Positions 1-64,000 of a DNA stretch of 64,000 nt are shown piece after piece. The stretch comes from Halomonas sp. (GTDB taxonomy: Bacteria; Pseudomonadota; Gammaproteobacteria; Pseudomonadales; Halomonadaceae), in the NCBI RefSeq assembly GCF_017983445.1, contig NZ_JAGOBJ010000009.1:124001-188000 (forward strand). The letters are read 5' to 3'. The first letter of the stretch is position 1. Each line of letters begins with the position of its first letter. Under the pieces are notes generated by a model. It saw only the letters and a list, made by a program, of their open reading frames with translations, made no database searches and was not told where the DNA came from. Both the position numbers and the translations under genes were made by a program.

Positions 1-296
1 GGGTCATAGATCACGCGGACGACTTCCGCATGCCCGGTTCGCCCGGAGCAAACTTCCTGATAGGTGGGATGCTGAGTAGTACCGCCTGCATAGCCTGCAG
101 CCGTAACGTAAGCCCCGGGCTGCTGCCAGAACAGGCGCTCGACACCCCAGAAGCAACCCATTCCCAACACGATTTCTTCGTGGTTTTCAGGATAAGGCGC
201 ATGTAGTGAGTGACCATTGATAGTATGGTATTCACTGGTTTCGACGGGCGTTGTGCGCCCTGTTTGGGCGTCTTTACCATCGTTAAATTGTGTCAT
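1..296 (-). CDS. msrA: Peptide-methionine (S)-S-oxide reductase MsrA, N-terminal part (cut by window edge)
   Basis: MsrA reduces methionine-S-sulfoxide in proteins and repairs oxidative damage. The minus-strand frame opens with ATG at 296 and stays open to the window edge, giving about 98 residues. The hallmark [10 protein letters not shown] is present, and its nucleophilic cysteine is about Cys48; GYAGG and [10 protein letters not shown]-like segments follow, as in the family. The first 40 residues before the motif are typical of the MsrA N-terminal extension. It begins only 10 bp after the tamB stop, so it is probably the last gene of the tamAB unit. The resolving C-terminal cysteines lie outside the window. 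The family call is secure. Confidence 0.93.
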
Positions 297-306
297 GTCA
301 GCCTCT

Positions 307-3300
307 CTATTGCTGCTTATAAGTTACAGGGCTACCTCGACGGGAGAAGGTATAGATCAAATCCACCGCCTGATTAGTACCCGATACAGCCTGTACATAT
401 AGATTACGCCATAGCGTATAACGTAACGTTAGTTCGGCAATTGGCGAGAAAATTCCCACACCATAGCTAATACGCAGATCATCGGATAGCTGACCACTCA
501 AGGCCACCTGACTGTCATCCCCAGTACCGGTCGTATCCAGTGCCAGATCATCGATACCAAACGCTTCACCAATGGAGCCGACAGCTCCCCCCGTGCGGCC
601 CAGGGACATACCAATCAACGCTGTTGTCAGAGCACTGTCCATACCGCCACTAGAATCTGATGCCCGGCCTCTCAACACATAGGAGAGAGCCTGGTTTTCG
701 GGCATGGATGGCTCTGAGAAAATCGTCACGTTAGGCTCTTCAGCACTGCCCGTTACGCGTAGTCCGGCAATAACATCGTCTTCTGTCACATCCGGATTAC
801 GGATTGCTTCGAAGTCAAGTGAAGGCAGCCCAGGTGGTCCGCTAAACAGTAGCTGACCGCGGCGGATCAACAGATCCTGACCAAAGGCTTGGAAACGACC
901 ATCGACGAGATTTACTTCGCCAAATAGCTGAAGTCCACCGCTGTCTTGACGAATTTCCAGCGTGCCGCCTAAGCCTGATTCAAGGCCATAGGCGGAAATC
1001 AGCATGTCTCTGCCCAGCGTGAGGGTAATCAGAACGTCTAGCTCCATACCTGTTTCAGCCAATTCATCGGCGGCACTAGGTCCGCCATTTTCAGCTGCGC
1101 GCCGCACCTCTTCTTCAGCTTCGCGATCTTCACGCTCGGTAATAATAATTTCATCCGAGCTGGGTTCAATCGTAGAGGCAGAGCTTGAGCCAATCTCCAA
1201 CCGTGCCCAAGGTAAATCCACATTACCCCGTACCTGCAATCGCTCTGGCGTTATACGTACCCGAATATCTGGCGCTGCCTCCAGGCGGCCAAACTGGGGC
1301 AATACCAACAGTAATGGCTCTTGCGTAGCGTTAAGGTCTATGCCTATTCGCCAGTCGTCCGCGCCGGGCCAATAGGCGTCCCCGGTAATGTTCAGTCGGC
1401 CACGCTCGGCCGCCACGAAACCATTGATATCGCCCTGCTCACCATCAAACGAGAGATTTATTTCGCCATCGCGTACATCAACAGGAATATCGGGGCCGCG
1501 AACTCGCAAGCCACGCAACGCCAATGTACCCTGCAAATCTGGTTGGCTGGTGGTGCCGCCAATCTGCACTCGGCCGTTTAATTCACCTTCAAGGCTATCC
1601 ATGCCCACGACCATAGGACGATAAGGAGCTAAGGCGATATTATTAGCCAGCAACTCGCCATCCAATGTACCTCGCCCAAGCGGATCGTTGAGAGATAGAT
1701 CAAGTCTCAAATCACCAGCTTCAGAAAACGACAGCACTATGTTGATATCCGCCTGTGTCTGGTTCGCCTGCAGGTTTGCATCCAGATTAATGACCGGTAG
1801 CTGAACGGGTTGCCCGTAATCGTTGATTGCGGTAATCGCAAGCTCGCTAAGCACTTGAACGTCGGCTTGCCAGCGTGCGCCGCCTTGGCGCCAATCAACC
1901 ACCATATCCGCCGTGGTATCGCCCTCGAACGACCACTCTTCAGGTAAGAACGGTTCGAGCATCTCCATAGGTACTTCGCGTACGGTTAATACCGCACGCC
2001 CCTGGTCGGGGGAAGCATTGATCGGTTCCTGAGAACAGACCAGTCCACCCTCTTCGCGGCGTAAACAGAAAGGCGACAAGCGTGCCTGTCCGTTAGCCAG
2101 GTTGTAACTCAGATCAATCGGCGCTTCCAGGCGGATATTGCCCGCTTCGGAGTCGATTTCCAGGGGAGTAAGCCGCCCTTGATACTGCTGGCGCTGTTGG
2201 TCGAAACGACCGTCCAGAGCTAATAGCGCACGTTGCAGTGGGCTATCGGGTTCGCCCTGCACGCGCAGTTCAAGGCGGTGCTGAGAAAGGCGCCCCGTTA
2301 AATTCACATCCGCGGTTGAAAGGCGCTGGCCGCCAGCGAATATTTGCTGCAAACCCAATTGAACGTTGAGCCGTGGATCGTCAAGACCCTGTACCGTTGC
2401 ATCAAGCTCCAACCGCTCTACCCGGTTATCCGCAAAGCGCAGATCGCGCCCTGATAGGTCGGCAAGAATCTCGGGCTGCTCAAAGCTACCCGTGGCTTTT
2501 ACACTCCCAGTAAGAGTTCCTGCCAGTTCAGGAGAAAGAGTACCCAGCTCACGAAGCGCAATATCGGCGTTTAACGACATGGCTTGCTGGCTTATCTGGC
2601 CTGAAGCCTGTAACCGGTTATTGCCCTGAGTGAACAACAGTTCATGGATATCGACCTCCATATTACTGTTGGCATCCAAGGCTGCCTGAAGCGTTAAGGG
2701 GTAATCACGCAGCTGACCATTGATGTCGATATTAGCGATGCTCACCGACCAAAGCTCGCCTAACTGGCGGACGCTTACATCAATGTCCCCCGTCAGGCTG
2801 CCATTCATTTGATCAACAAAGTGCGCTGGGTCGAACTGGTCTAAGCGAATGCGCGTATCAATCGTCAGCGGATCTGACCAATTAATACGCCCTTCGCTGC
2901 GCAAGCTGCTTTGTTCTACCTGAAGCGCGAGAGGAGCCCAGCGGAAATGACTAATATCGCCATCGCCATCGAGCGCTACCTGAGTGGGCGGCAATCCCGG
3001 CCCTTGAGCCTGTAGCGTCACTTCGGCGCGGTAGGCATCCAGACTGCCCTCGACCGTTAGGTCGAGGGCTTCAGCGACATAGGGCACACTGCTTTCATCT
3101 GCCTCTTGAGCTTCGTCTATGAGAGGCCATTGCAACCGTTCACTTTGCAAGCGTGCCTGGAAAGGAAGGTCTGGCGTTGACCAATCGATATGCCCTTCAC
3201 TTCGCAGCGTATTTTCACCTACTTGAAGGACTAAAGGAGTCCAGCGGAAATGACTAAAGTCTCCATCACCGTTGAGCGTTAATTGAGTAGGTGGTAACTC

Positions 3301-4623
3301 AGGCCCCTGTGCTTGAAGGCTAACGTCGGCACGGTAAGCCTCCAGGCTGCCTTCAACGGTTAAATCTACCGCCTCAACCACATAGGGTTGCGCGGGACTT
3401 GCACCCTCCACTGTTTGCTCATCCACCAGCGGCCACTGCAGCCGCTCGCTTTGCAAGCGTACTTGGAAAGGCAGATCGGGCGCCAAAACGTCTGCCTCAA
3501 GATTGAGAGACGCGGCCACTATGCCGGCTGCCGTCAGCTCGGCCTGCAGATTGTCCAGCGAGCCGGAAAGCTCAAGCACAAGTTCTTCACCATTTAGCTC
3601 AGGAAACAGCTCAGGCAAAAACAACACGGCTTCCAAGCGGGCTTCGAGTGGGTAGCTTCCGCTCAAGTCTGCGTTTGCGACAAGGTTTGCCTGCACATCG
3701 GCGGTGGTTACCTTAAACGAGGAAATTTCTACCTGGCTTTCCTGAGTATTCAGCCCTATCTGCAAACGTTCAATACGATATTCAAAGGCGCCCGTCAGAT
3801 TGATATCAGTGGCCGTCAGGTCGCTCACTTCGATATCGACCGGCAGCGCGATTTCAGGCAGTTCGAGACGCTCACGGGCCGCTAACTGCTCCTCAAGCGA
3901 TACTGATGGCGTTGTTTCATCGCGAGGCTGTGTCAGCAGAATGGCACCATCGATGCCTTCTGCGAGCAGTGGGGTCTGTACTTCGTGAGTAAGTTGAACG
4001 CCTGGTGATGGGGGCAGATAAACCGTCAGCTGTTCAAGACGACTGGGTGCAAAGGCCACCTGGCTATTTTCAGCCGTGGCTGACGTTTCAAAGGTTGCCA
4101 AGTTGATGCGCGTGCCATCAGCCAGTTGAACCCTTACGTCATTCAATAGAAGAGAGCGAAGCTCAATCGGAAATGGCAAATGCAGTCTGAAAGGGTCGCC
4201 ATCCTTGGGTGGCTCTTCTTCAGCGGCGCTTGCTCCAAGTCGAATATCCGCTCCATTAACATGTAGCGTATCCAGACAAAGACGCCTGGAAAGGACACAG
4301 TCATCTGACCAGGCCAATTCCAGATCATCTATGGCGACATAGATATTGCCGAGGTCAAGACGAAAGCCCCGAAGCTCAAACTCATCGAGCAGCCCACCCT
4401 CCTGATGTTCGAACGTAAAATAGCCGCGCTGCTCGCCCTGGGAAAATAAAAATCCCGTGCCCCAGGGTGACAAAGCCACGCCCAGTAAAAGCGCAACTAA
4501 ACCTAATAGCCATAAGGGCAACAAAATAATCAGACGTACCAAACTCCACACCAGCAGCCTTGTGCGTTGTTGCGATGAATACGGCTGGCGCGTCGTGGTC
4601 GCGGAAGACTTAACCTGGGACAA
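307..4623 (-). CDS. tamB: TamB, inner-membrane AsmA-like translocation/assembly protein
   Basis: TamB (1438 aa) is the inner-membrane-anchored partner of TamA. It spans the periplasm as a long beta-taco/groove implicated in phospholipid transport and outer-membrane protein assembly. A transmembrane helix lies at about residues 28-52, followed by very long beta-rich repetitive sequence and the conserved C-terminal TamB (DUF490) domain, which ends in a barrel-partner-like segment ([16 protein letters not shown]). The start is TTG at 4623; an AGGAG six bases upstream overlaps the tamA stop and I see no better ATG, so the two genes are probably translationally coupled. Residues about 383-584 contain two adjacent, clearly related copies of roughly 100 aa. 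The family is certain; the start is likely. Confidence 0.95.
2870..3475 (-). repeat. Tandem ~303-bp duplication inside tamB
   Basis: Two adjacent in-frame units (about 3173-3475 and 2870-3172) encode near-identical ~101-residue blocks. Both start with [16 protein letters not shown] and both contain [23 protein letters not shown] and DGD.SHFRW before the segment LRSEG. Similarity is visible in DNA as well as protein, so the duplication is fairly recent. It would lengthen the periplasmic groove by one module. Confidence 0.85.
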
Positions 4624-4632
4624 AGCGTGCTC

Positions 4633-6483
4633 CTAGAATTCCGGGCCAATGGAGAAATGCAGACGAAAAGCATCTTCATGATCGAAGGGATGCGCTACGT
4701 CCAGGCGAATAGGCCCCACGGGCGATATCCAGCGGACGCCTACCCCGGCTCCAGTTTTTAAATCGTTGGGGCCCCAGTTATCAAAAGCGTCACCCGTATC
4801 GATGAACGTGGCCCCCCACCAGTTTTCTCTAACACGCCGCTGATACTCAAGGCTTGAGGTGATCATCTGTTGGCCGCCGCGTAAGCGCCCTTCAGCATTA
4901 CGCGGAGACAGGCTTTCGTAGGAGTAACCGCGTACGCTGCGATCCCCGCCTGCAAAGAAACGCAGTGAAGGTGGCAGTTTGGAAAAATCATCGGTTTCAA
5001 TTGCACCCATGCTTAAACGGGCAGAGAAGCGATTGTCGTCATTGATGGTGCGTATCCACTCAGTATCACCGGTTAAGCGCGTAAACTTGGCGTCCGAGCC
5101 CCAGATTGTGTCTGAATACTCAATGGAGAGCTGCTGACGGTCGCCCCAGAGCGGAAAACGCTGCGGACGAGTTCGCGTGCGCGACCATTGAATGCCCGGG
5201 TAGAAGAGCCATACCTCATCAGCCTCCCCGCCTTGGGTAAAGTCCTCATAGGTGGTCCGGAAATACAGCGATTGGACCCAGTCGTTTTCAAACTGCCAGC
5301 GGCGGGCAATTTCCACTGAGCCTTCCAGGGATTGGGTGTCGCTATCGTCGATATTACGAACCCCGTACTGCAACCGATAACTATCGCGCAGTGGATCTTC
5401 TAGCGGGATGTTGTATACCCCGGTGAAACGCTGCTCTGGCGCAGAGAGATAAAGATCATGATTAAGGCTATGGCCTAAACTGTTGATCCACGGCTGATGC
5501 CAGCTAAAGCGCAGGCGAGGGCCTACATCGGTCGCATAGCCGATACCCACTTCAAATTGATGACGATCGGCAGGTTCGACGCTTACATCAATGGGTAGCG
5601 TAGTATTGTCACGCTTGTTGATATTCAACACGCTCAATAGAGCGGCGCTGCTGATCCGTGGACGCTGGGGTTGAGAGGCGGTTGCCTCGCTAAACCATGG
5701 ATCACCGCCCCCTGGAGGGGTAATAGTAAGTTCCTGAGCCGTTTCCAAACGTGGCCGTACGGTAACGGACTTAAACCAACCGGTTTCTCCAAGGCGCTGA
5801 TTATAAGTGGCCAAGGATTCTGCCAGGTAAGGATCATTCTCTTCAAAAGTTTGCATCTGCTGCAAACGGTCAGGTTCGATATGACTACCGGTAATATGTA
5901 CCTTGCCGAAACGATAACGTGGCCCGCTATCGAAATCCATATACAGCCGGACACTTTGCAGATACGGACGTACTTCCATACGTCGGTCAGTAAAGCCCGA
6001 GTCAAAATAACCGCGTTCGATGGCAAGCCCCGCAAATTGATTACGTAAACGATCCCACGGGGCATGACGTAACGGGTCACCTTCGCTTAAGGGGAAATTA
6101 TCCAATGCTTGTTGAAAAGGCGGGTCGTCTTTAGCATCGCCTTCGATATTGACCGAAAGCACTTCGATTTCGACACGCGGGCCAGGCTCAATCGTTAGCC
6201 TGATGGGCGGCGTAAGTTCAATGCTAATATCCGGCTCGTAGTAACCAAAAACCCGCATGGCCTCCTGAGCACGGCTGCGTATCTCGGCTTCCAGGCGTAC
6301 ATCGGTATATTGTTCGGCGTCAATACTCTCTAGATATGCACTGACATTCGCCTCAACGTCCCCATCCACGCCACTGATATCAGCAGTGAGCGCCCACGCG
6401 GGTGTCATGGACGCCGTGCATAAGGGTAATGCGATAAAACAGGCCACCTGAGTGGCAGAACGCCATCGCCGTTGTCTTCCCAT
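4633..6483 (-). CDS. tamA: TamA, Omp85-family outer-membrane protein
   Basis: TamA (616 aa) is the outer-membrane Omp85 component that works with TamB. Visible parts are a signal peptide ending near TPAWA (residues 1-31), POTRA-type repeats over about residues 35-275 (for example RYRFGKVHITGSHIE), and a 16-strand-type beta-barrel to the end. The barrel contains the conserved Omp85 lid-loop motif in FFAGGDRSVRGYSYE, and the chain ends in the aromatic residue expected for BAM-dependent insertion (FSIGPEF). Its length fits the family (about 580-620 aa). It lies 9 bp upstream of tamB and 52 bp downstream of the coiled-coil protein gene, on the same strand. Confidence 0.95.
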   Translation of the reverse strand: MGRQRRWRSATQVACFIALPLCTASMTPAWALTADISGVDGDVEANVSAYLESIDAEQYTDVRLEAEIRSRAQEAMRVFGYYEPDISIELTPPIRLTIEPGPRVEIEVLSVNIEGDAKDDPPFQQALDNFPLSEGDPLRHAPWDRLRNQFAGLAIERGYFDSGFTDRRMEVRPYLQSVRLYMDFDSGPRYRFGKVHITGSHIEPDRLQQMQTFEENDPYLAESLATYNQRLGETGWFKSVTVRPRLETAQELTITPPGGGDPWFSEATASQPQRPRISSAALLSVLNINKRDNTTLPIDVSVEPADRHQFEVGIGYATDVGPRLRFSWHQPWINSLGHSLNHDLYLSAPEQRFTGVYNIPLEDPLRDSYRLQYGVRNIDDSDTQSLEGSVEIARRWQFENDWVQSLYFRTTYEDFTQGGEADEVWLFYPGIQWSRTRTRPQRFPLWGDRQQLSIEYSDTIWGSDAKFTRLTGDTEWIRTINDDNRFSARLSMGAIETDDFSKLPPSLRFFAGGDRSVRGYSYESLSPRNAEGRLRGGQQMITSSLEYQRRVRENWWGATFIDTGDAFDNWGPNDLKTGAGVGVRWISPVGPIRLDVAHPFDHEDAFRLHFSIGPEF

Positions 6484-6535
6484 ACATAAAATCCCTATAA
6501 ATCAGCGATCCAGAGCTGTTTTTTAACGTAACCTA

Positions 6536-7366
6536 TTACCGAAGCATTTCAATTTGAGCACTAAATGCTAATTGAGCTTGGCGAATTTGGCGTATATCGC
6601 TCTCAAGGGCCGCTAGACGTTGGCTCCACTGCTGTTCAAACGCCGCCATTTCTTCATTATTAACCGAGGCTGACTCTAACTGTAGCGTATCTAGCTCAGT
6701 TTCTAGCATATTAAAGCGCTCATTGATCGCTTCATTCTGGGCTGCCAGCTGCTCGTCTAACGTTTGGCTCAACTGGCTGAACTGTTCTTCTATTGAGGTT
6801 AGCTGTTGCGCGGTGGTCCGTTCCAGATAATTGACTTCTTCAACAAGGTTTTGTCGCCCCGACGTGCCCGCCTGCTCGAGAGCATCCAACGAGTTGCTCA
6901 ATGCCGCAAGTTGGCTATCGCGGAGCGCCGCCTGTTCCTGATATTGACTGAGGTACTGTGAAAACGTTGCTAGCGTTTCGCTTGAAGCCTGATCTTCATT
7001 ATCAGTAAGCACGCCATAGAGTTCTTCACGGGTATTCGTCAAGGCAATGGAGAGCTGCTCCTGCTCTTGGAAAAGCGTCGTCATCTGCGCTTGTACAAAG
7101 GTTATCGTATCTTGTACATCGGTGTCACCCGACTCCAGTCGAGCATGAACATTGGACACCTCTCCACTTACCCGATGGAGTTCGGAAAGAAGACGCTCAC
7201 GTTCCAACCAAAGCCCTACCGAGGCTGCGGCGAGCAAAGTAAACAGCAGGAAGATCCCAAGCCACAAAGGCCACACGGCTGGGCCTTTGCGGTAGCGTAG
7301 ATGCTGAACCGTCAGGCTCTGATCCACATCGGGAACAATTCGCTGAGAAGGCGTCGAATTGGGCAT
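6536..7366 (-). CDS. Membrane-anchored coiled-coil protein of unknown function
   Basis: I do not recognise a named family. The 276-aa protein has a short basic cytoplasmic N-terminus, one transmembrane helix at about residues 30-54, and a long Gln/Glu-rich heptad-like region (about 55-270) that should form a periplasmic coiled coil. Residues such as Leu and Ala recur at heptad spacing and cysteine is absent. The layout resembles HemX-like or cell-division scaffold proteins, but I see no diagnostic motif. It starts 9 bp after the stop of the dehydrogenase-like gene and ends 52 bp before tamA, so all four probably share a transcript. The gene is real; its role is unknown and may be structural in the envelope. 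Confidence 0.8.
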   Translation of the reverse strand: MPNSTPSQRIVPDVDQSLTVQHLRYRKGPAVWPLWLGIFLLFTLLAAASVGLWLERERLLSELHRVSGEVSNVHARLESGDTDVQDTITFVQAQMTTLFQEQEQLSIALTNTREELYGVLTDNEDQASSETLATFSQYLSQYQEQAALRDSQLAALSNSLDALEQAGTSGRQNLVEEVNYLERTTAQQLTSIEEQFSQLSQTLDEQLAAQNEAINERFNMLETELDTLQLESASVNNEEMAAFEQQWSQRLAALESDIRQIRQAQLAFSAQIEMLR

Positions 7367-7375
7367 GGCGTTTCC

Positions 7376-8668
7376 TCAAAAAGACGTAGGGTCGGCGCGA
7401 CGACCAATACCACGGTACTTTAACCCGCAACTGGCAACAAATGTAGGGTCGTAAATATTTCGCCCGTCTAACACTAACTTGGCACTGAGTGATGTTGCCA
7501 ACCGATGCCAGTCTGGATTCCAGTAAGGCTTCCACTCGGTCACCAGCATCAACGCATCAGCGCCCTCGCATGCCTCATAAGGATCCTGATCGAACGTTTG
7601 CAGATCTTCTCGATAGCCGACTTCCTGATGCAGAGCCGCAGTCGCTGCCGGGTCATGGAGCTTTACCTTTACGCCCTGTGCCCAGAGTGCTTCTAAAAGT
7701 GTCAGTACAGGGGCGTGATCAATACGTGCCGTTCCGGGTTTAAATGCCGCCCCCCAAATAGCCACCGTCTTACCTTCGAGCTGGCCTTCAAAGTGGTTCC
7801 AAAGCTTGCGAAAGAGGGTCTCTTTCTTCTGCTCGTTGATATCCATGACTTGTTCAAGCAAAGCAGAATATCGGCCACTTTTGGATTGGACGTCCGCTAA
7901 ACGCATTAAATCGCGCGAGAAATTGGGGCCCCCAAAGCCACATCCGGGATATAAATATTCAAAGCCGATGCGCGTATCGGCACCCATGCCCTGACGTACA
8001 TGTTCGACATCAACACCTAATGTGTCTGCCAAGCCGGCGATTTCGTTCATATAGCTGATACGTGTGGCCAACATGCCATTAATGGCTAGTTTAGTAAGTT
8101 CGGCTGCCCTTCGCGGCATGGGCTGGAAAACTTCCTGGCGCCGGTTAAAAGCGCGCAATAGTTCACGCACCACATGTTCGCCCTGCGCATCGTCACAGCC
8201 AAGCAGCCAACGTGTTGGCCGAGTAAAGGAAGCCCAGGCACGGCCTTCTTCCAGCGTGTCAGGCAAGGCAACACTGCTATGCTGATCTTGCATCAAATCA
8301 TGCAAGCGCTCCGTTTCGCCTACCGGGAATGTGGAGTTATTGACTAACACGGCGCCTTGCTGAACATTGAGCCCAGGCTGCTGTAGTAGCGTAGTGGCTG
8401 CATTACGCTGACTTGGGGAAAGCGCAAGCCAGATAACATCGGCAGGAGACGCTTGCGCTATATTATCAATAAGTTCCAGCGTGCCATCGGCTAAACCTTG
8501 CTTAATATGCGGCATCAATTCAGGTTCACGACGCAGCCAGTCCACCTGAGAAAGAACCGCCCAAGGGGCGCTTTCATGGGGGAGCCACTGAACCTGGTGG
8601 CCCACCCAGGCTAACGCAGCAGCAGCGGTCACAGCACTTAACTCACTGCCATAAAGTAATACTCGCAT
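7376..8668 (-). CDS. UDP-glucose/nucleotide-sugar dehydrogenase-like protein, probably catalytically inactive
   Basis: The 430-aa protein has the full three-domain layout of UDP-glucose 6-dehydrogenases, but key residues differ. The family's N-terminal GxGxxG is replaced by GSELSA (residues 7-12). The nucleophilic cysteine of GGSCFPKD is asparagine in GGPNFSRD (Asn249); a cysteine occurs at 243 instead. Lys193 and Asn197 (KLAIN) and Asp253, normally in the active site, are kept, as are NSTFPVG and a DTRIG segment. A C-terminal UDP-binding-like domain includes FKPGTARIDHAP. Either it is a pseudoenzyme or it carries out different chemistry. It heads the tamAB cluster and is divergent from ubiG. 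The family is confident; the activity is inferred to be lost. Confidence 0.85.
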   Translation of the reverse strand: MRVLLYGSELSAVTAAAALAWVGHQVQWLPHESAPWAVLSQVDWLRREPELMPHIKQGLADGTLELIDNIAQASPADVIWLALSPSQRNAATTLLQQPGLNVQQGAVLVNNSTFPVGETERLHDLMQDQHSSVALPDTLEEGRAWASFTRPTRWLLGCDDAQGEHVVRELLRAFNRRQEVFQPMPRRAAELTKLAINGMLATRISYMNEIAGLADTLGVDVEHVRQGMGADTRIGFEYLYPGCGFGGPNFSRDLMRLADVQSKSGRYSALLEQVMDINEQKKETLFRKLWNHFEGQLEGKTVAIWGAAFKPGTARIDHAPVLTLLEALWAQGVKVKLHDPAATAALHQEVGYREDLQTFDQDPYEACEGADALMLVTEWKPYWNPDWHRLATSLSAKLVLDGRNIYDPTFVASCGLKYRGIGRRADPTSF

Positions 8669-8786
8669 TTACCAGACTCCTTGCGCGACGGAAAAGCGAG
8701 AAAGTATCGCCATGAAATTCATACAATGGTCCTTTTCATGCGTTCTGACCCAGGAGTGGTTAGAATGCCCATAATACTGAACGATT

Positions 8787-8801
8787 GAGTGGATACCACT
8801 C
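8787..8801. promoter_or_regulatory. 15-bp palindrome in the ubiG/dehydrogenase-like intergenic region
   Basis: A perfect 6-bp inverted repeat GAGTGG-ATA-CCACTC lies between the two divergent genes, 76 bp before the ubiG start. A three-base spacer is too tight for a stable RNA hairpin, so a protein-binding site is more plausible. No known consensus is matched. Confidence 0.3.
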
Positions 8802-8876
8802 ACCACTTGACGTCAACACCCAGGCTGGATGGAAAAAGTAACCATTCATTGCTGATTGACTATGGGAGCCAGACAC

Positions 8877-9620
8877 ATGCAAGCGACACCTCAGGATAGC
8901 ACTGCTGACCACTACCAAGGCAATGTTGATGCAGCGGAAGTTGCTAAATTTGAAGTACTTGCTAGCCGCTGGTGGGATCCAAAAAGCGAATTCAAGCCGC
9001 TGCATGATATTAATCCACTGCGCTTGAACTTCATTGATGCCCGCGCAGGTCTTGCGGGAAAAAAGGTACTTGATGTGGGTTGTGGTGGTGGCATCTTGAG
9101 TGAGTCCATGGCTCATCGCGGTGCCGATGTCACGGGTATCGACCTGGGTGAAGCGCCGCTTGGCGTTGCAAGGCTGCATGCTGAAGAGAGCGGCGTCTCG
9201 GTGGACTATCAGCACATCAGCGTTGAAGCATTAGCGGCCCAGAAGCCAGGTCATTTCGATGTGGTGACCTGCATGGAAATGCTGGAGCACGTGCCTGACC
9301 CTGCCTCGGTTATCCGTGCTTGCTGTGCCTTGGTGCGCCCGGGTGGCTATGTGTTTTTCTCCACCCTAAACCGTACGCCCAAGTCTTACGCCTTTGCGAT
9401 TTTAGGCGCAGAATATGTCTTGAAGCTGCTACCGCGTGGAACCCATGACTATGCCAAATTTATTCGCCCCTCAGAAATGGCAGCCTGGTCTCGTCAGGTT
9501 GGGCTAGAAGTGCGTGAGCAAACAGGGCTGACCTACAACCCTCTTACACGCTGTTATCGCCTAGTATCTGATGATGTCTCGGTTAACTACATGATGTATT
9601 GCCGCAAAGTGAGTCAATAA
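8877..9620 (+). CDS. ubiG: UbiG, ubiquinone biosynthesis O-methyltransferase
   Basis: UbiG carries out both O-methylations of ubiquinone synthesis using S-adenosylmethionine. This 247-aa protein has the family signature [11 protein letters not shown], the SAM-binding motif [25 protein letters not shown] and [11 protein letters not shown], and ends like E. coli UbiG (VNYMMYCRK). TTG 8856 and ATG 8862 are also in frame, but GGGAG at 8864-8868 sits eight bases before ATG 8877, so I chose that start. The stop codon adjoins the ATG of the next gene, which indicates one transcript. Identification is secure. Confidence 0.96.
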
Positions 9621-10295
9621 ATGTCGACTACTGCACCACTGGCCATCCTGTTTGATCTTGATGGCACGTTAGTCGATACCGCGCCTGACTTGGCACAGGC
9701 AACCAACGTATTGCGCGAGCATCATGGGCTGGCGCCGTTGCCCTATGAACAGATTCGCAGGCAGGTTTCTAACGGAGGAAGTGCGCTGGTGACGTTAGCG
9801 CTGGGGCTTGAGCATGGAGCTCCTGAACACGATACGGCGCGCCAGTTTCTGCTGGATACCTACGAGCAAGCTGTGGCAGTACAAAGTCAGGTATTCGACC
9901 CGCTGAATCGATGGCTGATTGAGTGGCATGGCAACCAGCGGCTATGGGGCATTGTTACCAACAAACCGCGCCGCTATACCGAGCCGCTGCTCGCTGCCTT
10001 GGCACTAGAGCCAGGTGCCCTGCTGTGCGCAGATGATCTCGATGTTAAAAAGCCTGCTCCCGAACCCTTGTGGGAAGCAGCACGACGCCTAGGGGTTGCA
10101 CCTAACCAGTGCTGGTATGTAGGCGATCACGTGCGGGATATGCAGGCTGCAAAAGCCGCCGGTATGACGGCCGTTGCGGTGGGCTATGGATATATTAGCG
10201 AAGAAGATGACTACCATCAGTGGCCAGCAGATCTTTGGTTTGAAAAATGCTCAACGCTCGTCGAGGCATTAAACGCCTTCAATATCACGTCCTAA
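9621..10295 (+). CDS. mupP: HAD phosphatase, probable N-acetylmuramate 6-phosphate phosphatase MupP (Gph-like)
   Basis: This 224-aa HAD-superfamily hydrolase has motif I FDLDGTLVDTAPDL (nucleophile about Asp12), motif II TNKP, and motif III/IV KKPAPEP with VGDHVRDMQAA. Phosphoglycolate phosphatase (Gph) is the closest named relative. In pseudomonads a very similar gene directly after ubiG is MupP, which dephosphorylates MurNAc-6-phosphate in peptidoglycan recycling, and it is followed there by a yciK-like SDR. The same trio is present here, with the SDR on the opposite strand, so MupP is preferred. Substrate assignment rests on context only. The stop codon is part of a two-copy 14-bp repeat. 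Confidence 0.8.
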   Translation: MSTTAPLAILFDLDGTLVDTAPDLAQATNVLREHHGLAPLPYEQIRRQVSNGGSALVTLALGLEHGAPEHDTARQFLLDTYEQAVAVQSQVFDPLNRWLIEWHGNQRLWGIVTNKPRRYTEPLLAALALEPGALLCADDLDVKKPAPEPLWEAARRLGVAPNQCWYVGDHVRDMQAAKAAGMTAVAVGYGYISEEDDYHQWPADLWFEKCSTLVEALNAFNITS

Positions 10296-10320
10296 GAAGG
10301 CCAACATAAGAAGGTCAATA
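10293..10320 (+). repeat. Two-copy 14-bp tandem repeat starting at the mupP stop codon
   Basis: TAAGAAGGCCAACA (10293-10306) is followed directly by TAAGAAGGTCAATA (10307-10320). The first three bases are the mupP stop codon, so the duplication adds a second stop in another frame. Confidence 0.8.
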
Positions 10321-10348
10321 TTTGCTTAGCCGCCAAGCTGAATAAGGT

Positions 10349-11110
10349 TTATGCGCGTGGCGGTTGGGCATCAAATTTCTGCCCATTAATACCGGCACTC
10401 GCTGGCCCCATCAACCATAAATAGGTGGGCATGATGTCTTCAGGGGTGCGCAAGGTAGCGGGATCTTCACCAGGATAGGCGCTTTGACGCATTTGCGTAC
10501 GCGTGGCTCCAGGATTCAGTGTGTTGATGCGCACATTTGGTTGGCTTTCGAGTTCATCTGCCAGGACTTCCACAAACCCTTCGGTGGCGAATTTAGAAAC
10601 CGAATAGGCCCCCCAGTAGGCACGCCCTTTTCGCCCTACGCTTGATGACGTGAAAATAACCGAAGCATCCTGTGACTGTTGAAGAAGAGGCAACAGTGCC
10701 TGGGTCATCCAGATTGGCCCGTTAATGTTGACCTGCATGACCTGATCCCATAACTCCGGGTCATACTGCTCAAAAGGGGTAATACGACCTAGGAGCCCGG
10801 CGTTATGCAGAAGGCCATCCAGACGACCAAATTCCTTATCGAGCGTGTTTGCCATATCGTGAAAGTCATCAAGCGTGGCACCTTCGAAATTAAGCGGAAA
10901 AATAGCTGGCTGTGGTCCACCCACCGCTTCTATTTCATCATAAACCCGCTCTAATTTTTCAATGGTGCGACCCAGTAAAATCACGGTCGCGCCATGGCGT
11001 GCATAACTTAACGCTGCCGTACGGCCAATCCCATCACCGGCCCCGGTTACCAGTATGATGCGGTTCTCAAGCAAGTCAGGTGATGCTTGATAGTCGATTT
11101 TGCTGCTCAT
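10349..11110 (-). CDS. yciK: YciK-family short-chain dehydrogenase/reductase
   Basis: A classical SDR of 253 aa. It has the cofactor motif TGAGDGIG near residue 24, NAGLLGR, the catalytic Ser in FTSSSVGRKG and Tyr-x-x-x-Lys in YSVSK. The N-terminal LLENRIILVTGAG and C-terminal GQKFDAQP match E. coli YciK-type reductases, whose physiological substrate is not known. I chose ATG 11110; an in-frame non-ATG codon at 11125 adds five residues without better support. It is convergent with mupP, 53 bp away. Confidence 0.88.
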   Translation of the reverse strand: MSSKIDYQASPDLLENRIILVTGAGDGIGRTAALSYARHGATVILLGRTIEKLERVYDEIEAVGGPQPAIFPLNFEGATLDDFHDMANTLDKEFGRLDGLLHNAGLLGRITPFEQYDPELWDQVMQVNINGPIWMTQALLPLLQQSQDASVIFTSSSVGRKGRAYWGAYSVSKFATEGFVEVLADELESQPNVRINTLNPGATRTQMRQSAYPGEDPATLRTPEDIMPTYLWLMGPASAGINGQKFDAQPPRA

Positions 11111-11140
11111 AATAGGCCCTAACAAACTTGAAGTGCGTTG

Positions 11141-11935
11141 TTACCCAGCTGACTGGCGAAGAAAATCACTCGCCAGCCCGGCTGCACTACTTTGCGGGTA
11201 ATCATCACGCACTTGCTCCAACAGCTCGCGACTACGCTCTGCCTCGCCCTGGCGCGCTTTTACCAAACCAAGTTTATACAGTGCATCAGGTACTTTGCTG
11301 CTGCTACTGAAGTCTGTGATGACACGACTAAAGGACACATCAGCGTCGCTTAGCTGACCTTCGGCAGCATAAAGCTCACCCAGCCAGTAATAACCATTAG
11401 ACGCCAGGCTGCTATCGGCATGGGCGGTAACGAAGTCTTCAAAAGCTTTGATTGCTTCGTCAAAGCGGCGTGCCTGAACGTGAGCAAATGCCGCCTGATA
11501 GTCTGCCTGGGCGTCTTCGCTGACGTTGCGCGCAGAAGGTGCATTGACGACTTCCTGCGCCGCTTCCGGCTGTACCTGAGGAGTCGCTTGCTCGATTTGA
11601 GTCGGGCCGCTGTTCATCAGGCGATCTTCAATATCCAGATACTGCTGCTGCGATTGACGCTTCAGCTGCTCAAGCTGGTGACGCAGTTCTTCGATCTGTC
11701 CACGCAACTGCTGGATTTCCTGCTGGTGCTCTTCTACCTGATTAAACAGTACAAGATTACCGCCGGTAGATTCCTGGCGCTGGGTCTGCTGATAGAAGCC
11801 GCTGGAATTACCTTGAGAAAGATCTTGAACAAGCGGCTGTTGGGCAACCGCCGCGAGTGGCAATACGGACAGCGGGAGCACTAAGGCTCCCGCACCGCAC
11901 AGCCTCTCAAAATAGCGTTTGAGACTGTGATTCAT
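11141..11935 (-). CDS. cpoB: CpoB (YbgF), Tol-Pal-associated periplasmic coordinator
   Basis: CpoB links peptidoglycan synthesis with Tol-Pal-driven outer-membrane constriction during division. The 264-aa protein has a signal peptide (residues 1-31, ending AVAQQ), a trimerising Gln/Glu-rich coiled coil at about 60-105, a linker, and a C-terminal TPR domain (about 140-262: ADYQAAFAHVQARRFDEAI, then SNGYYWLGELYAAEGQ, then PDALYKLGLVKARQG). Length and order match the family. It is the last gene of the tolQRAB-pal unit, separated from pal by a hairpin. Confidence 0.94.
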   Translation of the reverse strand: MNHSLKRYFERLCGAGALVLPLSVLPLAAVAQQPLVQDLSQGNSSGFYQQTQRQESTGGNLVLFNQVEEHQQEIQQLRGQIEELRHQLEQLKRQSQQQYLDIEDRLMNSGPTQIEQATPQVQPEAAQEVVNAPSARNVSEDAQADYQAAFAHVQARRFDEAIKAFEDFVTAHADSSLASNGYYWLGELYAAEGQLSDADVSFSRVITDFSSSSKVPDALYKLGLVKARQGEAERSRELLEQVRDDYPQSSAAGLASDFLRQSAG

Positions 11936-11956
11936 GACAACTCCGTAGATAACATC

Positions 11957-11976
11957 GGCGTGCCATCAGGCACGCC
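11957..11976 (-). other. Intercistronic hairpin between pal and cpoB
   Basis: A perfect 8-bp stem GGCGTGCC/GGCACGCC with a four-base loop lies 7 bp after the pal stop. It has no T-run on the minus strand, so it is more likely to stabilise the upstream pal mRNA or trim cpoB expression than to act as a full terminator. Confidence 0.6.
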
Positions 11977-11983
11977 AACGGTA

Positions 11984-12529
11984 TCAGTAATTAAATACAA
12001 CGCGACGGTTTTGGGAGTAAGCGCTTTCGCTTTGGCCGCTAGCCGCAGGACGCTCTTCGCCGTAGCTCACAACACTCATTTGCGAGTTGGAAACACCCTG
12101 AATGTTCAGGAAACGCTGAACGGCACGCGCACGACGCTCGCCCAGAGCCATGTTGTATTCACGGGTACCGCGCTCATCGGTATGGCCATGCAGTACAACT
12201 TGTGCATTCGGGTTGGCACGCAGGTAGCGAGCGTGGGCCATTACTGCAGATTCATATTCGCTTTTGATAGTGTCACGATCGTAATCGAAGTAGATCGTGC
12301 GTACTTCAGGAATGCGAGAGTCGGCTTGTTGATTAGCGCCTGAGCCAGAACCCGTAGTAGAACCATACTGACCACCTGTACCAGCGCCCGAGGTGCCACC
12401 ACCCATGCTGCTGCCATCTTGGCTTCCGTAAGAATCACCATCCTGGGTTCCGCCGGTGCTGGAACAGCCAGCGATAACTACGATAGATAACGCGACTGCC
12501 AATGAGCGAACCAACGGTTTAAGTTGCAT
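11984..12529 (-). CDS. pal: Pal, peptidoglycan-associated lipoprotein
   Basis: Pal is the outer-membrane lipoprotein that binds peptidoglycan diaminopimelate and interacts with TolB. The 181-aa precursor has a lipoprotein signal with lipobox VIAGC (Cys about residue 22), a Gly/Ser-rich linker, and an OmpA-like domain with the signatures YFDYDRDTIK and HGHTDERGTREYN. ATG 12529 has AAGGAG upstream, so the longer in-frame start at 12592 is rejected. The gene lies 41 bp after tolB. Confidence 0.97.
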   Translation of the reverse strand: MQLKPLVRSLAVALSIVVIAGCSSTGGTQDGDSYGSQDGSSMGGGTSGAGTGGQYGSTTGSGSGANQQADSRIPEVRTIYFDYDRDTIKSEYESAVMAHARYLRANPNAQVVLHGHTDERGTREYNMALGERRARAVQRFLNIQGVSNSQMSVVSYGEERPAASGQSESAYSQNRRVVFNY

Positions 12530-12570
12530 AATCAGACTCCTTGCCTGAAAGAAATTAATACTATTTATCA

Positions 12571-13863
12571 TCAGTTTAAAAACGGCGACCATGCAGGATC
12601 GCGCACATCGCCTTGTGCTGCAGGAAGCCGGAATGACGACCGCCCATCGGCAGAAACGGCACTCAGCACCCCGTTGTTACCCTGTTGGGTAGCGAAGATT
12701 ACCATGGTCCCGTTCGGCGCAACACTAGGAGATTCATCTCTTGTTGAATCACTTAGTACCACAAGCCGTCCACCCTCTAAATCCTGGCGTGCCACTTGGT
12801 ACCCACGGCTGGAGCGGTGAACCAGGAATATCTGATCGCCATCCGGAGAATAGCGTGCCCGGGCGTTGTAGTTACCGGTAAACGTCACACGTTTTGTCTC
12901 GCCGCTGCCTAGCGAATACTGGTAAATCTGCGGGCCACCACTGCGATCAGAGGTGAAGAGCAGACTACGACCATCGGGCGACCAAGCGGGCTCGGTATCG
13001 ATGCTGTTGCTATTGGTGAGACGTTCCACCGAACGATTACCAATATCCATGATGTAAATTTCAGGCTGACCATCTTTGGATAAGGACATCGCAATACGAC
13101 GACCATCTGGCGACCAGGTTGGCGCGCCGTTAATGCCATCAAACGACGTTGCCATTACACGTTGGCCAGTAGCGACATCCTGAATATAAATTGCCGGGCG
13201 CTCAGTTTCAAAGGAAACATAGGCAAGTTTGCGACCGTCCGGCGACCAGGAAGGTGACATGATAGGCTGATCAGAGGTCAAGACCTGCTGGCTATTACGA
13301 CCATCTGCATCGGCTACGTAGAGGCCGAACTGCATATTGTCGCCAAGCCCTTGAGCCGTCACGTAGGCGATGCTGGTGGAGAAGGCGCCGCGAATATCGG
13401 TAATTGCCTCAAAAATCTGGTCGCTGATGTAGTGAGCCGCACCGCGCAGGTCATTGGCATTTGCCGTAACGGTTTCACCAATCATGCGGCGCTGGCCGCT
13501 GATATCCATCAGGTCAAACTGAAGCTGATAGCCACTGCCCGTCTGCTCCGCACGCCCTACCACTAGATAGCGTACATCAAGCGAACGCCAGGTACCGAAT
13601 TCAACGTCATCGGCTTGGCTGGGCTTTTCAAACATGGCGCTACGCTCTAGCGGCTCGAACAGACCGCTACGCTCTAGATCGTCCTGAATAATCTGAGCGA
13701 TATCTTCAGACATCCCCTCATTGCCTGCAAAAGGGACTACGCCAATGGGCAAGGCTTGATCGCTGCCCCGTGTAATTTCAATGGTCAAGTTTGCGTTTGC
13801 ATTTGCGATACTGCTAATTAACAGCAGTGCGCAGAATAACCACACTTTGCTCAGTATTTGCAT
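12571..13863 (-). CDS. tolB: TolB, periplasmic beta-propeller of the Tol-Pal system
   Basis: TolB (430 aa) binds Pal and TolA in the periplasm. It has a signal peptide (1-24, ending IANANA), an N-terminal anticodon-binding-like domain with VVPFAGNEG, and a six-bladed propeller built from repeated WSPDGR.LAY-type units (blades from about residue 195 onward). Its ATG overlaps the last base of the tolA stop, which indicates translational coupling. Length and repeat number fit the family. Confidence 0.97.
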
Positions 13864-15053
13864 CAGCGAACATCCCCCGGGGTAAATCGCAGATTAATTT
13901 GACGTAAGTTTCGTTGCTGATCCGCAGGCAAATCTCTCAATTCACCAAACGGTGCAGCCTGTTCAACAGCTTGTATCGCAGACCTATCAAAAGCACTATC
14001 ACCACTTGATGTCGCAATCGACGCTGCAAGCAGCTCTCCCGACGGGCCCAAACGTATTTGCAGCGTAGCACTCAATGAATCGCTTGCTCCAGGTGGTATC
14101 AACCATGCCTGTTCGACGGCTCGACGCACAATATTGATGAAGCTATTGGCAGCCTGTTGTGCTTGTTGCGCATTTGCCGCGGCCTCTGCTTCACCGGCTA
14201 GCTGACGCTGCATGGCGGCTTCTGCCGCTTCCGCTGCCTGGCGTTGACGCTCAGCTTCTTCACGTGCGCGCCGCTCTTCGGCTTCCTTCTCGCGTTGAGC
14301 TTCGGCTTCACGCTCACGCTGTGCTTCAGCTTCACGTTGACGCGCGGCTTCTGCTTCGGCGGCAGCTTTGGCCTCTGCTTCGGCGGCAGCTTTGGCTTCT
14401 GCTTCAGCGGCAGCTTTGGCTTCTGCTTCGGCGGCGGCTTTGGCTTCTGCTTCGGCGGCAGCTTTGGCTTCTGCTTCGGCGGCAGCTTGGGCTTCTGCTT
14501 CGGCGGCAGCTTGGGCTTCTGCTTCGGCGGCAGCTTGGGCTTCTGCTTCAGCGGCGGCTTGCGCTTCTGCCTGTTCACGAGCCTGCGCTTGTGCCGCTTG
14601 CTCCTGAGCTAAGCGTTCAGCTTCCTCAGCGCGTCGCTGAGCTTCGGCTTCGGCCGCCTCTTGCGCTTGCTCTAATGCTTGTGCCTGAGCTTCGGCTTCA
14701 CGGCGAGCGGCTTCTTCAGCCGCTTGCTGTTCGGCTGCCTGATTATCCGGCTCTGGCTCAGCGGCGTCGGGCTCGCTTACGCTAGGCTCGGCCGTGGGCT
14801 CCGTTGCGTTATTCATCGCCGCTTGCTGCTCGGTTGCTTGCTGAGCCTGATCGGTAAACGTTTCCGTACTGACCAACGTCGCTTGCACTATGGATGATGA
14901 GTCCGGTTCTGCCGTTGAGCTGGGCCAATTAATGAAACTAAAAACAATAATAGCCAAATGCACGCCAACGGCGAGTACGGTTGGTAACGTATAGCCAACA
15001 TCCTGCGGGTCACGCGACGTATCTGCGGTCACTTGCGTCTTGCCCTTACCCAT
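13863..15053 (-). CDS. tolA: TolA, energy-transducing envelope protein with repeat-rich stalk
   Basis: TolA connects the TolQR motor to Pal/TolB. The 396-aa protein has one N-terminal transmembrane helix (about 23-42), a very long Ala/Glu/Gln-rich helical domain II, and a small C-terminal domain III (about 305-396) with the TonB-like segment [14 protein letters not shown]. Domain II contains nine copies of an 8-residue unit (AEAEAxAA) encoded by a 24-bp DNA repeat. I chose ATG 15053, an 8-bp overlap with tolR; ATG 15089, also in frame, would add 12 residues. Neither has a strong ribosome-binding site. Confidence 0.95.
14359..14574 (-). repeat. 24-bp tandem repeat (nine units) in tolA domain II
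   Basis: Nine consecutive 24-bp units of the type GCGGCAGCTTTGGCTTCTGC plus TTCG (plus-strand sense) run from 14359 to 14574 with only a few substitutions. Each encodes eight residues alternating between AEAEAKAA and AEAEAQAA. Because 24 is a multiple of three, slippage changes stalk length without breaking the frame. Confidence 0.92.
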
Positions 15054-15480
15054 CTTGCGGCGGCTCTGAAAGCAATCCCACATTTTCAACGCCGGAACGC
15101 TGAAGCGTGCTCATCAGCAAAACGATCTGGCCATACTGTACGTTACGGTCACCGCGCACCATGACAGGCGTGCCTGGGCGACGTTGTAAAATCGCCCCGA
15201 CACGTTCTGACATCTGCTCAAGCGATACCGAGGTCGAGTCTTCGCCCAAGGTGATGAAATAACCGCCTTCGCGATCAACCGAGATAATGATGGGATCACT
15301 ATCCTGAGTATCAATCGGCTGTGACGATACTTGTGGAAGGTCGACCTGAACGCCTTGTGTCAGCATAGGGGCGGTAATCATGAAAATGACCAGCAGCACC
15401 AACATAACGTCGATAAAGGGGACGACGTTAATCTCCCCCATTGGTTTATTCTTGCCGCTACGGTTAAAAGGACCTTGCAT
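15046..15480 (-). CDS. tolR: TolR, proton-channel component of the Tol motor
   Basis: TolR (144 aa) has one transmembrane helix at about 19-40 carrying the essential proton-binding Asp in NVVPFIDVMLVLLVIFM. A periplasmic domain of the ExbD/TolR family follows (VDLPQVSSQP, then RPGTPVMVRGDRNVQYGQ). It works with TolQ as the stator that energises TolA. It lies 11 bp after tolQ and overlaps the start of tolA. Confidence 0.97.
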   Translation of the reverse strand: MQGPFNRSGKNKPMGEINVVPFIDVMLVLLVIFMITAPMLTQGVQVDLPQVSSQPIDTQDSDPIIISVDREGGYFITLGEDSTSVSLEQMSERVGAILQRRPGTPVMVRGDRNVQYGQIVLLMSTLQRSGVENVGLLSEPPQDG

Positions 15481-15491
15481 GGCGAACTCCC

Positions 15492-16187
15492 TTAACTGGC
15501 GCTAGGCTTGCCATCACGGCCTTGCAGGTTACGGTGCAAGATGGCGTGAAACTCTTCGGCGAAGTCTTCATATTTACCGAGTAAGCGAGACGCGTTGTTG
15601 GATAGACGGTTATAGAAGATAACCGCAGGAATCGCGGCGAATAGCCCCATCGCGGTAGCAATCAATGCCTCGGCAATCCAAGGGGCAACAGTTGCCAGGG
15701 TTGCTTGCTGCGTCATGGAAAGGGATTGGAAAGAACCCATGATGCCCCATACGGTACCGAAGAGGCCGATATAAGGGCTTGCTGATGCGACCGTCGCGAG
15801 AAACACCAGATGCTGCGTTAGACGATCCTCTTCACGAGACCACGCCACGCGCATACTGCGCTGCACGCCTTCAAGCACCGTATCGGCGTTTCGGGTTTTA
15901 GGCATCAGGCGATTGAATTCACGAAAGCCTGCTTGAAAAATATGCTCAGCGCCGTGACGCGGGTCATCAGCAGGAATTTCCCGGTAGAGCTCATTCAAGT
16001 CGACACCTGACCAGAACGACTCCTCGAACTGGTTATACTCCTGCTTAGCTCGGCGCAAGGCGATACTGCGCTGAAAGATGACTACCCAAGACAGGATTGA
16101 TCCCACCACCAGTAGTAGCATCACCAGCTGCACAACTACGCTGGCATTCATTATAAGGTGCGGGATGGACATGGTGTTATCGTTCAC
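15492..16187 (-). CDS. tolQ: TolQ, MotA/ExbB-family channel protein
   Basis: TolQ forms the pentameric stator around TolR. Three transmembrane segments are visible (about residues 18-40, 130-152 and 165-190), with the conserved ExbB-family sequence in TVWGIMGSF and GLFAAIPAVIFYNR. I chose GTG 16187 because TGAGGG lies six bases before it; a TTG at 16202 and an ATG at 16172 are in the same frame. The product is 231 aa, normal for the family. The gene follows ybgC by 57 bp, with only a weak 5-bp hairpin between. Confidence 0.93.
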   Translation of the reverse strand: MNDNTMSIPHLIMNASVVVQLVMLLLVVGSILSWVVIFQRSIALRRAKQEYNQFEESFWSGVDLNELYREIPADDPRHGAEHIFQAGFREFNRLMPKTRNADTVLEGVQRSMRVAWSREEDRLTQHLVFLATVASASPYIGLFGTVWGIMGSFQSLSMTQQATLATVAPWIAEALIATAMGLFAAIPAVIFYNRLSNNASRLLGKYEDFAEEFHAILHRNLQGRDGKPSAS

Positions 16188-16244
16188 AGGTGCCCTCATC
16201 AATCAATTAAGTCGGTAATACCCGACAAAGTAGTGGTTTCCAGG

Positions 16245-16658
16245 TTACGAAACCGTCGTTGCTGTTTGTAGACCTGTTTTAAATGCAGCTGGCCATGCTT
16301 TGGGCCGCATGCGTTCTGCACTTAAGCAGGCTATCTCGACTGTCGCACTGCAAAGGAGTTCCTCTCCCCGCATTACACGCTGCTCAAAGGTTACCCGGCA
16401 GCGGCCTATTTCGGTGATATGTGCAGTGACATCGACCACCTCATCCAGTCGCGCCGGTTTCGCATAGTGACAGGCTAAGCGATATACCACTAGCTGAGTA
16501 CCTTCGTCTAGTAACGTTTGCTGATCAAGACCTTGCTCACGTAACCATTCGCTACGCGCACGCTCCATAAACTTCAGATAGTTAACGTAGTAGACAATGC
16601 CACCGGCGTCAGTATCTTCCATATAAACACGTACGGGCAGCGAGCGCGAAGTACTCAT
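16245..16658 (-). CDS. ybgC: YbgC, acyl-CoA thioesterase of the Tol-Pal operon
   Basis: YbgC is a hot-dog-fold thioesterase that hydrolyses acyl-CoA and is thought to act in phospholipid metabolism at the membrane. This 137-aa protein has the catalytic segment [19 protein letters not shown] (Asp at about residue 16) followed by [10 protein letters not shown], typical of the family. The ATG overlaps the ruvB stop by four bases, which shows coupling. Position directly before tolQ is the conserved gammaproteobacterial order. Confidence 0.95.
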
Positions 16659-17692
16659 GGACGACGCTCCCCTTCCATATCGACAGAATGCTCGTTGGGA
16701 ACGCGGTTAAAGTGCAGCCAGGCTTGGCGCGTAACCGTACGCCCGCGGGGCGTGCGCATCATTAAGCCCTGCTGTATAAGGTAAGGCTCGATAACGTCTT
16801 CGATGGTATTACGTTCCTCACCTATGGCCGCAGAAAGTGAATCAACCCCTACCGGCCCGCCCTCGAACTTATCAATCATCGCAAGCAGCAGTCGCCTGTC
16901 CATGTGATCCAGACCATAGTGATCCACGTTGAGCATATTCAACGCAGCGTCTGCCAGAGAAACATCCACCGTGCCGTTGCCTTTCATTTCCGCGTAATCG
17001 CGCACCCGGCGTAGTAAGCGGTTGGCGATACGCGGCGTGCCCCGTGAGCGGCGGGCAATTTCGATAGCTCCCTCAGCGCTGGTTTCTACCCCCAGCAAAC
17101 GCGCTGAACGGGTAACGATTTCGGTCAGCTCTTCAAGATTGTAAAATTCCAAACGCTGAACGATGCCGAATCGATCGCGTAACGGCGATGTTAAAAGCCC
17201 TGCCCGGGTTGTTGCGCCCACCAGCGTGAAGCGAGGCAAGTCCAGCTTGATCGACCGAGCCGCCGGCCCTTCGCCAATCATGATATCGAGTTGAAAATCC
17301 TCCATGGCCGGATAGAGGACTTCTTCAATCGCGGGAGATAGGCGGTGGATCTCATCGATAAACAGCACATCACCAGGCTCAAGGTTGGTCAGCATGGCTG
17401 CCAAATCCCCTGCCCGTTCCAATACTGGCCCTGACGTTGACTTGAGTCCGACGCCCATTTCTGTCGCAATAATGTTGGCTAGCGTCGTTTTACCCAGCCC
17501 CGGTGGGCCAAACACCAGAGTATGGTCGAGACTCTCTTCACGAAGCCTTGCCGCGCCAATAAATATTTCAAGCTGCTCGCGAACCCTCGGCTGGCCGATA
17601 TAGTCGTCAAGTCGCTTGGGACGAATGGCATAATCAATTCGCCCTTCTCCCTGCTCTGGTTCAGCCGCTATCAACCGGTCATGTTCTAACAT
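16655..17692 (-). CDS. ruvB: RuvB, Holliday-junction branch-migration ATPase
   Basis: RuvB is the hexameric motor of the RuvABC resolvasome. The 345-aa protein shows Walker [10 protein letters not shown] (about 62-70), Walker [10 protein letters not shown], sensor ATTRAGLL, the arginine-finger region PLRDRFGI, and the C-terminal winged helix ending [12 protein letters not shown]. Length and start (MLEHDRLI) match the family. It lies 76 bp after ruvA on the same strand. I found no LexA box in front of ruvA or ruvB. Confidence 0.98.
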
Positions 17693-17768
17693 AGATGCTC
17701 TTCTTGAATACTGTCTTAAATACCTGGCAATTTGCTGGCTCTGGGAGACTGCAAAACGACGGGAGATA

Positions 17769-18374
17769 TCAACCGTTCATCCGCTGTGTTAATGCCGCCT
17801 TGATCAAGGCTTCTGTCGATTGCTTGGGGTCAAGGTCAGCCAGCATCTTGCTGGCTTCGGTCAGCTTGTAGCCCAGACTGACCAGGGCCGACTCGGCATC
17901 CGCTAAGCTATTGCGGGTAGGTCGCCCGTTGGTAGCTTCAAGGGGAAGCGGCGCATCAGAGCCATGCTCCCACTCGGGGAAACGATCGCGCATTTCAATA
18001 ATAAGCCGTTCGGCCGTTTTCTTGCCGACACCGGGCAGCTTGGTCAGCGCCTTGCTGTCATCATCACGAACACAGCGCATGAACGCGTCTTCATCCATGC
18101 CGGATAAAATTGCCAGAGCCAGTTTAGGGCCAACGCCGTTAACCTTGATGAGGGCTCGAAACAGCGCCCGCTCATGCTCACGCGCAAATCCGTAAAGCAG
18201 ATGGGCATCGTCACGAATGGTCAAGTGGGTATACAGTGACGTTTTCTCACCTAAACCCGGTAGCGAGACGAGCGTATTCATTGAGGTCTCAAGCTCGTAC
18301 CCCACACCTTGCACATCAATTACGATCCAAGGCGGTTGTTTTTCCAGCAGATAGCCACTCAGACGTCCGATCAT
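17769..18374 (-). CDS. ruvA: RuvA, Holliday-junction DNA-binding protein
   Basis: RuvA (201 aa) recognises four-way junctions and recruits RuvB. It begins with the OB-fold ([12 protein letters not shown]) and has the two helix-hairpin-helix motifs [14 protein letters not shown] and [13 protein letters not shown]. The C-terminal RuvB-binding domain is [12 protein letters not shown]. The central linker is short, as usual in this group. It sits between ruvC and ruvB. Confidence 0.98.
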
Positions 18375-18441
18375 AAATACGCTCGCGATAATAAAAACAG
18401 GCGTTTACTATAATGCTACTCTGTACAGGTGACCAGTAGTG

Positions 18442-18993
18442 TTAAAGCCGCCAACGCCCGGTTGAGGCACGCCGGCTTCGTCCACTGGAAGCGTTGGGAA
18501 GCCCATTGCCCGTATAGGAGTGTGTTAACGCAATCGCCAACGCATCGGCAGCATCGGCTTGCGGCGTGGCGGAAAGTTTTAATAGTGCAGTAACCATATG
18601 CTGCACCTGCAGTTTATCCGCACCGCCATGCCCCGTTACGGCTTCTTTAATGCGTCGCGCCGCATATTCCGCCACGCTTAGCCCGTGGTTGGCCATACAC
18701 ACCAAGGCAGCACCCCGGGCTTGGCCAAGCTTAAGCGCCGAATCAACGTTTTTAGCCAAGAATACACGTTCAATCGCGGTGTCCGTCGGTTTATATAGGC
18801 CCACGACTTCGCTTAGCCCCGCATATATTTGCGCCAAACGCTGCTCCAGCGGCCCATCCGATGTGCGAATGCAGCCGCTCGCAACATAGGTGGGTTTCAC
18901 CCCCACCAGGTCGATGACACCGTAACCAGTAATCCGGGAGCCAGGATCGATACCCAGAATACGCACCGGTAACGAAGCGCGTGTTTCGTCCAT
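18442..18993 (-). CDS. ruvC: RuvC, Holliday-junction resolvase
   Basis: RuvC cleaves Holliday junctions symmetrically. The 183-aa protein has the RNase-H-fold active site: the first Asp in [14 protein letters not shown] (about Asp16), Glu in IERVF, and the C-terminal carboxylates in [12 protein letters not shown]. About ten basic or polar residues at the C-terminus (ending [10 protein letters not shown]) extend past E. coli RuvC. The gene is first in ruvCAB. Unlike many relatives, no yebC lies between it and aspS. Confidence 0.97.
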
Positions 18994-19045
18994 ATACGTT
19001 TACTCGTGCTATGCGATGACGCCTAGGCGACAAAAGCGCTAATGC

Positions 19046-19077
19046 AAAAACACCGACGCCAGAGCGTCGGTGTTTTT
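19046..19077 (-). terminator. Intrinsic terminator after aspS
   Basis: AACACCGACGCxxxxxGCGTCGGTGTT forms an approximately 9-bp GC-rich stem flanked by A-tracts and T-tracts on both sides. It could therefore act in both directions. It lies 46 bp after the aspS stop and separates aspS from ruvC. Confidence 0.9.
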
Positions 19078-19122
19078 AGTCAGCTTGCGATCGAAAGCCT
19101 GTCAATCAAAGGGGTGTCGATT

Positions 19123-20904
19123 TTACTCGCCAGCCGCTTCAGGCTTTACTTTTTGACGTAAGCGAATGTTCAGATCTTTCAACTGATCTGGGCTAACCTC
19201 ACCCGGTGCGTCAGTCATCAAGCAGGCTGCGCTTTGTGTTTTCGGGAAGGCAATAACTTCACGAATGGTTTTTGCGCCGACCATCAGCATGACAAGACGA
19301 TCCAAACCGAATGCCAGGCCGCCATGGGGTGGCGCGCCGTACTGAAGCGCGTCCAGCAAGAAGCCAAATTTCTCTTGAGCTTCCTCTTCACCGATGCCCA
19401 GGATTTCAAACACGGTGCTCTGCATGGTTTGATTGTGGATACGAATGGAACCACCGCCCAACTCGGTACCGTTCAACACCATATCGTAAGCACGCGACAG
19501 AGCTTTGGCCGGGTCAGCCTTGAGCTCTTCCGGCGAGCAGGAAGGCGCAGTAAACGGGTGGTGCAACGGGCTCAAGCGGCCATTGTCATCGGCTTCGAAC
19601 ATCGGGAAGTCGACCACCCACAGTGGTGCCCAGGCCTGGGTGTACAGATCCAGATCCCCACCCAGCTTGACGCGCAGCGCGCCAATGGCTTCGTTGACGA
19701 TGCGCGTTTTATCTGCACCGAAGAAGATGATATCGCCATCTTCTGCGCCAAGACGGTCAAGCAGCTCTTCAACGATATTTTCCATGAACTTGACGATAGG
19801 CGACTGAAGTCCTTCAAGCCCTTTGGCACGCTCGTTGACCTTGATCCAGGCAAGCCCTTTCGCGCCGTAGATACCCACGAACTTGGTATATTCGTCGATT
19901 TCCTTGCGCGAAAGCTTGGCACCGCCCGGTACTTTAAGCGCAGCCACTCGGCCATCTTCTGCACTGGCAGGGCCAGAGAAGACTTTAAAATCGACCTGTT
20001 TCATCAGATCGTCAACGTCGGTCAGTTCAAGTGGGATACGTAGATCCGGCTTGTCTGAACCAAAGCGATCCATGGCTTCTTGCCAGGTCATGCGCGGAAA
20101 TTCAGGCAGCTCAACGCTCAGCACTTCCTGGAAGAGCTGACGGATCATGGCTTCGGTAATGCCCATGATGTCGTCTTCTTCGACAAACGATGCTTCGATA
20201 TCAATCTGAGTAAACTCAGGCTGACGGTCAGCACGCAGGTCTTCATCACGGAAGCACTTGGCAATTTGATAGTAACGGTCAAAACCCGCCACCATTAATA
20301 GCTGTTTGAAGAGCTGTGGCGACTGGGGAAGTGCAAAGAAACTTCCTGCATGGGTGCGGCTAGGTACCAAGTAGTCACGGGCACCTTCAGGCGTCGCGCG
20401 CGTCAGGATCGGCGTTTCGATATCCAGAAAGCCCTGGTTTTCCAGGAATGCACGAACGTTATGCGAAATACGCGAGCGCAGACGTAGTTTCTCGATCATG
20501 TCTGGGCGACGTAGATCGATATAACGGTGCTTCAGGCGAACTTCTTCACCTACCTTGCCATGCTCATCAAGCTGGAACGGAGGTGTGGCAGCGGTGTTCA
20601 GCACTTCAACGTCTTTAGCCAGAACCTCAATCATGCCAGTGGGCATATTGGGGTTCTGGGTGCCTTCTGGGCGCAGTCTTACGCGACCCGTGATACGCAG
20701 CACATATTCGCCACGTGCACGATCGGCAGTCGCAAACGCTTCGGCAGTATCCGGGTCTACCACAAACTGAGCGATACCATCGCGGTCACGCATATCGAGG
20801 AAAATAACCCCACCGTGGTCGCGACGACGATGTACCCATCCGCAAACGGTGACCGTTTGATCCACCAATGTCTCGTTTAGCTGGCCGCAATAATGGCTGC
20901 GCAT
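19123..20904 (-). CDS. aspS: AspS, aspartyl-tRNA synthetase
   Basis: A class II aminoacyl-tRNA synthetase of 593 aa. It has an N-terminal OB-fold anticodon-binding domain ([20 protein letters not shown]), motif 2 ([20 protein letters not shown]), an inserted bacterial GAD domain (about 290-410) and motif 3 ([13 protein letters not shown]). Whether it charges only tRNA-Asp or also tRNA-Asn cannot be decided by eye. ATG 20904 gives the standard start MRSHYCG; the in-frame extension to 20964 has no family counterpart. It is followed by a strong terminator and preceded by the zinc-ribbon gene. Confidence 0.98.
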
Positions 20905-20970
20905 GTCAAATCCTGTTCTGTTTCGTGGCAAATAAAGTGTCGCGGGCCGAGCCGGCCCAGGCAACCGCAG

Positions 20971-21249
20971 TTAGGCCGCAGTGCCTGTAGACTTGGAAGT
21001 AGTATCGCTTTTAGCGCTGTCTTTACCCGCCGTGCCTTTTGCATCGGCGACTAAGTTCTTTTTACTTCCCGTTTTAAAATCGGTTTCATACCAACCACCG
21101 CCCGCCAGGCGGAACCCAGCAGCGGACACGAGCCGCTCAAGGTCGTTACGGTTGCACGCAGGGCACTCTTTCAATGGGTCTGCGCTGATTTTCTGTAATT
21201 TTTCCATGCGATGGCCGCAGGCCTTGCACTCATATTCATAGATAGGCAT
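20971..21249 (-). CDS. FmdB-family zinc-ribbon protein
   Basis: A 92-aa putative regulatory protein of the FmdB/CxxC family. It starts MPIYEYECKACGH and carries a second CPAC pair (residues about 34-37), which together should bind one zinc ion. The C-terminal tail is Lys/Ser/Thr-rich and low in complexity. AGGAG lies before ATG 21249; the upstream in-frame start at 21303 is rejected. The gene precedes aspS by 66 bp, an arrangement known from pseudomonads. The function of the family is not well established. Confidence 0.9.
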   Translation of the reverse strand: MPIYEYECKACGHRMEKLQKISADPLKECPACNRNDLERLVSAAGFRLAGGGWYETDFKTGSKKNLVADAKGTAGKDSAKSDTTSKSTGTAA

Positions 21250-21436
21250 GTTGATGACTCCTGAAAAGCTCAACGACGACAGGATATTGGCGAATATAAA
21301 CACAGCCAGCTGCGAATATTTGGCCTGCCGAGATAAAATCCAAGGCTGCGGTTGATTAAAGCGACAATATTATACCCTTTTGTGCCCCCTGCCGAGCAAG
21401 GTTAACTAACCCCCGGCACTGACTGGAGAGAATAAA

Positions 21437-22384
21437 ATGCCTAACGCAGTAATGTTGGATGCGCAAAGTCTTGGACCCCAGATCGATTTAAGCGCTATTC
21501 GTGATGCGGTTACCCATCTTGAAGTGTTTGATCAAAGTACCACCCAACAGGCTAAAGAGCGCTTGGCCAATGCAGAAATTGCGCTGGTTAATAAAGTGGT
21601 GCTGGATGCTGACACGTTAAAACAGCTGCCTTCATTGCGCTTGATTTGTGTAATGGCCACCGGGCTTAACAATATCGATCTCGAGGCGGCTAAAGCACAA
21701 AATATCAGCGTTAAGAATGTAACGGCTTATGGCACGGCAAGCGTTTCACAGCACACGTTGATGCTGATATTGACCCTGGCAAACCGGCTTCCGCAATATC
21801 AGCAAGACGTAGCAAAGGGCGCCTGGCAGCGCAGCGATTTTTTCTGTCTTCAGGACTACCCTACCTTGCAGTTGGCAGGCAAACGCCTGGTGATGGTTGG
21901 TCAGGGAGAGCTGGGTACTGAGGTGGCACGTTTGGCAGAAGCATTTGGCATGGAGGTAAGCTTTGCAGCACGCCCTGGCAACGAGGCGAATGATTCCCGC
22001 CCCTCGCTGGATGAATTGCTACCCGAGGCCGATATTATCAGCCTGCACTGCCCGCTAAATGCCGATACGCAGCACCTTATTAATCAAAAGCGTTTAGCGG
22101 CCGCTAAATCGTCACTGTTACTCGTTAACTGTGCTCGCGGCGGCATTATCGATGAAGTCGCCGCCCTTGAAGCGCTACGCCAAGGTAGCATTGGAGGATT
22201 AGCAGTGGATGTGCTGCCCGTAGAGCCTCCGAGAGAGGGACACCCGCTACTAGATGCGTTAGAGGAGCCTCTTAACCTGATTGTGACGCCGCATAACGCA
22301 TGGATAACACCTGAAGCGCGACAAAACATTATCGCGCTTACGGCGGAAAACATTGCTCAGTGGAAGCGTGGAGTGCAATCGTGA
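21437..22384 (+). CDS. D-isomer-specific 2-hydroxyacid dehydrogenase (hydroxypyruvate/glycerate type)
   Basis: A 315-aa NAD(P)-dependent 2-hydroxyacid dehydrogenase. Motifs visible are the substrate-loop region MATGLNNIDL, the cofactor motif GQGELG (about 155-160) with AEAFGM, catalytic Arg in NCARGGIID, Glu in VLPVEPP, and His in TPHNAW. Early residues LNNIDLEAAK and FFCLQDYPT resemble HprA/GhrB-like glycerate or hydroxypyruvate reductases, but the exact substrate is open. GGAGAG precedes the ATG. It is divergent from the fmdB-like gene and appears to be a single-gene unit. Confidence 0.88.
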   Translation: MPNAVMLDAQSLGPQIDLSAIRDAVTHLEVFDQSTTQQAKERLANAEIALVNKVVLDADTLKQLPSLRLICVMATGLNNIDLEAAKAQNISVKNVTAYGTASVSQHTLMLILTLANRLPQYQQDVAKGAWQRSDFFCLQDYPTLQLAGKRLVMVGQGELGTEVARLAEAFGMEVSFAARPGNEANDSRPSLDELLPEADIISLHCPLNADTQHLINQKRLAAAKSSLLLVNCARGGIIDEVAALEALRQGSIGGLAVDVLPVEPPREGHPLLDALEEPLNLIVTPHNAWITPEARQNIIALTAENIAQWKRGVQS

Positions 22385-22395
22385 AATGGTTAATG

Positions 22396-22671
22396 CTACT
22401 GCGTTGAAAAGCAATCAGGCATTGGACTAACGTCAACTATCTGGCATTCGACATGGGTTACTCGCGCCTGCGCGGGGCCCTTCCTAAGCCATTCGCTGAG
22501 CGCTTTTACCTTTTCGCTATCGCCGCACATAAGCACCTCCACCCTACCGTCATCCAAGTTTTTCGCATGGCCGGTTATATTGGCCAGCAATGCCTGTTTC
22601 TGAGTAGCGTAGCGGTAGCCAACCCCCTGTACTTTTCCGGTAACTAGCGCGCGCAGGCAGTAATTCGTCAT
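22396..22671 (-). CDS. acyP: Acylphosphatase
   Basis: A 91-aa acylphosphatase that hydrolyses carboxyl-phosphate bonds. The phosphate-binding loop VQGVGYR with its catalytic Arg and the water-positioning Asn in HAKNLDDGRVEV are both present, as is the ending C-terminal beta strand. The ATG at 22671 overlaps the yihY stop by one base (TGATG), so the two are translationally coupled. A GTG at 22674 in the same frame is the less likely start. Confidence 0.94.
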   Translation of the reverse strand: MTNYCLRALVTGKVQGVGYRYATQKQALLANITGHAKNLDDGRVEVLMCGDSEKVKALSEWLRKGPAQARVTHVECQIVDVSPMPDCFSTQ

Positions 22672-23681
22672 CACTGTTCACCGGTATCTTTTAAGTGGTC
22701 TTTGCGGGCCTGATCCTGATGAAATGAGTCATTGTGTACATAATCTTTATGTACTTGGCCTTTAGGCTCACGCGGCTCAACACCCAGCAGCTCATGCTTA
22801 ACCAGCACAGCGCTATTGCGCGGTATAAGCTTTCTGCCCCGGCGTAGTAAAAGGGAACGCGTAAACGCTGCGCCAAACAATAAAATAAGCGACGAGTAAT
22901 AAACCCACAGTAATACCATTACGACCGATCCCGCGGCCCCATAGGTTGACGCCGTTGCGGTATATGCCAAGTAAATCGCAATTAATGTACGCCCAATGGT
23001 AAACAGTACTGCAGTAACAACGGCCCCAATAAATACATCCTGCCAACCCAGCACGACATCAGGCAGTACTTTGAAAATGGTCGCAAAAAGTAATGTCACC
23101 ACGGCTAATGAGATCAGTGCTTCCACGGTAGTAGTAAGATAACCGGCTAGCGGAAAGACATCATTAGCGGCTTGAAGCATACCGCGCAAAACGACGCCCA
23201 ATACCAGAGAAACCAGCAAAATAAAGCCAATCGAAAGCACTACGGTGAGCGATAACAGCCTTGTTTTGATAAATATAAACATGCTGTTACTGGTAGGTTT
23301 GGCTGTTACCCCCCAGATGGTGTTCAGCGAAAACTGCATTTGCGCAAAGACCGTGGTAGCACCGATCAACAGCGCACCAAACCCCAGTAGCGTGGGCAGT
23401 AAGCCCGATTCTTCAATCCGCGACTGGGCAACAGCACCCTCAATTGCTGATGCCACGTCCGTTCCTAAAGAGCCTTGCAACTGAGCAACAATTTGTCCTT
23501 GAGCAGCATCCTCACCCAGCACAACGCCGATGACTGTTACGGCAATAATAATCGTAGGGGCTAAAGAGAAAAGCGTATAAAAAGCCAATGACCCTGCATA
23601 GCTAAACGCATTACGCTCAAGCCAAAGCGCTACGGCATCCTGTACGACCTTCCACCAAAATATGAGGGTGCTTTTAATCAT
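22671..23681 (-). CDS. YihY/BrkB-family inner-membrane protein
   Basis: A 336-aa polytopic membrane protein of the YihY/BrkB (formerly annotated RNase BN) family. About six transmembrane helices are visible. The signature YAGSLAFYTLFSLAPT lies near residue 30, and TASTYGAAGSVVMVLLWVYYS near 250. The C-terminal 45 residues are hydrophilic with His/Asp/Lys repeats. AAGGGA six bases before ATG 23681 decides the start over 23687 and 23699. The role of the family is not settled; the RNase BN label is incorrect for these proteins. Confidence 0.88.
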   Translation of the reverse strand: MIKSTLIFWWKVVQDAVALWLERNAFSYAGSLAFYTLFSLAPTIIIAVTVIGVVLGEDAAQGQIVAQLQGSLGTDVASAIEGAVAQSRIEESGLLPTLLGFGALLIGATTVFAQMQFSLNTIWGVTAKPTSNSMFIFIKTRLLSLTVVLSIGFILLVSLVLGVVLRGMLQAANDVFPLAGYLTTTVEALISLAVVTLLFATIFKVLPDVVLGWQDVFIGAVVTAVLFTIGRTLIAIYLAYTATASTYGAAGSVVMVLLWVYYSSLILLFGAAFTRSLLLRRGRKLIPRNSAVLVKHELLGVEPREPKGQVHKDYVHNDSFHQDQARKDHLKDTGEQ

Positions 23682-23834
23682 ATTCATTCCCTTGAGCAAT
23701 TTAATAGTTACTTATGCGTAATAGTTTATCAGCATAGCGAACGCTGGCGTAGCGCGCAGTACTGATCACATTGCACGCTATAGTCTCGCCCTCCATAATG
23801 GCCTTCCTATCAACCCAACGTTCAGGGAAGCAAC

Positions 23835-24932
23835 ATGGCTACCGCCGCAACAAGCTCTTCGTCTGCTTACCCCTTCGACTGTTTGGTATTTATTGGCCGT
23901 TTTCAACCTTTTCATCTGGGCCATTTAGCGATTATTCGCGAAGCATTGAAACAGGCACGGCAAGTTATTGTGCTGGTTGGTTCGGCATGGCAAGCACGTT
24001 CACTGCGCAACCCATGGCGCTTTGATGAGCGTCAGACAATGATCCGTTCAGGGTTTGACGGCGCTGATAACCAGCGTTTGGAAATAACGCCTCTGCTGGA
24101 TGCGCTGTATAACGACGACGTATGGGTAAGAGATGTTCAGAGAAAAGTACGCGATCTAGCAGCTCCGGCCAATGCCAAGCTACCGCGTATCGGCCTGATT
24201 GGCGCAAGCCGTGGTCAATCAAGCTATTACCTTTCACTCTTTCCCCAGTGGGAGTCGGTCAGCGTGCCGCTGATTGAGGGCATTTCCGCAAGCCAGATCC
24301 GTGAGCGGCTGTTTCGATCGCCAGGCTCCACCGGCGATTATCTGACCACGGGGGCTTATCACGACTTGCCGCCTGGAGTAGTGAGTAGCGTTAATGAGTT
24401 TTGTCAGGGAGATGCTTATTACCAGCTACTGGAAGAGCAGCAACTGCTCGATCAATATCATCAAGCCTGGTCAAAAGCTCCCTACCCGCCTATTTTCGTT
24501 ACCGTTAATGCCGTTGTAGTGCAGTCAGGCCATGTCCTTTTAGTACGCCGCACGGCAGCCCCTGGCAAAGGCCTTTTCGCCTTGCCAGGGGGCTTTATCA
24601 ATCCGCATGAGCGGTTGCTGGATGCCTGTATGCGCGAGCTTAGGGAGAGATTGCGCCTGAAAGTCCCTGAGCCCGTACTGAAAGGTTCGTTGCGCGGGCA
24701 GCGACTGTTTGATGAGCCACACCGCAGCTGGCGTGGCCGTACACTGGCCGAAGCCTTCTACTTTGCGCTACGCCCAGACCAGCAACTTCCCCGCTTAAAA
24801 TCCGTTAAAGGCGGCGACCATGCACGCTGGGTAGCATTGGCCGATTTAGAACCGGACAGCCTGTTTGAAGATCACTTCTTTATTATTCAGAATTTTCTTG
24901 GGCTGCCCGCAGATTTTAGCACCCGCTCATAG
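23835..24932 (+). CDS. nadM: Bifunctional nicotinamide-nucleotide adenylyltransferase / Nudix protein (NadM-Nudix type)
   Basis: A 365-aa fusion. Residues about 14-190 form a NadM-type nucleotidyltransferase with the HxGH-like GRFQPFHLGHLAII and the C-terminal ISASQIRERLF motif, which makes NAD from NMN and ATP. Residues about 215-360 form a Nudix domain (FALPGGFINPHERLLDACM then RELRERLRL). The Nudix box departs from GX5EX7REUXEEXGU: the second Glu of the EE pair is Arg and the Gly is Arg, so ADP-ribose hydrolysis may be reduced or lost. GGAAG precedes the ATG. The gene is convergent with a LysR gene. Confidence 0.9.
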   Translation: MATAATSSSSAYPFDCLVFIGRFQPFHLGHLAIIREALKQARQVIVLVGSAWQARSLRNPWRFDERQTMIRSGFDGADNQRLEITPLLDALYNDDVWVRDVQRKVRDLAAPANAKLPRIGLIGASRGQSSYYLSLFPQWESVSVPLIEGISASQIRERLFRSPGSTGDYLTTGAYHDLPPGVVSSVNEFCQGDAYYQLLEEQQLLDQYHQAWSKAPYPPIFVTVNAVVVQSGHVLLVRRTAAPGKGLFALPGGFINPHERLLDACMRELRERLRLKVPEPVLKGSLRGQRLFDEPHRSWRGRTLAEAFYFALRPDQQLPRLKSVKGGDHARWVALADLEPDSLFEDHFFIIQNFLGLPADFSTRS

Positions 24933-24936
24933 CACA

Positions 24937-25854
24937 TCACGCCTGTAAAAAATCGCGCGGCAGTTTCATCATCTGCCGCCAGAGCTTTTCGACGCCTGGT
25001 TTATGTACGAGTGAGCAGCGATAAAGGCGGATCTCAAGGGGAATGTCCCAGCTTTCATCGCCTGCTCTTACCAAACGGCCACTTTTAAGCTCTTCACGTA
25101 TACAGAAATCAGGAATCCAGGCGGCACCAATACCTTGAAGCACCATACCTTTTAGCCCTTCTGCCATGGCCGTTTCATAAACCGTACGCAATTTCATACG
25201 CAGGGGATCATTTTTCAGCAGCATGCGCACACTTCGCCCTAAAAAAGCGCCTTGGGTATAAGCCAAGTACGGAATAGATGCATCACTCTGTAGCGAAAAG
25301 CAGGGTTTACCTGTTTCATCTGGTAGAGAAACGGGCAGCATATTGACTTTACCTATCGAAAATGACGGAAAAACTTCCGCATCCAGCTGCATCGTGGCAA
25401 AGGGGTCGTAATATGCCAGCATAAGATCGCAGTTGCCTTCACGCAGAACATGGATAGCCTCCCCAACGTTCATGGCGACCAAACGTGTGGGGAGCTCACC
25501 CAGGCCTTTTTGAAGGCGCGATATCCAGGGAGGAAAAAAGCTGAGTGCCAATGAATGGGCCGCTACGATATCAAGTGCCTCATTCGCGATAGACAACCCC
25601 CGCAAATGACTTAACGACTCATTAAGCTGCTCAACCAGATTACGTGCGGTCACCAGAAACAACTGCCCTTCTGACGTGAGCCCGACGGGCGTTGTAGAGC
25701 GATCAACAAGGGTCACGCCAATAGCTTGTTCCAGTGCACGAATGCGTCGGCTGAAGGCAGGTTGAGTGACATGCCGCTGGCGTGCAGAAGCGGAAAAACT
25801 GCGTGTATTGGCCAGCGCGACAAAATCTTCTAACCATTTTGTTTCAAGATTCAC
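24937..25854 (-). CDS. LysR-type transcriptional regulator, HypT (YjiE)-like
   Basis: A 305-aa LysR regulator. The winged helix-turn-helix (about 4-63) reads ARQRHVTQPAFSRRIRALE and is almost the same as E. coli HypT (YjiE), the hypochlorite-responsive regulator, including the preceding ETKWLEDF. The effector domain (about 92-300) keeps AAHSLALSFFP, similar to HypT. HypT senses HOCl by methionine oxidation; whether that applies here cannot be told. No obvious target lies divergently; cls follows upstream on the same strand. Confidence 0.87.
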   Translation of the reverse strand: MNLETKWLEDFVALANTRSFSASARQRHVTQPAFSRRIRALEQAIGVTLVDRSTTPVGLTSEGQLFLVTARNLVEQLNESLSHLRGLSIANEALDIVAAHSLALSFFPPWISRLQKGLGELPTRLVAMNVGEAIHVLREGNCDLMLAYYDPFATMQLDAEVFPSFSIGKVNMLPVSLPDETGKPCFSLQSDASIPYLAYTQGAFLGRSVRMLLKNDPLRMKLRTVYETAMAEGLKGMVLQGIGAAWIPDFCIREELKSGRLVRAGDESWDIPLEIRLYRCSLVHKPGVEKLWRQMMKLPRDFLQA

Positions 25855-25909
25855 CCAACACTCCTTTGCCCATCGAACATTTTGTAATTTGACCGTTCAC
25901 AGCGCTTGG

Positions 25910-27328
25910 CTATTGTACGGGCGACATAAGATAAGCCGCTCTTGAAACTACTTTTTTCCATAACGGACGCTGTTGTACTTCATCTACTGTGACACGTCGG
26001 CACTGTGCTAGATCCTGCTCCAGCATCGTGTGTACTTGCTCAGCGAATTCCGGATTAGGGATATAGGCGGTAATTTCAAAGTTTAAGCGAAACGAACGAT
26101 TATCTAAGTTTACCGTCCCGACCGTCGCTGCATTGTTATCGATAAGGATGACTTTCTGATGTAAAAAGCCAGGAAGATAACGGTATATTTTTACACCTGC
26201 TTTTAACATATCCGGCAGGAATGCAAAGGCCGAAAGGAACACAAGCAGATGGTCTGGTCGCTCAGGAATCATGACACGCACATCCACGCCGCGCATGGCC
26301 GCAAGGCGTAGCGCATCCTGCACGCCTTGGTCAGGCACAAAATACGGGCTGGTAACCCACAGCCGATGCGTAGCGCTATGTATCAACTGCTGAATTAACA
26401 GGCTGGCCGTATCCTGCTTATCTGCCGGGCCTGAAGGCACGATGACCACATGCTGGTCATGCTCAGGATGGCTTTCCGCCTGCCAGTTTAAGCTGGCCAC
26501 CTCGCCTGTTGCCCAGTGCCAATCTTCCCAGAATGCTTCCTGAAGGCCTAGCACGCTAGGGCCTTCCAGCATTAAGTGTGTATCGCGCCACGGGCCATGG
26601 CGTGGATTCTGCCCCAGGTACTCTATGCCAACATTGAATCCACCTAACCAGCCTCGCTTACCATCTATAACGGCAACCTTGCGGTGATTGCGGAAATTAA
26701 GCTGAAAGCGATGCTTGAGGCCTCTGGATGAACGAAAAGCGCTGACCTCTACTCCCTCAACGGACAAGTCTTTAAGGTAACCTTCACCCAGCTTACGGCT
26801 GCCGATTTCATCGTAAAGAAAGTACACCCGCACGCCACGGCGAGCGGCGTCAACAAGATGCTTTTGCAGGCGGCGTCCCAGCGCATCGTCGCGCACAATA
26901 AAAAACTGCAGCAATAAGTAGTGCTCTGCCCTGTCGATTCCTTCAAACAGGCTTTCAAAGGTGGCATCACCATCAATTAACAGTGTGGCGTTATTGCCCC
27001 GTGTTAGCGGCATCATCGCTAACTGCTCAACAGCTTGGGTATCCGAGCTGGTAGGCGGCGCCAGAAAGGGTAAGGCGCTCTCCTGATAGCGGGCCAATAC
27101 ACGCCTGAGCACGGTATCGCGCTCGCCACGGGCCATGACATAGCCATAAAAGCGCGGGCGCCCGAAGAACCAATATGCTGGGAGCGCCACGTAGGGAAAG
27201 GTAAGAAGTGAAATAATCCACGCTACTGCGCCTTGCGATGTCCGGCTCGACATCAACGCCATTACGGCCGACACAATACCTAAAAGGTGTATCAGCATAA
27301 TGCCTGTCCCTAGCAGCCAAGAGGCCAT
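25910..27328 (-). CDS. cls: Cardiolipin synthase (ClsA type)
   Basis: A 472-aa phospholipase-D-superfamily enzyme that joins phosphatidylglycerol molecules to cardiolipin. Two N-terminal transmembrane helices (about 5-27 and 37-55, with PYVALPAYWFFGRPRF) anchor it in the inner membrane. Both HKD motifs are intact: HRKVAVIDGKRGWLGG and HQKVILIDNNAATVGT followed by NLDNRSFRLNFE. Length and order match ClsA. It is transcribed away from fumarase; the terminator between them isolates it. Confidence 0.95.
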   Translation of the reverse strand: MASWLLGTGIMLIHLLGIVSAVMALMSSRTSQGAVAWIISLLTFPYVALPAYWFFGRPRFYGYVMARGERDTVLRRVLARYQESALPFLAPPTSSDTQAVEQLAMMPLTRGNNATLLIDGDATFESLFEGIDRAEHYLLLQFFIVRDDALGRRLQKHLVDAARRGVRVYFLYDEIGSRKLGEGYLKDLSVEGVEVSAFRSSRGLKHRFQLNFRNHRKVAVIDGKRGWLGGFNVGIEYLGQNPRHGPWRDTHLMLEGPSVLGLQEAFWEDWHWATGEVASLNWQAESHPEHDQHVVIVPSGPADKQDTASLLIQQLIHSATHRLWVTSPYFVPDQGVQDALRLAAMRGVDVRVMIPERPDHLLVFLSAFAFLPDMLKAGVKIYRYLPGFLHQKVILIDNNAATVGTVNLDNRSFRLNFEITAYIPNPEFAEQVHTMLEQDLAQCRRVTVDEVQQRPLWKKVVSRAAYLMSPVQ

Positions 27329-27390
27329 ACCCGCTTCTCCCTTATACGTATCGGTATATCAAACGCGTTTAGGCTATTGAGGTTGATGTA

Positions 27391-27416
27391 CAAAAGCCCC
27401 GCATGAACGGGGCTTC
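27391..27416 (-). terminator. Intrinsic terminator after the fumarase gene
   Basis: The stem AGCCCCG/CGGGGCT (7 bp) with a six-base loop is followed by TTTTG on the minus strand. It lies 35 bp after the fumarase stop and before cls. Confidence 0.85.
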
Positions 27417-27450
27417 TGTGAATTAATAGCCGATCACAGCACAGACTGCT

Positions 27451-28956
27451 TTATGCGGTTTGGGCGATGATCTCCTTCCACTTGGCGGGTCCGGTTTGGT
27501 GGACGGAAGTGCCCAGGCTGTCCACGGCAACCGTTACGGGCATATCTTCTACTTCAAACTCATAGATTGCTTCCATGCCTAAATCTTCAAAGCCCACCAC
27601 TCGGGATTTCTTGATTGCCTGAGCGACCAGATACGCCGAGCCACCTACCGCCATCAGATAAACCGCCTCGTTATCACGAATGGCGTTGATAGCTTCCAAG
27701 CCACGTTCAGCTTTACCCACCATACCTAAAAGACCAGTCTCTTCGAGCATGGTACGGGTAAATTTATCCATCCGGGTTGCCGTGGTCGGGCCAGCCGGAC
27801 CCACAACCTCATCACCAATGGGATCAACAGGGCCAACGTAGTAGATAAACCGGCCTTTCATATCAACGGGCAGCGGCTCACCTTTAGCGATCATATCAAC
27901 CATACGCTTATGGGCAGCATCACGTCCTGTCAGCAGCTTGCCATTAAGCAGAAGCGTATCGCCTGGCTGCCAGGTTTTAACCTCTTCTGGGGTAACGGTA
28001 TCCAGGTTAACGCGCTTGACGTTAGCCCCCGCTTCACGGGTAATTTCAGGCCAATCTTCCAGTTTAGGCGGCGTTAGTGCTGCCGGGCCTGAACCGTCAA
28101 GCGTAAAATGCGCATGGCGAGTGGCGGCACAGTTGGGAATGATCGCGACAGGTTTGTTAGCAGCATGGGTAGGGTAATCTTTTACCTTGATATCCAGTAC
28201 CGTGGTAAGCCCGCCCAAGCCCTGTGCGCCAATACCGCTTTGGTTGACCTTGTCAAAAAGCTCAAGACGCAGCTCTTCTGCACGATTATTCGGACCACGC
28301 GCCTGAAGATCCAGGATATCGATAGGATCCAGCAGCGCCTCTTTGGCGAGTAGCATGGCTTTCTCAGCCGTACCACCAATACCAATACCCAGCATGCCCG
28401 GCGGGCACCAGCCTGCGCCCATTTTGGGAAGCTGCTCCATTACCCAGTCAACCACGCTATCAGAGGGGTTCAGCATAGCGAACTTGGACTTCGCTTCACT
28501 ACCACCCCCTTTTGCCGCGACGTGAATATCAACCTTATCACCAGGCACGAGCGTGTGGTGGATAATAGCGGGCGTATTGTCTTTGGTGTTCTGACGTTTA
28601 CCGTCAGGATCTGCCAATACAGATGCGCGCAACACGTTGTCCGGTAATAGGTACGCCCGGCGAACGCCTTCATTGACCATGTCGTCCAGGCTCATATCTG
28701 CGTCCCAGGTAACGTTCATGCCCACATGAACGAACACGGTCACGATGCCCGTGTCCTGACAGATAGGCCGATGGCCGGTGGCGCACATTCTCGAATTAAT
28801 CAATATTTGCGCGATAGCATCTTTCGCGGCCGGGTTTTGTTCCCGGTTATAAGCCGCATCCATCGCGTCGATGAAATCCTTGGGATGATAGTAAGAGATA
28901 TATTGAAGAGCATCGGCAACGCTTTGAATAACGTCGTCCTGGCGAATCACGGTCAT
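27451..28956 (-). CDS. fumA: Class I (iron-sulfur) fumarate hydratase
   Basis: A 501-aa single-chain class I fumarase that interconverts fumarate and malate in the TCA cycle with a 4Fe-4S cluster. Cluster cysteines are in PICQDTG, GWCPPGMLGIG and IPNCAATRHAHF, and the beta-domain signature DEVVGPAGPTTATRMD is present. The length equals the fused alpha-beta type of FumA/FumB or the TTDA-like enzymes. GGAG lies before the ATG at 28956. A 15-bp palindrome lies about 120 bp upstream. Confidence 0.95.
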   Translation of the reverse strand: MTVIRQDDVIQSVADALQYISYYHPKDFIDAMDAAYNREQNPAAKDAIAQILINSRMCATGHRPICQDTGIVTVFVHVGMNVTWDADMSLDDMVNEGVRRAYLLPDNVLRASVLADPDGKRQNTKDNTPAIIHHTLVPGDKVDIHVAAKGGGSEAKSKFAMLNPSDSVVDWVMEQLPKMGAGWCPPGMLGIGIGGTAEKAMLLAKEALLDPIDILDLQARGPNNRAEELRLELFDKVNQSGIGAQGLGGLTTVLDIKVKDYPTHAANKPVAIIPNCAATRHAHFTLDGSGPAALTPPKLEDWPEITREAGANVKRVNLDTVTPEEVKTWQPGDTLLLNGKLLTGRDAAHKRMVDMIAKGEPLPVDMKGRFIYYVGPVDPIGDEVVGPAGPTTATRMDKFTRTMLEETGLLGMVGKAERGLEAINAIRDNEAVYLMAVGGSAYLVAQAIKKSRVVGFEDLGMEAIYEFEVEDMPVTVAVDSLGTSVHQTGPAKWKEIIAQTA

Positions 28957-29074
28957 GGAGTAACAGCTCCTTGGTTTTCGTCTTTTCTACGGCTTTTTTA
29001 ACATGCATGGGAATAGCCGCTTAAGCGTGCAAGGAGTATACCGTATTGACCTTCAAGCGGCAGCCTCTACCGCA

Positions 29075-29089
29075 TTGTGATAATCACAA
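29075..29089. promoter_or_regulatory. Perfect 15-bp palindrome upstream of fumarase
   Basis: TTGTGAT-A-ATCACAA is a perfect inverted repeat between the nei stop and the fumarase start. It contains TGTGA/TCACA half-sites like CRP but with a 3-bp rather than a 6-bp spacer, so it does not fit CRP. A GntR-, Rrf2- or FNR-like regulator could bind it. Position 119-133 bp upstream of the start is compatible with an operator or activator site. Confidence 0.45.
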
Positions 29090-29137
29090 AGAAAGTAGCG
29101 TGGCAGCTTCATGAAATCGCGCAAGATAACGGTATAA

Positions 29138-29965
29138 TTATTTTTCATATAGCTGGCAGCTGGGACATCTATACAGGCGCCGAGAGCCGACCATCGTACG
29201 CTCAATAACATCGCCACAGCGATGACACGAGAGCCCAGCACGATCAAATACAGCAAACCGCCACTGGCGACGCGATTCACCTGAAGCAACCGCCTGTTCA
29301 ATCCACACTTCAGTATTAGTCACCCCGGCTAGCTGGTAAGCCTGGCGGGTAATATCCACGATCAACTCTGCCAACTGCATTTGCTGGGCGTCGGTTAAAT
29401 CTGCTGGTCGGTGCTTGGGGTGGAGTTGCGCAAAAAACAGAATTTCCGAACGCAGATAGTTACCTAACCCTGCCACCAGACCTTGATCCAACAGTAACGA
29501 CCCAAGGCTACGCCGATAGAATTGCTTCATGGTTAAACGCGCCAGCACATGTTCGGGCGTTACCTGCTGGCTTAAAAGATCCGGCCCCAAACGTGCCAGA
29601 AAAGGATGTGTTTCCAGCTCGCTTTCCTGCCACAGGGAAATATCCGATGCACTATACAGACTGGCCACCCTGCCCTGAGTTTCCAAACGTGCCCTTAGAG
29701 AACGCTTGGTGGCTGGTGGCTCGTCGACGCGATGAAGTTTCCATACTCCATATAGCTGATTATGGGAATACAGCACCTGCTGATTGGCAAATCGGATCAG
29801 CATGGCTTTGCCGCGTGTCTCAATAGCAGTCACTTGAGTACCGATCAACGAATCAGCCTGCTTGGCGAGTTCGGGAAAGGCAAACCAGGCATCATCGAGC
29901 ACCCGGCCGCCAATCTGCTTTTCAATCCGGTCGGCTGCCCGACGTATTTCCGGTCCTTCCGGCAT
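29138..29965 (-). CDS. nei: Endonuclease VIII (Nei) DNA glycosylase
   Basis: A 275-aa Fpg/Nei-family base-excision repair enzyme that removes oxidised pyrimidines. It has the N-terminal MPEGPEIRRAAD (Pro2 nucleophile, Glu3), ETRGKAMLIRF with the beta-clamp Lys, the H2TH region LLDQGLVAGLGNYLRSEILF, and a C-terminal C-x2-C...C-x2-C zinc finger (CHRCG ... CPSC). ETRGKAMLIRF fits Nei rather than Fpg. The gene starts 4 bp after the uvrB stop, so both DNA-repair genes form a unit. Confidence 0.93.
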   Translation of the reverse strand: MPEGPEIRRAADRIEKQIGGRVLDDAWFAFPELAKQADSLIGTQVTAIETRGKAMLIRFANQQVLYSHNQLYGVWKLHRVDEPPATKRSLRARLETQGRVASLYSASDISLWQESELETHPFLARLGPDLLSQQVTPEHVLARLTMKQFYRRSLGSLLLDQGLVAGLGNYLRSEILFFAQLHPKHRPADLTDAQQMQLAELIVDITRQAYQLAGVTNTEVWIEQAVASGESRRQWRFAVFDRAGLSCHRCGDVIERTMVGSRRLYRCPSCQLYEK

Positions 29966-29968
29966 AAC

Positions 29969-31993
29969 CTACCCTAGCGCCAGCTGTTTTTCTTTCATTT
30001 GATGCACCTGGTCGCGCAGGCGAGCCGCTTCTTCGAACTCGAGATTCTGGGCAGCTTCGAACATGGCATCTTCCAGCTTGCTAATCGCAGCTAACAAATC
30101 ATGCGGCCCCATATTGGCAATATCATACTGACCTACGCCCTCAGCCACTTTGCGCTCAGCGCCACGTTTACGGCTGTTCTTTTTACCTGGCGTTTGCGCT
30201 GCTTCGAGTATATCCGCCACGGAGCGAGTAACGGTTGTTGGCGTAATGCCGTGCTTTTCATTATGCGCTTTCTGCTTGGCTCGACGGCTCTCGGTTACAT
30301 CGATGGCCTTGCGCATTGAATCGGTAATGCGATCCCCGTACAAAATAGCCTTGCCGTGAGCATTACGCGCAGCCCGGCCTATCGTCTGAATCAGTGAGCG
30401 TTCAGCACGTAAAAAGCCTTCTTTATCCGCATCAAGAATGGCGACCAGCGACACCTCGGGAATATCCAGCCCTTCACGAAGCAGGTTGATCCCCACCAGC
30501 ACATCGAATTTGCCCAAGCGGAGATCGCGAATAATTTCCACGCGCTCGACTGTATCGATATCAGAGTGCAGATAACGGACACGCACCCCGTGTTCGTCAA
30601 AATACTCTGTTAAATCCTCGGCCATACGCTTGGTCAACGTAGTTACCAGTACGCGCTCACCTACCGCGGTACGTAATCCGATCTCGGAGAGCAGATCATC
30701 CACCTGAGTGCTGGCGGGGCGCACTTCGATTTCAGGGTCCAGAAGCCCTGTAGGGCGCACTACCTGCTCGACAACTTGGCTGGCATGTTCAGCCTCATAT
30801 TTACCCGGTGTCGCCGAGACAAAGATCGCCTGAGGCACAATCGACTCCCACTCCTCAAACTTCATGGGTCGGTTATCCAGCGCCGAGGGCAAACGGAAAC
30901 CGTACTCCACCAGCGTTTCTTTACGCGAACGGTCACCTTTATACATGCCACCCACTTGCGGCACGCTGACGTGAGACTCATCAATAAACAGCAGTGCATC
31001 GTCAGGCAGATAGTCAAAAAACGTAGGCGGCGGCTCGCCAGGTGCCCGGCCCGATAAATAACGCGAGTAATTTTCGATACCGTTGCAGTAACCCAGTTCA
31101 AGCATCATTTCAATATCGTAAAGCGTACGCTGTTCAAGGCGCTGTGCTTCTACAAGACGCTCGTGCTTGCGCATCCAGTCAAGGCGCTCTTTCAACTCAG
31201 CTTTAATTGAATCGATCGCGCCCAGGATGGTCTCGCGAGGGGTAACATAGTGCGATTTAGGATAAATCGTCATACGCGGTACCTGACCCCGTATATCCCC
31301 GGTTAACGGATCGAACATGCGAATAGAGTCGATCTCGTTATCAAACAGCTCAACACGCACCGCTTCTTCATCAGAATCGGCCGGAAAGATATCAATGACA
31401 TCGCCGCGTACACGGTAGGTACCGCGACGAAAATCCATATCGTTACGGGTGTACTGAAGCTCCGCCAAGCGGCGCAGGAAGGCCCGCTGATCGATCAACT
31501 CACCCCGGGTAAAGTGCAGGCGCATTTTTAAATACTGGTCGGGGTCGCCCAACCCGTAAATTGCCGAAACGGATACGACGATCAGCGCATCACGCCGCTC
31601 AAGTAACGCTTTAGTGGCCGAGAGACGCATCTGCTCAATATGATCATTGATAGAGGCGTCTTTTTCGATAAACGTATCGGATGACGGCACATAGGCCTCA
31701 GGCTGATAGTAATCGTAATAAGATACGAAATACTCAACAGCGTTATCAGGGAAGAAGGATTTAAACTCGCCGTAGAGCTGTGCCGCCAGCGTCTTATTAG
31801 GCGCCATCACGATAGTCGGGCGCTGAAGCTTTTGCACTATGTTCGCCATAGTGAACGTTTTGCCCGATCCGGTGACCCCCAGCAGCGTTTGATGGGCAAG
31901 ACCCGAGTCCAGACCACCGACCAACTCTTTGATGGCGTTTGGCTGATCACCGGCAGGCTTAAATTTCGACTGTAACCGAAACTCTTTGCTCAT
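29969..31993 (-). CDS. uvrB: UvrB, excinuclease ABC subunit B
   Basis: UvrB (674 aa) is the damage-verifying helicase-like core of nucleotide excision repair. Walker A is [10 protein letters not shown], the beta-hairpin [12 protein letters not shown], helicase motifs DESHVSVPQ and [12 protein letters not shown], and a C-terminal UVR domain (about 635-670) that binds UvrC. GGAG lies five bases before ATG 31993; ATG 31996 would be only two bases away. It lies 19 bp after osmC-like, which suggests co-transcription. No LexA box was found. Confidence 0.98.
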
Positions 31994-32012
31994 CATCGCT
32001 CCTAACTGAAAA

Positions 32013-32420
32013 TTAAACCGTTTGCGTAGTGATATTAATCGTCGACTGAGTCATCAGCCGCTGGATGGGACAGCGGTGACTGATGTCCTCGAGCCTGGCG
32101 CGCTGCTCCGGGTCAGTAATGCCATGCAGGGTTAACACCACATTCAACATGTACGTGCCCTTGGCTTCCTGACTATCATCGCGCTGAACCGTTACAGTAA
32201 TTGCCGTAAGCGGCCACTGCTTACGCTTGGCATACATTTGCACCGTAATTGCCTTACAGGTCCCCAGGGCGATGTCAAAATAGTCGTGCGGGTCTGGCGC
32301 GCTGCCGTCACCACCGACCACTTCGGGAACATCGGCGTATAAGGCTTCCAGGCTATCGATTTCAACACGTTGCCGAAACGCATGGTTACGCTGGCTGATT
32401 ACCGTAATAGGCGGATGCAT
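32013..32420 (-). CDS. OsmC/Ohr-family protein
   Basis: A 135-aa member of the OsmC family of peroxide-reducing proteins. It has the two redox cysteines expected: Cys in [18 protein letters not shown] and Cys in [12 protein letters not shown], as well as the small-beta-strand N-terminus and Glu/Arg positions. Closest in feel to YhfA-like OsmC proteins. Its ATG overlaps the stop of the upstream HMA-like gene by one base (TGATG). The peroxidase role is likely but not proven. Confidence 0.88.
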
Positions 32421-32617
32421 CAGGATACTTTCACTCCTAGTTTCAACTTTTCGACGGCGTTGATTAGCGCCTCACGTTTAACGCGACCCTCTACGTCTGC
32501 CCCATGGCGACCGACTTCTGCACTATCTACCCCATCCAACATCATCAACGCCGTGGTAATCTTGTTGACCTGATCAGCATTTTTTACGCCTTGAAAAGTT
32601 AATGATTGCTGTGCCAT
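32420..32617 (-). CDS. Small HMA-fold-like protein without metal-binding cysteines
   Basis: A 65-aa protein with the beta-alpha-beta-beta-alpha-beta pattern of heavy-metal-associated domains: FQGVKN..., then ITTALMMLDGVDSAEV and REALINAVEKLKLGVKV. The MxCxxC metal site is replaced by KNADQV, and there is no cysteine at all, so it cannot bind Cu/Zn by that site. It is coupled to the OsmC-like gene by a one-base overlap. The fold assignment is by pattern and moderately sure. Confidence 0.65.
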   Translation of the reverse strand: MAQQSLTFQGVKNADQVNKITTALMMLDGVDSAEVGRHGADVEGRVKREALINAVEKLKLGVKVS

Positions 32618-32778
32618 GACGTTATCTTCCTCATTTATTCCTATGCAAAACTGATACAGAAGAAAGAGTCTAGCACGCTAATGACACCTTGCAATTAGCG
32701 TCTTTTGCCCACAGGTTGAGAGGCTTAGCGTCCTTACCACCCTTTTAACTATCGGCTACCCATAAACCAGGAGTTTAT

Positions 32779-33759
32779 ATGGCAACGGTTATCCCCTCCA
32801 CTACGATCACCGACAACGTGCGCCTAAGTCACCTGGCAGCACTGGATGTAAAAGGGGCAGATGCTGAAAAATTCCTTCAGGGCCAAACAAGCGCTCAGGT
32901 AAGTTTAGCCGATGGCGAGTTTGCACCACTTACCTGCTTTTGCACTCCCAAAGGAAGAATGTTGGCTAATGGGCAGCTTCTTCGCCTCAATGCTGAACAC
33001 TTCAGGCTGATACTCAGCACGTCGCTGGTTGCCTCACTTGCGGCCCATTTAAAGAAATTCGCTGCGTTTTACCGCGCCGAGCTGGTGCATGACACCGGGG
33101 TTACATTTATTGGCGCCAGCGACGGTGCAAGCTCGCTAGCAACCTTTCTGGATGTAGCGCTTCCCGAAAAACCCTTTGCCCAGAGTGTCAACAACCTCAC
33201 TAACGTTATTCGTGTGCCTGGGGAAATGCCTCGCTGGTTATTTTGTGTACCGGATGTGTCTTCTTTATCAGACGCCTCTTCTTTAGGTGTGGTCGATGAT
33301 GAAGCACAAAATGCTGCCTGGCAGCTTGAAGATATTCGCAGTGGTATTGCATGGCTGACAGAGGCACAACAGGATCGCTTTTTACCCCAAATGCTGAACT
33401 GGGAAGCGCTAGGTGGTGTGAGTTTCAAGAAAGGCTGTTATACCGGACAGGAAGTGGTTGCCCGCGCGCACTTTCGTGGACAAGTTAAGAAACGCTTAGT
33501 TCACGCCGAGCTCAAAGCAGCCGTATTGCCAGACGTCGGCGCCAGCATTAACAATGCGTCAGATAAAGCCATGGGCGAAGTGGTGATAAGCGTTAGAAAA
33601 GATAACGACAGCGTAGAACTGCTCGCCGTTATGAATACCAAGGCCATTGAAGAAGCGATGCCGCTTTATTGGGAAGGCAACACCGTTACCCTGCTGCCTT
33701 TGCCTTACCCCATTGAGCGCCTTGACCCTGAACACCAAGCAGCGGCAATCAAGAGCTGA
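32779..33759 (+). CDS. ygfZ: YgfZ, folate-binding iron-sulfur-cluster protein
   Basis: A 326-aa GcvT-related protein that acts in the synthesis or repair of certain Fe-S clusters, in a folate-dependent way. The diagnostic signature KGCYTGQEVVARAHFRG, with its essential Cys, is present at about residues 220-236, as is the N-terminal LQGQTSAQV and FCTPKGRMLANGQL. AGGAG precedes the ATG. It is divergent from the HMA-like gene and convergent with the TatD-type gene, 7 bp apart. Confidence 0.95.
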   Translation: MATVIPSTTITDNVRLSHLAALDVKGADAEKFLQGQTSAQVSLADGEFAPLTCFCTPKGRMLANGQLLRLNAEHFRLILSTSLVASLAAHLKKFAAFYRAELVHDTGVTFIGASDGASSLATFLDVALPEKPFAQSVNNLTNVIRVPGEMPRWLFCVPDVSSLSDASSLGVVDDEAQNAAWQLEDIRSGIAWLTEAQQDRFLPQMLNWEALGGVSFKKGCYTGQEVVARAHFRGQVKKRLVHAELKAAVLPDVGASINNASDKAMGEVVISVRKDNDSVELLAVMNTKAIEEAMPLYWEGNTVTLLPLPYPIERLDPEHQAAAIKS

Positions 33760-33766
33760 GACAATA

Positions 33767-34540
33767 TCAGTCGATAGCGAGTCTAAACAAGCGGGCGGCA
33801 TTTGCAGTACTGCATGCCGCTACTTCCTGCTCTGTCTGGCTACGCAGACCTGACACGATGCGACATACCTGAGCAACGCGCTTGGGTTCATTACGCTCGC
33901 CCTGATGGCCACTTAACGGCATATCGGGGCTATCTGTTTCTAACACAAAACCATCATCGGGTAGTGCAGCAACCATCCTCTTTAACCGCTGGGCGCGCGC
34001 ATAGGTAACCGCACCGCCCAGGCCTAACACAAACCCCAAGTCTAAAAACTTACGGGCCTGTTCGATAGAGCCTGAAAAGGCATGAATAAGCCCTGCCTGG
34101 GGAAGCTTCAGCTCGCGCAAACGCTTGCCCACTTTATCATTCGCCTGCACGCAGTGGATTACTACGGGAAGCTTATACCGCTTGGCCAGATGCAGCTGAT
34201 CATCAAACAGATCCCACTGTTTCTCCCAGGTATCTTTAAAGCGCGCATCAATGCCACATTCCCCGATCGCCGACACCCATGGGTTTGAATTTAGCATTCG
34301 CTCCAACTCACGTACATCATCTCGGCGATGCTGCTTCATAAAATAGGGATGCAGGCCCAGACATATACTGACATCGTTGCGCTTGCCCAACACCAATACA
34401 TTCGACCAGCATTGCCGCGTAGTACCTGGAACAATAAAGTGTGTAACGCCAGCCGTCTGGGCTGCTGAAAAGACCGCATCACGATCTTTATCAAAGACAC
34501 TGAAATCCAGGTGGCAGTGGGCATCAATAAGCATTGCCAA
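33767..34540 (-). CDS. TatD-family metal-dependent hydrolase (YjjV-like)
   Basis: A 257-aa TIM-barrel metallohydrolase of the TatD DNase family. Metal ligands are visible in IDAHCHLDF (residues about 6-14), IGECGID, VVIHCVQAN and the strand 7/8 segments GLIHAFSGS and VLETDSPDMPL. YjjV is the nearest named E. coli relative, with 3'-5' exonuclease activity reported for the wider family. It is probably expressed separately from prfC (about 70 bp downstream of its stop). Confidence 0.92.
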   Translation of the reverse strand: MAMLIDAHCHLDFSVFDKDRDAVFSAAQTAGVTHFIVPGTTRQCWSNVLVLGKRNDVSICLGLHPYFMKQHRRDDVRELERMLNSNPWVSAIGECGIDARFKDTWEKQWDLFDDQLHLAKRYKLPVVIHCVQANDKVGKRLRELKLPQAGLIHAFSGSIEQARKFLDLGFVLGLGGAVTYARAQRLKRMVAALPDDGFVLETDSPDMPLSGHQGERNEPKRVAQVCRIVSGLRSQTEQEVAACSTANAARLFRLAID

Positions 34541-34612
34541 CGACTCCCCCTTGTGTAGAGAGCGAGCCCTTCCGTGGGCTTGCCGATATCAGATTACTTT
34601 AGTGCCGCCGGT

Positions 34613-36202
34613 TCAATGCTCGCGAGTAGGTTGGAAGCGAATATCCGGCCAACGCTCTTGAGTCATCTGTAAATTAACCCGGGTAGGCGCGATGTAGGTT
34701 AAATAGCCACCGCCATCAATGGCCAGATTAGCGCTGGCCTTACGCTTAAACTCTTCCAGCATTTTGGCATCTTCACAATATATCCATCGCGCCGTTTGCA
34801 CATTAACACCTTCGTACAAACAGTCGACCTTGTACTCTTCCTTCAGCCGGTGGGCGACCACATCAAACTGGAGGGTACCCACTGCGCCAAGAATCAGGTC
34901 ATTGTTGTCCATGGGCATGAACACCTGTGTGGCGCCCTCTTCCGAGAGCTGCTGCAGACCTTTTTGAAGAGCCTTCATCTTCAAAGGATCTTTCAGGCGC
35001 ACACGCTTGAAAAGCTCAGGGGCAAAATGAGGAATACCGGTGAAGCGCATATCCTCACCTACTGTAAAGGTATCGCCAATTTGAATAGTGCCGTGGTTAT
35101 GCAAACCAATAATATCGCCGGGCCAGGCTTCCTCGACATGCGAACGGTCAGATGCCATAAACGTCAACGCATCGGCAATCTTGACGTCCTTGCCGATCCG
35201 CACGTGACGCATCTTCATGTTTTTCTCGTACTTGCCGGAGCAAACACGTAAGAAAGCGATGCGGTCACGGTGGTTGGGGTCCATGTTGGCCTGTATTTTA
35301 AATACAAACCCGGTAAAGCGTTCGTCCTGCGCACTTACTTCACGTAAGTCGGTTTCATGCGGCTGGGGAGCAGGCGCATACTCTACAAAGCCATCCAGCA
35401 TTTCACGTACGCCAAAGTTACCCATGGCGGTACCAAAGTAGACCGGCGTGAGTTCGCCGCGGCGGTAAGCTTCAAGATCAAACTCGTGTGAAGCGCCACG
35501 CACCAGTTCCACTTCCATACGCAGCTCTTCTGCCTGCTCTTCACCAAGTACAGCATCGACCTCAGGATTATTTAACCCCTCAATCCGCTTATCTTCGGGA
35601 ATGCGGCTACCCTGGCCTTGCGTATAGAGGTGGATGACATCGTTATACAGATGATACACACCTTTAAAATGACGTCCCATGCCCACTGGCCATGTCATCG
35701 GTGCACACTGGATATTTAGAACAGTCTCGACTTCATCCATGACCTCGATAGGGTCACGAATATCACGGTCCATCTTGTTGATAAAGGTAAGGATGGGCGT
35801 GGTACGAAGGCGGCATACTTCCATCAACTTAACGGTTCGGTCTTCGACGCCCTTGGCACCGTCAATCACCATTAAAGCGGAGTCAACGGCCGTCAGAGTC
35901 CGATAGGTATCTTCAGAGAAGTCTTCATGCCCAGGCGTATCAAGCAAGTTGACGATACGTCCACCGTAGGGAAACTGCATAACGGAAGTCGTTACCGAGA
36001 TACCCCGCTCCTGCTCCATCTTCATCCAATCAGAAGTAGCATGACGGTCATTGCGCTTACTTTTTACCGAGCCTGCCAACTGGATGGCATTACCAAACAG
36101 CAGCATTTTTTCGGTAATCGTTGTCTTACCCGCATCCGGGTGCGAAATGATTGCAAAGGTGCGTCTAAGCCCCGCCTCATAGGCTAACTGGGTATCTTTC
36201 AT
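34613..36202 (-). CDS. prfC: PrfC, peptide chain release factor 3
   Basis: RF3 is the GTPase that recycles RF1/RF2 from ribosomes. The 529-aa protein has G1 [10 protein letters not shown]2/G3 [12 protein letters not shown] and [14 protein letters not shown]4 NKMDRD, and the translation-factor beta barrel. ATG 36202 with GAGG five bases upstream gives the usual start ([18 protein letters not shown]); the TTG extension to 36229 is rejected. The length is the same as E. coli RF3 (529 aa). Confidence 0.98.
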
Positions 36203-36370
36203 CTTGCCTCTATAGAAATTTGTACTCAACAGGGTACTTAGGCTTCGTACTGAAGCTCCAAGTAACTCGAACTGAGGTTTGTATAATTGGGCGAGATTGT
36301 ACCGTTAGGAGGGGGCAGGTGCCATGTTCATCATAAGGAAGTGTTAGTGCAGAAACCAAACAGTGCAGTT

Positions 36371-36392
36371 ATGCCCCGCTTAAGCGGGGCAT
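36371..36392 (-). terminator. Palindromic hairpin after the acidic repeat protein
   Basis: ATGCCCCGCTTAAGCGGGGCAT is a 22-bp perfect palindrome 10 bp after the stop of the secreted repeat protein. The T-tract is missing, so termination efficiency is uncertain. Confidence 0.6.
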
Positions 36393-36402
36393 AATAGGGC
36401 AA

Positions 36403-36915
36403 TTACTCGACAACGGGGCCTTCTTCTTCACCACCGCCTTCTTCCCACTCTTCTTTATTACCTGTAGGAGCGGCTGTACCACGCGGCTCGCTGTTGATCG
36501 CTTCATGACCAACTGCATTACTATGTGTCTGGTTTTGAGTATCGGTCTCAACAACCGGGCCTTCATCTTCACCGCCACCTTCTTGCCACTCTTCTTTATT
36601 GCCGGCAGGAGCGGCTAAACCACGTGGTTCGCTATTGATAGCTGCATGGCCTGTTGTATGACTGCGCTCATGATCTTCGACATCAATAACCGGTCCTTCT
36701 CCTTCACCACCGCCTTCTTCCCACTCTGCCTTATTGCCAGTAGGAGCAGCTGCGCCGCGAGGCTGATTTTTCAGTACATCTTCGTGGCCTGCTCCCTGAA
36801 CAGTATTAGTATTTGCATTGGTACTCGTATCGGTCTGAGCAAATGCAAAAGGGCTTGCAGTCAAACCTAACGCAACGCCTAAAATACTAATTTTTTTCAA
36901 CGCTTCCTTGTTCAT
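36403..36915 (-). CDS. Secreted acidic protein with three 35-46-residue repeats, unknown function
   Basis: I recognise no family. The 170-aa precursor has a clear Sec signal peptide (residues 1-26, cut after AFA) followed by a Thr/Asn-rich stretch and three repeats (about 43-88, 89-135, 136-170). Each carries the core PRGxAAPxGNKxEWxEGGG followed by ExEGPV. The mature protein is strongly acidic, lacks cysteine, and should be disordered or bind cations or water. Acidity could suit a halophile's periplasm, but this is inference. The start has GGAATCGCT-type spacing from an AAAAAGGAA ribosome-binding site. It is monocistronic between two hairpins. Confidence 0.85.
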   Translation of the reverse strand: MNKEALKKISILGVALGLTASPFAFAQTDTSTNANTNTVQGAGHEDVLKNQPRGAAAPTGNKAEWEEGGGEGEGPVIDVEDHERSHTTGHAAINSEPRGLAAPAGNKEEWQEGGGEDEGPVVETDTQNQTHSNAVGHEAINSEPRGTAAPTGNKEEWEEGGGEEEGPVVE

Positions 36916-37110
36916 AGCGATTCCTTTTTTTTAGCTATTTATGCCTGGGTAACAGGCAATAATTGAAAACCCACCTTACATATGTAGCAGTCACATCGTT
37001 TTTTGTAAAAGTTTTGTAAGACTTGGATTTCTAATTAACTGGCACTTACAAGAACGAGATTAACGTCCAGCCGAGCTTATCTGGGGCAAGACATGCTAGA
37101 TAAAAATATA

Positions 37111-37138
37111 AAAAAACGCCGAACTAGTCGGCGTTTTA
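37111..37138 (-). terminator. Intrinsic terminator after the YjfB-like gene
   Basis: AACGCCGA/TCGGCGTT (8-bp stem, five-base loop) with A/T-tracts on both sides lies 36 bp after the stop of the YjfB-like gene. It can function on both strands. Confidence 0.85.
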
Positions 37139-37173
37139 AAATACCCTCAGGCAGTGATTAATCCTATACCCCA

Positions 37174-37383
37174 CTAGGCATAGGTATTGATCATGGTGCC
37201 AACATTTCCATCTTTAGCCAGGCCGGGCTCAGCACCCATATTAGCGGAAGCCATTATTTCAGTGACTTGCTGAGCCTGTACATCCAATGCCTGTTTGAAC
37301 AACTGCATTTGGGCCTGTTCAGCGGTTTGCGCCTGGTTCATATAAAGCGCCGTACTCACCGTGTTGCTTATAGAAACATCCAT
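37174..37383 (-). CDS. YjfB-family putative motility protein
   Basis: A 69-aa protein matching the small YjfB family: N-terminal MDVSISNTVSTALYMNQAQT, then a Gln/Ala-rich helix and MINTYA at the C-terminus. The family is annotated as putative motility protein, but no flagellar gene is near. Start ATG 37383; a terminator follows. It is an isolated single gene. Confidence 0.8.
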   Translation of the reverse strand: MDVSISNTVSTALYMNQAQTAEQAQMQLFKQALDVQAQQVTEIMASANMGAEPGLAKDGNVGTMINTYA

Positions 37384-37484
37384 AAACCTTACCCTTGAAA
37401 AACAAACGTTGTCTTAGACTAGCAAAGATACGGGTTAGCCACAAAGCAATCGCTATCGCCGCCCCTTATTACAACTGTTCGAAA

Positions 37485-38726
37485 TTAAAAGCGGTCCGCT
37501 CGAAATGGCGCCATATCAATTTCTGTGGGTTTGCCTTGTATCATATCGGCCAACAGCTGCCCCGTAGCAGGGCCAAGGGTAAAACCTTGATGGCCGTGAC
37601 CAAAGGCCAGCCATAACCCAGGGTGACGGGGCGCTGGGCCAATGACAGGCTTCATATCCGGCAGGCAAGGCCGCGCGCCCTTCCAGGCAGCCGTATCGCG
37701 CCGCTCATCCAGTGGAAAAATGCTCCGGGCTACTTTTTCTGCAGCGCCCAACTGCTGTTCGTCAGCCGGCGATTCCATACGATCTAGTTCAGCGCCGGTC
37801 GTCAGGCGAACCCCTGCATTCATGGGCGCTAACAGATAGCCGACTTCAGCATCCATCAGCCAGTTATTTAATTTGGCTGGCGACTTAGTGGCATAGTGCA
37901 TATGGTAACCACGCTTCACAAAAGTGGGGAAATGATAGCCAAGCCCCTTCATCCAATCACCAGCCCAAGGCCCTAAGGCGACCACGACTTCATCAGCCTC
38001 CAGCGTTTGCTCCTGAGTCACCACCCGCCAACGCTCTCCTACCTGTTCAATTTTTTGAATGTCGGCCTGAAGAATCTGCCCGCCATTTTTCGTGACGTCA
38101 TCAGCATAAGCAGCCACTAATGCGCCAGGGTCCGATACGGTCCAAGGATCCAACCAGTGAATAGCCCCTATGATATCGTTACCTAGATCAGGCTCTTTAC
38201 GTTCAATCCCTGCGCGATCCAGAACATCAAACTGAACGCCGTAAAGCGTGCGCGCCTCTTCAGCCTCTTGAATACGCTTGTCCAGGCGCGCCTGAGTACG
38301 ATAGATCTCCAGCCAGCCTTCCCGGCGTACTAGATGCTCAGCGCCTGCTGCTTCAATCATGGGGCCATGCGCTTTCAGGCATAGCTGGATCAGAGAGGCC
38401 CATTCCGGAACGATTTTTTTATATTGCCCCGATGATGAGTTATGCCAATAACTTAATAGTGGAGACGCTGCATTCAACATACCGGCTGCGCGATAGCGAA
38501 TATCTACTCGGCGATTAGGCAGCACGCTTAAAATTGTTTTCATGTCACGAGGGAACGCGTATGGGCGGACCGCCTCACGCTGAATAATACCTGCATTACC
38601 AAACGAGGTTTCCCGGCCAGGCTGACGGCGATCCACCAGCGTTACCTGATGACCACGCTGCTGCAGATGCCACGCGATACTGACACCTACCATGCCTGCA
38701 CCCAACACCACCGTTTGTCGCGTCAT
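37485..38726 (-). CDS. DadA-like FAD-dependent D-amino-acid dehydrogenase
   Basis: A 413-aa flavoprotein of the DAO/DadA family. The N-terminal GxGxxG-type motif is VVLGAGMVGVSIAWHL, the second FAD-binding segment is DRRQPGRETSFGNAG, and the C-terminal GLWLAFGHGHQGFTLGPAT closes the fold. Oxidative deamination of D-amino acids, or a related secondary amine, feeding electrons to quinone is the expected reaction, but the substrate is unknown. The neighbouring genes do not name a pathway. Confidence 0.85.
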   Translation of the reverse strand: MTRQTVVLGAGMVGVSIAWHLQQRGHQVTLVDRRQPGRETSFGNAGIIQREAVRPYAFPRDMKTILSVLPNRRVDIRYRAAGMLNAASPLLSYWHNSSSGQYKKIVPEWASLIQLCLKAHGPMIEAAGAEHLVRREGWLEIYRTQARLDKRIQEAEEARTLYGVQFDVLDRAGIERKEPDLGNDIIGAIHWLDPWTVSDPGALVAAYADDVTKNGGQILQADIQKIEQVGERWRVVTQEQTLEADEVVVALGPWAGDWMKGLGYHFPTFVKRGYHMHYATKSPAKLNNWLMDAEVGYLLAPMNAGVRLTTGAELDRMESPADEQQLGAAEKVARSIFPLDERRDTAAWKGARPCLPDMKPVIGPAPRHPGLWLAFGHGHQGFTLGPATGQLLADMIQGKPTEIDMAPFRADRF

Positions 38727-39224
38727 TTCATGCCCCTCGAAGTCGAACCCGTATTTAATATAAGCAAAGACTAGATTATTAACTATTTGAAAAATATCAC
38801 TAAACAGAAGCCTTTCATATAGTCAAAAAATCTCTTTTATCATCAAAATATAGCAATTAAATCTGTAAAAAAACCTATAAAAGATGACTTAACTACCTAG
38901 CGGCTATACGGCAGGATAAAAAGGGGTATCAGGCTTTACAACCTAGAATAGAATCGCTAAATGCGCGCGTGCATGACGCATACAAAGAAGCTACCCAAAA
39001 GTGACGGCATTGAGGATGCAGCGTTTAATATAGAAAGGATGCCGTTGAAATATAGCCATAGAAGGTCAGGCGAAAACGCTGACGACAGGTACTTCAAAAC
39101 AGCAAAAGAGATAGAGTTAAAAGCAGCGTATAGCTAAAAGCAGAAACACAAAAAGCCACAATCAAGTGGATAGAAGTTTAAACAAATAAGAAAATAATGA
39201 GTAAGGGATAACAAGAGAGGTTAA
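38727..39224. other. About 500-bp AT-rich intergenic region without a recognised gene
   Basis: I see no coding region of credible length, no tRNA and no insertion-sequence end. A 7-bp inverted repeat ACGGCAT/ATGCCGT (39004-39010 and 39039-39045) encloses 28 bases. A weak terminator-like hairpin lies at 39150-39169. Base composition is AT-rich compared with the flanks, so it could be a remnant or could hold a small RNA. Confidence 0.5.
39150..39169 (-). terminator. Weak possible terminator of the tRNA cluster
   Basis: CCAC/GTGG with a six-base loop is followed on the minus strand by CTTTTTG. It is 56 bp beyond the last tRNA-His. The four-base stem is short, so it is only a candidate. Confidence 0.35.
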
Positions 39225-39300
39225 TGGGGTGGATGATGGGGATCGAACCCACGACCACCGGAGCCACAATCCGGGGCTCTACCACTGAGCTACATCCACC
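39225..39300 (-). tRNA. tRNA-His (GTG), copy 2
   Basis: A complete cloverleaf read on the minus strand, 76 nt, with the anticodon loop TTGTGGC (anticodon GTG), T-loop GTTCGATC, encoded CCA end and the extra 5' G (G-1) paired with C73 that marks tRNA-His. It is identical in sequence to the copy at 39340-39415. Confidence 0.97.
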
Positions 39301-39339
39301 ACAACCTAAAACTGGGAGTCTTGCTTTGCTTCTATCAAC

Positions 39340-39415
39340 TGGGGTGGATGATGGGGATCGAACCCACGACCACCGGAGCCACAATCCGGGGCTCTACCAC
39401 TGAGCTACATCCACC
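39340..39415 (-). tRNA. tRNA-His (GTG), copy 1
   Basis: Same 76-nt sequence as the copy at 39225-39300, 39 bp apart, with anticodon GTG, extra G-1 and encoded CCA. The pair represents a tandem duplication inside the tRNA operon. Confidence 0.97.
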
Positions 39416-39475
39416 ATTGATAGCACTACTGACTAGATCACCTAACCGGCTTTGACCATTTAAACGCTTTATTAA

Positions 39476-39552
39476 TGGCACGCCCAGCAGGACTTGAACC
39501 CGCAACCTACGGCTTAGAAGGCCGTTGCTCTATCCGGTTGAGCTATGGGCGC
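39476..39552 (-). tRNA. tRNA-Arg (TCT)
   Basis: A 77-nt cloverleaf on the minus strand. Anticodon loop CTTCTAA gives anticodon TCT (AGA codons), the acceptor stem is GCGCCCA/TGGGCGT with one G-T pair, and CCA is encoded. It lies 60 bp from the tRNA-His copy. Confidence 0.96.
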
Positions 39553-39642
39553 ACGTAAAGCATTCGAAACAAGCTGAATACCGATGAGCACTTGACCACA
39601 ACCACGCTTGGAAAAGCAATGCACCACCTTTCACGTTAAGTG

Positions 39643-39719
39643 TGGTCGGGATGGAGGGATTCGAACCCCCGACATCCTGCTCCCAAAGCAGGCGCGCTAC
39701 CAGACTGCGCTACATCCCG
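39643..39719 (-). tRNA. tRNA-Pro (TGG)
   Basis: A 77-nt cloverleaf on the minus strand. Anticodon loop TTTGGGA gives TGG, acceptor CGGGATG/CATCCCG, T-loop GTTCGAATC and encoded CCA. It is first in the Pro-Arg-His-His cluster. Confidence 0.97.
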
Positions 39720-39767
39720 ATTTATCACTCTTGACGCTTACCGCGCTGCCCGTCTCAAGCGAGGCAT

Positions 39768-39795
39768 ATATTACTATTTCTAGATTTAAAGTCAA
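39768..39795 (-). promoter_or_regulatory. Probable promoter of the tRNA-Pro-Arg-His-His cluster
   Basis: On the minus strand TTGACT (39790-39795) and TAATAT (39768-39773) are separated by 16 bp, with a GC-rich discriminator (GCCTCGC) just downstream, which is typical of stable-RNA promoters under stringent control. It lies about 50 bp before the tRNA-Pro 5' end. Confidence 0.65.
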
Positions 39796-39924
39796 CACTT
39801 AATGCGATTGATTATGTAGATGCTTTGCCTTACCGCCCTAGCATGCGAAAATTACCCCTATGTAAATGCTCGAGCAAACCTGCTTTAGCGCGAAGTGTTT
39901 CAACCTCCACAGGGATCCTTGTAA

Positions 39925-40785
39925 ATGACCGCCCAACTTATCGATGGAAAAGCCATCGCTGCTCATGTCCGCCAACGCGTTGCCGAGAAAATAGCAGCAC
40001 GCAAGCTTGCTGGCGCTCGTGCACCAGGACTAGCCGTTGTTGTGGTCGGTGAAGACCCCGCGTCTCATGTCTATGTGAATACCAAGCATCGGGCCTGCGA
40101 ACAGGCTGGCATCCTTTCGTTCCAGCACGCCCTGCCAGTGGATACAACACAGCAGACGCTTGAAAGCCTGGTTGACCAGCTTAATGCGGACCCGCGTGTT
40201 GATGGCATTCTGGTACAGCTTCCTCTTCCGGCGCATATGGATGCCGGCCCTATCTTGGAGCGCATCCTCCCTGGCAAAGATGTGGATGGCTTTCACCCCT
40301 ATAACCTTGGCCGCCTTGCCCAACGGTTACCGGCGCTACGCCCCTGCACGCCTAAAGGCGTAATGACGATGCTCGCGCAGAGCGACCTTCCCGTACGTGG
40401 GCTTAATGCAACGATTGTTGGCGCCTCCAATATCGTAGGCCGCCCCATGGCGCTTGAGCTGGTGCTTGCAGGCTGTACCACAACTATCTGTCATCGTTTT
40501 ACACGTGATCTAGAAGCGCATGTTAGCCGAGCGGATTTAGTAGTCGTAGCAGTAGGTAAACCCGGCATCGTAAAAGGCGAATGGATCAAGGAAGGCGCCA
40601 TCGTAATCGACGTAGGCATTAATCGTCAGGAAGATGGCTCACTTGTCGGTGATGTAGATTTTGCCGCAGCGGCAGAGCGGGCAAGCTTTATCACTCCCGT
40701 ACCTGGTGGCGTTGGCCCGATGACCGTTGCCACATTGCTGGAAAACACGCTCGAAGCGGCTGAACGCCACGACGCCGAAGCCTAG
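39925..40785 (+). CDS. folD: FolD, methylene-tetrahydrofolate dehydrogenase/cyclohydrolase
   Basis: FolD (286 aa) interconverts methylene-, methenyl- and formyl-tetrahydrofolate. Signature regions are [19 protein letters not shown] (with the catalytic Lys), [24 protein letters not shown] (NADP site) and [14 protein letters not shown]. The length is normal (E. coli 288). The start ATG follows GGGATCC. Downstream are three to four degenerate copies of a 14-bp unit. Confidence 0.97.
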
Positions 40786-40800
40786 GCACACGCTGTTTTT

Positions 40801-40855
40801 AATACTCGATCGTTAATATCCGGTCATCAATATTCGGCCGTCACTACTGGTCTTT
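40801..40855. repeat. Degenerate 14-bp tandem repeat downstream of folD
   Basis: AATACTCGATCGTT, AATATCCGGTCATC, AATATTCGGCCGTC and ACTACTGGTCTTT line up with a 14-bp period from 40801, beginning 16 bp after the folD stop. Units 2 and 3 are 11 of 14 identical. Confidence 0.6.
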
Positions 40856-40889
40856 AATTTTTAAACGTACGAATGATGGAGCCTATTCT

Positions 40890-41597
40890 ATGAAGCGTAT
40901 TGGTATTATTGGCGCGATGGCACAGGAAATTAGCATTCTTGTCGAACAACTCGACAATGCCGAACGCCATGAACACGCCGGATTTGTATTTCATAAGGGT
41001 ACGCGTCACGGCTTGGAAGTCGTGGTTCTTCTATCAGGTATTGGCAAGGTAAATGCGGCAGTAGGCACAGCTATTTTACTTGAACGCTACCAGCCTGATG
41101 CCATCATCAATACCGGGTCAGCGGGCGGGTTTGCAAGCGACCTTGATATTGGCGACGTGATCATCTCAGATGAAGTTCGCCACCACGATGTAGACGCCGT
41201 GGTATTTGGCTATGAAATTGGCCAAGTACCCGGCATGCCAGCGGCTTACCTGGCGGATATTAAGCTGCGCGATATCGCCCGGGAGGCTATTGCTACGGTC
41301 GGTGAAGTTAACGTTCGTGAAGGACTGATTGCGACGGGCGATGCCTTTATGGCGGACCCTGCCCGCGTAGCTGCGACCCGAGCACAATTCCCTTCCATGC
41401 TGGCAGTGGAAATGGAAGCCGCCGCTATTGCGCAGACTTGTTATCTCTATCAATGCCCGTTTGTAGTCATTCGCGCGTTATCCGATATTCCAGGTAACGA
41501 CGATAATCACCTGTCCTTCGAGCAGTTCCTGGACGTAGCGGCCGCACACTCATCGCGTATGGTGGACGAAATGCTTTTAGTGCTTAGCCAGCGCTGA
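40890..41597 (+). CDS. mtnN: MtnN, 5'-methylthioadenosine/S-adenosylhomocysteine nucleosidase
   Basis: A 235-aa nucleosidase that recycles SAH and MTA in the methionine/activated-methyl cycle. Visible are the N-terminal IGIIGAMAQEISIL with the active-site Glu12-type residue, INTGSAGGF, VEMEAAAIAQ (substrate ribose-binding Glu) and VVIRALSDIPG with the catalytic Asp. Length matches Pfs. It is followed by a strong terminator shared with pyrC. Confidence 0.97.
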   Translation: MKRIGIIGAMAQEISILVEQLDNAERHEHAGFVFHKGTRHGLEVVVLLSGIGKVNAAVGTAILLERYQPDAIINTGSAGGFASDLDIGDVIISDEVRHHDVDAVVFGYEIGQVPGMPAAYLADIKLRDIAREAIATVGEVNVREGLIATGDAFMADPARVAATRAQFPSMLAVEMEAAAIAQTCYLYQCPFVVIRALSDIPGNDDNHLSFEQFLDVAAAHSSRMVDEMLLVLSQR

Positions 41598-41622
41598 TCA
41601 ATCAAGCACTCTGCCCTGCCAG

Positions 41623-41653
41623 AAAAAAACGGAGCCAGTGGGCTCCGTTTTTT
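41623..41653. terminator. Bidirectional terminator between mtnN and pyrC
   Basis: ACGGAGCC/GGCTCCGT (8-bp stem, four-base loop) with A7 before and T6 after. It serves mtnN on the plus strand and pyrC on the minus strand. Confidence 0.95.
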
Positions 41654-41666
41654 ATACAGCGAAAAA

Positions 41667-42704
41667 TTACGCCTTGATTGACCACTCAAGCGACTCACCC
41701 GCCAGTAGCGGAATAATCTTTTTGCCTCCGGCATAGGGATAGCTTTCCGGCATCTGCCAGGCTTTACGTTCCAGAGTAATTTTATCGGCGTTAGGCGCTA
41801 AGCCATAAAAACGCGGGCCATTTAGGCTGGCAAACGCTTCAAGATTATCCAGTGCATTCATTTCATCAAACGCCCTGGCATATAACTCGATGGCGGCGGG
41901 CGCCGTATAAGCGCCAGCACAGCCGCAGCTAGACTCTTTATCGCCCTGCGCATGGGGGGCACTATCGGTGCCCAAAAAGAACTTGGGGCTACCGCTGGTC
42001 GCGGCCTTCAAAAGCGCTTGGCGGTGCTGTTCACGCTTGAGAATGGGCAGGCAATAATAGTGTGGGCGAATTCCGCCGACCAGCATCTTATTACGGTTAA
42101 ACAGTAAATGATGGACAGTAATGGTCGCGGCAATAGTATCTGGCGCCTCGGCAACAAACTCAGCCGCCTGCTGGGTGGTGATATGCTCAAAAACTACCTT
42201 AAGCGACGGATGCCGCGCCAGCAGTGGTTTCATTACCTGTTCAATAAACACCGCTTCACGATCAAAGATATCGATATCAGCGGTGGTTACTTCGCCATGC
42301 ACTAGCAGCGGCATGCCCACCTGGGCGAGCATCGCGATAGTTTCATTGCAATGGGCCAGATCCGTAACGCCAGAATCCGAATTGGTGGTAGCGCCAGCAG
42401 GGTAGAGTTTGACGGCCTTGATAAAGCCGCTCTGTGCTGCGCGCTCAATTTCTTCGGGAGGCGTAGTATCCGTTAGATAAAGCGTCATCAACGGCTCAAA
42501 CGTACTTCCTTCAGGCAGTGCAGCCAGAATACGCTCGCGGTATTCAAGTGCCTGTGCCGTGGTCGTTACCGGTGGGGTTAAGTTAGGCATAATAATCGCA
42601 CGCCCCATCTGGGCGGCGGTATGCCCCACCACGGCGCTTAACGCCTCGCCATCGCGTAAATGAAGATGCCAATCATCGGGGCGGGTCAGGGTAATAACGT
42701 CCAC
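41667..42704 (-). CDS. pyrC: PyrC, dihydroorotase
   Basis: A 345-aa class II dihydroorotase in pyrimidine synthesis. The HxH metal motif is in [12 protein letters not shown], the carbamylated Lys in [11 protein letters not shown], and metal His residues in LVHGE and [15 protein letters not shown] closes the site. GTG 42704 with AGGA upstream gives a length like E. coli PyrC (348 aa); the TTG at 42740 adds 12 residues with no family counterpart. It is convergent with mtnN. Confidence 0.95.
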
Positions 42705-42849
42705 GGCAAGTCCTAAGCTGGTAAAAGAAAGAAACGCCAATACAGTATACGCGATACGGCTGGCAGAGAAATCTGCTCATCGCTGCCACAGCGTGTGCCA
42801 AGTATCGTATTATAACGGCACTTTTAGAGGTTCTAAGGTCCAATTTTTT

Positions 42850-43266
42850 ATGCAAAACGTGCGACGCTATGCGGACATCATTGCCAGCATAGAGGGTTTG
42901 GTGTGGCTAGGCTTGGCCTGGTCAATCTCCATTTCGGTCCATAACGGCAGTACCGAGCCAACCCTGGCAGCGCTATTCATTGTTGGCGCAATCATTTTGT
43001 TTAGCTGGGCGCATCGCCCCATGCGCTTTCTATTGCGTCGCTATCATATTCGCAAGCGGCGCACGGATATGTGGATCCATATCCTGGCTCTGCCACTTCT
43101 ACTGGCGATGTTTTTTCATATCATGGTGGAAGCCACGTTCGGCAACACGTGGCTGCCTCCTAAAATGCTGCTGTTCAATCTTTTGGCCTCAGCGGGCTGG
43201 CTCACATATGTCATGACCCTAATCGTCAAATCTATTATTCACAGCATTAAAACGCCCAAGAAATAG
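42850..43266 (+). CDS. Four-helix membrane protein upstream of regB, unknown function
   Basis: A 138-aa protein (from ATG 42850) with four predicted transmembrane helices at about 14-33, 39-56, 75-94 and 106-128 and a basic cytoplasmic loop (RFLLRRYHIRKRR). It contains three His residues in or near the membrane. I recognise no family. Its stop is 7 bp before the regB ATG, so the products are probably co-translated and could act with the RegB sensor. An upstream in-frame ATG at 42793 is less likely. Confidence 0.75.
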   Translation: MQNVRRYADIIASIEGLVWLGLAWSISISVHNGSTEPTLAALFIVGAIILFSWAHRPMRFLLRRYHIRKRRTDMWIHILALPLLLAMFFHIMVEATFGNTWLPPKMLLFNLLASAGWLTYVMTLIVKSIIHSIKTPKK

Positions 43267-43273
43267 GTGGCCC

Positions 43274-44545
43274 ATGCAACCCGCCCTGCCGCTTCCTCTC
43301 TCTACGCCTAACCGAAACCTTGTTCGCCTGACGATTGTACGTGGCATTACCTGGACAGGTTTTTTGCTCGCGATCGTCGTGGGCGTTGAGCTTTTAGGGT
43401 TCAATTTACCGGTCACCGCGGTCGTGAGCGTCGTTATCGCGATGGGAATTTTGAATATCGCCACCTGGTGGCGTTTAGGTCGTCCGCGTGCGGTTGAGCA
43501 TATCGAGTATCTGCTGCATCTATTAGCGGATATTACCGGCCTGACGCTTCTATTCTACTTTTCAGGCGGCTCAACCAACCCGTTCATCACGTATTACCTG
43601 GTGCCAGTTACCATTGCCGCGGCAACGTTGCCGTGGCGTCACGCCTGGGCTTGTGCCGGCAGTGCCATGGCCGGTTACAGCTTTTTGATGTTCTATTACC
43701 ATCCGATCCCCCAGCTTGGGCATATCAATAGCGATGTGATGCTAAACCTGCATGTTTTGGGAATGTGGCTGAACTTTGGTCTCTCTGCGGGCTTGGTAAC
43801 CTTCTTTATTTACAAAATGGCCTATGCGCTACGCAGCCGTGACAAAGCCCTTTCGCGTACCCGAGAAGCGGCACTGCGTAACGAGCAGGTGCTGGCCGTG
43901 GCAACTCAGGCCGCCGGCACAGCTCACGAACTAGGCACTCCGCTCTCAACCATGGCCATTTTATTAAAAGAGATGCAGGAAGAAGCGCCCGACGATGGCA
44001 CCTTGCATCAGGATATTCGCCTGCTTCGCCAACAAGTCGATATCTGTAAATCACGCTTGCAGCACTTGGTTACCAGTTCTGACCGTCAACGCATGGCAGA
44101 GCCGGAAATATTGGATGCCCAAGAGTGGCTGACAGGCGTTGTGCAGCGCTGGCTGGTTTTACGTCCGGATGTTAGCCATCAGTTTGATATTACTGACAAG
44201 CGCGGCAGGCCATGGCTTGCGGTGGATACCACGCTGGATCAGGCGTTAATGAACCTGTTGAATAACGCCGCAGATGCCAACCCTGAGCGTATCGCCGTTC
44301 GTCTGGACTGGCAGGAAGAGAGCGTGGTCATCGATATTCGCGATCACGGGCCGGGCATTGCCATGTCCATTGCTGATCAGCTTGGCGACACGTTTATTTC
44401 TACCAAGAGTAAAGGCATGGGAATTGGTTTGTTTTTAACCCATGCCACGATCAACCGCTTTGGTGGCGGTGTCAGCCTGTATAATCACCCCGAAGGCGGC
44501 ACCCTGACAGAAGTGACGCTGCCGCGTAGCTCAGCCCCCAGTTAA
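43274..44545 (+). CDS. regB: RegB/PrrB-type redox-sensing histidine kinase
   Basis: A 423-aa membrane kinase of the RegB/PrrB/RoxS group that senses quinone and redox state. About six transmembrane helices occupy residues 20-185. The ubiquinone-binding heptapeptide GGxxNPF is present as GGSTNPF (98-104). The H-box AAGTAHELGTPLST carries phospho-His218, and a cysteine at about 258 (RQQVDICKSRL) lies where the redox-active Cys265 of Rhodobacter RegB would be. N-box and G-boxes (NLLNNAADANP, DHGPGI, GMGIGLF) are intact. regA follows by 73 bp. Confidence 0.95.
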   Translation: MQPALPLPLSTPNRNLVRLTIVRGITWTGFLLAIVVGVELLGFNLPVTAVVSVVIAMGILNIATWWRLGRPRAVEHIEYLLHLLADITGLTLLFYFSGGSTNPFITYYLVPVTIAAATLPWRHAWACAGSAMAGYSFLMFYYHPIPQLGHINSDVMLNLHVLGMWLNFGLSAGLVTFFIYKMAYALRSRDKALSRTREAALRNEQVLAVATQAAGTAHELGTPLSTMAILLKEMQEEAPDDGTLHQDIRLLRQQVDICKSRLQHLVTSSDRQRMAEPEILDAQEWLTGVVQRWLVLRPDVSHQFDITDKRGRPWLAVDTTLDQALMNLLNNAADANPERIAVRLDWQEESVVIDIRDHGPGIAMSIADQLGDTFISTKSKGMGIGLFLTHATINRFGGGVSLYNHPEGGTLTEVTLPRSSAPS

Positions 44546-44618
44546 AGCGCAGACCTGCCTAAGCAATTGTATTTAAAACGCGCTTTAATCAGTTTCAAGT
44601 AACCATGTTGAGGACATC

Positions 44619-45158
44619 ATGCAAACGACAGATCAACGCCTATTAATTATCGATGATGATGAAATGTTCTGTCATGTCCTAAGCCGGGCTTTTACTCGTC
44701 GCGGCTTTGAGGTGATGACAGCGCACGATGCCGACCAGGCGCTCGCGGTCGCGACCCAGTTCCAACCCACGATGGCAACGCTGGATCTAAAGCTTGAAAA
44801 CAGCTCAGGACTAAAACTACTGCCTGAAATGCTAACCGCTGTTCCGAGCTGCCGCATTGTGGTTCTAACTGGCTACTCGAGCATTGCCACTGCGGTGGAA
44901 GCGATGAAACTGGGGGCCGTTAACTACCTATGCAAACCAGCGGATGCGGACGACATTATTGCCTCGTTTGAGCAACAGGAGGGTGATCCAAATATCGAAC
45001 TTGCCGACAACCCGCCCTCGATTAACCGCATCACCTGGGAGCATATTCAAAAGGTGCTGCAAGAGCATGATGGTAATATTTCCGCTACGGCCCGTGCGCT
45101 AGGCATGCATCGCCGTACGCTGCAGCGTAAACTGCAGAAACGTCCCGTACGGCGCTAA
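44619..45158 (+). CDS. regA: RegA/PrrA-type response regulator
   Basis: A 179-aa response regulator that pairs with RegB. The receiver (about 7-120) has the acidic pair DDD, phospho-acceptor Asp56 in TLDLKLENSSG, and KPAD. A proline-containing linker leads to a Fis-like helix-turn-helix (about 140-176: SATARALGMHRRTLQRKLQ), identical in layout to RegA, ActR and RoxR. It globally tunes respiration and energy metabolism in known systems. Confidence 0.95.
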   Translation: MQTTDQRLLIIDDDEMFCHVLSRAFTRRGFEVMTAHDADQALAVATQFQPTMATLDLKLENSSGLKLLPEMLTAVPSCRIVVLTGYSSIATAVEAMKLGAVNYLCKPADADDIIASFEQQEGDPNIELADNPPSINRITWEHIQKVLQEHDGNISATARALGMHRRTLQRKLQKRPVRR

Positions 45159-45212
45159 AGCCACATAAATCCTCAGATATTCCAGACAATTAACTGAACA
45201 CGACGGAAAGCG

Positions 45213-45986
45213 TTACTGGGCTGTCCAGCCTAGATCAATACTCCAACTTGCCCCGGTGACCGCACCAGCACCATCGGATGCCAAGTACGCCACCATCTGG
45301 GCGACTTCGTGAGGTTCGATCAAGCGCTTGACCGCCACATTTTTGAGCATGATTTTTTCAATAACTTCCTGCTCATCCATATTATTAAGCTTGGCCTGAT
45401 CGGCAATCTGATTGTCCACCAGCGGAGTTTTTACATAGGCCGGGCATATCGCATTGGCGGTAATTCCTTGAGGGCCGCCCTCCAGCGCTGCCGTTTTGGT
45501 AAAGCCGATTAACCCGTGCTTTGCACTTACGTAAGCAGCTTTACCCGGTGAGGCTACCTGTGCGTGCATTGAGGCAATATTAATAATGCGCCCCCATTCG
45601 GCCTTGCGCATATAAGGCCAAGCGGCCTGTGCCAGCAGGAAAGGTGCCGTTAACATCAGATCAATAATTTGACGCCACTTCTCCTCGGGAAAATCCTCAA
45701 TTGCGGACACATGCTGAATACCGGCGTTATTGACGAGTATATCCACGCTGCCAAAACGCCTTACAGCATCGTTAACCGCCTCACGACACGCTGTGGGGTC
45801 GGTTAAATCAGCTTGAAAAAAAGCCGCGCCAGCCGCATCAGCCACTTCTTTGCCAGCCGGATTAAAGTCGACCGCCAGCACTTGATAGCCTAACTCGCAA
45901 AAATGTTTGACGACAGCCGCACCAATGCCGCTGCTAGTACCTGTTACCAGGGCGACACGAGGCGTTGTACCTGATTGAGACGACAT
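45213..45986 (-). CDS. bdhA: 3-hydroxybutyrate dehydrogenase (SDR)
   Basis: A 257-aa SDR that oxidises D-3-hydroxybutyrate to acetoacetate. It has TGTSSGIG (NAD site), NNAGIQHV, catalytic Tyr-x-x-x-Lys in YVSAKHG, and the bdh-typical C-terminal GASWSIDLGWTAQ. The segment HAQVASPGKAAYVSAKHG is characteristic of the enzyme. Together with scoAB nearby it would feed 3-hydroxybutyrate, for example from polyhydroxybutyrate, into acetyl-CoA. It is convergent with regA, 55 bp apart. Confidence 0.92.
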   Translation of the reverse strand: MSSQSGTTPRVALVTGTSSGIGAAVVKHFCELGYQVLAVDFNPAGKEVADAAGAAFFQADLTDPTACREAVNDAVRRFGSVDILVNNAGIQHVSAIEDFPEEKWRQIIDLMLTAPFLLAQAAWPYMRKAEWGRIINIASMHAQVASPGKAAYVSAKHGLIGFTKTAALEGGPQGITANAICPAYVKTPLVDNQIADQAKLNNMDEQEVIEKIMLKNVAVKRLIEPHEVAQMVAYLASDGAGAVTGASWSIDLGWTAQ

Positions 45987-46214
45987 TCAGCTTTCCTTTT
46001 CCAGTAAGTAAAAGACTGCTTAGCGAGAAACACCATGAGTATAGAAGTCACGTCGGCGTGCTGCATACTTCTTACGCGCTGTTAAGCCTGAGTTTTCCAG
46101 GTTAAAACCCTACTAATCGCCGCGATTACCTGCACCTATTGGCGAAATGGGCGCGGCTACGCCACAATATGCGCCACTATGACCCATTACTATCCTGACC
46201 ATTGGAGCGTTTAC

Positions 46215-46478
46215 ATGTTTGTAGTTATTTTTGGCAGAATGTCCTGCCCTTTTTGCGTACGTGCTAAGTATCTTGCTGAACAGCTGGAATCAGCGGGCAA
46301 AATAGAGGGCTATCGCTATGTCGATATGCCTTCTGAAGGAGTGACCAAGGAAGACATCGCTAAAACAGCGGGTAAGCCTATTCATACGGTTCCTCAGGTA
46401 TTTGTCGATCAAACCCATGTGGGCGGCTTTACCGAATTTGACCAGTTCGTGCGTGATAAGCAGCTACTTACGTCCTAG
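46215..46478 (+). CDS. grxA: Glutaredoxin, GrxA type
   Basis: An 87-aa glutaredoxin 1-type thiol oxidoreductase that uses glutathione. The active site is CPFC in VIFGRMSCPFCVRAKYLAEQ, followed by GKPIHTVPQVFVD with the cis-Pro and GGFTEFDQF. ATG 46215 with TTGGAG upstream is chosen; the longer ATG at 46179 adds 12 unrelated residues. A weak hairpin (AGCCC/GGGCT near 46519) may be its terminator. Confidence 0.95.
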   Translation: MFVVIFGRMSCPFCVRAKYLAEQLESAGKIEGYRYVDMPSEGVTKEDIAKTAGKPIHTVPQVFVDQTHVGGFTEFDQFVRDKQLLTS

Positions 46479-46661
46479 GCCCGTCATCAGCACTCTTTCA
46501 CGTTGCGGCTCTTGATGAAGCCCCCGCCGGGCTAAGCTGACTTTTGCGTTAAATATGCCTCTTCTCCGCGTTGAAAACGCGGCTTACCCGTTTGCCTATA
46601 CTGAGTAGGAAACAAGTCATTTACTCCTGATAGAGCTTGTTTAGGCGGCGAGGACAGCATC

Positions 46662-47429
46662 ATGCAGCGTGATGAATTCATACAACAGCTGTGGCTTGAT
46701 TACATCCACATGCATCCTGATATTGGTGCCTTGAGGCTCTGGCCGCTGTCTTCTACACCAGAGTATTTAACGCTCGTCACGCTTAACTATGGCGCTTTTG
46801 CTGCCTCCGCCCTGAATAGCCGGCTTGCGCATATGGGCTACCGCCATGTCGACCACTATGCCATGGCAGATAAAGGCCTGCTGATTCACCTTCTCGCTCC
46901 CAGTGATAACGGCAGCTGGCTTATCTTATCCGAGCTGCAGCTGGCCACGTTGCCCAAATCGCCGCGTGAAGCGCTGGGAGCCCTTATTAATCAATCTCAT
47001 CCTCAGGATTGCATAGGGCATAATTTACTCTGCCGTGGGCGCCCGTGGCCCATGCCTTCCTGGCTGCTTTACCAAGAGCTTCAACAGGCCAATCCGCTGG
47101 CCGCCTGGATAGCCGTCATGGGGCCTCGCTTGCACCATGCAGGGTTCGATTGCGCAACGCTAGGCAGCTCTTTAGCCACGCTCAATAGCCAATTAGCTTC
47201 ATCGGGCATGCCCCGCTTGAAAGAGTCTCATAACGGGGTTTTCTCACTTTCATCGCTGATCGAGCACTACTATTACCCCACTATGCCGCAAAAGGTAACG
47301 TTTAGTGAAGGCGATGAGTACCGTCTATGTTTGGGAGGGTTAGCGCTAACTGAAAAGCATATCGAGGCAGGCCAGGAACGGGTTGCGCAGCTCTTAATAC
47401 CAGCCCATGCGCGCTGCGAGATTGCCTAG
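46662..47429 (+). CDS. Unknown protein, possibly distantly related to DUF1338 dioxygenases
   Basis: A 255-aa protein I cannot assign with certainty. The N-terminal LWLDYIHMHP and middle ILSELQLATLPKSPREAL recall DUF1338 (YdcJ/HglS-like) oxygenases of the VOC superfamily. The usual NDH metal-ligand segment reads LNYGAF here, so the iron site may be missing and the match may be only to the fold. The stop codon lies inside a perfect 11-bp-stem hairpin. Its neighbours (grxA, scoB) do not reveal a pathway. Confidence 0.6.
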   Translation: MQRDEFIQQLWLDYIHMHPDIGALRLWPLSSTPEYLTLVTLNYGAFAASALNSRLAHMGYRHVDHYAMADKGLLIHLLAPSDNGSWLILSELQLATLPKSPREALGALINQSHPQDCIGHNLLCRGRPWPMPSWLLYQELQQANPLAAWIAVMGPRLHHAGFDCATLGSSLATLNSQLASSGMPRLKESHNGVFSLSSLIEHYYYPTMPQKVTFSEGDEYRLCLGGLALTEKHIEAGQERVAQLLIPAHARCEIA

Positions 47430-47452
47430 GCGGCCATTCAAGGCCGCCTAGG
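47425..47452. terminator. Palindromic terminator overlapping a stop codon
   Basis: CCTAGGCGGCC/GGCCGCCTAGG is a perfect 11-bp stem with a six-base loop. Its left arm contains the TAG stop of the unknown gene. It lies between that gene and scoB, so it can end both transcripts, though no long T-tract follows. Confidence 0.75.
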
Positions 47453-47466
47453 TTTGAAACTAGCGT

Positions 47467-48129
47467 TTAATCAGCAAACGTCATTTCCGGCACGTGGTCT
47501 GGCACTACCAGTTTACCGGCAGTCTTCTCGATAATTTCCTCGACACTCACCCCAGGGGCACGCTCTTTAAGGACAAACGCACCATCCTTAATTTCCAGGT
47601 AGGCCAAATCGGTGAGAACGCGGTTAATGCACCCGGCGCCAGTAAGCGGCAGCGTGCACTTTTCAAGTAGCTTGGATTCGCCATGTTTGGACGCGTGGGT
47701 CATGGTGCAAATAATATTTTCAGCGCCAGCCACTAAGTCCATGGCGCCGCCCATGCCTTTGATCAGCTTTCCAGGCACCATCCATGAGGCAATATTGCCT
47801 TCCTGATCTACTTCAAAAGCGCCAAGCACGGTTAAATCAACGTGCCCGCCACGAATCATGGCAAATGACTCAGCGGAGGAGAAAATGGCAGCCCCAGGCC
47901 GAGCCGTTACGGTTTGCTTGCCCGCATTAATCATATCGGCATCGAGCTCTTCCTCGGTCGGGAAGCGCCCCATACCCAATAGGCCGTTTTCCGACTGGAG
48001 CATGACGTCTACTCCTTCAGGAATGTAATTGGCTACCAGGGTAGGAATACCAATACCCAGATTGACGTAGAAACCGTCTTCAAGCTCGCGCGCGACACGC
48101 TGTGCCATTTGTTCTCGTGTTAAAGCCAT
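47467..48129 (-). CDS. scoB: Succinyl-CoA:3-ketoacid CoA-transferase subunit B
   Basis: A 220-aa beta subunit of the CoA-transferase that activates acetoacetate with succinyl-CoA. The catalytic Glu is in QSENGLLGMG, after the substrate-loop GLGIGIPTLVANY-like NLGIGIPTLV, and the oxyanion-type GGHVDLTVLGAFEVD follows. The ending VPDHVPEMTFAD is typical of ScoB. The gene follows scoA by 59 bp on the same strand. Confidence 0.94.
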   Translation of the reverse strand: MALTREQMAQRVARELEDGFYVNLGIGIPTLVANYIPEGVDVMLQSENGLLGMGRFPTEEELDADMINAGKQTVTARPGAAIFSSAESFAMIRGGHVDLTVLGAFEVDQEGNIASWMVPGKLIKGMGGAMDLVAGAENIICTMTHASKHGESKLLEKCTLPLTGAGCINRVLTDLAYLEIKDGAFVLKERAPGVSVEEIIEKTAGKLVVPDHVPEMTFAD

Positions 48130-48188
48130 GGTAGCAACCTCATTATTGGACGTTAAAAAAATAGAGTGAGCCGCTGTGCATCAATGGA

Positions 48189-48887
48189 TTAGCTATGCAG
48201 CGTGCGTTTCTCGATGCGCTTCTCGAACGTGCCTTGAATGATTCGATCCACATAAATTCCCGGCGTGTGAATCTGACTAGGCTCAAGCTCACCTGGCTCT
48301 ACAATTTCTTCAACTTCAACCACGGTAATTTTCCCCGCAGTTGCCGCCAATGGATTAAAGTTTTGCGCGGTATGACGGTAAACCACATTGCCATAGCGGT
48401 CCGCTTTCCAACCTTTCACGATCGCGAAATCACCCACCAGCGCTTCTTCCAGAATGTAATGGCGCCCGTTGAATTCGCGTACTTCCTTGCCTTCACCAAT
48501 CGGCGTGCCATAGCCCGTCGCGGTATAAAAAGCCGGAATACCAGCGCCCCCTGCACGCATTTTCTCAGCAAGCGTACCCTGCGGAGTCAAAATAACCTCT
48601 ATTTCGTCATTGAGCATCTGCTGCTCAAAGAGCGCGTTTTCTCCCACATAAGAGGCAAATATTTTACTGATCTGGCGATCTTCCAGCAGTACGCCCAAAC
48701 CAAACCCGTCGACGCCGCAGTTGTTAGAGGCGACCGTGAGATTTTTGACTCCTCGGCGCTTAATTTCTGCAATCAGGTTTTCCGGAATCCCGCATAGCCC
48801 AAAACCACCCGCCAATACGGTCATACCATCTTCAATACCTTCCATCGCTTCTGCGTAGGAACCTACACGCTTATCAAATCCTGCCAT
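48189..48887 (-). CDS. scoA: Succinyl-CoA:3-ketoacid CoA-transferase subunit A
   Basis: A 232-aa alpha subunit. The CoA-binding [13 protein letters not shown] and [12 protein letters not shown] are conserved, with [23 protein letters not shown] as in ScoA/AtoD. The pair ScoAB, with bdhA nearby, makes acetoacetyl-CoA from ketone bodies. It is divergent from a LysR gene (133 bp) that is the likely regulator. Confidence 0.95.
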
Positions 48888-49020
48888 TGTTCGGCCTCAC
48901 ATTATTGTCGGTGGTTCGTAAAATGCGCTTGTCGATAATCTCAGTGTTGTCTCTGTTAATATATTTGTTAAGTTTGTTTTTCTTATCAATTAATTTTAAA
49001 AACTTATAAAAGAGAATCGT

Positions 49021-49929
49021 ATGACGGTAAAGCAGCTACGGGCATTTCTGGTGGTCGCCCAAACCCTTAGCTTTACACAGGCCTGTGAACGCCTGCATCT
49101 TTCTCAGCCAGCCTTAAGCTTAGCCATTAAAGGGCTGGAAGCCTCATTAGGTGGCAAATTACTTATCCGCAGCACGCGAAGCGTACGCTTAACGCCGGAA
49201 GGAGAGTCCCTACTACCGTTGGCCAAGCATCTGCTCGCCCAATGGGATAATACCGAAGAACGCCTGCGCCAGCGGTTTACGCTTCAGCTTGGCAGGCTTA
49301 GCGTAGCCGCCATGCCCTCATTTGCCTGTAATCTATTGCCCGCTGCAATGGTAAAGTTTCGTCATCTATACCCCAAAATCAATATCACGGTGCATGATGT
49401 TATCAACGAAGAAGTGACGGAGATGGTACGCTCCCGTCAGGTTGAAATGGGCATTATCTTCTCCTCTGAAGGGGCGGATCGCCTGACCTTCACACCGCTT
49501 TTTGATGATCATTTCGTTGCTGTGCTTCCCCCCAGCTCTCCACTCATAAGCAAACGTTCTCTGACGTGGGCGGAGCTTTTAAACAATGACTTTATTACCC
49601 TCCAGCGGCCCTCCATGGTACGCCGCTTGTTAGAGCAGGCGCTCAACCAACAGCATATCGACTTAACCGTAGCCTTTGAAAGCCATCAGCTTTCAACCGT
49701 AGGACGCATGGTGGCCGACGGACTGGGAGTTAGCGCAGTGCCATCAATGTGTATTCGTCAAATGCATGAACTTGGCGCGCACTGTGTACCACTAACCGCC
49801 CCCAGTATTTCCTGCCAAGTGGGAATTATCACGCATCAAGAACTATCCGTGGCAGCCCAAGCGCTACAAACAGTGCTGATTGAAACGGTACAAGCGCCCT
49901 GCCTTCCTGGAGACAGAAAGGCGTTTTAA
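49021..49929 (+). CDS. LysR-type regulator, probably of scoAB
   Basis: A 302-aa LysR regulator. The N-terminal helix-turn-helix (about 3-62) reads ACERLHLSQPALSLAIKGLE, and the effector domain follows from about residue 90. Divergent placement from scoA is the common layout for a LysR protein and its target. The intergenic region is very AT-rich with possible T-N11-A boxes (for example around 48957-48973), but I cannot choose one. The effector is unknown; ketoacids are a guess. Confidence 0.88.
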   Translation: MTVKQLRAFLVVAQTLSFTQACERLHLSQPALSLAIKGLEASLGGKLLIRSTRSVRLTPEGESLLPLAKHLLAQWDNTEERLRQRFTLQLGRLSVAAMPSFACNLLPAAMVKFRHLYPKINITVHDVINEEVTEMVRSRQVEMGIIFSSEGADRLTFTPLFDDHFVAVLPPSSPLISKRSLTWAELLNNDFITLQRPSMVRRLLEQALNQQHIDLTVAFESHQLSTVGRMVADGLGVSAVPSMCIRQMHELGAHCVPLTAPSISCQVGIITHQELSVAAQALQTVLIETVQAPCLPGDRKAF

Positions 49930-50015
49930 GTACGGGAAAGAACAGGTTGTGCTGGGCAGTATGAGTTTGATCCATTAGCATTAAAGCCATTTATTAGTTT
50001 GGGTGAAGGACAGGT

Positions 50016-50897
50016 ATGGCGATTTTCAAGGGTCTCGTCAGCATTTTGCTGCTCACGCTTAACACCCTTTTCTGGGGCGTACCGCTTATTTTACTGACCT
50101 TTTTAAAGGTTATTATTCCCGTTAGACGCTATAGGAACTGGATACTGAAAGGCCTGTGCGCGGTAGCGCTCAACTGGATAGGGGTTAACTTGTGGTGGAT
50201 GAAGCACTGGCTGAAGCCCCAGGTAAATTTTTCGGTCCCCGATAATTTGTCTCCTCAGCAGTGGTGGCTGGTTATCTCCAATCATCGCAGCTGGACCGAT
50301 ATCTTTATCTTGATGATGGCGTTGCATCGGCGTATTCCGATGCCGCGTTTTTTCCTCAAGCGGCAGTTAATCTGGATCCCCATCGTGGGTCTTGCCTTTT
50401 GGGCGCTTGAATTCCCCTTTATGCGCCGCTACAGCCGGGAACAGATTACCAAACAGCCTAAGCTGGCCACCATCGATCGGCACTCTACAGAGCAAATGTG
50501 TCGGCAAGCGCGCCATGCTCCCATTACCATTATTAATTTTATTGAGGGCACCCGATTTACAGCGGTTAAGCGCGATGTGCAGCAAAGCCCCTATCAGCAC
50601 TTATTACGCCCTAAAGCGGGCGGGGTTGCACAGGTGCTTGGCCTGCTTGGCGATCGATTGAATGGTATCCTTGACGTAACGATCAGTTACGCTAACCCGT
50701 CGCCGACCTTTTGGGGATTTTTATGTGGCCAGGAAGCGCCCATCACGCTAAACGCACGCCCATTAGCCATTCCCCAATGGATGCACGAATCCAATTACCA
50801 CGAAGAAAAGCAGCACAAGGAACGCTTCCACGCATGGATCAATTCACTTTGGATGGAAAAAGATGCCCTGTTGGACAGCCAAACCGATCACGCCTAG
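50016..50897 (+). CDS. YihG-like inner-membrane acyltransferase
   Basis: A 293-aa member of the 1-acylglycerol-3-phosphate acyltransferase family. Two transmembrane stretches at the N-terminus (about 8-30 and 43-60) precede the acyltransferase motif NHRSWTD (HX4D) and the acceptor-binding EGTRFT. YihG, a poly-acyl phospholipid acyltransferase in E. coli, is the nearest named relative (IINFIEGTRFT). The 3' end overlaps the next gene by 64 bp, so the two are likely co-expressed. Confidence 0.87.
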   Translation: MAIFKGLVSILLLTLNTLFWGVPLILLTFLKVIIPVRRYRNWILKGLCAVALNWIGVNLWWMKHWLKPQVNFSVPDNLSPQQWWLVISNHRSWTDIFILMMALHRRIPMPRFFLKRQLIWIPIVGLAFWALEFPFMRRYSREQITKQPKLATIDRHSTEQMCRQARHAPITIINFIEGTRFTAVKRDVQQSPYQHLLRPKAGGVAQVLGLLGDRLNGILDVTISYANPSPTFWGFLCGQEAPITLNARPLAIPQWMHESNYHEEKQHKERFHAWINSLWMEKDALLDSQTDHA

Positions 50898-51790
50898 CTG
50901 GCTGGCTTTGCACCTGTTTACTGATTAGTCTGCTGACAGGGTGTGCGGGCTCCCCCTCCTCAAGCCAGCGCACCGCCATACCGACTGACAGCACCAGCCA
51001 ACTCAATGGTAACTGGGTGGAAGTCCAGCGTGGGGATACCCTTGGAAAACTGGCTAACCGCGCCAATGTGCCTCTTGAGCGCCTTGAGCGCTTCAATCCG
51101 AGGGTAAATACCCGGCGCTTGGCCGTTGGGCAGCGTTTGCTGATACCTACGCAACAAGAACGTGCTCCCTCAGGCGGTCCTTATCGCTATCAGATTCGCG
51201 CCGGCGATACCTACTCAAGCATCGCCCGCCACTTTGGCACGACTAGTGGACGCATCCAGAGTGCCAATGCAGGTACGTCGCCTACCGCCTTGAGAGTGGG
51301 CCAAATCGTAAGCGTACCGCTTAGCGGCAGTGCACCGCGTAGTACACCGGCCAGCAGCTCAGCTTCTTCAAGCTCAAGCCCAACGCCCCCACCGGCGGCT
51401 ACTTCATTGCCTGCCTCCGCGCGCCGCTGGCCCTGGCCGCTTGAAGACTATCGCGTGGTTCGACGCTTTGGCACGGATAGCCGAGGAACATTGCAACCAA
51501 TGTTACTCGCCACCCAGGCAGGCGCTCGTGCAAAGTCGGTCGCTCCCGGCGAGGTACGCTTTGCCGATGGCATGCGCCAGCTAGGTGAAGTCGTTATCGT
51601 GCATCATGCGGATAACCTACAGACAGTGTATGCGCTTTGCTCGCGCACGCTGGTCTCCGTAGGCCAGCAGGTTAAAGCGGGTGATGAGCTTTGCGAAATA
51701 GGTAAGAGTAACGACAGCCAGCGCTACGATCTGCTGTTTGACCTACGCCAGGGTGGTAAGCCTATCGACCCACGCCAGGTACTGCGTTAG
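50834..51790 (+). CDS. nlpD: LysM-LytM lipoprotein, NlpD-like with degenerate peptidase domain
   Basis: A 318-aa lipoprotein with lipobox LLTGC (Cys about residue 37), two LysM domains (about 59-105 and 115-165; GDTLGKLANR, GDTYSSIARH) and a C-terminal LytM/M23 domain. The M23 zinc ligands are gone: the HxD and HxH positions read VHHADNL.../YALC and YDLLFD, so it should not cleave peptidoglycan. This is the state of NlpD and EnvC, which activate amidases. ATG 50834 is the chosen start; TTG 50849 is possible. The start overlaps the acyltransferase. NlpD by name is inferred; the usual rpoS neighbour is absent. Confidence 0.8.
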   Translation: MDQFTLDGKRCPVGQPNRSRLAGWLCTCLLISLLTGCAGSPSSSQRTAIPTDSTSQLNGNWVEVQRGDTLGKLANRANVPLERLERFNPRVNTRRLAVGQRLLIPTQQERAPSGGPYRYQIRAGDTYSSIARHFGTTSGRIQSANAGTSPTALRVGQIVSVPLSGSAPRSTPASSSASSSSSPTPPPAATSLPASARRWPWPLEDYRVVRRFGTDSRGTLQPMLLATQAGARAKSVAPGEVRFADGMRQLGEVVIVHHADNLQTVYALCSRTLVSVGQQVKAGDELCEIGKSNDSQRYDLLFDLRQGGKPIDPRQVLR

Positions 51791-51815
51791 GCGTTGGAGC
51801 CTCAAGCAAACCGTG

Positions 51816-51847
51816 AAAAGCCCCGGAAATATTCCGGGGCTTTTTTT
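51816..51847. terminator. Terminator between the NlpD-like gene and gcvT
   Basis: AGCCCCGGAA/TTCCGGGGCT (10-bp stem) followed by T7 on the plus strand and by TTTTC on the minus strand. It lies 26 bp after the lipoprotein stop and also faces gcvT. Confidence 0.95.
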
Positions 51848-51893
51848 GGCTTAAACTTTTGCGCTTTTAACCATGTAAGGCTTAGTTAGCTAC

Positions 51894-51950
51894 GATAGAT
51901 TGGCGTAACCGTGATAGATTGACGGAACCGCGATAGACTGGCTTAACCGC
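51894..51950 (-). repeat. Three-copy 19-bp tandem repeat at the gcvT stop codon
   Basis: Units GATAGATTGGCGTAACCGT, GATAGATTGACGGAACCGC and GATAGACTGGCTTAACCGC (plus-strand sense, 51894-51912, 51913-51931, 51932-51950) differ by a few bases. The last one contains the gcvT stop (51943-51945) and its final Arg-Gly codons, so the coding end was duplicated downstream. Confidence 0.85.
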
Positions 51951-53055
51951 GAAAGTAGCTGGGCTTGATAAATGGCATGGGCGTCACGGTTACAGGCAGC
52001 TGTTTACCACGAACTTCCGCAAATACGTTACTTCCCGGGCTTTCCCACTCGCGGCTGACATAGCCCATGGCTACCGGCATCCCAACGCTTGGGCCAAACG
52101 TACCCGACGTGACCACACCAATTTCATTACCTGCTGCATCCAGCAGTATTGCGCCTTCACGAATAGGTGCCCGGCCTTCGGCCTGGAGCCCAACGCGCTT
52201 ACGTGAATGATCTTTAGCATCAACTTGATGAAGAATCAGGTCAGCCCCTGGGAACCCCGCTGGGCGCTCACCGCCATGACGACGAGGCTTGCCAATGGCC
52301 CATATCAACCCGGCTTCCACAGGCGTGGTTGTAGTATCCATATCATGCCCGTAAAGACACAGCCCGGCTTCCAGACGCAACGAATCGCGGGCGCCCAAGC
52401 CAATGGCCTCAACTTCCGGCTCAGCCAGCAACCGCTCGGCAAATGCTTCACAAGCATCTGCTGCGATGGAAATCTCAAACCCGTCTTCGCCGGTATAGCC
52501 ACTGCGGCTCACCCAAACCTCGTGCCCGTCAATGGTAAAGCGCTGATGCTGCATAAACACCAGCTCGCACGCTTCTGGGCAGAGTCGTTGCATAACGACG
52601 TGTGCCTGCGGTCCTTGCAACGCCAGTAATCCACGGTCTAACGGCTCAATCTTGTGAGTGGTGCCCAGATTTGTACGTAAATGTGCTAAATCCTGGTCTT
52701 TACACGCGGCGTTAACTACCAGATAAAAATGATCACCAGCGTTAACTGCCATCAAATCATCAATAATCCCGCCGTCCGTGCTGGTAAATAATCCGTAGCG
52801 CTGCTGGCCTTCTTGTAGGCCTACCAGGTCTGCCGGAATAAGCGTTTCGAGAGCGCTTGCCACATTAGGTCCTGACACCAAAATCTGGCCCATATGCGAT
52901 ACGTCAAACAATCCACACTGCTGGCGCGTATGCTCGTGCTCTTTTTTAACACCCAGCGGGTACTGCACAGGCATGGCATACCCGGCAAAAGGCACCATCT
53001 TGGCGCCTAATTTAAGGTGCAATGCATGAAGTGGCGTATGCTTTTGATCAGTCAT
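51943..53055 (-). CDS. gcvT: GcvT, aminomethyltransferase (T protein)
   Basis: The T protein (370 aa) transfers the methylene group from the H-protein lipoate arm to tetrahydrofolate. It has the GcvT signature LHALHLKLGAKMVPFAGYAM, QCGLFDVSHMGQI, the active-site Asp region and GYTGEDGFEI. Its C-terminal barrel ends in FIKPSYFRG. It is on the minus strand with the AGCS symporter upstream, and gcvH and gcvP are divergent. Confidence 0.97.
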   Translation of the reverse strand: MTDQKHTPLHALHLKLGAKMVPFAGYAMPVQYPLGVKKEHEHTRQQCGLFDVSHMGQILVSGPNVASALETLIPADLVGLQEGQQRYGLFTSTDGGIIDDLMAVNAGDHFYLVVNAACKDQDLAHLRTNLGTTHKIEPLDRGLLALQGPQAHVVMQRLCPEACELVFMQHQRFTIDGHEVWVSRSGYTGEDGFEISIAADACEAFAERLLAEPEVEAIGLGARDSLRLEAGLCLYGHDMDTTTTPVEAGLIWAIGKPRRHGGERPAGFPGADLILHQVDAKDHSRKRVGLQAEGRAPIREGAILLDAAGNEIGVVTSGTFGPSVGMPVAMGYVSREWESPGSNVFAEVRGKQLPVTVTPMPFIKPSYFRG

Positions 53056-53153
53056 GAAATTTCCTTGGTTAAAGCGAGAAACGGGAAGCCATGGCTATAG
53101 CTTCCCGATTCAGTTACTGCGTAAGCACTAGCCGAGCAAATATCAGACGCGGC

Positions 53154-54560
53154 TTATTGGTCATGATCCAGTTCTTCGCCTGCTAAAATCTCTTTACCGG
53201 CAAAGTAGTCTCTAGTCAGCTTGAATACCACGGGCGACAGCAGCGCCAACGCAATCAAGTTGGGAATCGCCATCATGGCGTTGAAGGTATCCGCCATTAA
53301 CCATATAAAGCCCAACTGCGCGATGGCACCCAGCGGAATGGCCAGTACAAACAGGACGCGATACAGCATGATCGAGCGTGTTCCAAACAAGAATTGGAAA
53401 CACTTCTCGCCATAAAACGACCAGCCTAGAATCGTCGTGAATGCGAAGATAGCCAAGGCAATGGCCACAATCTGGTTACCAAAGCCGGGAAGCGCCTGGT
53501 CAAACGAGAGCGCGGTCAGCGAGGCCCCTTCTTCGCCCGTTTGCCATACCGTTGAGGTCAAGATAACCAGCGCGGTAATCGTACACACGATAATGGTATC
53601 AATGAACGTTCCAAGCATTGCAATAAGACCCTGGCGCACAGGGTTTTTAGTATTGGCGGCCGCATGGGCAATGGGCGCGCTACCTAAGCCTGCCTCATTG
53701 GAGAAAATTCCCCGCGCGACACCAAATCGAATAGCGGCCATCACCGCAGCGCCTGCAAAACCGCCGGCTGCCGCGATCGGGTTAAAGGCATAATAGAAAA
53801 TCAGGCTGAACGCTTCACCGATTTGGCTCGCATTGACGATCAGTACCAGTATCCCGGCAATCACATATGCAATGCCCATGATGGGCACCAGCTTACCGGC
53901 TACCTTAGCAATACGCTTGATGCCGCCAAGAATAACGGCCCCAGCTAGCACCATGATAACCACACCGGTCAGCCAGTGTGGAATACCAAACGTGGCATCC
54001 ATGGCATCCGCCACCGAGTTGGACTGCACGGTATTGCCAATCCCGAAAGCGGCTACCGCCCCGAAAAACGCGAACAGACCGCCGAGCCACAGCCATTTTT
54101 TTCCCAGGCCATTTTTGATATAGAACATGGGGCCGCCCACATGATAGCCGGTACTATCGGTTTCCCGGTAACGTACGGCCAGTACCGCTTCAGCAAACTT
54201 GGTTGCCATGCCGACAAGCGCGGTAATCCACATCCAAAACACGGCGCCAGGGCCACCTAAGGCGATAGCAGTGGCTACACCCGCGATGTTACCTGTGCCA
54301 ATCGTAGCTGATAGCGCCGTCATTAATGCGTTAAAAGGCGAAATCTCACCGTCTTGACCGGCTTTTTCCGGCACGCCTTTCTGGGTCGATTTAGCATCAC
54401 GCCCCTTCCAAAGCAGACTGAAGCCCATACCCAGCTTTCGAATGGGCAAGAACTTTAGACCAATTTGCAGATAGATACCCACACCTAACAGTAAGATCAA
54501 CATCAATGGGCCCCAAACCACCCCATTGATCGCCCCAAAAAGGCTATTCAAAGTTTCCAC
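53154..54560 (-). CDS. AGCS-family sodium:amino-acid (alanine/glycine) symporter
   Basis: A 468-aa member of the alanine/glycine:cation symporter family with about ten transmembrane helices. Diagnostic motifs are TALSATIGTGNIAGVATAIA, LGGPGAVFWMWITALVGMAT and FSNEAGLGSAPIAHAAA. Location between gcvT and gcvH makes glycine a likely substrate. AAGGAG precedes the ATG. It probably shares a transcript with gcvT. Confidence 0.93.
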   Translation of the reverse strand: METLNSLFGAINGVVWGPLMLILLLGVGIYLQIGLKFLPIRKLGMGFSLLWKGRDAKSTQKGVPEKAGQDGEISPFNALMTALSATIGTGNIAGVATAIALGGPGAVFWMWITALVGMATKFAEAVLAVRYRETDSTGYHVGGPMFYIKNGLGKKWLWLGGLFAFFGAVAAFGIGNTVQSNSVADAMDATFGIPHWLTGVVIMVLAGAVILGGIKRIAKVAGKLVPIMGIAYVIAGILVLIVNASQIGEAFSLIFYYAFNPIAAAGGFAGAAVMAAIRFGVARGIFSNEAGLGSAPIAHAAANTKNPVRQGLIAMLGTFIDTIIVCTITALVILTSTVWQTGEEGASLTALSFDQALPGFGNQIVAIALAIFAFTTILGWSFYGEKCFQFLFGTRSIMLYRVLFVLAIPLGAIAQLGFIWLMADTFNAMMAIPNLIALALLSPVVFKLTRDYFAGKEILAGEELDHDQ

Positions 54561-54670
54561 ATGTTTCTCCTTACCCTGTTAATTCGCTTGTTTTATAAGT
54601 GTTTGGCGGTCGAATCATCGACATTCGCTTTTATTTTGTCTAGCAAATCTAGCGCTGTCACGAATAACCC

Positions 54671-54695
54671 CTTTCATGGGTATAACGCATGAAAG
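54671..54695. promoter_or_regulatory. 25-bp inverted repeat CTTTCATG-N9-CATGAAAG
   Basis: A perfect 8-bp inverted repeat with a nine-base centre about 111-135 bp upstream of the symporter start. It could be an operator for a dimeric regulator or a leader hairpin of the symporter-gcvT transcript. Confidence 0.4.
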
Positions 54696-54879
54696 CGATG
54701 CTTCACATACTTAAGATCTATTGAGGGTTGCCGCAGCCACGGGCGAAACAGCCAAAGCCCTTAGCTGCCTAACCTGACTGTTTTACACCATTTTATAAGG
54801 GGTCTTCCATGCCTATGCTGCTTATACATGACAGATGCGTAAGAGACCTCATCGCCTATTAGCCAGATGAGCAGCTAAA

Positions 54880-54911
54880 AAATGCGCTCTTCTAGCCTCA
54901 ATGGCGCATTT
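54880..54911 (-). terminator. Terminator-like hairpin in the gcvH upstream region
   Basis: AAATGCGC/GCGCATTT (8-bp stem, 16-base loop). On the minus strand it is followed by TTTTTT, the form of an intrinsic terminator for transcripts that run away from gcvH; on the plus strand it would be a hairpin in the gcvH leader. Confidence 0.4.
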
Positions 54912-55049
54912 AAGAAATTTGTTTCCGATGAGAAACACGTTAACATGCTTAAAAATTCGCTTATTGCCTGGAAGGCTCACAGTCGCCAAGACGACCGACA
55001 AGCGCTAGTATTCACCAGTCCAGACAATTGTTTCATAAAGGGAATCATC

Positions 55050-55439
55050 ATGAGCAACCTTCCTGCTAATCTCCGTTACGCCAAAAGTCATGAATGGGTA
55101 CTCGATCATCAAGATGGTACGGTCAGTATTGGTATTACTGACCATGCCCAAGAGGCACTTGGCGATGTGGTATTTGTTGAACTGCCCGAAGTAGGCCAAA
55201 CCCTTAGCCAGGGTAAAGAATTCGGCGTTATCGAATCGGTTAAAGCGGCCTCGGATCTCTACTCGCCGGTTAACGGTGAAGTCATTGAGGTCAACGAAGC
55301 GCTCGAAGACTCACCTGAAACGGTTAATGATGCGCCCTATGAAGGCGGCTGGATGATGAAAGTCCGCCTGACCGACCAAAACCTGGATGGTTTGCTTGAT
55401 GCAGATGCCTATCAAGCCACTATAAGCGCTGACGATTAA
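55050..55439 (+). CDS. gcvH: GcvH, glycine cleavage H protein
   Basis: The 129-aa lipoyl-carrying H protein shuttles the aminomethyl group between GcvP and GcvT. The lipoylated Lys is in [15 protein letters not shown], preceded by SHEWV and the Asp-rich beta structure. ATG 55050 after AAAGGGA is the start; the in-frame start at 54882 has no family counterpart. A hairpin separates it from gcvP. Confidence 0.97.
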
Positions 55440-55451
55440 TTATGTTTGCTG

Positions 55452-55472
55452 AGCCTGCCTAATTGGCAGGCT
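55452..55472 (+). terminator. Attenuator-like hairpin between gcvH and gcvP
   Basis: AGCCTGCC/GGCAGGCT (8-bp stem, five-base loop) followed by TTGTATTT lies 12 bp after the gcvH stop. It may partially terminate transcription and so give more H protein than P protein. Confidence 0.6.
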
Positions 55473-55522
55473 TTGTATTTAACACCCCTGCAAAGCTTCT
55501 CTTTCACGCTCGGAATCTTCTC

Positions 55523-58417
55523 ATGCCTTTTGAAACACGCCGCTTGGCCGAACTGGCCGACCACGATGCTTTTATCAAACGTCATAATGGCCCTAACGCC
55601 GCCGACGTAGATACCATGTTGAACGTGCTCAATATGCAGCGCATGGAAGACCTGATTGAGCAAACCGTGCCCAGCGACATACGCCTTGGCCGCGAACTCA
55701 ATCTGGATGACCCCAGCAGTGAATCAGAAGCACTGGAATACCTAAGCCAGCTGGCCCGTCAAAACCGTGTAGCCAAGAGCTATATTGGCCAGGGCTATTA
55801 CGGCACCTATATGCCGGCGGTTATTCAGCGTAACGTGCTGGAAAACCCAGGTTGGTATACCGCTTACACGCCTTATCAACCGGAAATCTCTCAGGGTCGC
55901 CTGGAAGGACTGCTTAATTTCCAGCAGGTCGTTATGGACTTGACCGGTATGGAGCTGGCTAACGCCTCCTTGCTGGATGAGGCCACAGCGGCAGCCGAAG
56001 CGATGGCGCTATGCAAACGGGCAAATAAAAAGAGCAAATCAAACGTCTTTTTCGTTGCTGACGACATCTTCCCGCAAACCTTGGACGTGGTAAAAACCCG
56101 CGCCACATTTTTCGGGTTTGAGCTGGTGTCAGGCCCGGTAGATACACTGGCCGACCACGATGTATTTGGTGCGCTGCTCCAATACCCATCGGCAAGCGGT
56201 GATGTGCGCGATCTAGCGCCCCTGTTAAAAGCGGCCGCTGAACGTAACATCATGACCTGCGTTGCCTCTGACCTACTCAGCCTGGTGCTTCTCAAAGAGC
56301 CCGGCGCTTTAGGTGCCGACATTGTGGTTGGCAACTCGCAGCGTTTCGGTGTGCCCATGGGCTTTGGTGGCCCACACGCTGCTTTCTTTGCTACCTCTGA
56401 CAAGCTCAAACGTTCAATCCCCGGGCGGATTATCGGCGTTTCAAAAGATAGCCGGGGCAACACGGCGCTGCGCATGGCCATGCAAACTCGCGAACAGCAT
56501 ATTCGTCGTGAAAAGGCCACTTCAAACATCTGCACGGCCCAGGCGCTTTTAGCCAATATCGCAGGTTTTTATGCAACCTACCATGGCGCGGAGGGGCTGC
56601 GAAAAATCGCCGGACGCGTTCACCGTTTAACCACGTTGCTGGCCGAAGGCTTGATGCAGGCGGGCATCACCTTAGCCCATGACAGCTGGTTTGATACGCT
56701 GCGCTTAGCGCAGGTAGATGCAGGTAAGATCCATGGCCGCGCCATGACTCACGATATCAACCTGCACTATTTCGCCAATGGCGATGTGGGCATCAGCCTT
56801 GATGAGACTACGACAGCACAAGATATTGCTACGCTGTTCGATGTGTTGCTGGGCAACGAGCACGGGCTATCTGTGGCAGCTCTTGACGATCAGGCGATTG
56901 CCAAAGGCGCAACAGGCATCCCAGAAGCTTGCCAACGTGAAAGCGATTTCCTGAGCCATCCCACGTTTAATCGCTACCGCAGCGAAACAGAAATGTTGCG
57001 CTACCTGAAGCGGCTGGAAAATAAGGACCTGTCGCTTGCCCATGCGATGATTCCGTTAGGCTCCTGCACCATGAAGCTTAACGCTACCAGTGAAATGATC
57101 CCCGTTTCCTGGCCTGCATTTGCCCACCTGCACCCATTTGCACCGCGCGACCAGGTGGCTGGCTATCATCAGATGATTGATGAGCTCGCTGCGTTCCTGG
57201 TGGAAATCACCGGTTACGATCATATTTCCATGCAGCCTAACTCAGGTGCTCAGGGTGAATACGCGGGTTTGCTGGCCATTCGCCGCTACCAGGATGCCCA
57301 GGGTGAAGCGCACCGGACTGTGTGCTTGATCCCAAGCTCTGCCCATGGCACTAACCCGGCAACAGCGGCCATGGTCGGCATGGACGTCGTGGTGGTTGAG
57401 TGTGATCAAAGCGGCAATATTGATATTGACGACTTAACAGCTAAAGCTGCGCAGCACAGCGACAAGCTTTCGGCGATCATGATCACCTACCCCTCTACCC
57501 ACGGCGTCTTCGAGTCGCACGTGCGTAAGGTATGTGAAGTAGTTCACCAGTACGGCGCTCAGGTGTATGTAGATGGCGCCAACATGAATGCCCAGGTAGG
57601 GCTAACACGCCCTGGCGATTTCGGAGGCGACGTATCGCACCTTAACCTGCACAAAACTTTCTGCATTCCTCACGGGGGTGGCGGCCCGGGCATGGGGCCT
57701 ATCGGCGTTAAAGCCCACTTGGCGCCTTATGTTTCCAATCACGTGGTTACCCCCATTAACGGGGTTAACGTTGATAGCGGCGCCGTGTCAGCGGCGGCAT
57801 TTGGCAGCGCGTCAATCCTGCCTATCTCGTGGGCCTATATCAAGATGATGGGCGCGCGGGGCCTGCGTGAAGCCACGCAGTTAGCCATCCTCAATGCCAA
57901 CTACATCGCCAAGCGCCTGGAGGAGTCCTACCCCATTCTTTACCGTGGCACCAATGGACACGTAGCCCACGAGTGCATCATTGATATTCGTCCGCTCAAA
58001 GCTACGTCTGGCATCAGCGAGGAGGATATCGCCAAGCGCCTGATGGACTATGGCTTCCACGCGCCCACCATGTCATTCCCGGTGCCGGGCACTCTGATGA
58101 TCGAGCCCACGGAATCCGAGTCCCTTTACGAAATCGACCGGTTCTGCGATGCCATGATTGCCATTCGTGAAGAAATCAAACGTGTCGAAAATGGCGAGTG
58201 GACGCTGGAGAACAACCCGTTGGTTAATGCTCCGCATACCCAGGCTGACATTATGGACAGCCAGTGGGAGCGGCCTTACGACCGCCAACTGGGCGCGTTT
58301 CCGACCGAGGCGGTGATGGGAGCCAAGTATTGGCCAACGGTCAACCGTGTAGACAATGTGTTTGGAGATCGCCAGCTTATCTGCTCTTGCCCCAGTATCG
58401 ATGAATATCGCCGCTAA
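55523..58417 (+). CDS. gcvP: GcvP, glycine dehydrogenase (decarboxylating)
   Basis: The 964-aa P protein decarboxylates glycine with pyridoxal phosphate. Conserved regions include [26 protein letters not shown]-like [42 protein letters not shown] and the PLP-lysine motif [21 protein letters not shown]. Both homologous halves are intact and the length is close to E. coli GcvP (957 aa). ATG 55523 is preferred over the in-frame 55463 start. Followed by a terminator shared with a convergent LysR gene. Confidence 0.97.
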
Positions 58418-58445
58418 GAGTATTGCAAGGCACTAAGCAGCCAAT

Positions 58446-58488
58446 GAACGCCTTTGATCGCTTTATTCTGATATCAAAGGCGTTCTTT
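58446..58488. terminator. Terminator shared by gcvP and the convergent LysR gene
   Basis: GAACGCCTTTGAT/ATCAAAGGCGTTC is a 13-bp stem around a 14-base loop, followed by TTTG. The LysR stop codon (58463) lies within the loop region, so the two convergent genes share the hairpin. Confidence 0.85.
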
Positions 58489-59365
58489 GTTGAATACGCT
58501 GTCTATAAAAGCCGTCTAACAGCTTTTCATAGCGCTTCGGCAGCACGGAGTCACGGCGACGCAGCAGATATAGCTCTTCGTTCACCCCATTGGGCAATGT
58601 CAGCGCCTTTACCTGACGCTGCCAGGGCGAGGTTTCAAGAACCAATAGCGATACCACCGTGAACCCCAGGCCCCGGGCAACAGCATCTAGCACCATACTC
58701 ACCTCATTGGTGAATCCTTGATGACGAAAATGTGTCATTGAACGAAACTCATCCGGATAGTTAACTCTCAGCAACGCATTGGCGTGATTGATGCCGTCGT
58801 AATAGTTGAGAAATCCAATGCCCATGAGATCGGACAGCGTATTTCCAGCAAAATCCGCTGGCACTACCAGGCATAAAGGCTCTTTATGCCAGAGAGTACA
58901 GGTAAGCTCGGGGTTGTTGACCGCTTCGGTGACGATACCGATATCGTAACGCCCTTCCAGCAGGTCATTCACAATCTCGTGATTGAAGGCAAAGCTATAG
59001 TTGACGGTTAAATTAGGGTGCATTTGCTGCTGCCCTAGAATATACGGATAGAACATGAGCCCGACACTGCCCGGTGAAGCAATCCGGCAGTCGCCGCTAT
59101 CCAGGGAGTCATCATCTAAACCGTGACGGAACTGCTCATGTTCGGCAAATAACTTTAAGGCGTAATCGTAAGCCCGACGCCCTGACTCGGTTAACGTAAA
59201 ACTGCGCCCTTTGCGTTCCAGCAACGTCTTATCAAGATACGTTTCCAACTTACGAACGTGTTGACTGACCCCCGGCTGCGTCATTTCCAGACGGTGCGCC
59301 GTTCGGGTAAAACTACCGGTTTCGACCAATGTAATAAATGTCCGAAAATACTGGGCATTAAACAT
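58463..59365 (-). CDS. LysR-type transcriptional regulator
   Basis: A 300-aa LysR protein. The helix-turn-helix (about 4-62) has TGSFTRTAHRLEMTQPGVSQ and the effector domain follows. I do not recognise a named subgroup. It is convergent with gcvP and lies next to ppnN (divergent, 147 bp), so ppnN or a remote gene could be its target. Confidence 0.87.
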   Translation of the reverse strand: MFNAQYFRTFITLVETGSFTRTAHRLEMTQPGVSQHVRKLETYLDKTLLERKGRSFTLTESGRRAYDYALKLFAEHEQFRHGLDDDSLDSGDCRIASPGSVGLMFYPYILGQQQMHPNLTVNYSFAFNHEIVNDLLEGRYDIGIVTEAVNNPELTCTLWHKEPLCLVVPADFAGNTLSDLMGIGFLNYYDGINHANALLRVNYPDEFRSMTHFRHQGFTNEVSMVLDAVARGLGFTVVSLLVLETSPWQRQVKALTLPNGVNEELYLLRRRDSVLPKRYEKLLDGFYRQRIQQRTPLISE

Positions 59366-59512
59366 AATAAAACGCCATCTTCTTTAACCACCATATGCGC
59401 ATATTTTGCGTCTAGGGTAGCACAGTACGGGTTAACGCTGGTTGCGCTGTACCCTCTGCTATAGCGTGGTAGTATGCGATGAGATGAAAAATGACTAGGA
59501 AACGATGCAATA

Positions 59513-60895
59513 ATGACCTTACCCATAACACCTCGTGCCACTATCTCTAGCATTATTTCTCCCGAAGGGAGTTTGGAAGTATTGTCTCAGCAGGAGGTCA
59601 ATCGCCTGCAAAACACGTCGCAAAATGGTTTACACGACTTACTGCGTCGCTGTGCACTTGCAGTATTAAATTGCGGCCAGCCTACCGATGATAGCGTCGC
59701 CATTCTTGAGGCTTACAAGGATTTCGATATAGAAGTGTTGCAGCAGGATCGCGGGATTCGCTTAAAGCTAACCAACGCTCCGGCAGAAGCTTTTGTCGAT
59801 GGCCAAATGATCCGCGGTATTCGCGAACATCTTTCCTCGATCATTCGCGATATTGTCTATGTCTATAATGAAATTCAGCACCATAACCGGTTCGATCTCA
59901 GCACTGCAGAAGGCACGACTAATGCCGTTTTTCATATTTTACGCAAGGCAGGCACCTTAAAGCCGGGCCGCGACCCCAGCCTGGTAGTTTGCTGGGGTGG
60001 TCACTCTATTTCTCGTGAAGAGTACGAGTACTCAAAAGATGTGGGCTACCACTTAGGGTTACGCGATTTAGATATTTGTACTGGCTGTGGGCCTGGCGCC
60101 ATGAAAGGGCCCATGAAAGGTGCAAACGTCGCCCATGCTAAACAGCGGCGCAAAGATGGCCGTTATCTAGGGATTTCGGAGCCAGGTATTATTGCCGCCG
60201 AAGCGCCGAACCCCATTGTCAATGAGCTGGTGGTAATGCCCGATATTGAAAAACGCCTGGAAGCGTTTGTTCGCCTTGGACATGGCATTATCGTTTTCCC
60301 CGGTGGAGTGGGTACGGCCGAAGAAATCCTCTATTTACTCGGCATACTTCTTCACCCGAATAACAACGAGATACCCTACCCGCTTATTTTTACAGGACCT
60401 GCGGACTCAGCGGCGTATTTCCAGAAAATAGATGAGTTTCTGGTTTATACCCTGGGCGAGGACATTCGTCGCTATTATACGATCATTACCGGTGACCCAG
60501 TAGCGGTGGCCCGAGCAATGCGTCAGGGCATCGACACTATCAAGGAATTTCGTCGTAACCAGCAGGACGCCTTTTACTATAACTGGCGTTTGACCATTGC
60601 CCGGGACTTTCAGGCAACGTTCGAGCCCACTCACGAAGCCATGCTTGGGCTTGCTCTGCATCGTCAGCAACCCAAGCACGAGCTTGCTGCGAATCTGCGC
60701 CGGGCGTTCTCGGGTATCGTGGCGGGTAACGTTAAAGAGCAAGGGATCCGCGCTATTAAAGCGCATGGCCCCTTTGTACTCACCGCAGAACCAGCCTTGA
60801 TGCAGCGCCTGGATGAGCTACTTACCTCATTTGTCGCTCAAGGTCGTATGAAGCTGGATGGTCAGCCCTATACACCTTGCTACGTTCTCAAATAG
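59513..60895 (+). CDS. ppnN: PpnN (YgdH), pyrimidine/purine nucleotide 5'-monophosphate nucleosidase
   Basis: A 460-aa LOG-like nucleosidase that splits nucleotide monophosphates to base and ribose 5-phosphate and is activated by (p)ppGpp in E. coli. N-terminal domain (1-150) matches YgdH (LRRCALAVLNCG). The core has GGHSISREEYEYSKDVG, CTGCGPGAMKGPMKGA and the family motif PGGVGTAEEILYL. Arg residues contacting ppGpp are not identifiable by eye. The stop codon lies in a three-copy 15-bp repeat. Confidence 0.93.
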   Translation: MTLPITPRATISSIISPEGSLEVLSQQEVNRLQNTSQNGLHDLLRRCALAVLNCGQPTDDSVAILEAYKDFDIEVLQQDRGIRLKLTNAPAEAFVDGQMIRGIREHLSSIIRDIVYVYNEIQHHNRFDLSTAEGTTNAVFHILRKAGTLKPGRDPSLVVCWGGHSISREEYEYSKDVGYHLGLRDLDICTGCGPGAMKGPMKGANVAHAKQRRKDGRYLGISEPGIIAAEAPNPIVNELVVMPDIEKRLEAFVRLGHGIIVFPGGVGTAEEILYLLGILLHPNNNEIPYPLIFTGPADSAAYFQKIDEFLVYTLGEDIRRYYTIITGDPVAVARAMRQGIDTIKEFRRNQQDAFYYNWRLTIARDFQATFEPTHEAMLGLALHRQQPKHELAANLRRAFSGIVAGNVKEQGIRAIKAHGPFVLTAEPALMQRLDELLTSFVAQGRMKLDGQPYTPCYVLK

Positions 60896-60929
60896 CATCT
60901 TCTCAAATAACACGTTCTCAAATAAACGA
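60885..60929 (+). repeat. Three-copy 15-bp tandem repeat at the ppnN stop codon
   Basis: TTCTCAAATAGCATC, TTCTCAAATAACACG and TTCTCAAATAAACGA (60885-60899, 60900-60914, 60915-60929). Because 15 is a multiple of three, each copy re-creates an in-frame Leu-Lys-stop. The stop codons are at 60893, 60908 and 60923. Confidence 0.9.
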
Positions 60930-60988
60930 TAAACGTTGCGCATTACAGCCGGGAAAGGCTGTAATGCGTTTGAAGCCAGGACAAACCT

Positions 60989-61720
60989 TTGTTAATCGCT
61001 CTGCTGACTCTTTTTGCCGCCGGTATCGTAAAAGGCGCTATTGGTTCTGGCGTACCGGTACTGGTAGTCCCGGTGCTGACAATGCTTTATGACGTCAAGC
61101 TCGCTATTGCGGTATTGGTCGCGCCTAATTTATTTAGCAATATGCTTCAGGTATGGCAATACCGGCATCATTTATTACCTCTTCGCTTTCTGGCAGCTTT
61201 TTCAGTGGCTGGCGCTTTAGGAATTATCTTAGGCACGTGGGGGTTAGTAGCCCTTTCCCCGGAAATACTCTCATTAGGCGTTGCGGGCGCTATCATCCTG
61301 TACTTGATTATCAAGCTGACAAGGCGGCGCTTGGCCTTACCATATGCAACAGCTTCGCGCATTGTCATTCCGGTAGGCTTATTGGGTGGAGTGCTTCAAG
61401 GCGCAGCGGGCATGTCGGCTCCTGCCTCCATTACGTTTCTTAATGCAATGCAGCTGGAAAGACCTGTATTTATCGGCTCCATTTCGGTCTTTTTTGTTTC
61501 AATTACCTGCGTACAAATCCCTGCATTACTCAGTGCAGGCATACTGACGCCACAACTCTCCCTGTACAGTATTATTGCCCTGACAATTATTCTTATGGGA
61601 ATGCCTTTGGGAGCTCAATTAGGTAAGCGATTGCCCCATCGCTGGTTCGATAATCTGATTATGCTGCTACTGGCAGGCATTGTGATTAAAATCATTATTG
61701 ACACATCACTTGCATCTTGA
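60989..61720 (+). CDS. TauE/SafE-family membrane permease
   Basis: A 243-aa polytopic protein with about seven or eight transmembrane helices, of the TauE/SafE family of sulfite/organic-anion exporters. The signature GIVKGAIGSGVPVLVVPVL lies at about residues 12-30 and GGVLQGAAGMSAPASITFL near 137-156, the duplicated motif of the family. Start is TTG 60989, with CAGGA about eight bases before; no close ATG exists. Substrate is unknown. Confidence 0.85.
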   Translation: MLIALLTLFAAGIVKGAIGSGVPVLVVPVLTMLYDVKLAIAVLVAPNLFSNMLQVWQYRHHLLPLRFLAAFSVAGALGIILGTWGLVALSPEILSLGVAGAIILYLIIKLTRRRLALPYATASRIVIPVGLLGGVLQGAAGMSAPASITFLNAMQLERPVFIGSISVFFVSITCVQIPALLSAGILTPQLSLYSIIALTIILMGMPLGAQLGKRLPHRWFDNLIMLLLAGIVIKIIIDTSLAS

Positions 61721-61881
61721 GCTTGTAAGCCTCAGGTACATAAGCAAAAAACAGTAAACGATCTACACTATACGATGTCCATGTACAGTACAGAACGTTC
61801 GTTCAAGGCTTGAAACCTTCATTACAAGCCTGCGGGGGCTTCTGCTGTATGTTCCGACATCTACCAAGGAAAGGAATAGTT

Positions 61882-62082
61882 ATGACGATGATCGATCAAT
61901 TACGTGATGGCAAAACAAAAGCATTCGCTAAGCACTGCTTCGAAAGCGGCTCTGCTGAAAAGCTTCGCGCAGCAGCCGAGGGTAGTGCAGATCAAGCAGA
62001 AATGGAACATTGGGGCATTACGGAAGGCCAGTGGGAAGAAGCCGTTGCTACGGCGCTTGCAGACCATGAAGCAGCCGAATAA
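61882..62082 (+). CDS. Small acidic protein, unknown function
   Basis: A 66-aa protein I do not recognise. It is rich in Ala/Glu, with an amphipathic C-terminal helix (QWEEAVATALADHEAAE). AAGGAATAG precedes ATG 61882; an upstream in-frame start at 61810 is rejected. A terminator follows, so it is a single-gene unit. It could be a small stress or regulatory protein. Confidence 0.65.
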   Translation: MTMIDQLRDGKTKAFAKHCFESGSAEKLRAAAEGSADQAEMEHWGITEGQWEEAVATALADHEAAE

Positions 62083-62111
62083 ATACGCGCTTTACTAGAC
62101 TTTAAATTTAG

Positions 62112-62143
62112 AACCGTCCGCTTCAAGCGTTGGCGGTTTTTTT
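62112..62143 (+). terminator. Intrinsic terminator after the 66-aa protein
   Basis: AACCGTC/GGCGGTT (7 bp, one G-T pair) followed by a T-tract of five or more lies 30 bp after the stop. Confidence 0.8.
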
Positions 62144-62280
62144 AAATATTCTCATAAGTTATTAAAAAATATTAAAACAGTATTGGATAGGCGTTACTAA
62201 CGGAATATGTGCAACCAAAACCCGTTCATTGAGTCACAGCATATAGAATCAGGGAATAATACAGGTCCAGGAGAAAGATA

Positions 62281-62484
62281 ATGTCCATTATGATTGATGA
62301 CATACTAATGCTGCCAAAAACGGATTTTGATAAACAGCTATCGGTAGGTGATGAATGTGAACATTATGGTTTAAAGGATAAGCGTGATGAGTACCATCAG
62401 ATTTCACGAGACGTTATTGTGAAAGTAATTGCCGTTCATGATGACGATTACGAAGTTAAAGTTATCGATATATTGACTGAATAG
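62281..62484 (+). CDS. Small acidic protein, unknown function
   Basis: A 67-aa protein with no recognised family. It is acidic and has VIVKVIAVHDDDYEVKVIDI near the C-terminus, which suggests a small beta structure. AGGAG lies eight bases before the ATG. It lies alone, about 200 bp after the terminator of the previous small gene. Confidence 0.6.
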   Translation: MSIMIDDILMLPKTDFDKQLSVGDECEHYGLKDKRDEYHQISRDVIVKVIAVHDDDYEVKVIDILTE

Positions 62485-62554
62485 GCTATGGAAAGCACTG
62501 GTTAGCTTTATGGAATTGCGAAATCAGTGCTTTCTTATAGTTTTATGTCCCCTC

Positions 62555-62737
62555 CTACTCTTCTACAGTAACTTTTCGAAGCTCATCAACGCTTACCCCA
62601 TCGGGTAATTCAGATTCATCTGCAGGCAGCCATATGGGCGATAAATCGCTATCCTCATGTCCATTCTTATGGGTATGGCCGGGTATACGATAAACCACTT
62701 GGCCACGACGATCATCCCAGGCAAAAATGCGGTCCAT
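62555..62737 (-). CDS. Small protein, unknown function
   Basis: A 60-aa protein of unknown family, with a start MDRIFAWDDRRGQVVYRIP and an acidic C-terminus. GGAGG seven bases before ATG 62737 is a strong ribosome-binding site and supports translation. It follows the SRAP gene on the same strand by 23 bp, so the two may form one operon. Confidence 0.65.
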   Translation of the reverse strand: MDRIFAWDDRRGQVVYRIPGHTHKNGHEDSDLSPIWLPADESELPDGVSVDELRKVTVEE

Positions 62738-62760
62738 ATCGCTTTCCTCCGATCAACTAA

Positions 62761-63417
62761 TTAAGCGGGGTTGAGTAGTTCAGCATTGCCGTTACCCGAA
62801 GGTTTGTTAATACCTGGGCTAACTGGCCAATGCGTAAGCATATCAGTGTCAATATGCCGGATTACGTTACGCAGCATCTCAGGATCAGCAAACTCACGAT
62901 CAAGCCATATTTCCAAGCTTTCATCATCAAGCGCTAAAGGCATTCGATCATGGACCGCTTTTATATCCCCTTGGGCCGGCTGAGTGATAATGGCACAACC
63001 AAGCTTTCCATCACTGCGCGCAGTAGAGATAGCAGCAAACCAGAGTAATTCACGATCTTCACGGCAGATAAAGTGAGGCTGTTTGGGATCCACACTCCTA
63101 TCCCACTCATACCAGCCATCTGCAGGCACTACACAACGGCTATGTGCATAAGCCTGTTTGAAATAACCCGAGATACTTACCTTTTCGATCGTTGCATTGA
63201 TGGGCTGTGGCGCTTTATCACCGGCCCAGTGCGGCTTATAACCCCACCACATCTGGTCAAGCACTGGCGAAGAAACCTCTTGTGAATACGAAATGACAGG
63301 TATAAATGTGCCGGGAGGAATGTTGTATCGAGGCACAAATTGATGGTCAGCGAGTTTAGCGCCAACTTTGGCTTTTACAGCAGCCCACCGGGTGAAAAAT
63401 GCATAACGTCCACACAT
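62761..63417 (-). CDS. SRAP-domain protein (SOS response-associated peptidase, YedK/HMCES family)
   Basis: A 218-aa SRAP protein that makes a stable thiazolidine link to abasic sites in single-stranded DNA, protecting replication forks. It starts MCGRY with catalytic Cys2, has RYNIPPG, GWYEW (the Glu of the active site) and HDRMPLAL with His. ATG 63417 puts Cys at position 2 as the family requires, so the longer in-frame start at 63591 is rejected. It lies downstream of the tRNA-Pro gene on the same strand. Confidence 0.93.
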   Translation of the reverse strand: MCGRYAFFTRWAAVKAKVGAKLADHQFVPRYNIPPGTFIPVISYSQEVSSPVLDQMWWGYKPHWAGDKAPQPINATIEKVSISGYFKQAYAHSRCVVPADGWYEWDRSVDPKQPHFICREDRELLWFAAISTARSDGKLGCAIITQPAQGDIKAVHDRMPLALDDESLEIWLDREFADPEMLRNVIRHIDTDMLTHWPVSPGINKPSGNGNAELLNPA

Positions 63418-63451
63418 CATTGCAGTGTAGCTGAAAGTATTTTGAAGGCAT

Positions 63452-63492
63452 AAAAAAACGCCGCTCTGTGTAACCAGTGAGCGGCGTTTTTT
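63452..63492 (-). terminator. Terminator after tRNA-Pro (GGG)
   Basis: ACGCCGCTC/GAGCGGCGT (9-bp stem, 12-base loop) with A7 on one side and T6 on the other lies 8 bp downstream of the tRNA-Pro 3' end on the minus strand. Confidence 0.9.
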
Positions 63493-63499
63493 ATTTAGT

Positions 63500-63576
63500 T
63501 GGTCGGAGTGACAGGATTCGAACCTGCGACCTTTGCAACCCCATTGCAACGCGCTACCAAGCTGCGCCACACTCCG
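63500..63576 (-). tRNA. tRNA-Pro (GGG)
   Basis: A 77-nt cloverleaf on the minus strand. The anticodon stem-loop TTGCA-ATGGGGT-TGCAA gives anticodon GGG, the acceptor is CGGAGTG/CACTCCG, the T-loop is GTTCGAATC and CCA is encoded. It is the second tRNA-Pro isoacceptor in the window. Confidence 0.96.
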
Positions 63577-63610
63577 ATGCCTCGTTGGCATTTTCCTTAA
63601 GACGGTGCGT

Positions 63611-63639
63611 ATAATAGCGCTTTATCCGACAAATGAAAA
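63611..63639 (-). promoter_or_regulatory. Possible promoter of tRNA-Pro (GGG)
   Basis: On the minus strand TTTTCA (63634-63639) and TATTAT (63611-63616) are 17 bp apart and the -10 is 34 bp before the tRNA 5' end. The -35 match is weak. Confidence 0.45.
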
Positions 63640-63707
63640 GCTCTTTTTGCGCTTTCTTTTCAAGTATTTGCCATGACAAGGGGATCACTTGATTACACCG
63701 AGTAGGC

Positions 63708-64000
63708 TTATTGCTGATCGGCGTCTAGCAATAGCTTTTTCATCGCCTGGTATACACCGGGTGCAGTTACCAGTAATTCTTTAGGGTATAGATCAACGGG
63801 CACACCTTCAGGAACTGCCACGAGATGGCCAACAGTTGCACCGGCCTCACGCGCAATCACCCAGCCAGCGACAAAATCCCAGGGCGAAACCGTTTCGTAA
63901 TAAGCTCCTAGACGGCCGCAAGCAACATCGCATAAATCAAGCGCAGCAGCACCGTTACGCCGGACATCGCGACACTTGGCCAAGACGGCCCCTAAACGAG
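63708..64000 (-). CDS. Inositol-monophosphatase-family protein, C-terminal part (cut by window edge)
   Basis: The minus-strand frame is open to the window edge and ends at 63708, leaving about 97 residues. It reads DVRRNGAAALDLCDVACGRLGAYYE followed by SPWDFVAGWVIAREAGATVG, the typical C-terminal half of FIG/IMPase-superfamily proteins (SuhB-like), including the catalytic Asp of WDFVAG. The N-terminal half lies outside. SuhB-like inositol phosphatase is likely, but CysQ-like activity cannot be excluded. Confidence 0.85.
   Translation of the reverse strand, partial: RLGAVLAKCRDVRRNGAAALDLCDVACGRLGAYYETVSPWDFVAGWVIAREAGATVGHLVAVPEGVPVDLYPKELLVTAPGVYQAMKKLLLDADQQ

Follow-up and report, generated by a model that had tools for sequence, protein, structure and literature searches.

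The locus studied here raises the question of what a relative of UDP-glucose dehydrogenase (UGDH) might do in the cell when its catalytic cysteine is gone. Such a gene lies in the window, the whole stretch of 64,000 nucleotides from Halomonas sp. that was analyzed, at the head of a group of genes that includes tamA and tamB. A preliminary description had proposed a pseudoenzyme or nucleotide-sugar-binding protein, possibly a component of envelope assembly. To our knowledge, the means by which bacteria sense and adjust their UDP-glucose level are understood in only a few model organisms. The reading we favor, to which we assign a probability of about one half, is that the protein is a redox-dead pseudoenzyme that would bind a UDP-sugar and regulate the supply of UDP-glucose, where both the binding and the partner are predicted from sequence.

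The reading frame occupies the minus strand, which the preliminary description had left unstated; it starts with ATG and encodes a UGDH homologue, termed pseudo-UGDH below, and frame 1 of the plus strand across the same interval contains many stops. The genes in question are:

7376..8668, minus strand: pseudo-UGDH gene, 430 aa, TIGR03026 superfamily, redox-dead clade
6536..7366, minus strand: coiled-coil gene with one hydrophobic stretch (Kyte-Doolittle windows from residues 28-38 over 1.6)
4633..6483, minus strand: tamA (Omp85 5e-38, POTRA_TamA_1 2.1e-14)
307..4623, minus strand: tamB (TamB 3.8e-66)

Transcription proceeds on the minus strand from the UGD-like gene through the coiled coil (7366-6536) and TamA (6483-4633) to TamB (4623-307), with gaps of 9-52 bases, confirming the gene order first described. 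The divergent ubiG (TIGR01983) lies upstream. The genome is that of a Vreelandella/Halomonas relative, and the nearest locus, L006, is 98% identical.

Some further features of these genes were observed in passing. TamB (307-4623, minus strand) contains a tandem duplication in which residues 384-485 match the next ~102 at 71/102 positions; this is missing from the BLAST self-comparison listing, and by tblastn TamB spans ~300 bases less in L007, a near relative, than it does in L006. An open reading frame at 13863-15089 (minus strand) is TolA-like and contains many short, nearly identical AEAxA repeats in one long run; it was named by eye and by its position before tolB. The coiled-coil protein (6536..7366) gave no Pfam or NCBIfam match above cut-off, and its weak matches are to long coiled-coil models of defence systems. 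A link of pseudo-UGDH to phage defence was looked for and not found.

Pfam and NCBIfam assign pseudo-UGDH to the UDP-glucose/GDP-mannose dehydrogenase superfamily. The UGDH central domain (E 5.1e-28) and the UDP-binding domain (E 7.4e-24) are matched in Pfam, and the NAD domain scores 25.1 bits, below the cut-off of 27 (27.4 bits in the genome search). Taking Pfam, NCBIfam and alignments to solved entries together, the three domains are present in the order N-central-C, with the N domain weak. The best solved relatives are the UDP-glucose dehydrogenases 2y0c-e, followed by 3gg2. In the alignments with 2y0e, 2y0d, 2y0c and 3gg2, N249 faces the cysteine with no gap at that place, so that the Asn249 of GGPNFSRD pointed out earlier does stand in the position of the catalytic nucleophile. 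Chance or sequencing error behind the loss of the cysteine is ruled out, as Halomonadaceae loci of 61-98% identity also lack it. They carry Asn, Ser or His at this site, the Asn itself not being fixed, and the GxGxxG motif is absent from those with a readable N-terminus. Two loci, L058 and L060 (AP019416, AP019514), have broken frames in which the N-terminal motif is unreadable; pseudo-UGDH and several neighbors match there in pieces only, a picture that suggests sequencing errors rather than decay of the genes.

We compared the residues of 48 clade members with those of 28 UGDHs, having dropped L006, L007 and L059 as copies from a set of 51; equivalences to human UGDH rest on alignment. In the human enzyme Glu161, Glu165, Lys279, Phe338, Lys339, Arg346 and Arg442 have ligand-binding roles, and the NAD site follows the rules of the Rossmann fold. 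The key positions, all on the minus strand, are:

8633..8650: GSELSA, residues 7-12, replacing GxGYVG of the NAD site in the alignment
8090..8092: Lys193 (human UGDH Lys220 by alignment), 48/48
7970..7972: Arg233 (human Arg260), 48/48
7922..7924: codon of Asn249, which aligns with the catalytic Cys (human Cys276), in GGPNFSRD; Cys 0/48
7739..7741: Lys310 (human Lys339 by alignment), 48/48
7460..7462: Arg403 of DGRN, which we take to be human Arg442, 48/48

No clade member has the catalytic cysteine, its site being occupied by N, S, G, H, A, T or Y. The NAD site has lost residues too. The second Gly of GxGxxG is found in 1/48 members and the third in 4/48, and the Asp at the end of beta-2 in 0/48, being absent from the window's protein too. 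Equivalents of Lys279 and Arg346 are present in 5/48 and 3/48, respectively, and that of Glu161 in 3/48, with Asp in its place in 37. Positions that are invariant in the 28 UGDHs are kept at 11/43 in the N domain versus 34/61 in the rest (Fisher p 0.003). The UDP-sugar pocket, as identified by alignment, has fared differently: Lys193, Arg233, Lys310 and Arg403 are invariant, and Phe309 is kept in 45/48. Of the Lys220/Asn224/Asp280 trio (human numbering) the window's protein has all three, as Lys193, Asn197 and Asp253, just as the preliminary description had read them together with GSELSA; across the clade the Lys is in 48/48, the Asn in 24/48 and the Asp in 25/48. Thr113 is similarly half-kept (28/48), and Glu141 is found in 38/48. 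Since Asn197, Thr113 and Asp253 are retained in only about half of the members, the pocket around C6 of the sugar has changed and the ligand may differ.

The roles of human Thr131, Lys220, Asn224, Arg260, Cys276 and Asp280 are those given in the available part of PMC3184952, where Arg260 is described as reaching the glucose of the partner subunit. The pattern of residues is what would be expected of a protein that has given up NAD and the nucleophile and still needs the UDP-sugar pocket and the subunit contact. The suggestion of a pseudoenzyme with a retained nucleotide-sugar pocket is thus strengthened at the level of the alignment by the 48 members, in which the Cys and the beta-2 Asp are at 0/48, the second Gly is lost in 47/48 and the four pocket residues are complete.

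Could the protein nevertheless be an active UGDH, or an alcohol dehydrogenase that carries out one step and whose cofactor site is unusual? It scores 211.4 bits against the NCBIfam model TIGR03026, above the cut-off of 189.8 bits, and human UGDH with Ser for Cys still accumulated a covalent adduct, according to the part of PMC3184952 available. We consider this extremely unlikely, given that the NAD-site positions checked have been lost across the clade and that changing Cys to Ala abolished the in vivo effect of four UGDHs (PMC9927302, available text). Moreover the same genome holds an ordinary Ugd with its Cys. This gene, encoded on another contig and with the motif GGYCLPKD, is the one other UGDH-family gene of the genome, and its product is only 25% identical to pseudo-UGDH. 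That divergence makes a hetero-oligomer of the two proteins unlikely, as do two genomes that have no other UGDH central domain, G042 and G076 (the latter given as 95% complete). They are 2 of 22 genomes checked, which were picked mostly for a single match in an earlier search, and they suggest that pseudo-UGDH is not merely a subunit of Ugd.

The preliminary description had proposed an alignment with UGDHs and a tree. In a maximum-likelihood tree of 88 proteins, which omits the fragment L097 and the majority of the near copies among Halomonadaceae, 51 Cys-less proteins form one clade (100/100) beside 28 TuaD-type UGDHs, and 9 E. coli-type Ugds stand apart. The Cys was therefore lost, most simply, once. 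The clade resembles the TuaD-type enzymes (2y0c-e, 3gg2; TIGR03026) in its three-domain architecture, in near full-length alignment, in the UDP-binding domain and in the Lys/Arg/Lys/Arg of the pocket. It differs from them in that pseudo-UGDH lacks the Cys nucleophile, GxGxxG and the beta-2 Asp, with the Lys and Arg on the NAD side mostly lost in the clade, and in that the Cys-less proteins are a separate group of 51 members.

The Cys-less proteins form an old and well-preserved family. Relatives that show the same losses are found beyond the family, both within the order (families f37 and f43) and in other orders (G725/L184, G483, G532, G648 and G694); G725/L184 and the named Sulfurivirga locus L059 encode identical proteins. 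Genome counts rest on a profile threshold, with proteins read for part of the genomes. With profile A1 at E<=1e-44 the clade is found in 143/151 genomes of the family. Of the other eight, four (G044, G004, G026 and G067) hold clade members when the proteins are read, scoring weaker than 1e-44, so the threshold counts run low; three (G016, G037 and G018) matched only with Cys-bearing UGDHs, and G017 gave no match at 1e-20. In the order the profile threshold finds the clade in 32/293 genomes, from families f1, f37 and f43 only, and in the class in 8/369 at 2.1e-47 or better, counts that weigh against the generality of the explanation we prefer. The phylum draw gave 11/398 genomes, all 11 of the window's order. 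At a loose threshold the class-wide search mixed true UGDHs with the clade. The scores show a gap from E 2.1e-47 to 1.2e-43; of the matches read, the five non-halomonad ones on its stronger side (L157-L161) lack the Cys, and the 22 on its weaker side (L162-L183) all carry it.

The gene is not decaying. Its median dN/dS is 0.0385 in 36 near pairs, compared with 0.0275 for GalU (38 pairs), 0.052 for TamA (21) and 0.082 for the coiled coil (18); these pairs, of equal length and 0.5-15% divergent, replaced distant pairs that were mostly saturated, and they share species and so are not independent. For the window's pseudo-UGDH the values are 0.027 versus L006 and 0.021 versus L007. Judged by these ratios the gene is under purifying selection. 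A dN/dS near that of GalU, together with the invariance of Lys193, Arg233, Lys310 and Arg403 in the 48 members, might also be expected of an enzyme whose Lys193 and retained pocket serve a new reaction, one that acts on a UDP-sugar and needs no NAD. We think this quite unlikely, because the surroundings of the sugar C6 (Asn197, Asp253 and the Cys site) vary freely, unlike those of a working active site.

If the protein binds a UDP-sugar without turning it over, its neighbors may suggest where it acts. We compared 96 clade loci from four sets (55, 20, 17 of 20 and 4 of 9), dropping L148-L150 as true UGDHs and L184 as a copy of L059. Loci L191 and L192, in which galU lies before and tamA behind pseudo-UGDH, and the short loci L061-L090 stand outside the count. 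The numbers are of loci, not of independent events, many Vreelandella loci being near kin and the 55-locus set consisting mainly of close relatives. Neighbors were named by eye and the names then checked on representatives (GalU, Pgi, mutase, SodB, UvrB and UbiG); the representative GalU scores 348.6 bits against TIGR01099 (cut-off 326.8), and for galU from the genome of the window, which lacked the final residues as given, the score is 318.5 bits, just below that cut-off.

A same-strand tamA within 2.5 kb is found at 60/96 loci, all of them halomonad (47/47 Vreelandella-like and 13/14 other halomonad), and at 0/35 clade loci outside these two sets. The tree rows with tamA nearby sit in one 16-row clade (100/100), in which the flank of L085 is unread. 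The proposal that the protein is a component of TamA/TamB-dependent envelope assembly draws on the same-strand coiled coil and tamA found within 1.5 kb at 47/47 Vreelandella-like loci. It now seems very unlikely, given the 35 loci elsewhere without tamA and the opposite-strand sodB that separates galU-pseudoUGD from tamA at 12/14 other halomonad loci. The constancy of the tamA neighborhood in relatives, on which this part of the preliminary description depended, is lost outside the halomonads. Where it is recognized in halomonads the coiled-coil gene precedes tamA, even with sodB between it and pseudo-UGDH, so that the coiled-coil gene, rather than pseudo-UGDH, becomes the candidate TAM-linked gene.

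A same-strand GalU or Pgi gene within 1.5 kb, on the other hand, is present at 48/49 loci outside the Vreelandella-like set, the exception being L110, and at 24/47 Vreelandella-like loci, including the galU remnants of L017 and L054. In the control, 2/22 Cys-bearing UGDH loci have such a neighbor. The gaps to galU are often 2-20 bp, and the gene orders in other lineages are galU-pseudoUGD-uvrB, galU-pseudoUGD-pgi and galU-pgi-pseudoUGD. Clustering of the neighbors at 45 loci (42 clade, 3 true UGDH) gave galU and pgi as the most widely spread. A phosphohexomutase accompanies them in some, and across families no further gene was conspicuous as a partner. The conclusion that emerges is that the tamAB link is lineage-specific, and that galU and pgi are the older shared neighbors. 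The galU neighborhood could in part descend from an older galU-ugd pair of the kind seen at the 2/22 true UGDH loci.

The remaining 23/47 Vreelandella-like loci keep pseudo-UGDH with no galU nearby, so pairing with an adjoining GalU is not obligatory. The window shows the same absence, and apparent traces of a departed galU can be recognized in front of the gene:

8669..8722, minus strand: probable galU deletion scar, a 17-codon mini-ORF ending directly before the pseudo-UGDH start
8728..8805, minus strand: fossil leader of galU, 78 nt, 90% identical to the sequence that immediately precedes intact galU in L011

Short frames like the mini-ORF occur in several Vreelandella loci that lack galU, and this one (8669..8722) may now serve as a translation leader for pseudo-UGDH. 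Partial galU remnants at different stages of loss precede pseudo-UGDH in L014, L017 and L054. A promoter scan gave no more than chance. The only galU match at this length in the window's genome is on another contig (L189), beside pgi, and it clusters with the GalUs that other members of the family encode (g3/g5; 100/100), so that the resident galU seems to have been replaced. To judge from these remains, galU was apparently deleted in place in the window's lineage.

Within the genus the replacement looks like a process still under way. Of 41 genomes, the resident type (70-74% to the query) is present in 21 and the replacement (55-59%) in 24; five have both, and the one with neither is 88% complete. 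In the 15 genomes where the place of pseudo-UGDH is known the gene is always kept, adjoining galU in 9/9 with the resident type and unlinked in 6/6 with the replacement.

These replacements show that a partner need not be encoded alongside, and they leave room for a UDP-glucose sensor whose target is not GalU itself but another process (division, or the synthesis of osmolytes or of the envelope). In 6/6 genus genomes with the replacement galU only and both places known, pseudo-UGDH has remained at its site after the departure of galU, and the profile match in 143/151 family genomes points the same way. There is precedent in OpgH and UgtP, for which UDP-glucose is a nutrient signal and which are UDP-glucose-dependent regulators of division (PMC3723540, available text). 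Pseudo-UGDH would resemble them as a UDP-glucose-reading protein; they are glucosyltransferases, and the likeness is one of working only, with no homology claimed. We regard such a role as possible but doubtful, as the widest-spread neighbors across families are galU and pgi, with none other standing out at the 45 loci.

We therefore return to regulation of the UDP-glucose supply. At the level of sequence the comparisons establish a single clade that has lost its redox parts and keeps its pocket residues, under purifying selection and linked to galU and pgi in several families. The ancestor of pseudo-UGDH would be a UDP-glucose dehydrogenase of the TuaD type, with the change having happened, most simply, once; the NAD-site residues and the Cys nucleophile were lost, and the protein retained its domain architecture, its inter-subunit Arg and its UDP-sugar pocket residues. 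It would then bind UDP-glucose (or UDP-glucuronate) without turnover, and the bound or empty state would regulate UDP-glucose supply, most simply through contact with GalU (or GalU/Pgi); we infer the ligand from the kept pocket and the partner from the gene linkage. In the window's lineage galU would have gone from the locus, leaving the gene between the former galU leader and the coiled coil-tamAB genes.

A comparable arrangement has been described in enterobacteria, where GalF is an inactive GalU paralogue and a proposed regulator of GalU in E. coli; its function is also called controversial (PMC11796359, available text). The two proteins are unrelated, and are alike in being inactive relatives of a UDP-glucose enzyme tied to UDP-glucose synthesis. 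They differ in that the ancestor of pseudo-UGDH uses UDP-glucose and that of GalF makes it, and in that for pseudo-UGDH the regulation of GalU is suggested by gene linkage. Among the papers listed in a search by title and start of abstract, we found none on such a Cys-less clade, with subscription papers and preprints outside its scope. A ugd of H. malpeensis is named in PMC7814019, whose available text leaves unsaid which gene is meant, and the part of PMC13296553 available contains nothing on the pseudo-UGDH gene.

Taken further, the protein might be an NAD-free UDP-glucose receptor derived from UGDH that sets GalU/Pgi flux in several gammaproteobacterial families, an analogue of GalF of separate origin, re-wired in Vreelandella after the in-place loss of galU into an envelope-assembly operon, such that the expression or activity of TamAB follows UDP-glucose. 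We think this extended version unlikely as it stands.

The TIGR03026 model accepts pseudo-UGDH above its cut-off, and such genes are thus easily miscounted as supplying UDP-glucuronate when pathways are mapped in the halophiles used in biotechnology. The clade is a redox-dead relative of a textbook enzyme, maintained by strict selection beside genes that make UDP-glucose. It offers a ready target, with one gene, one predicted ligand and two candidate partners, and a natural comparison between strains with and without an adjoining galU.
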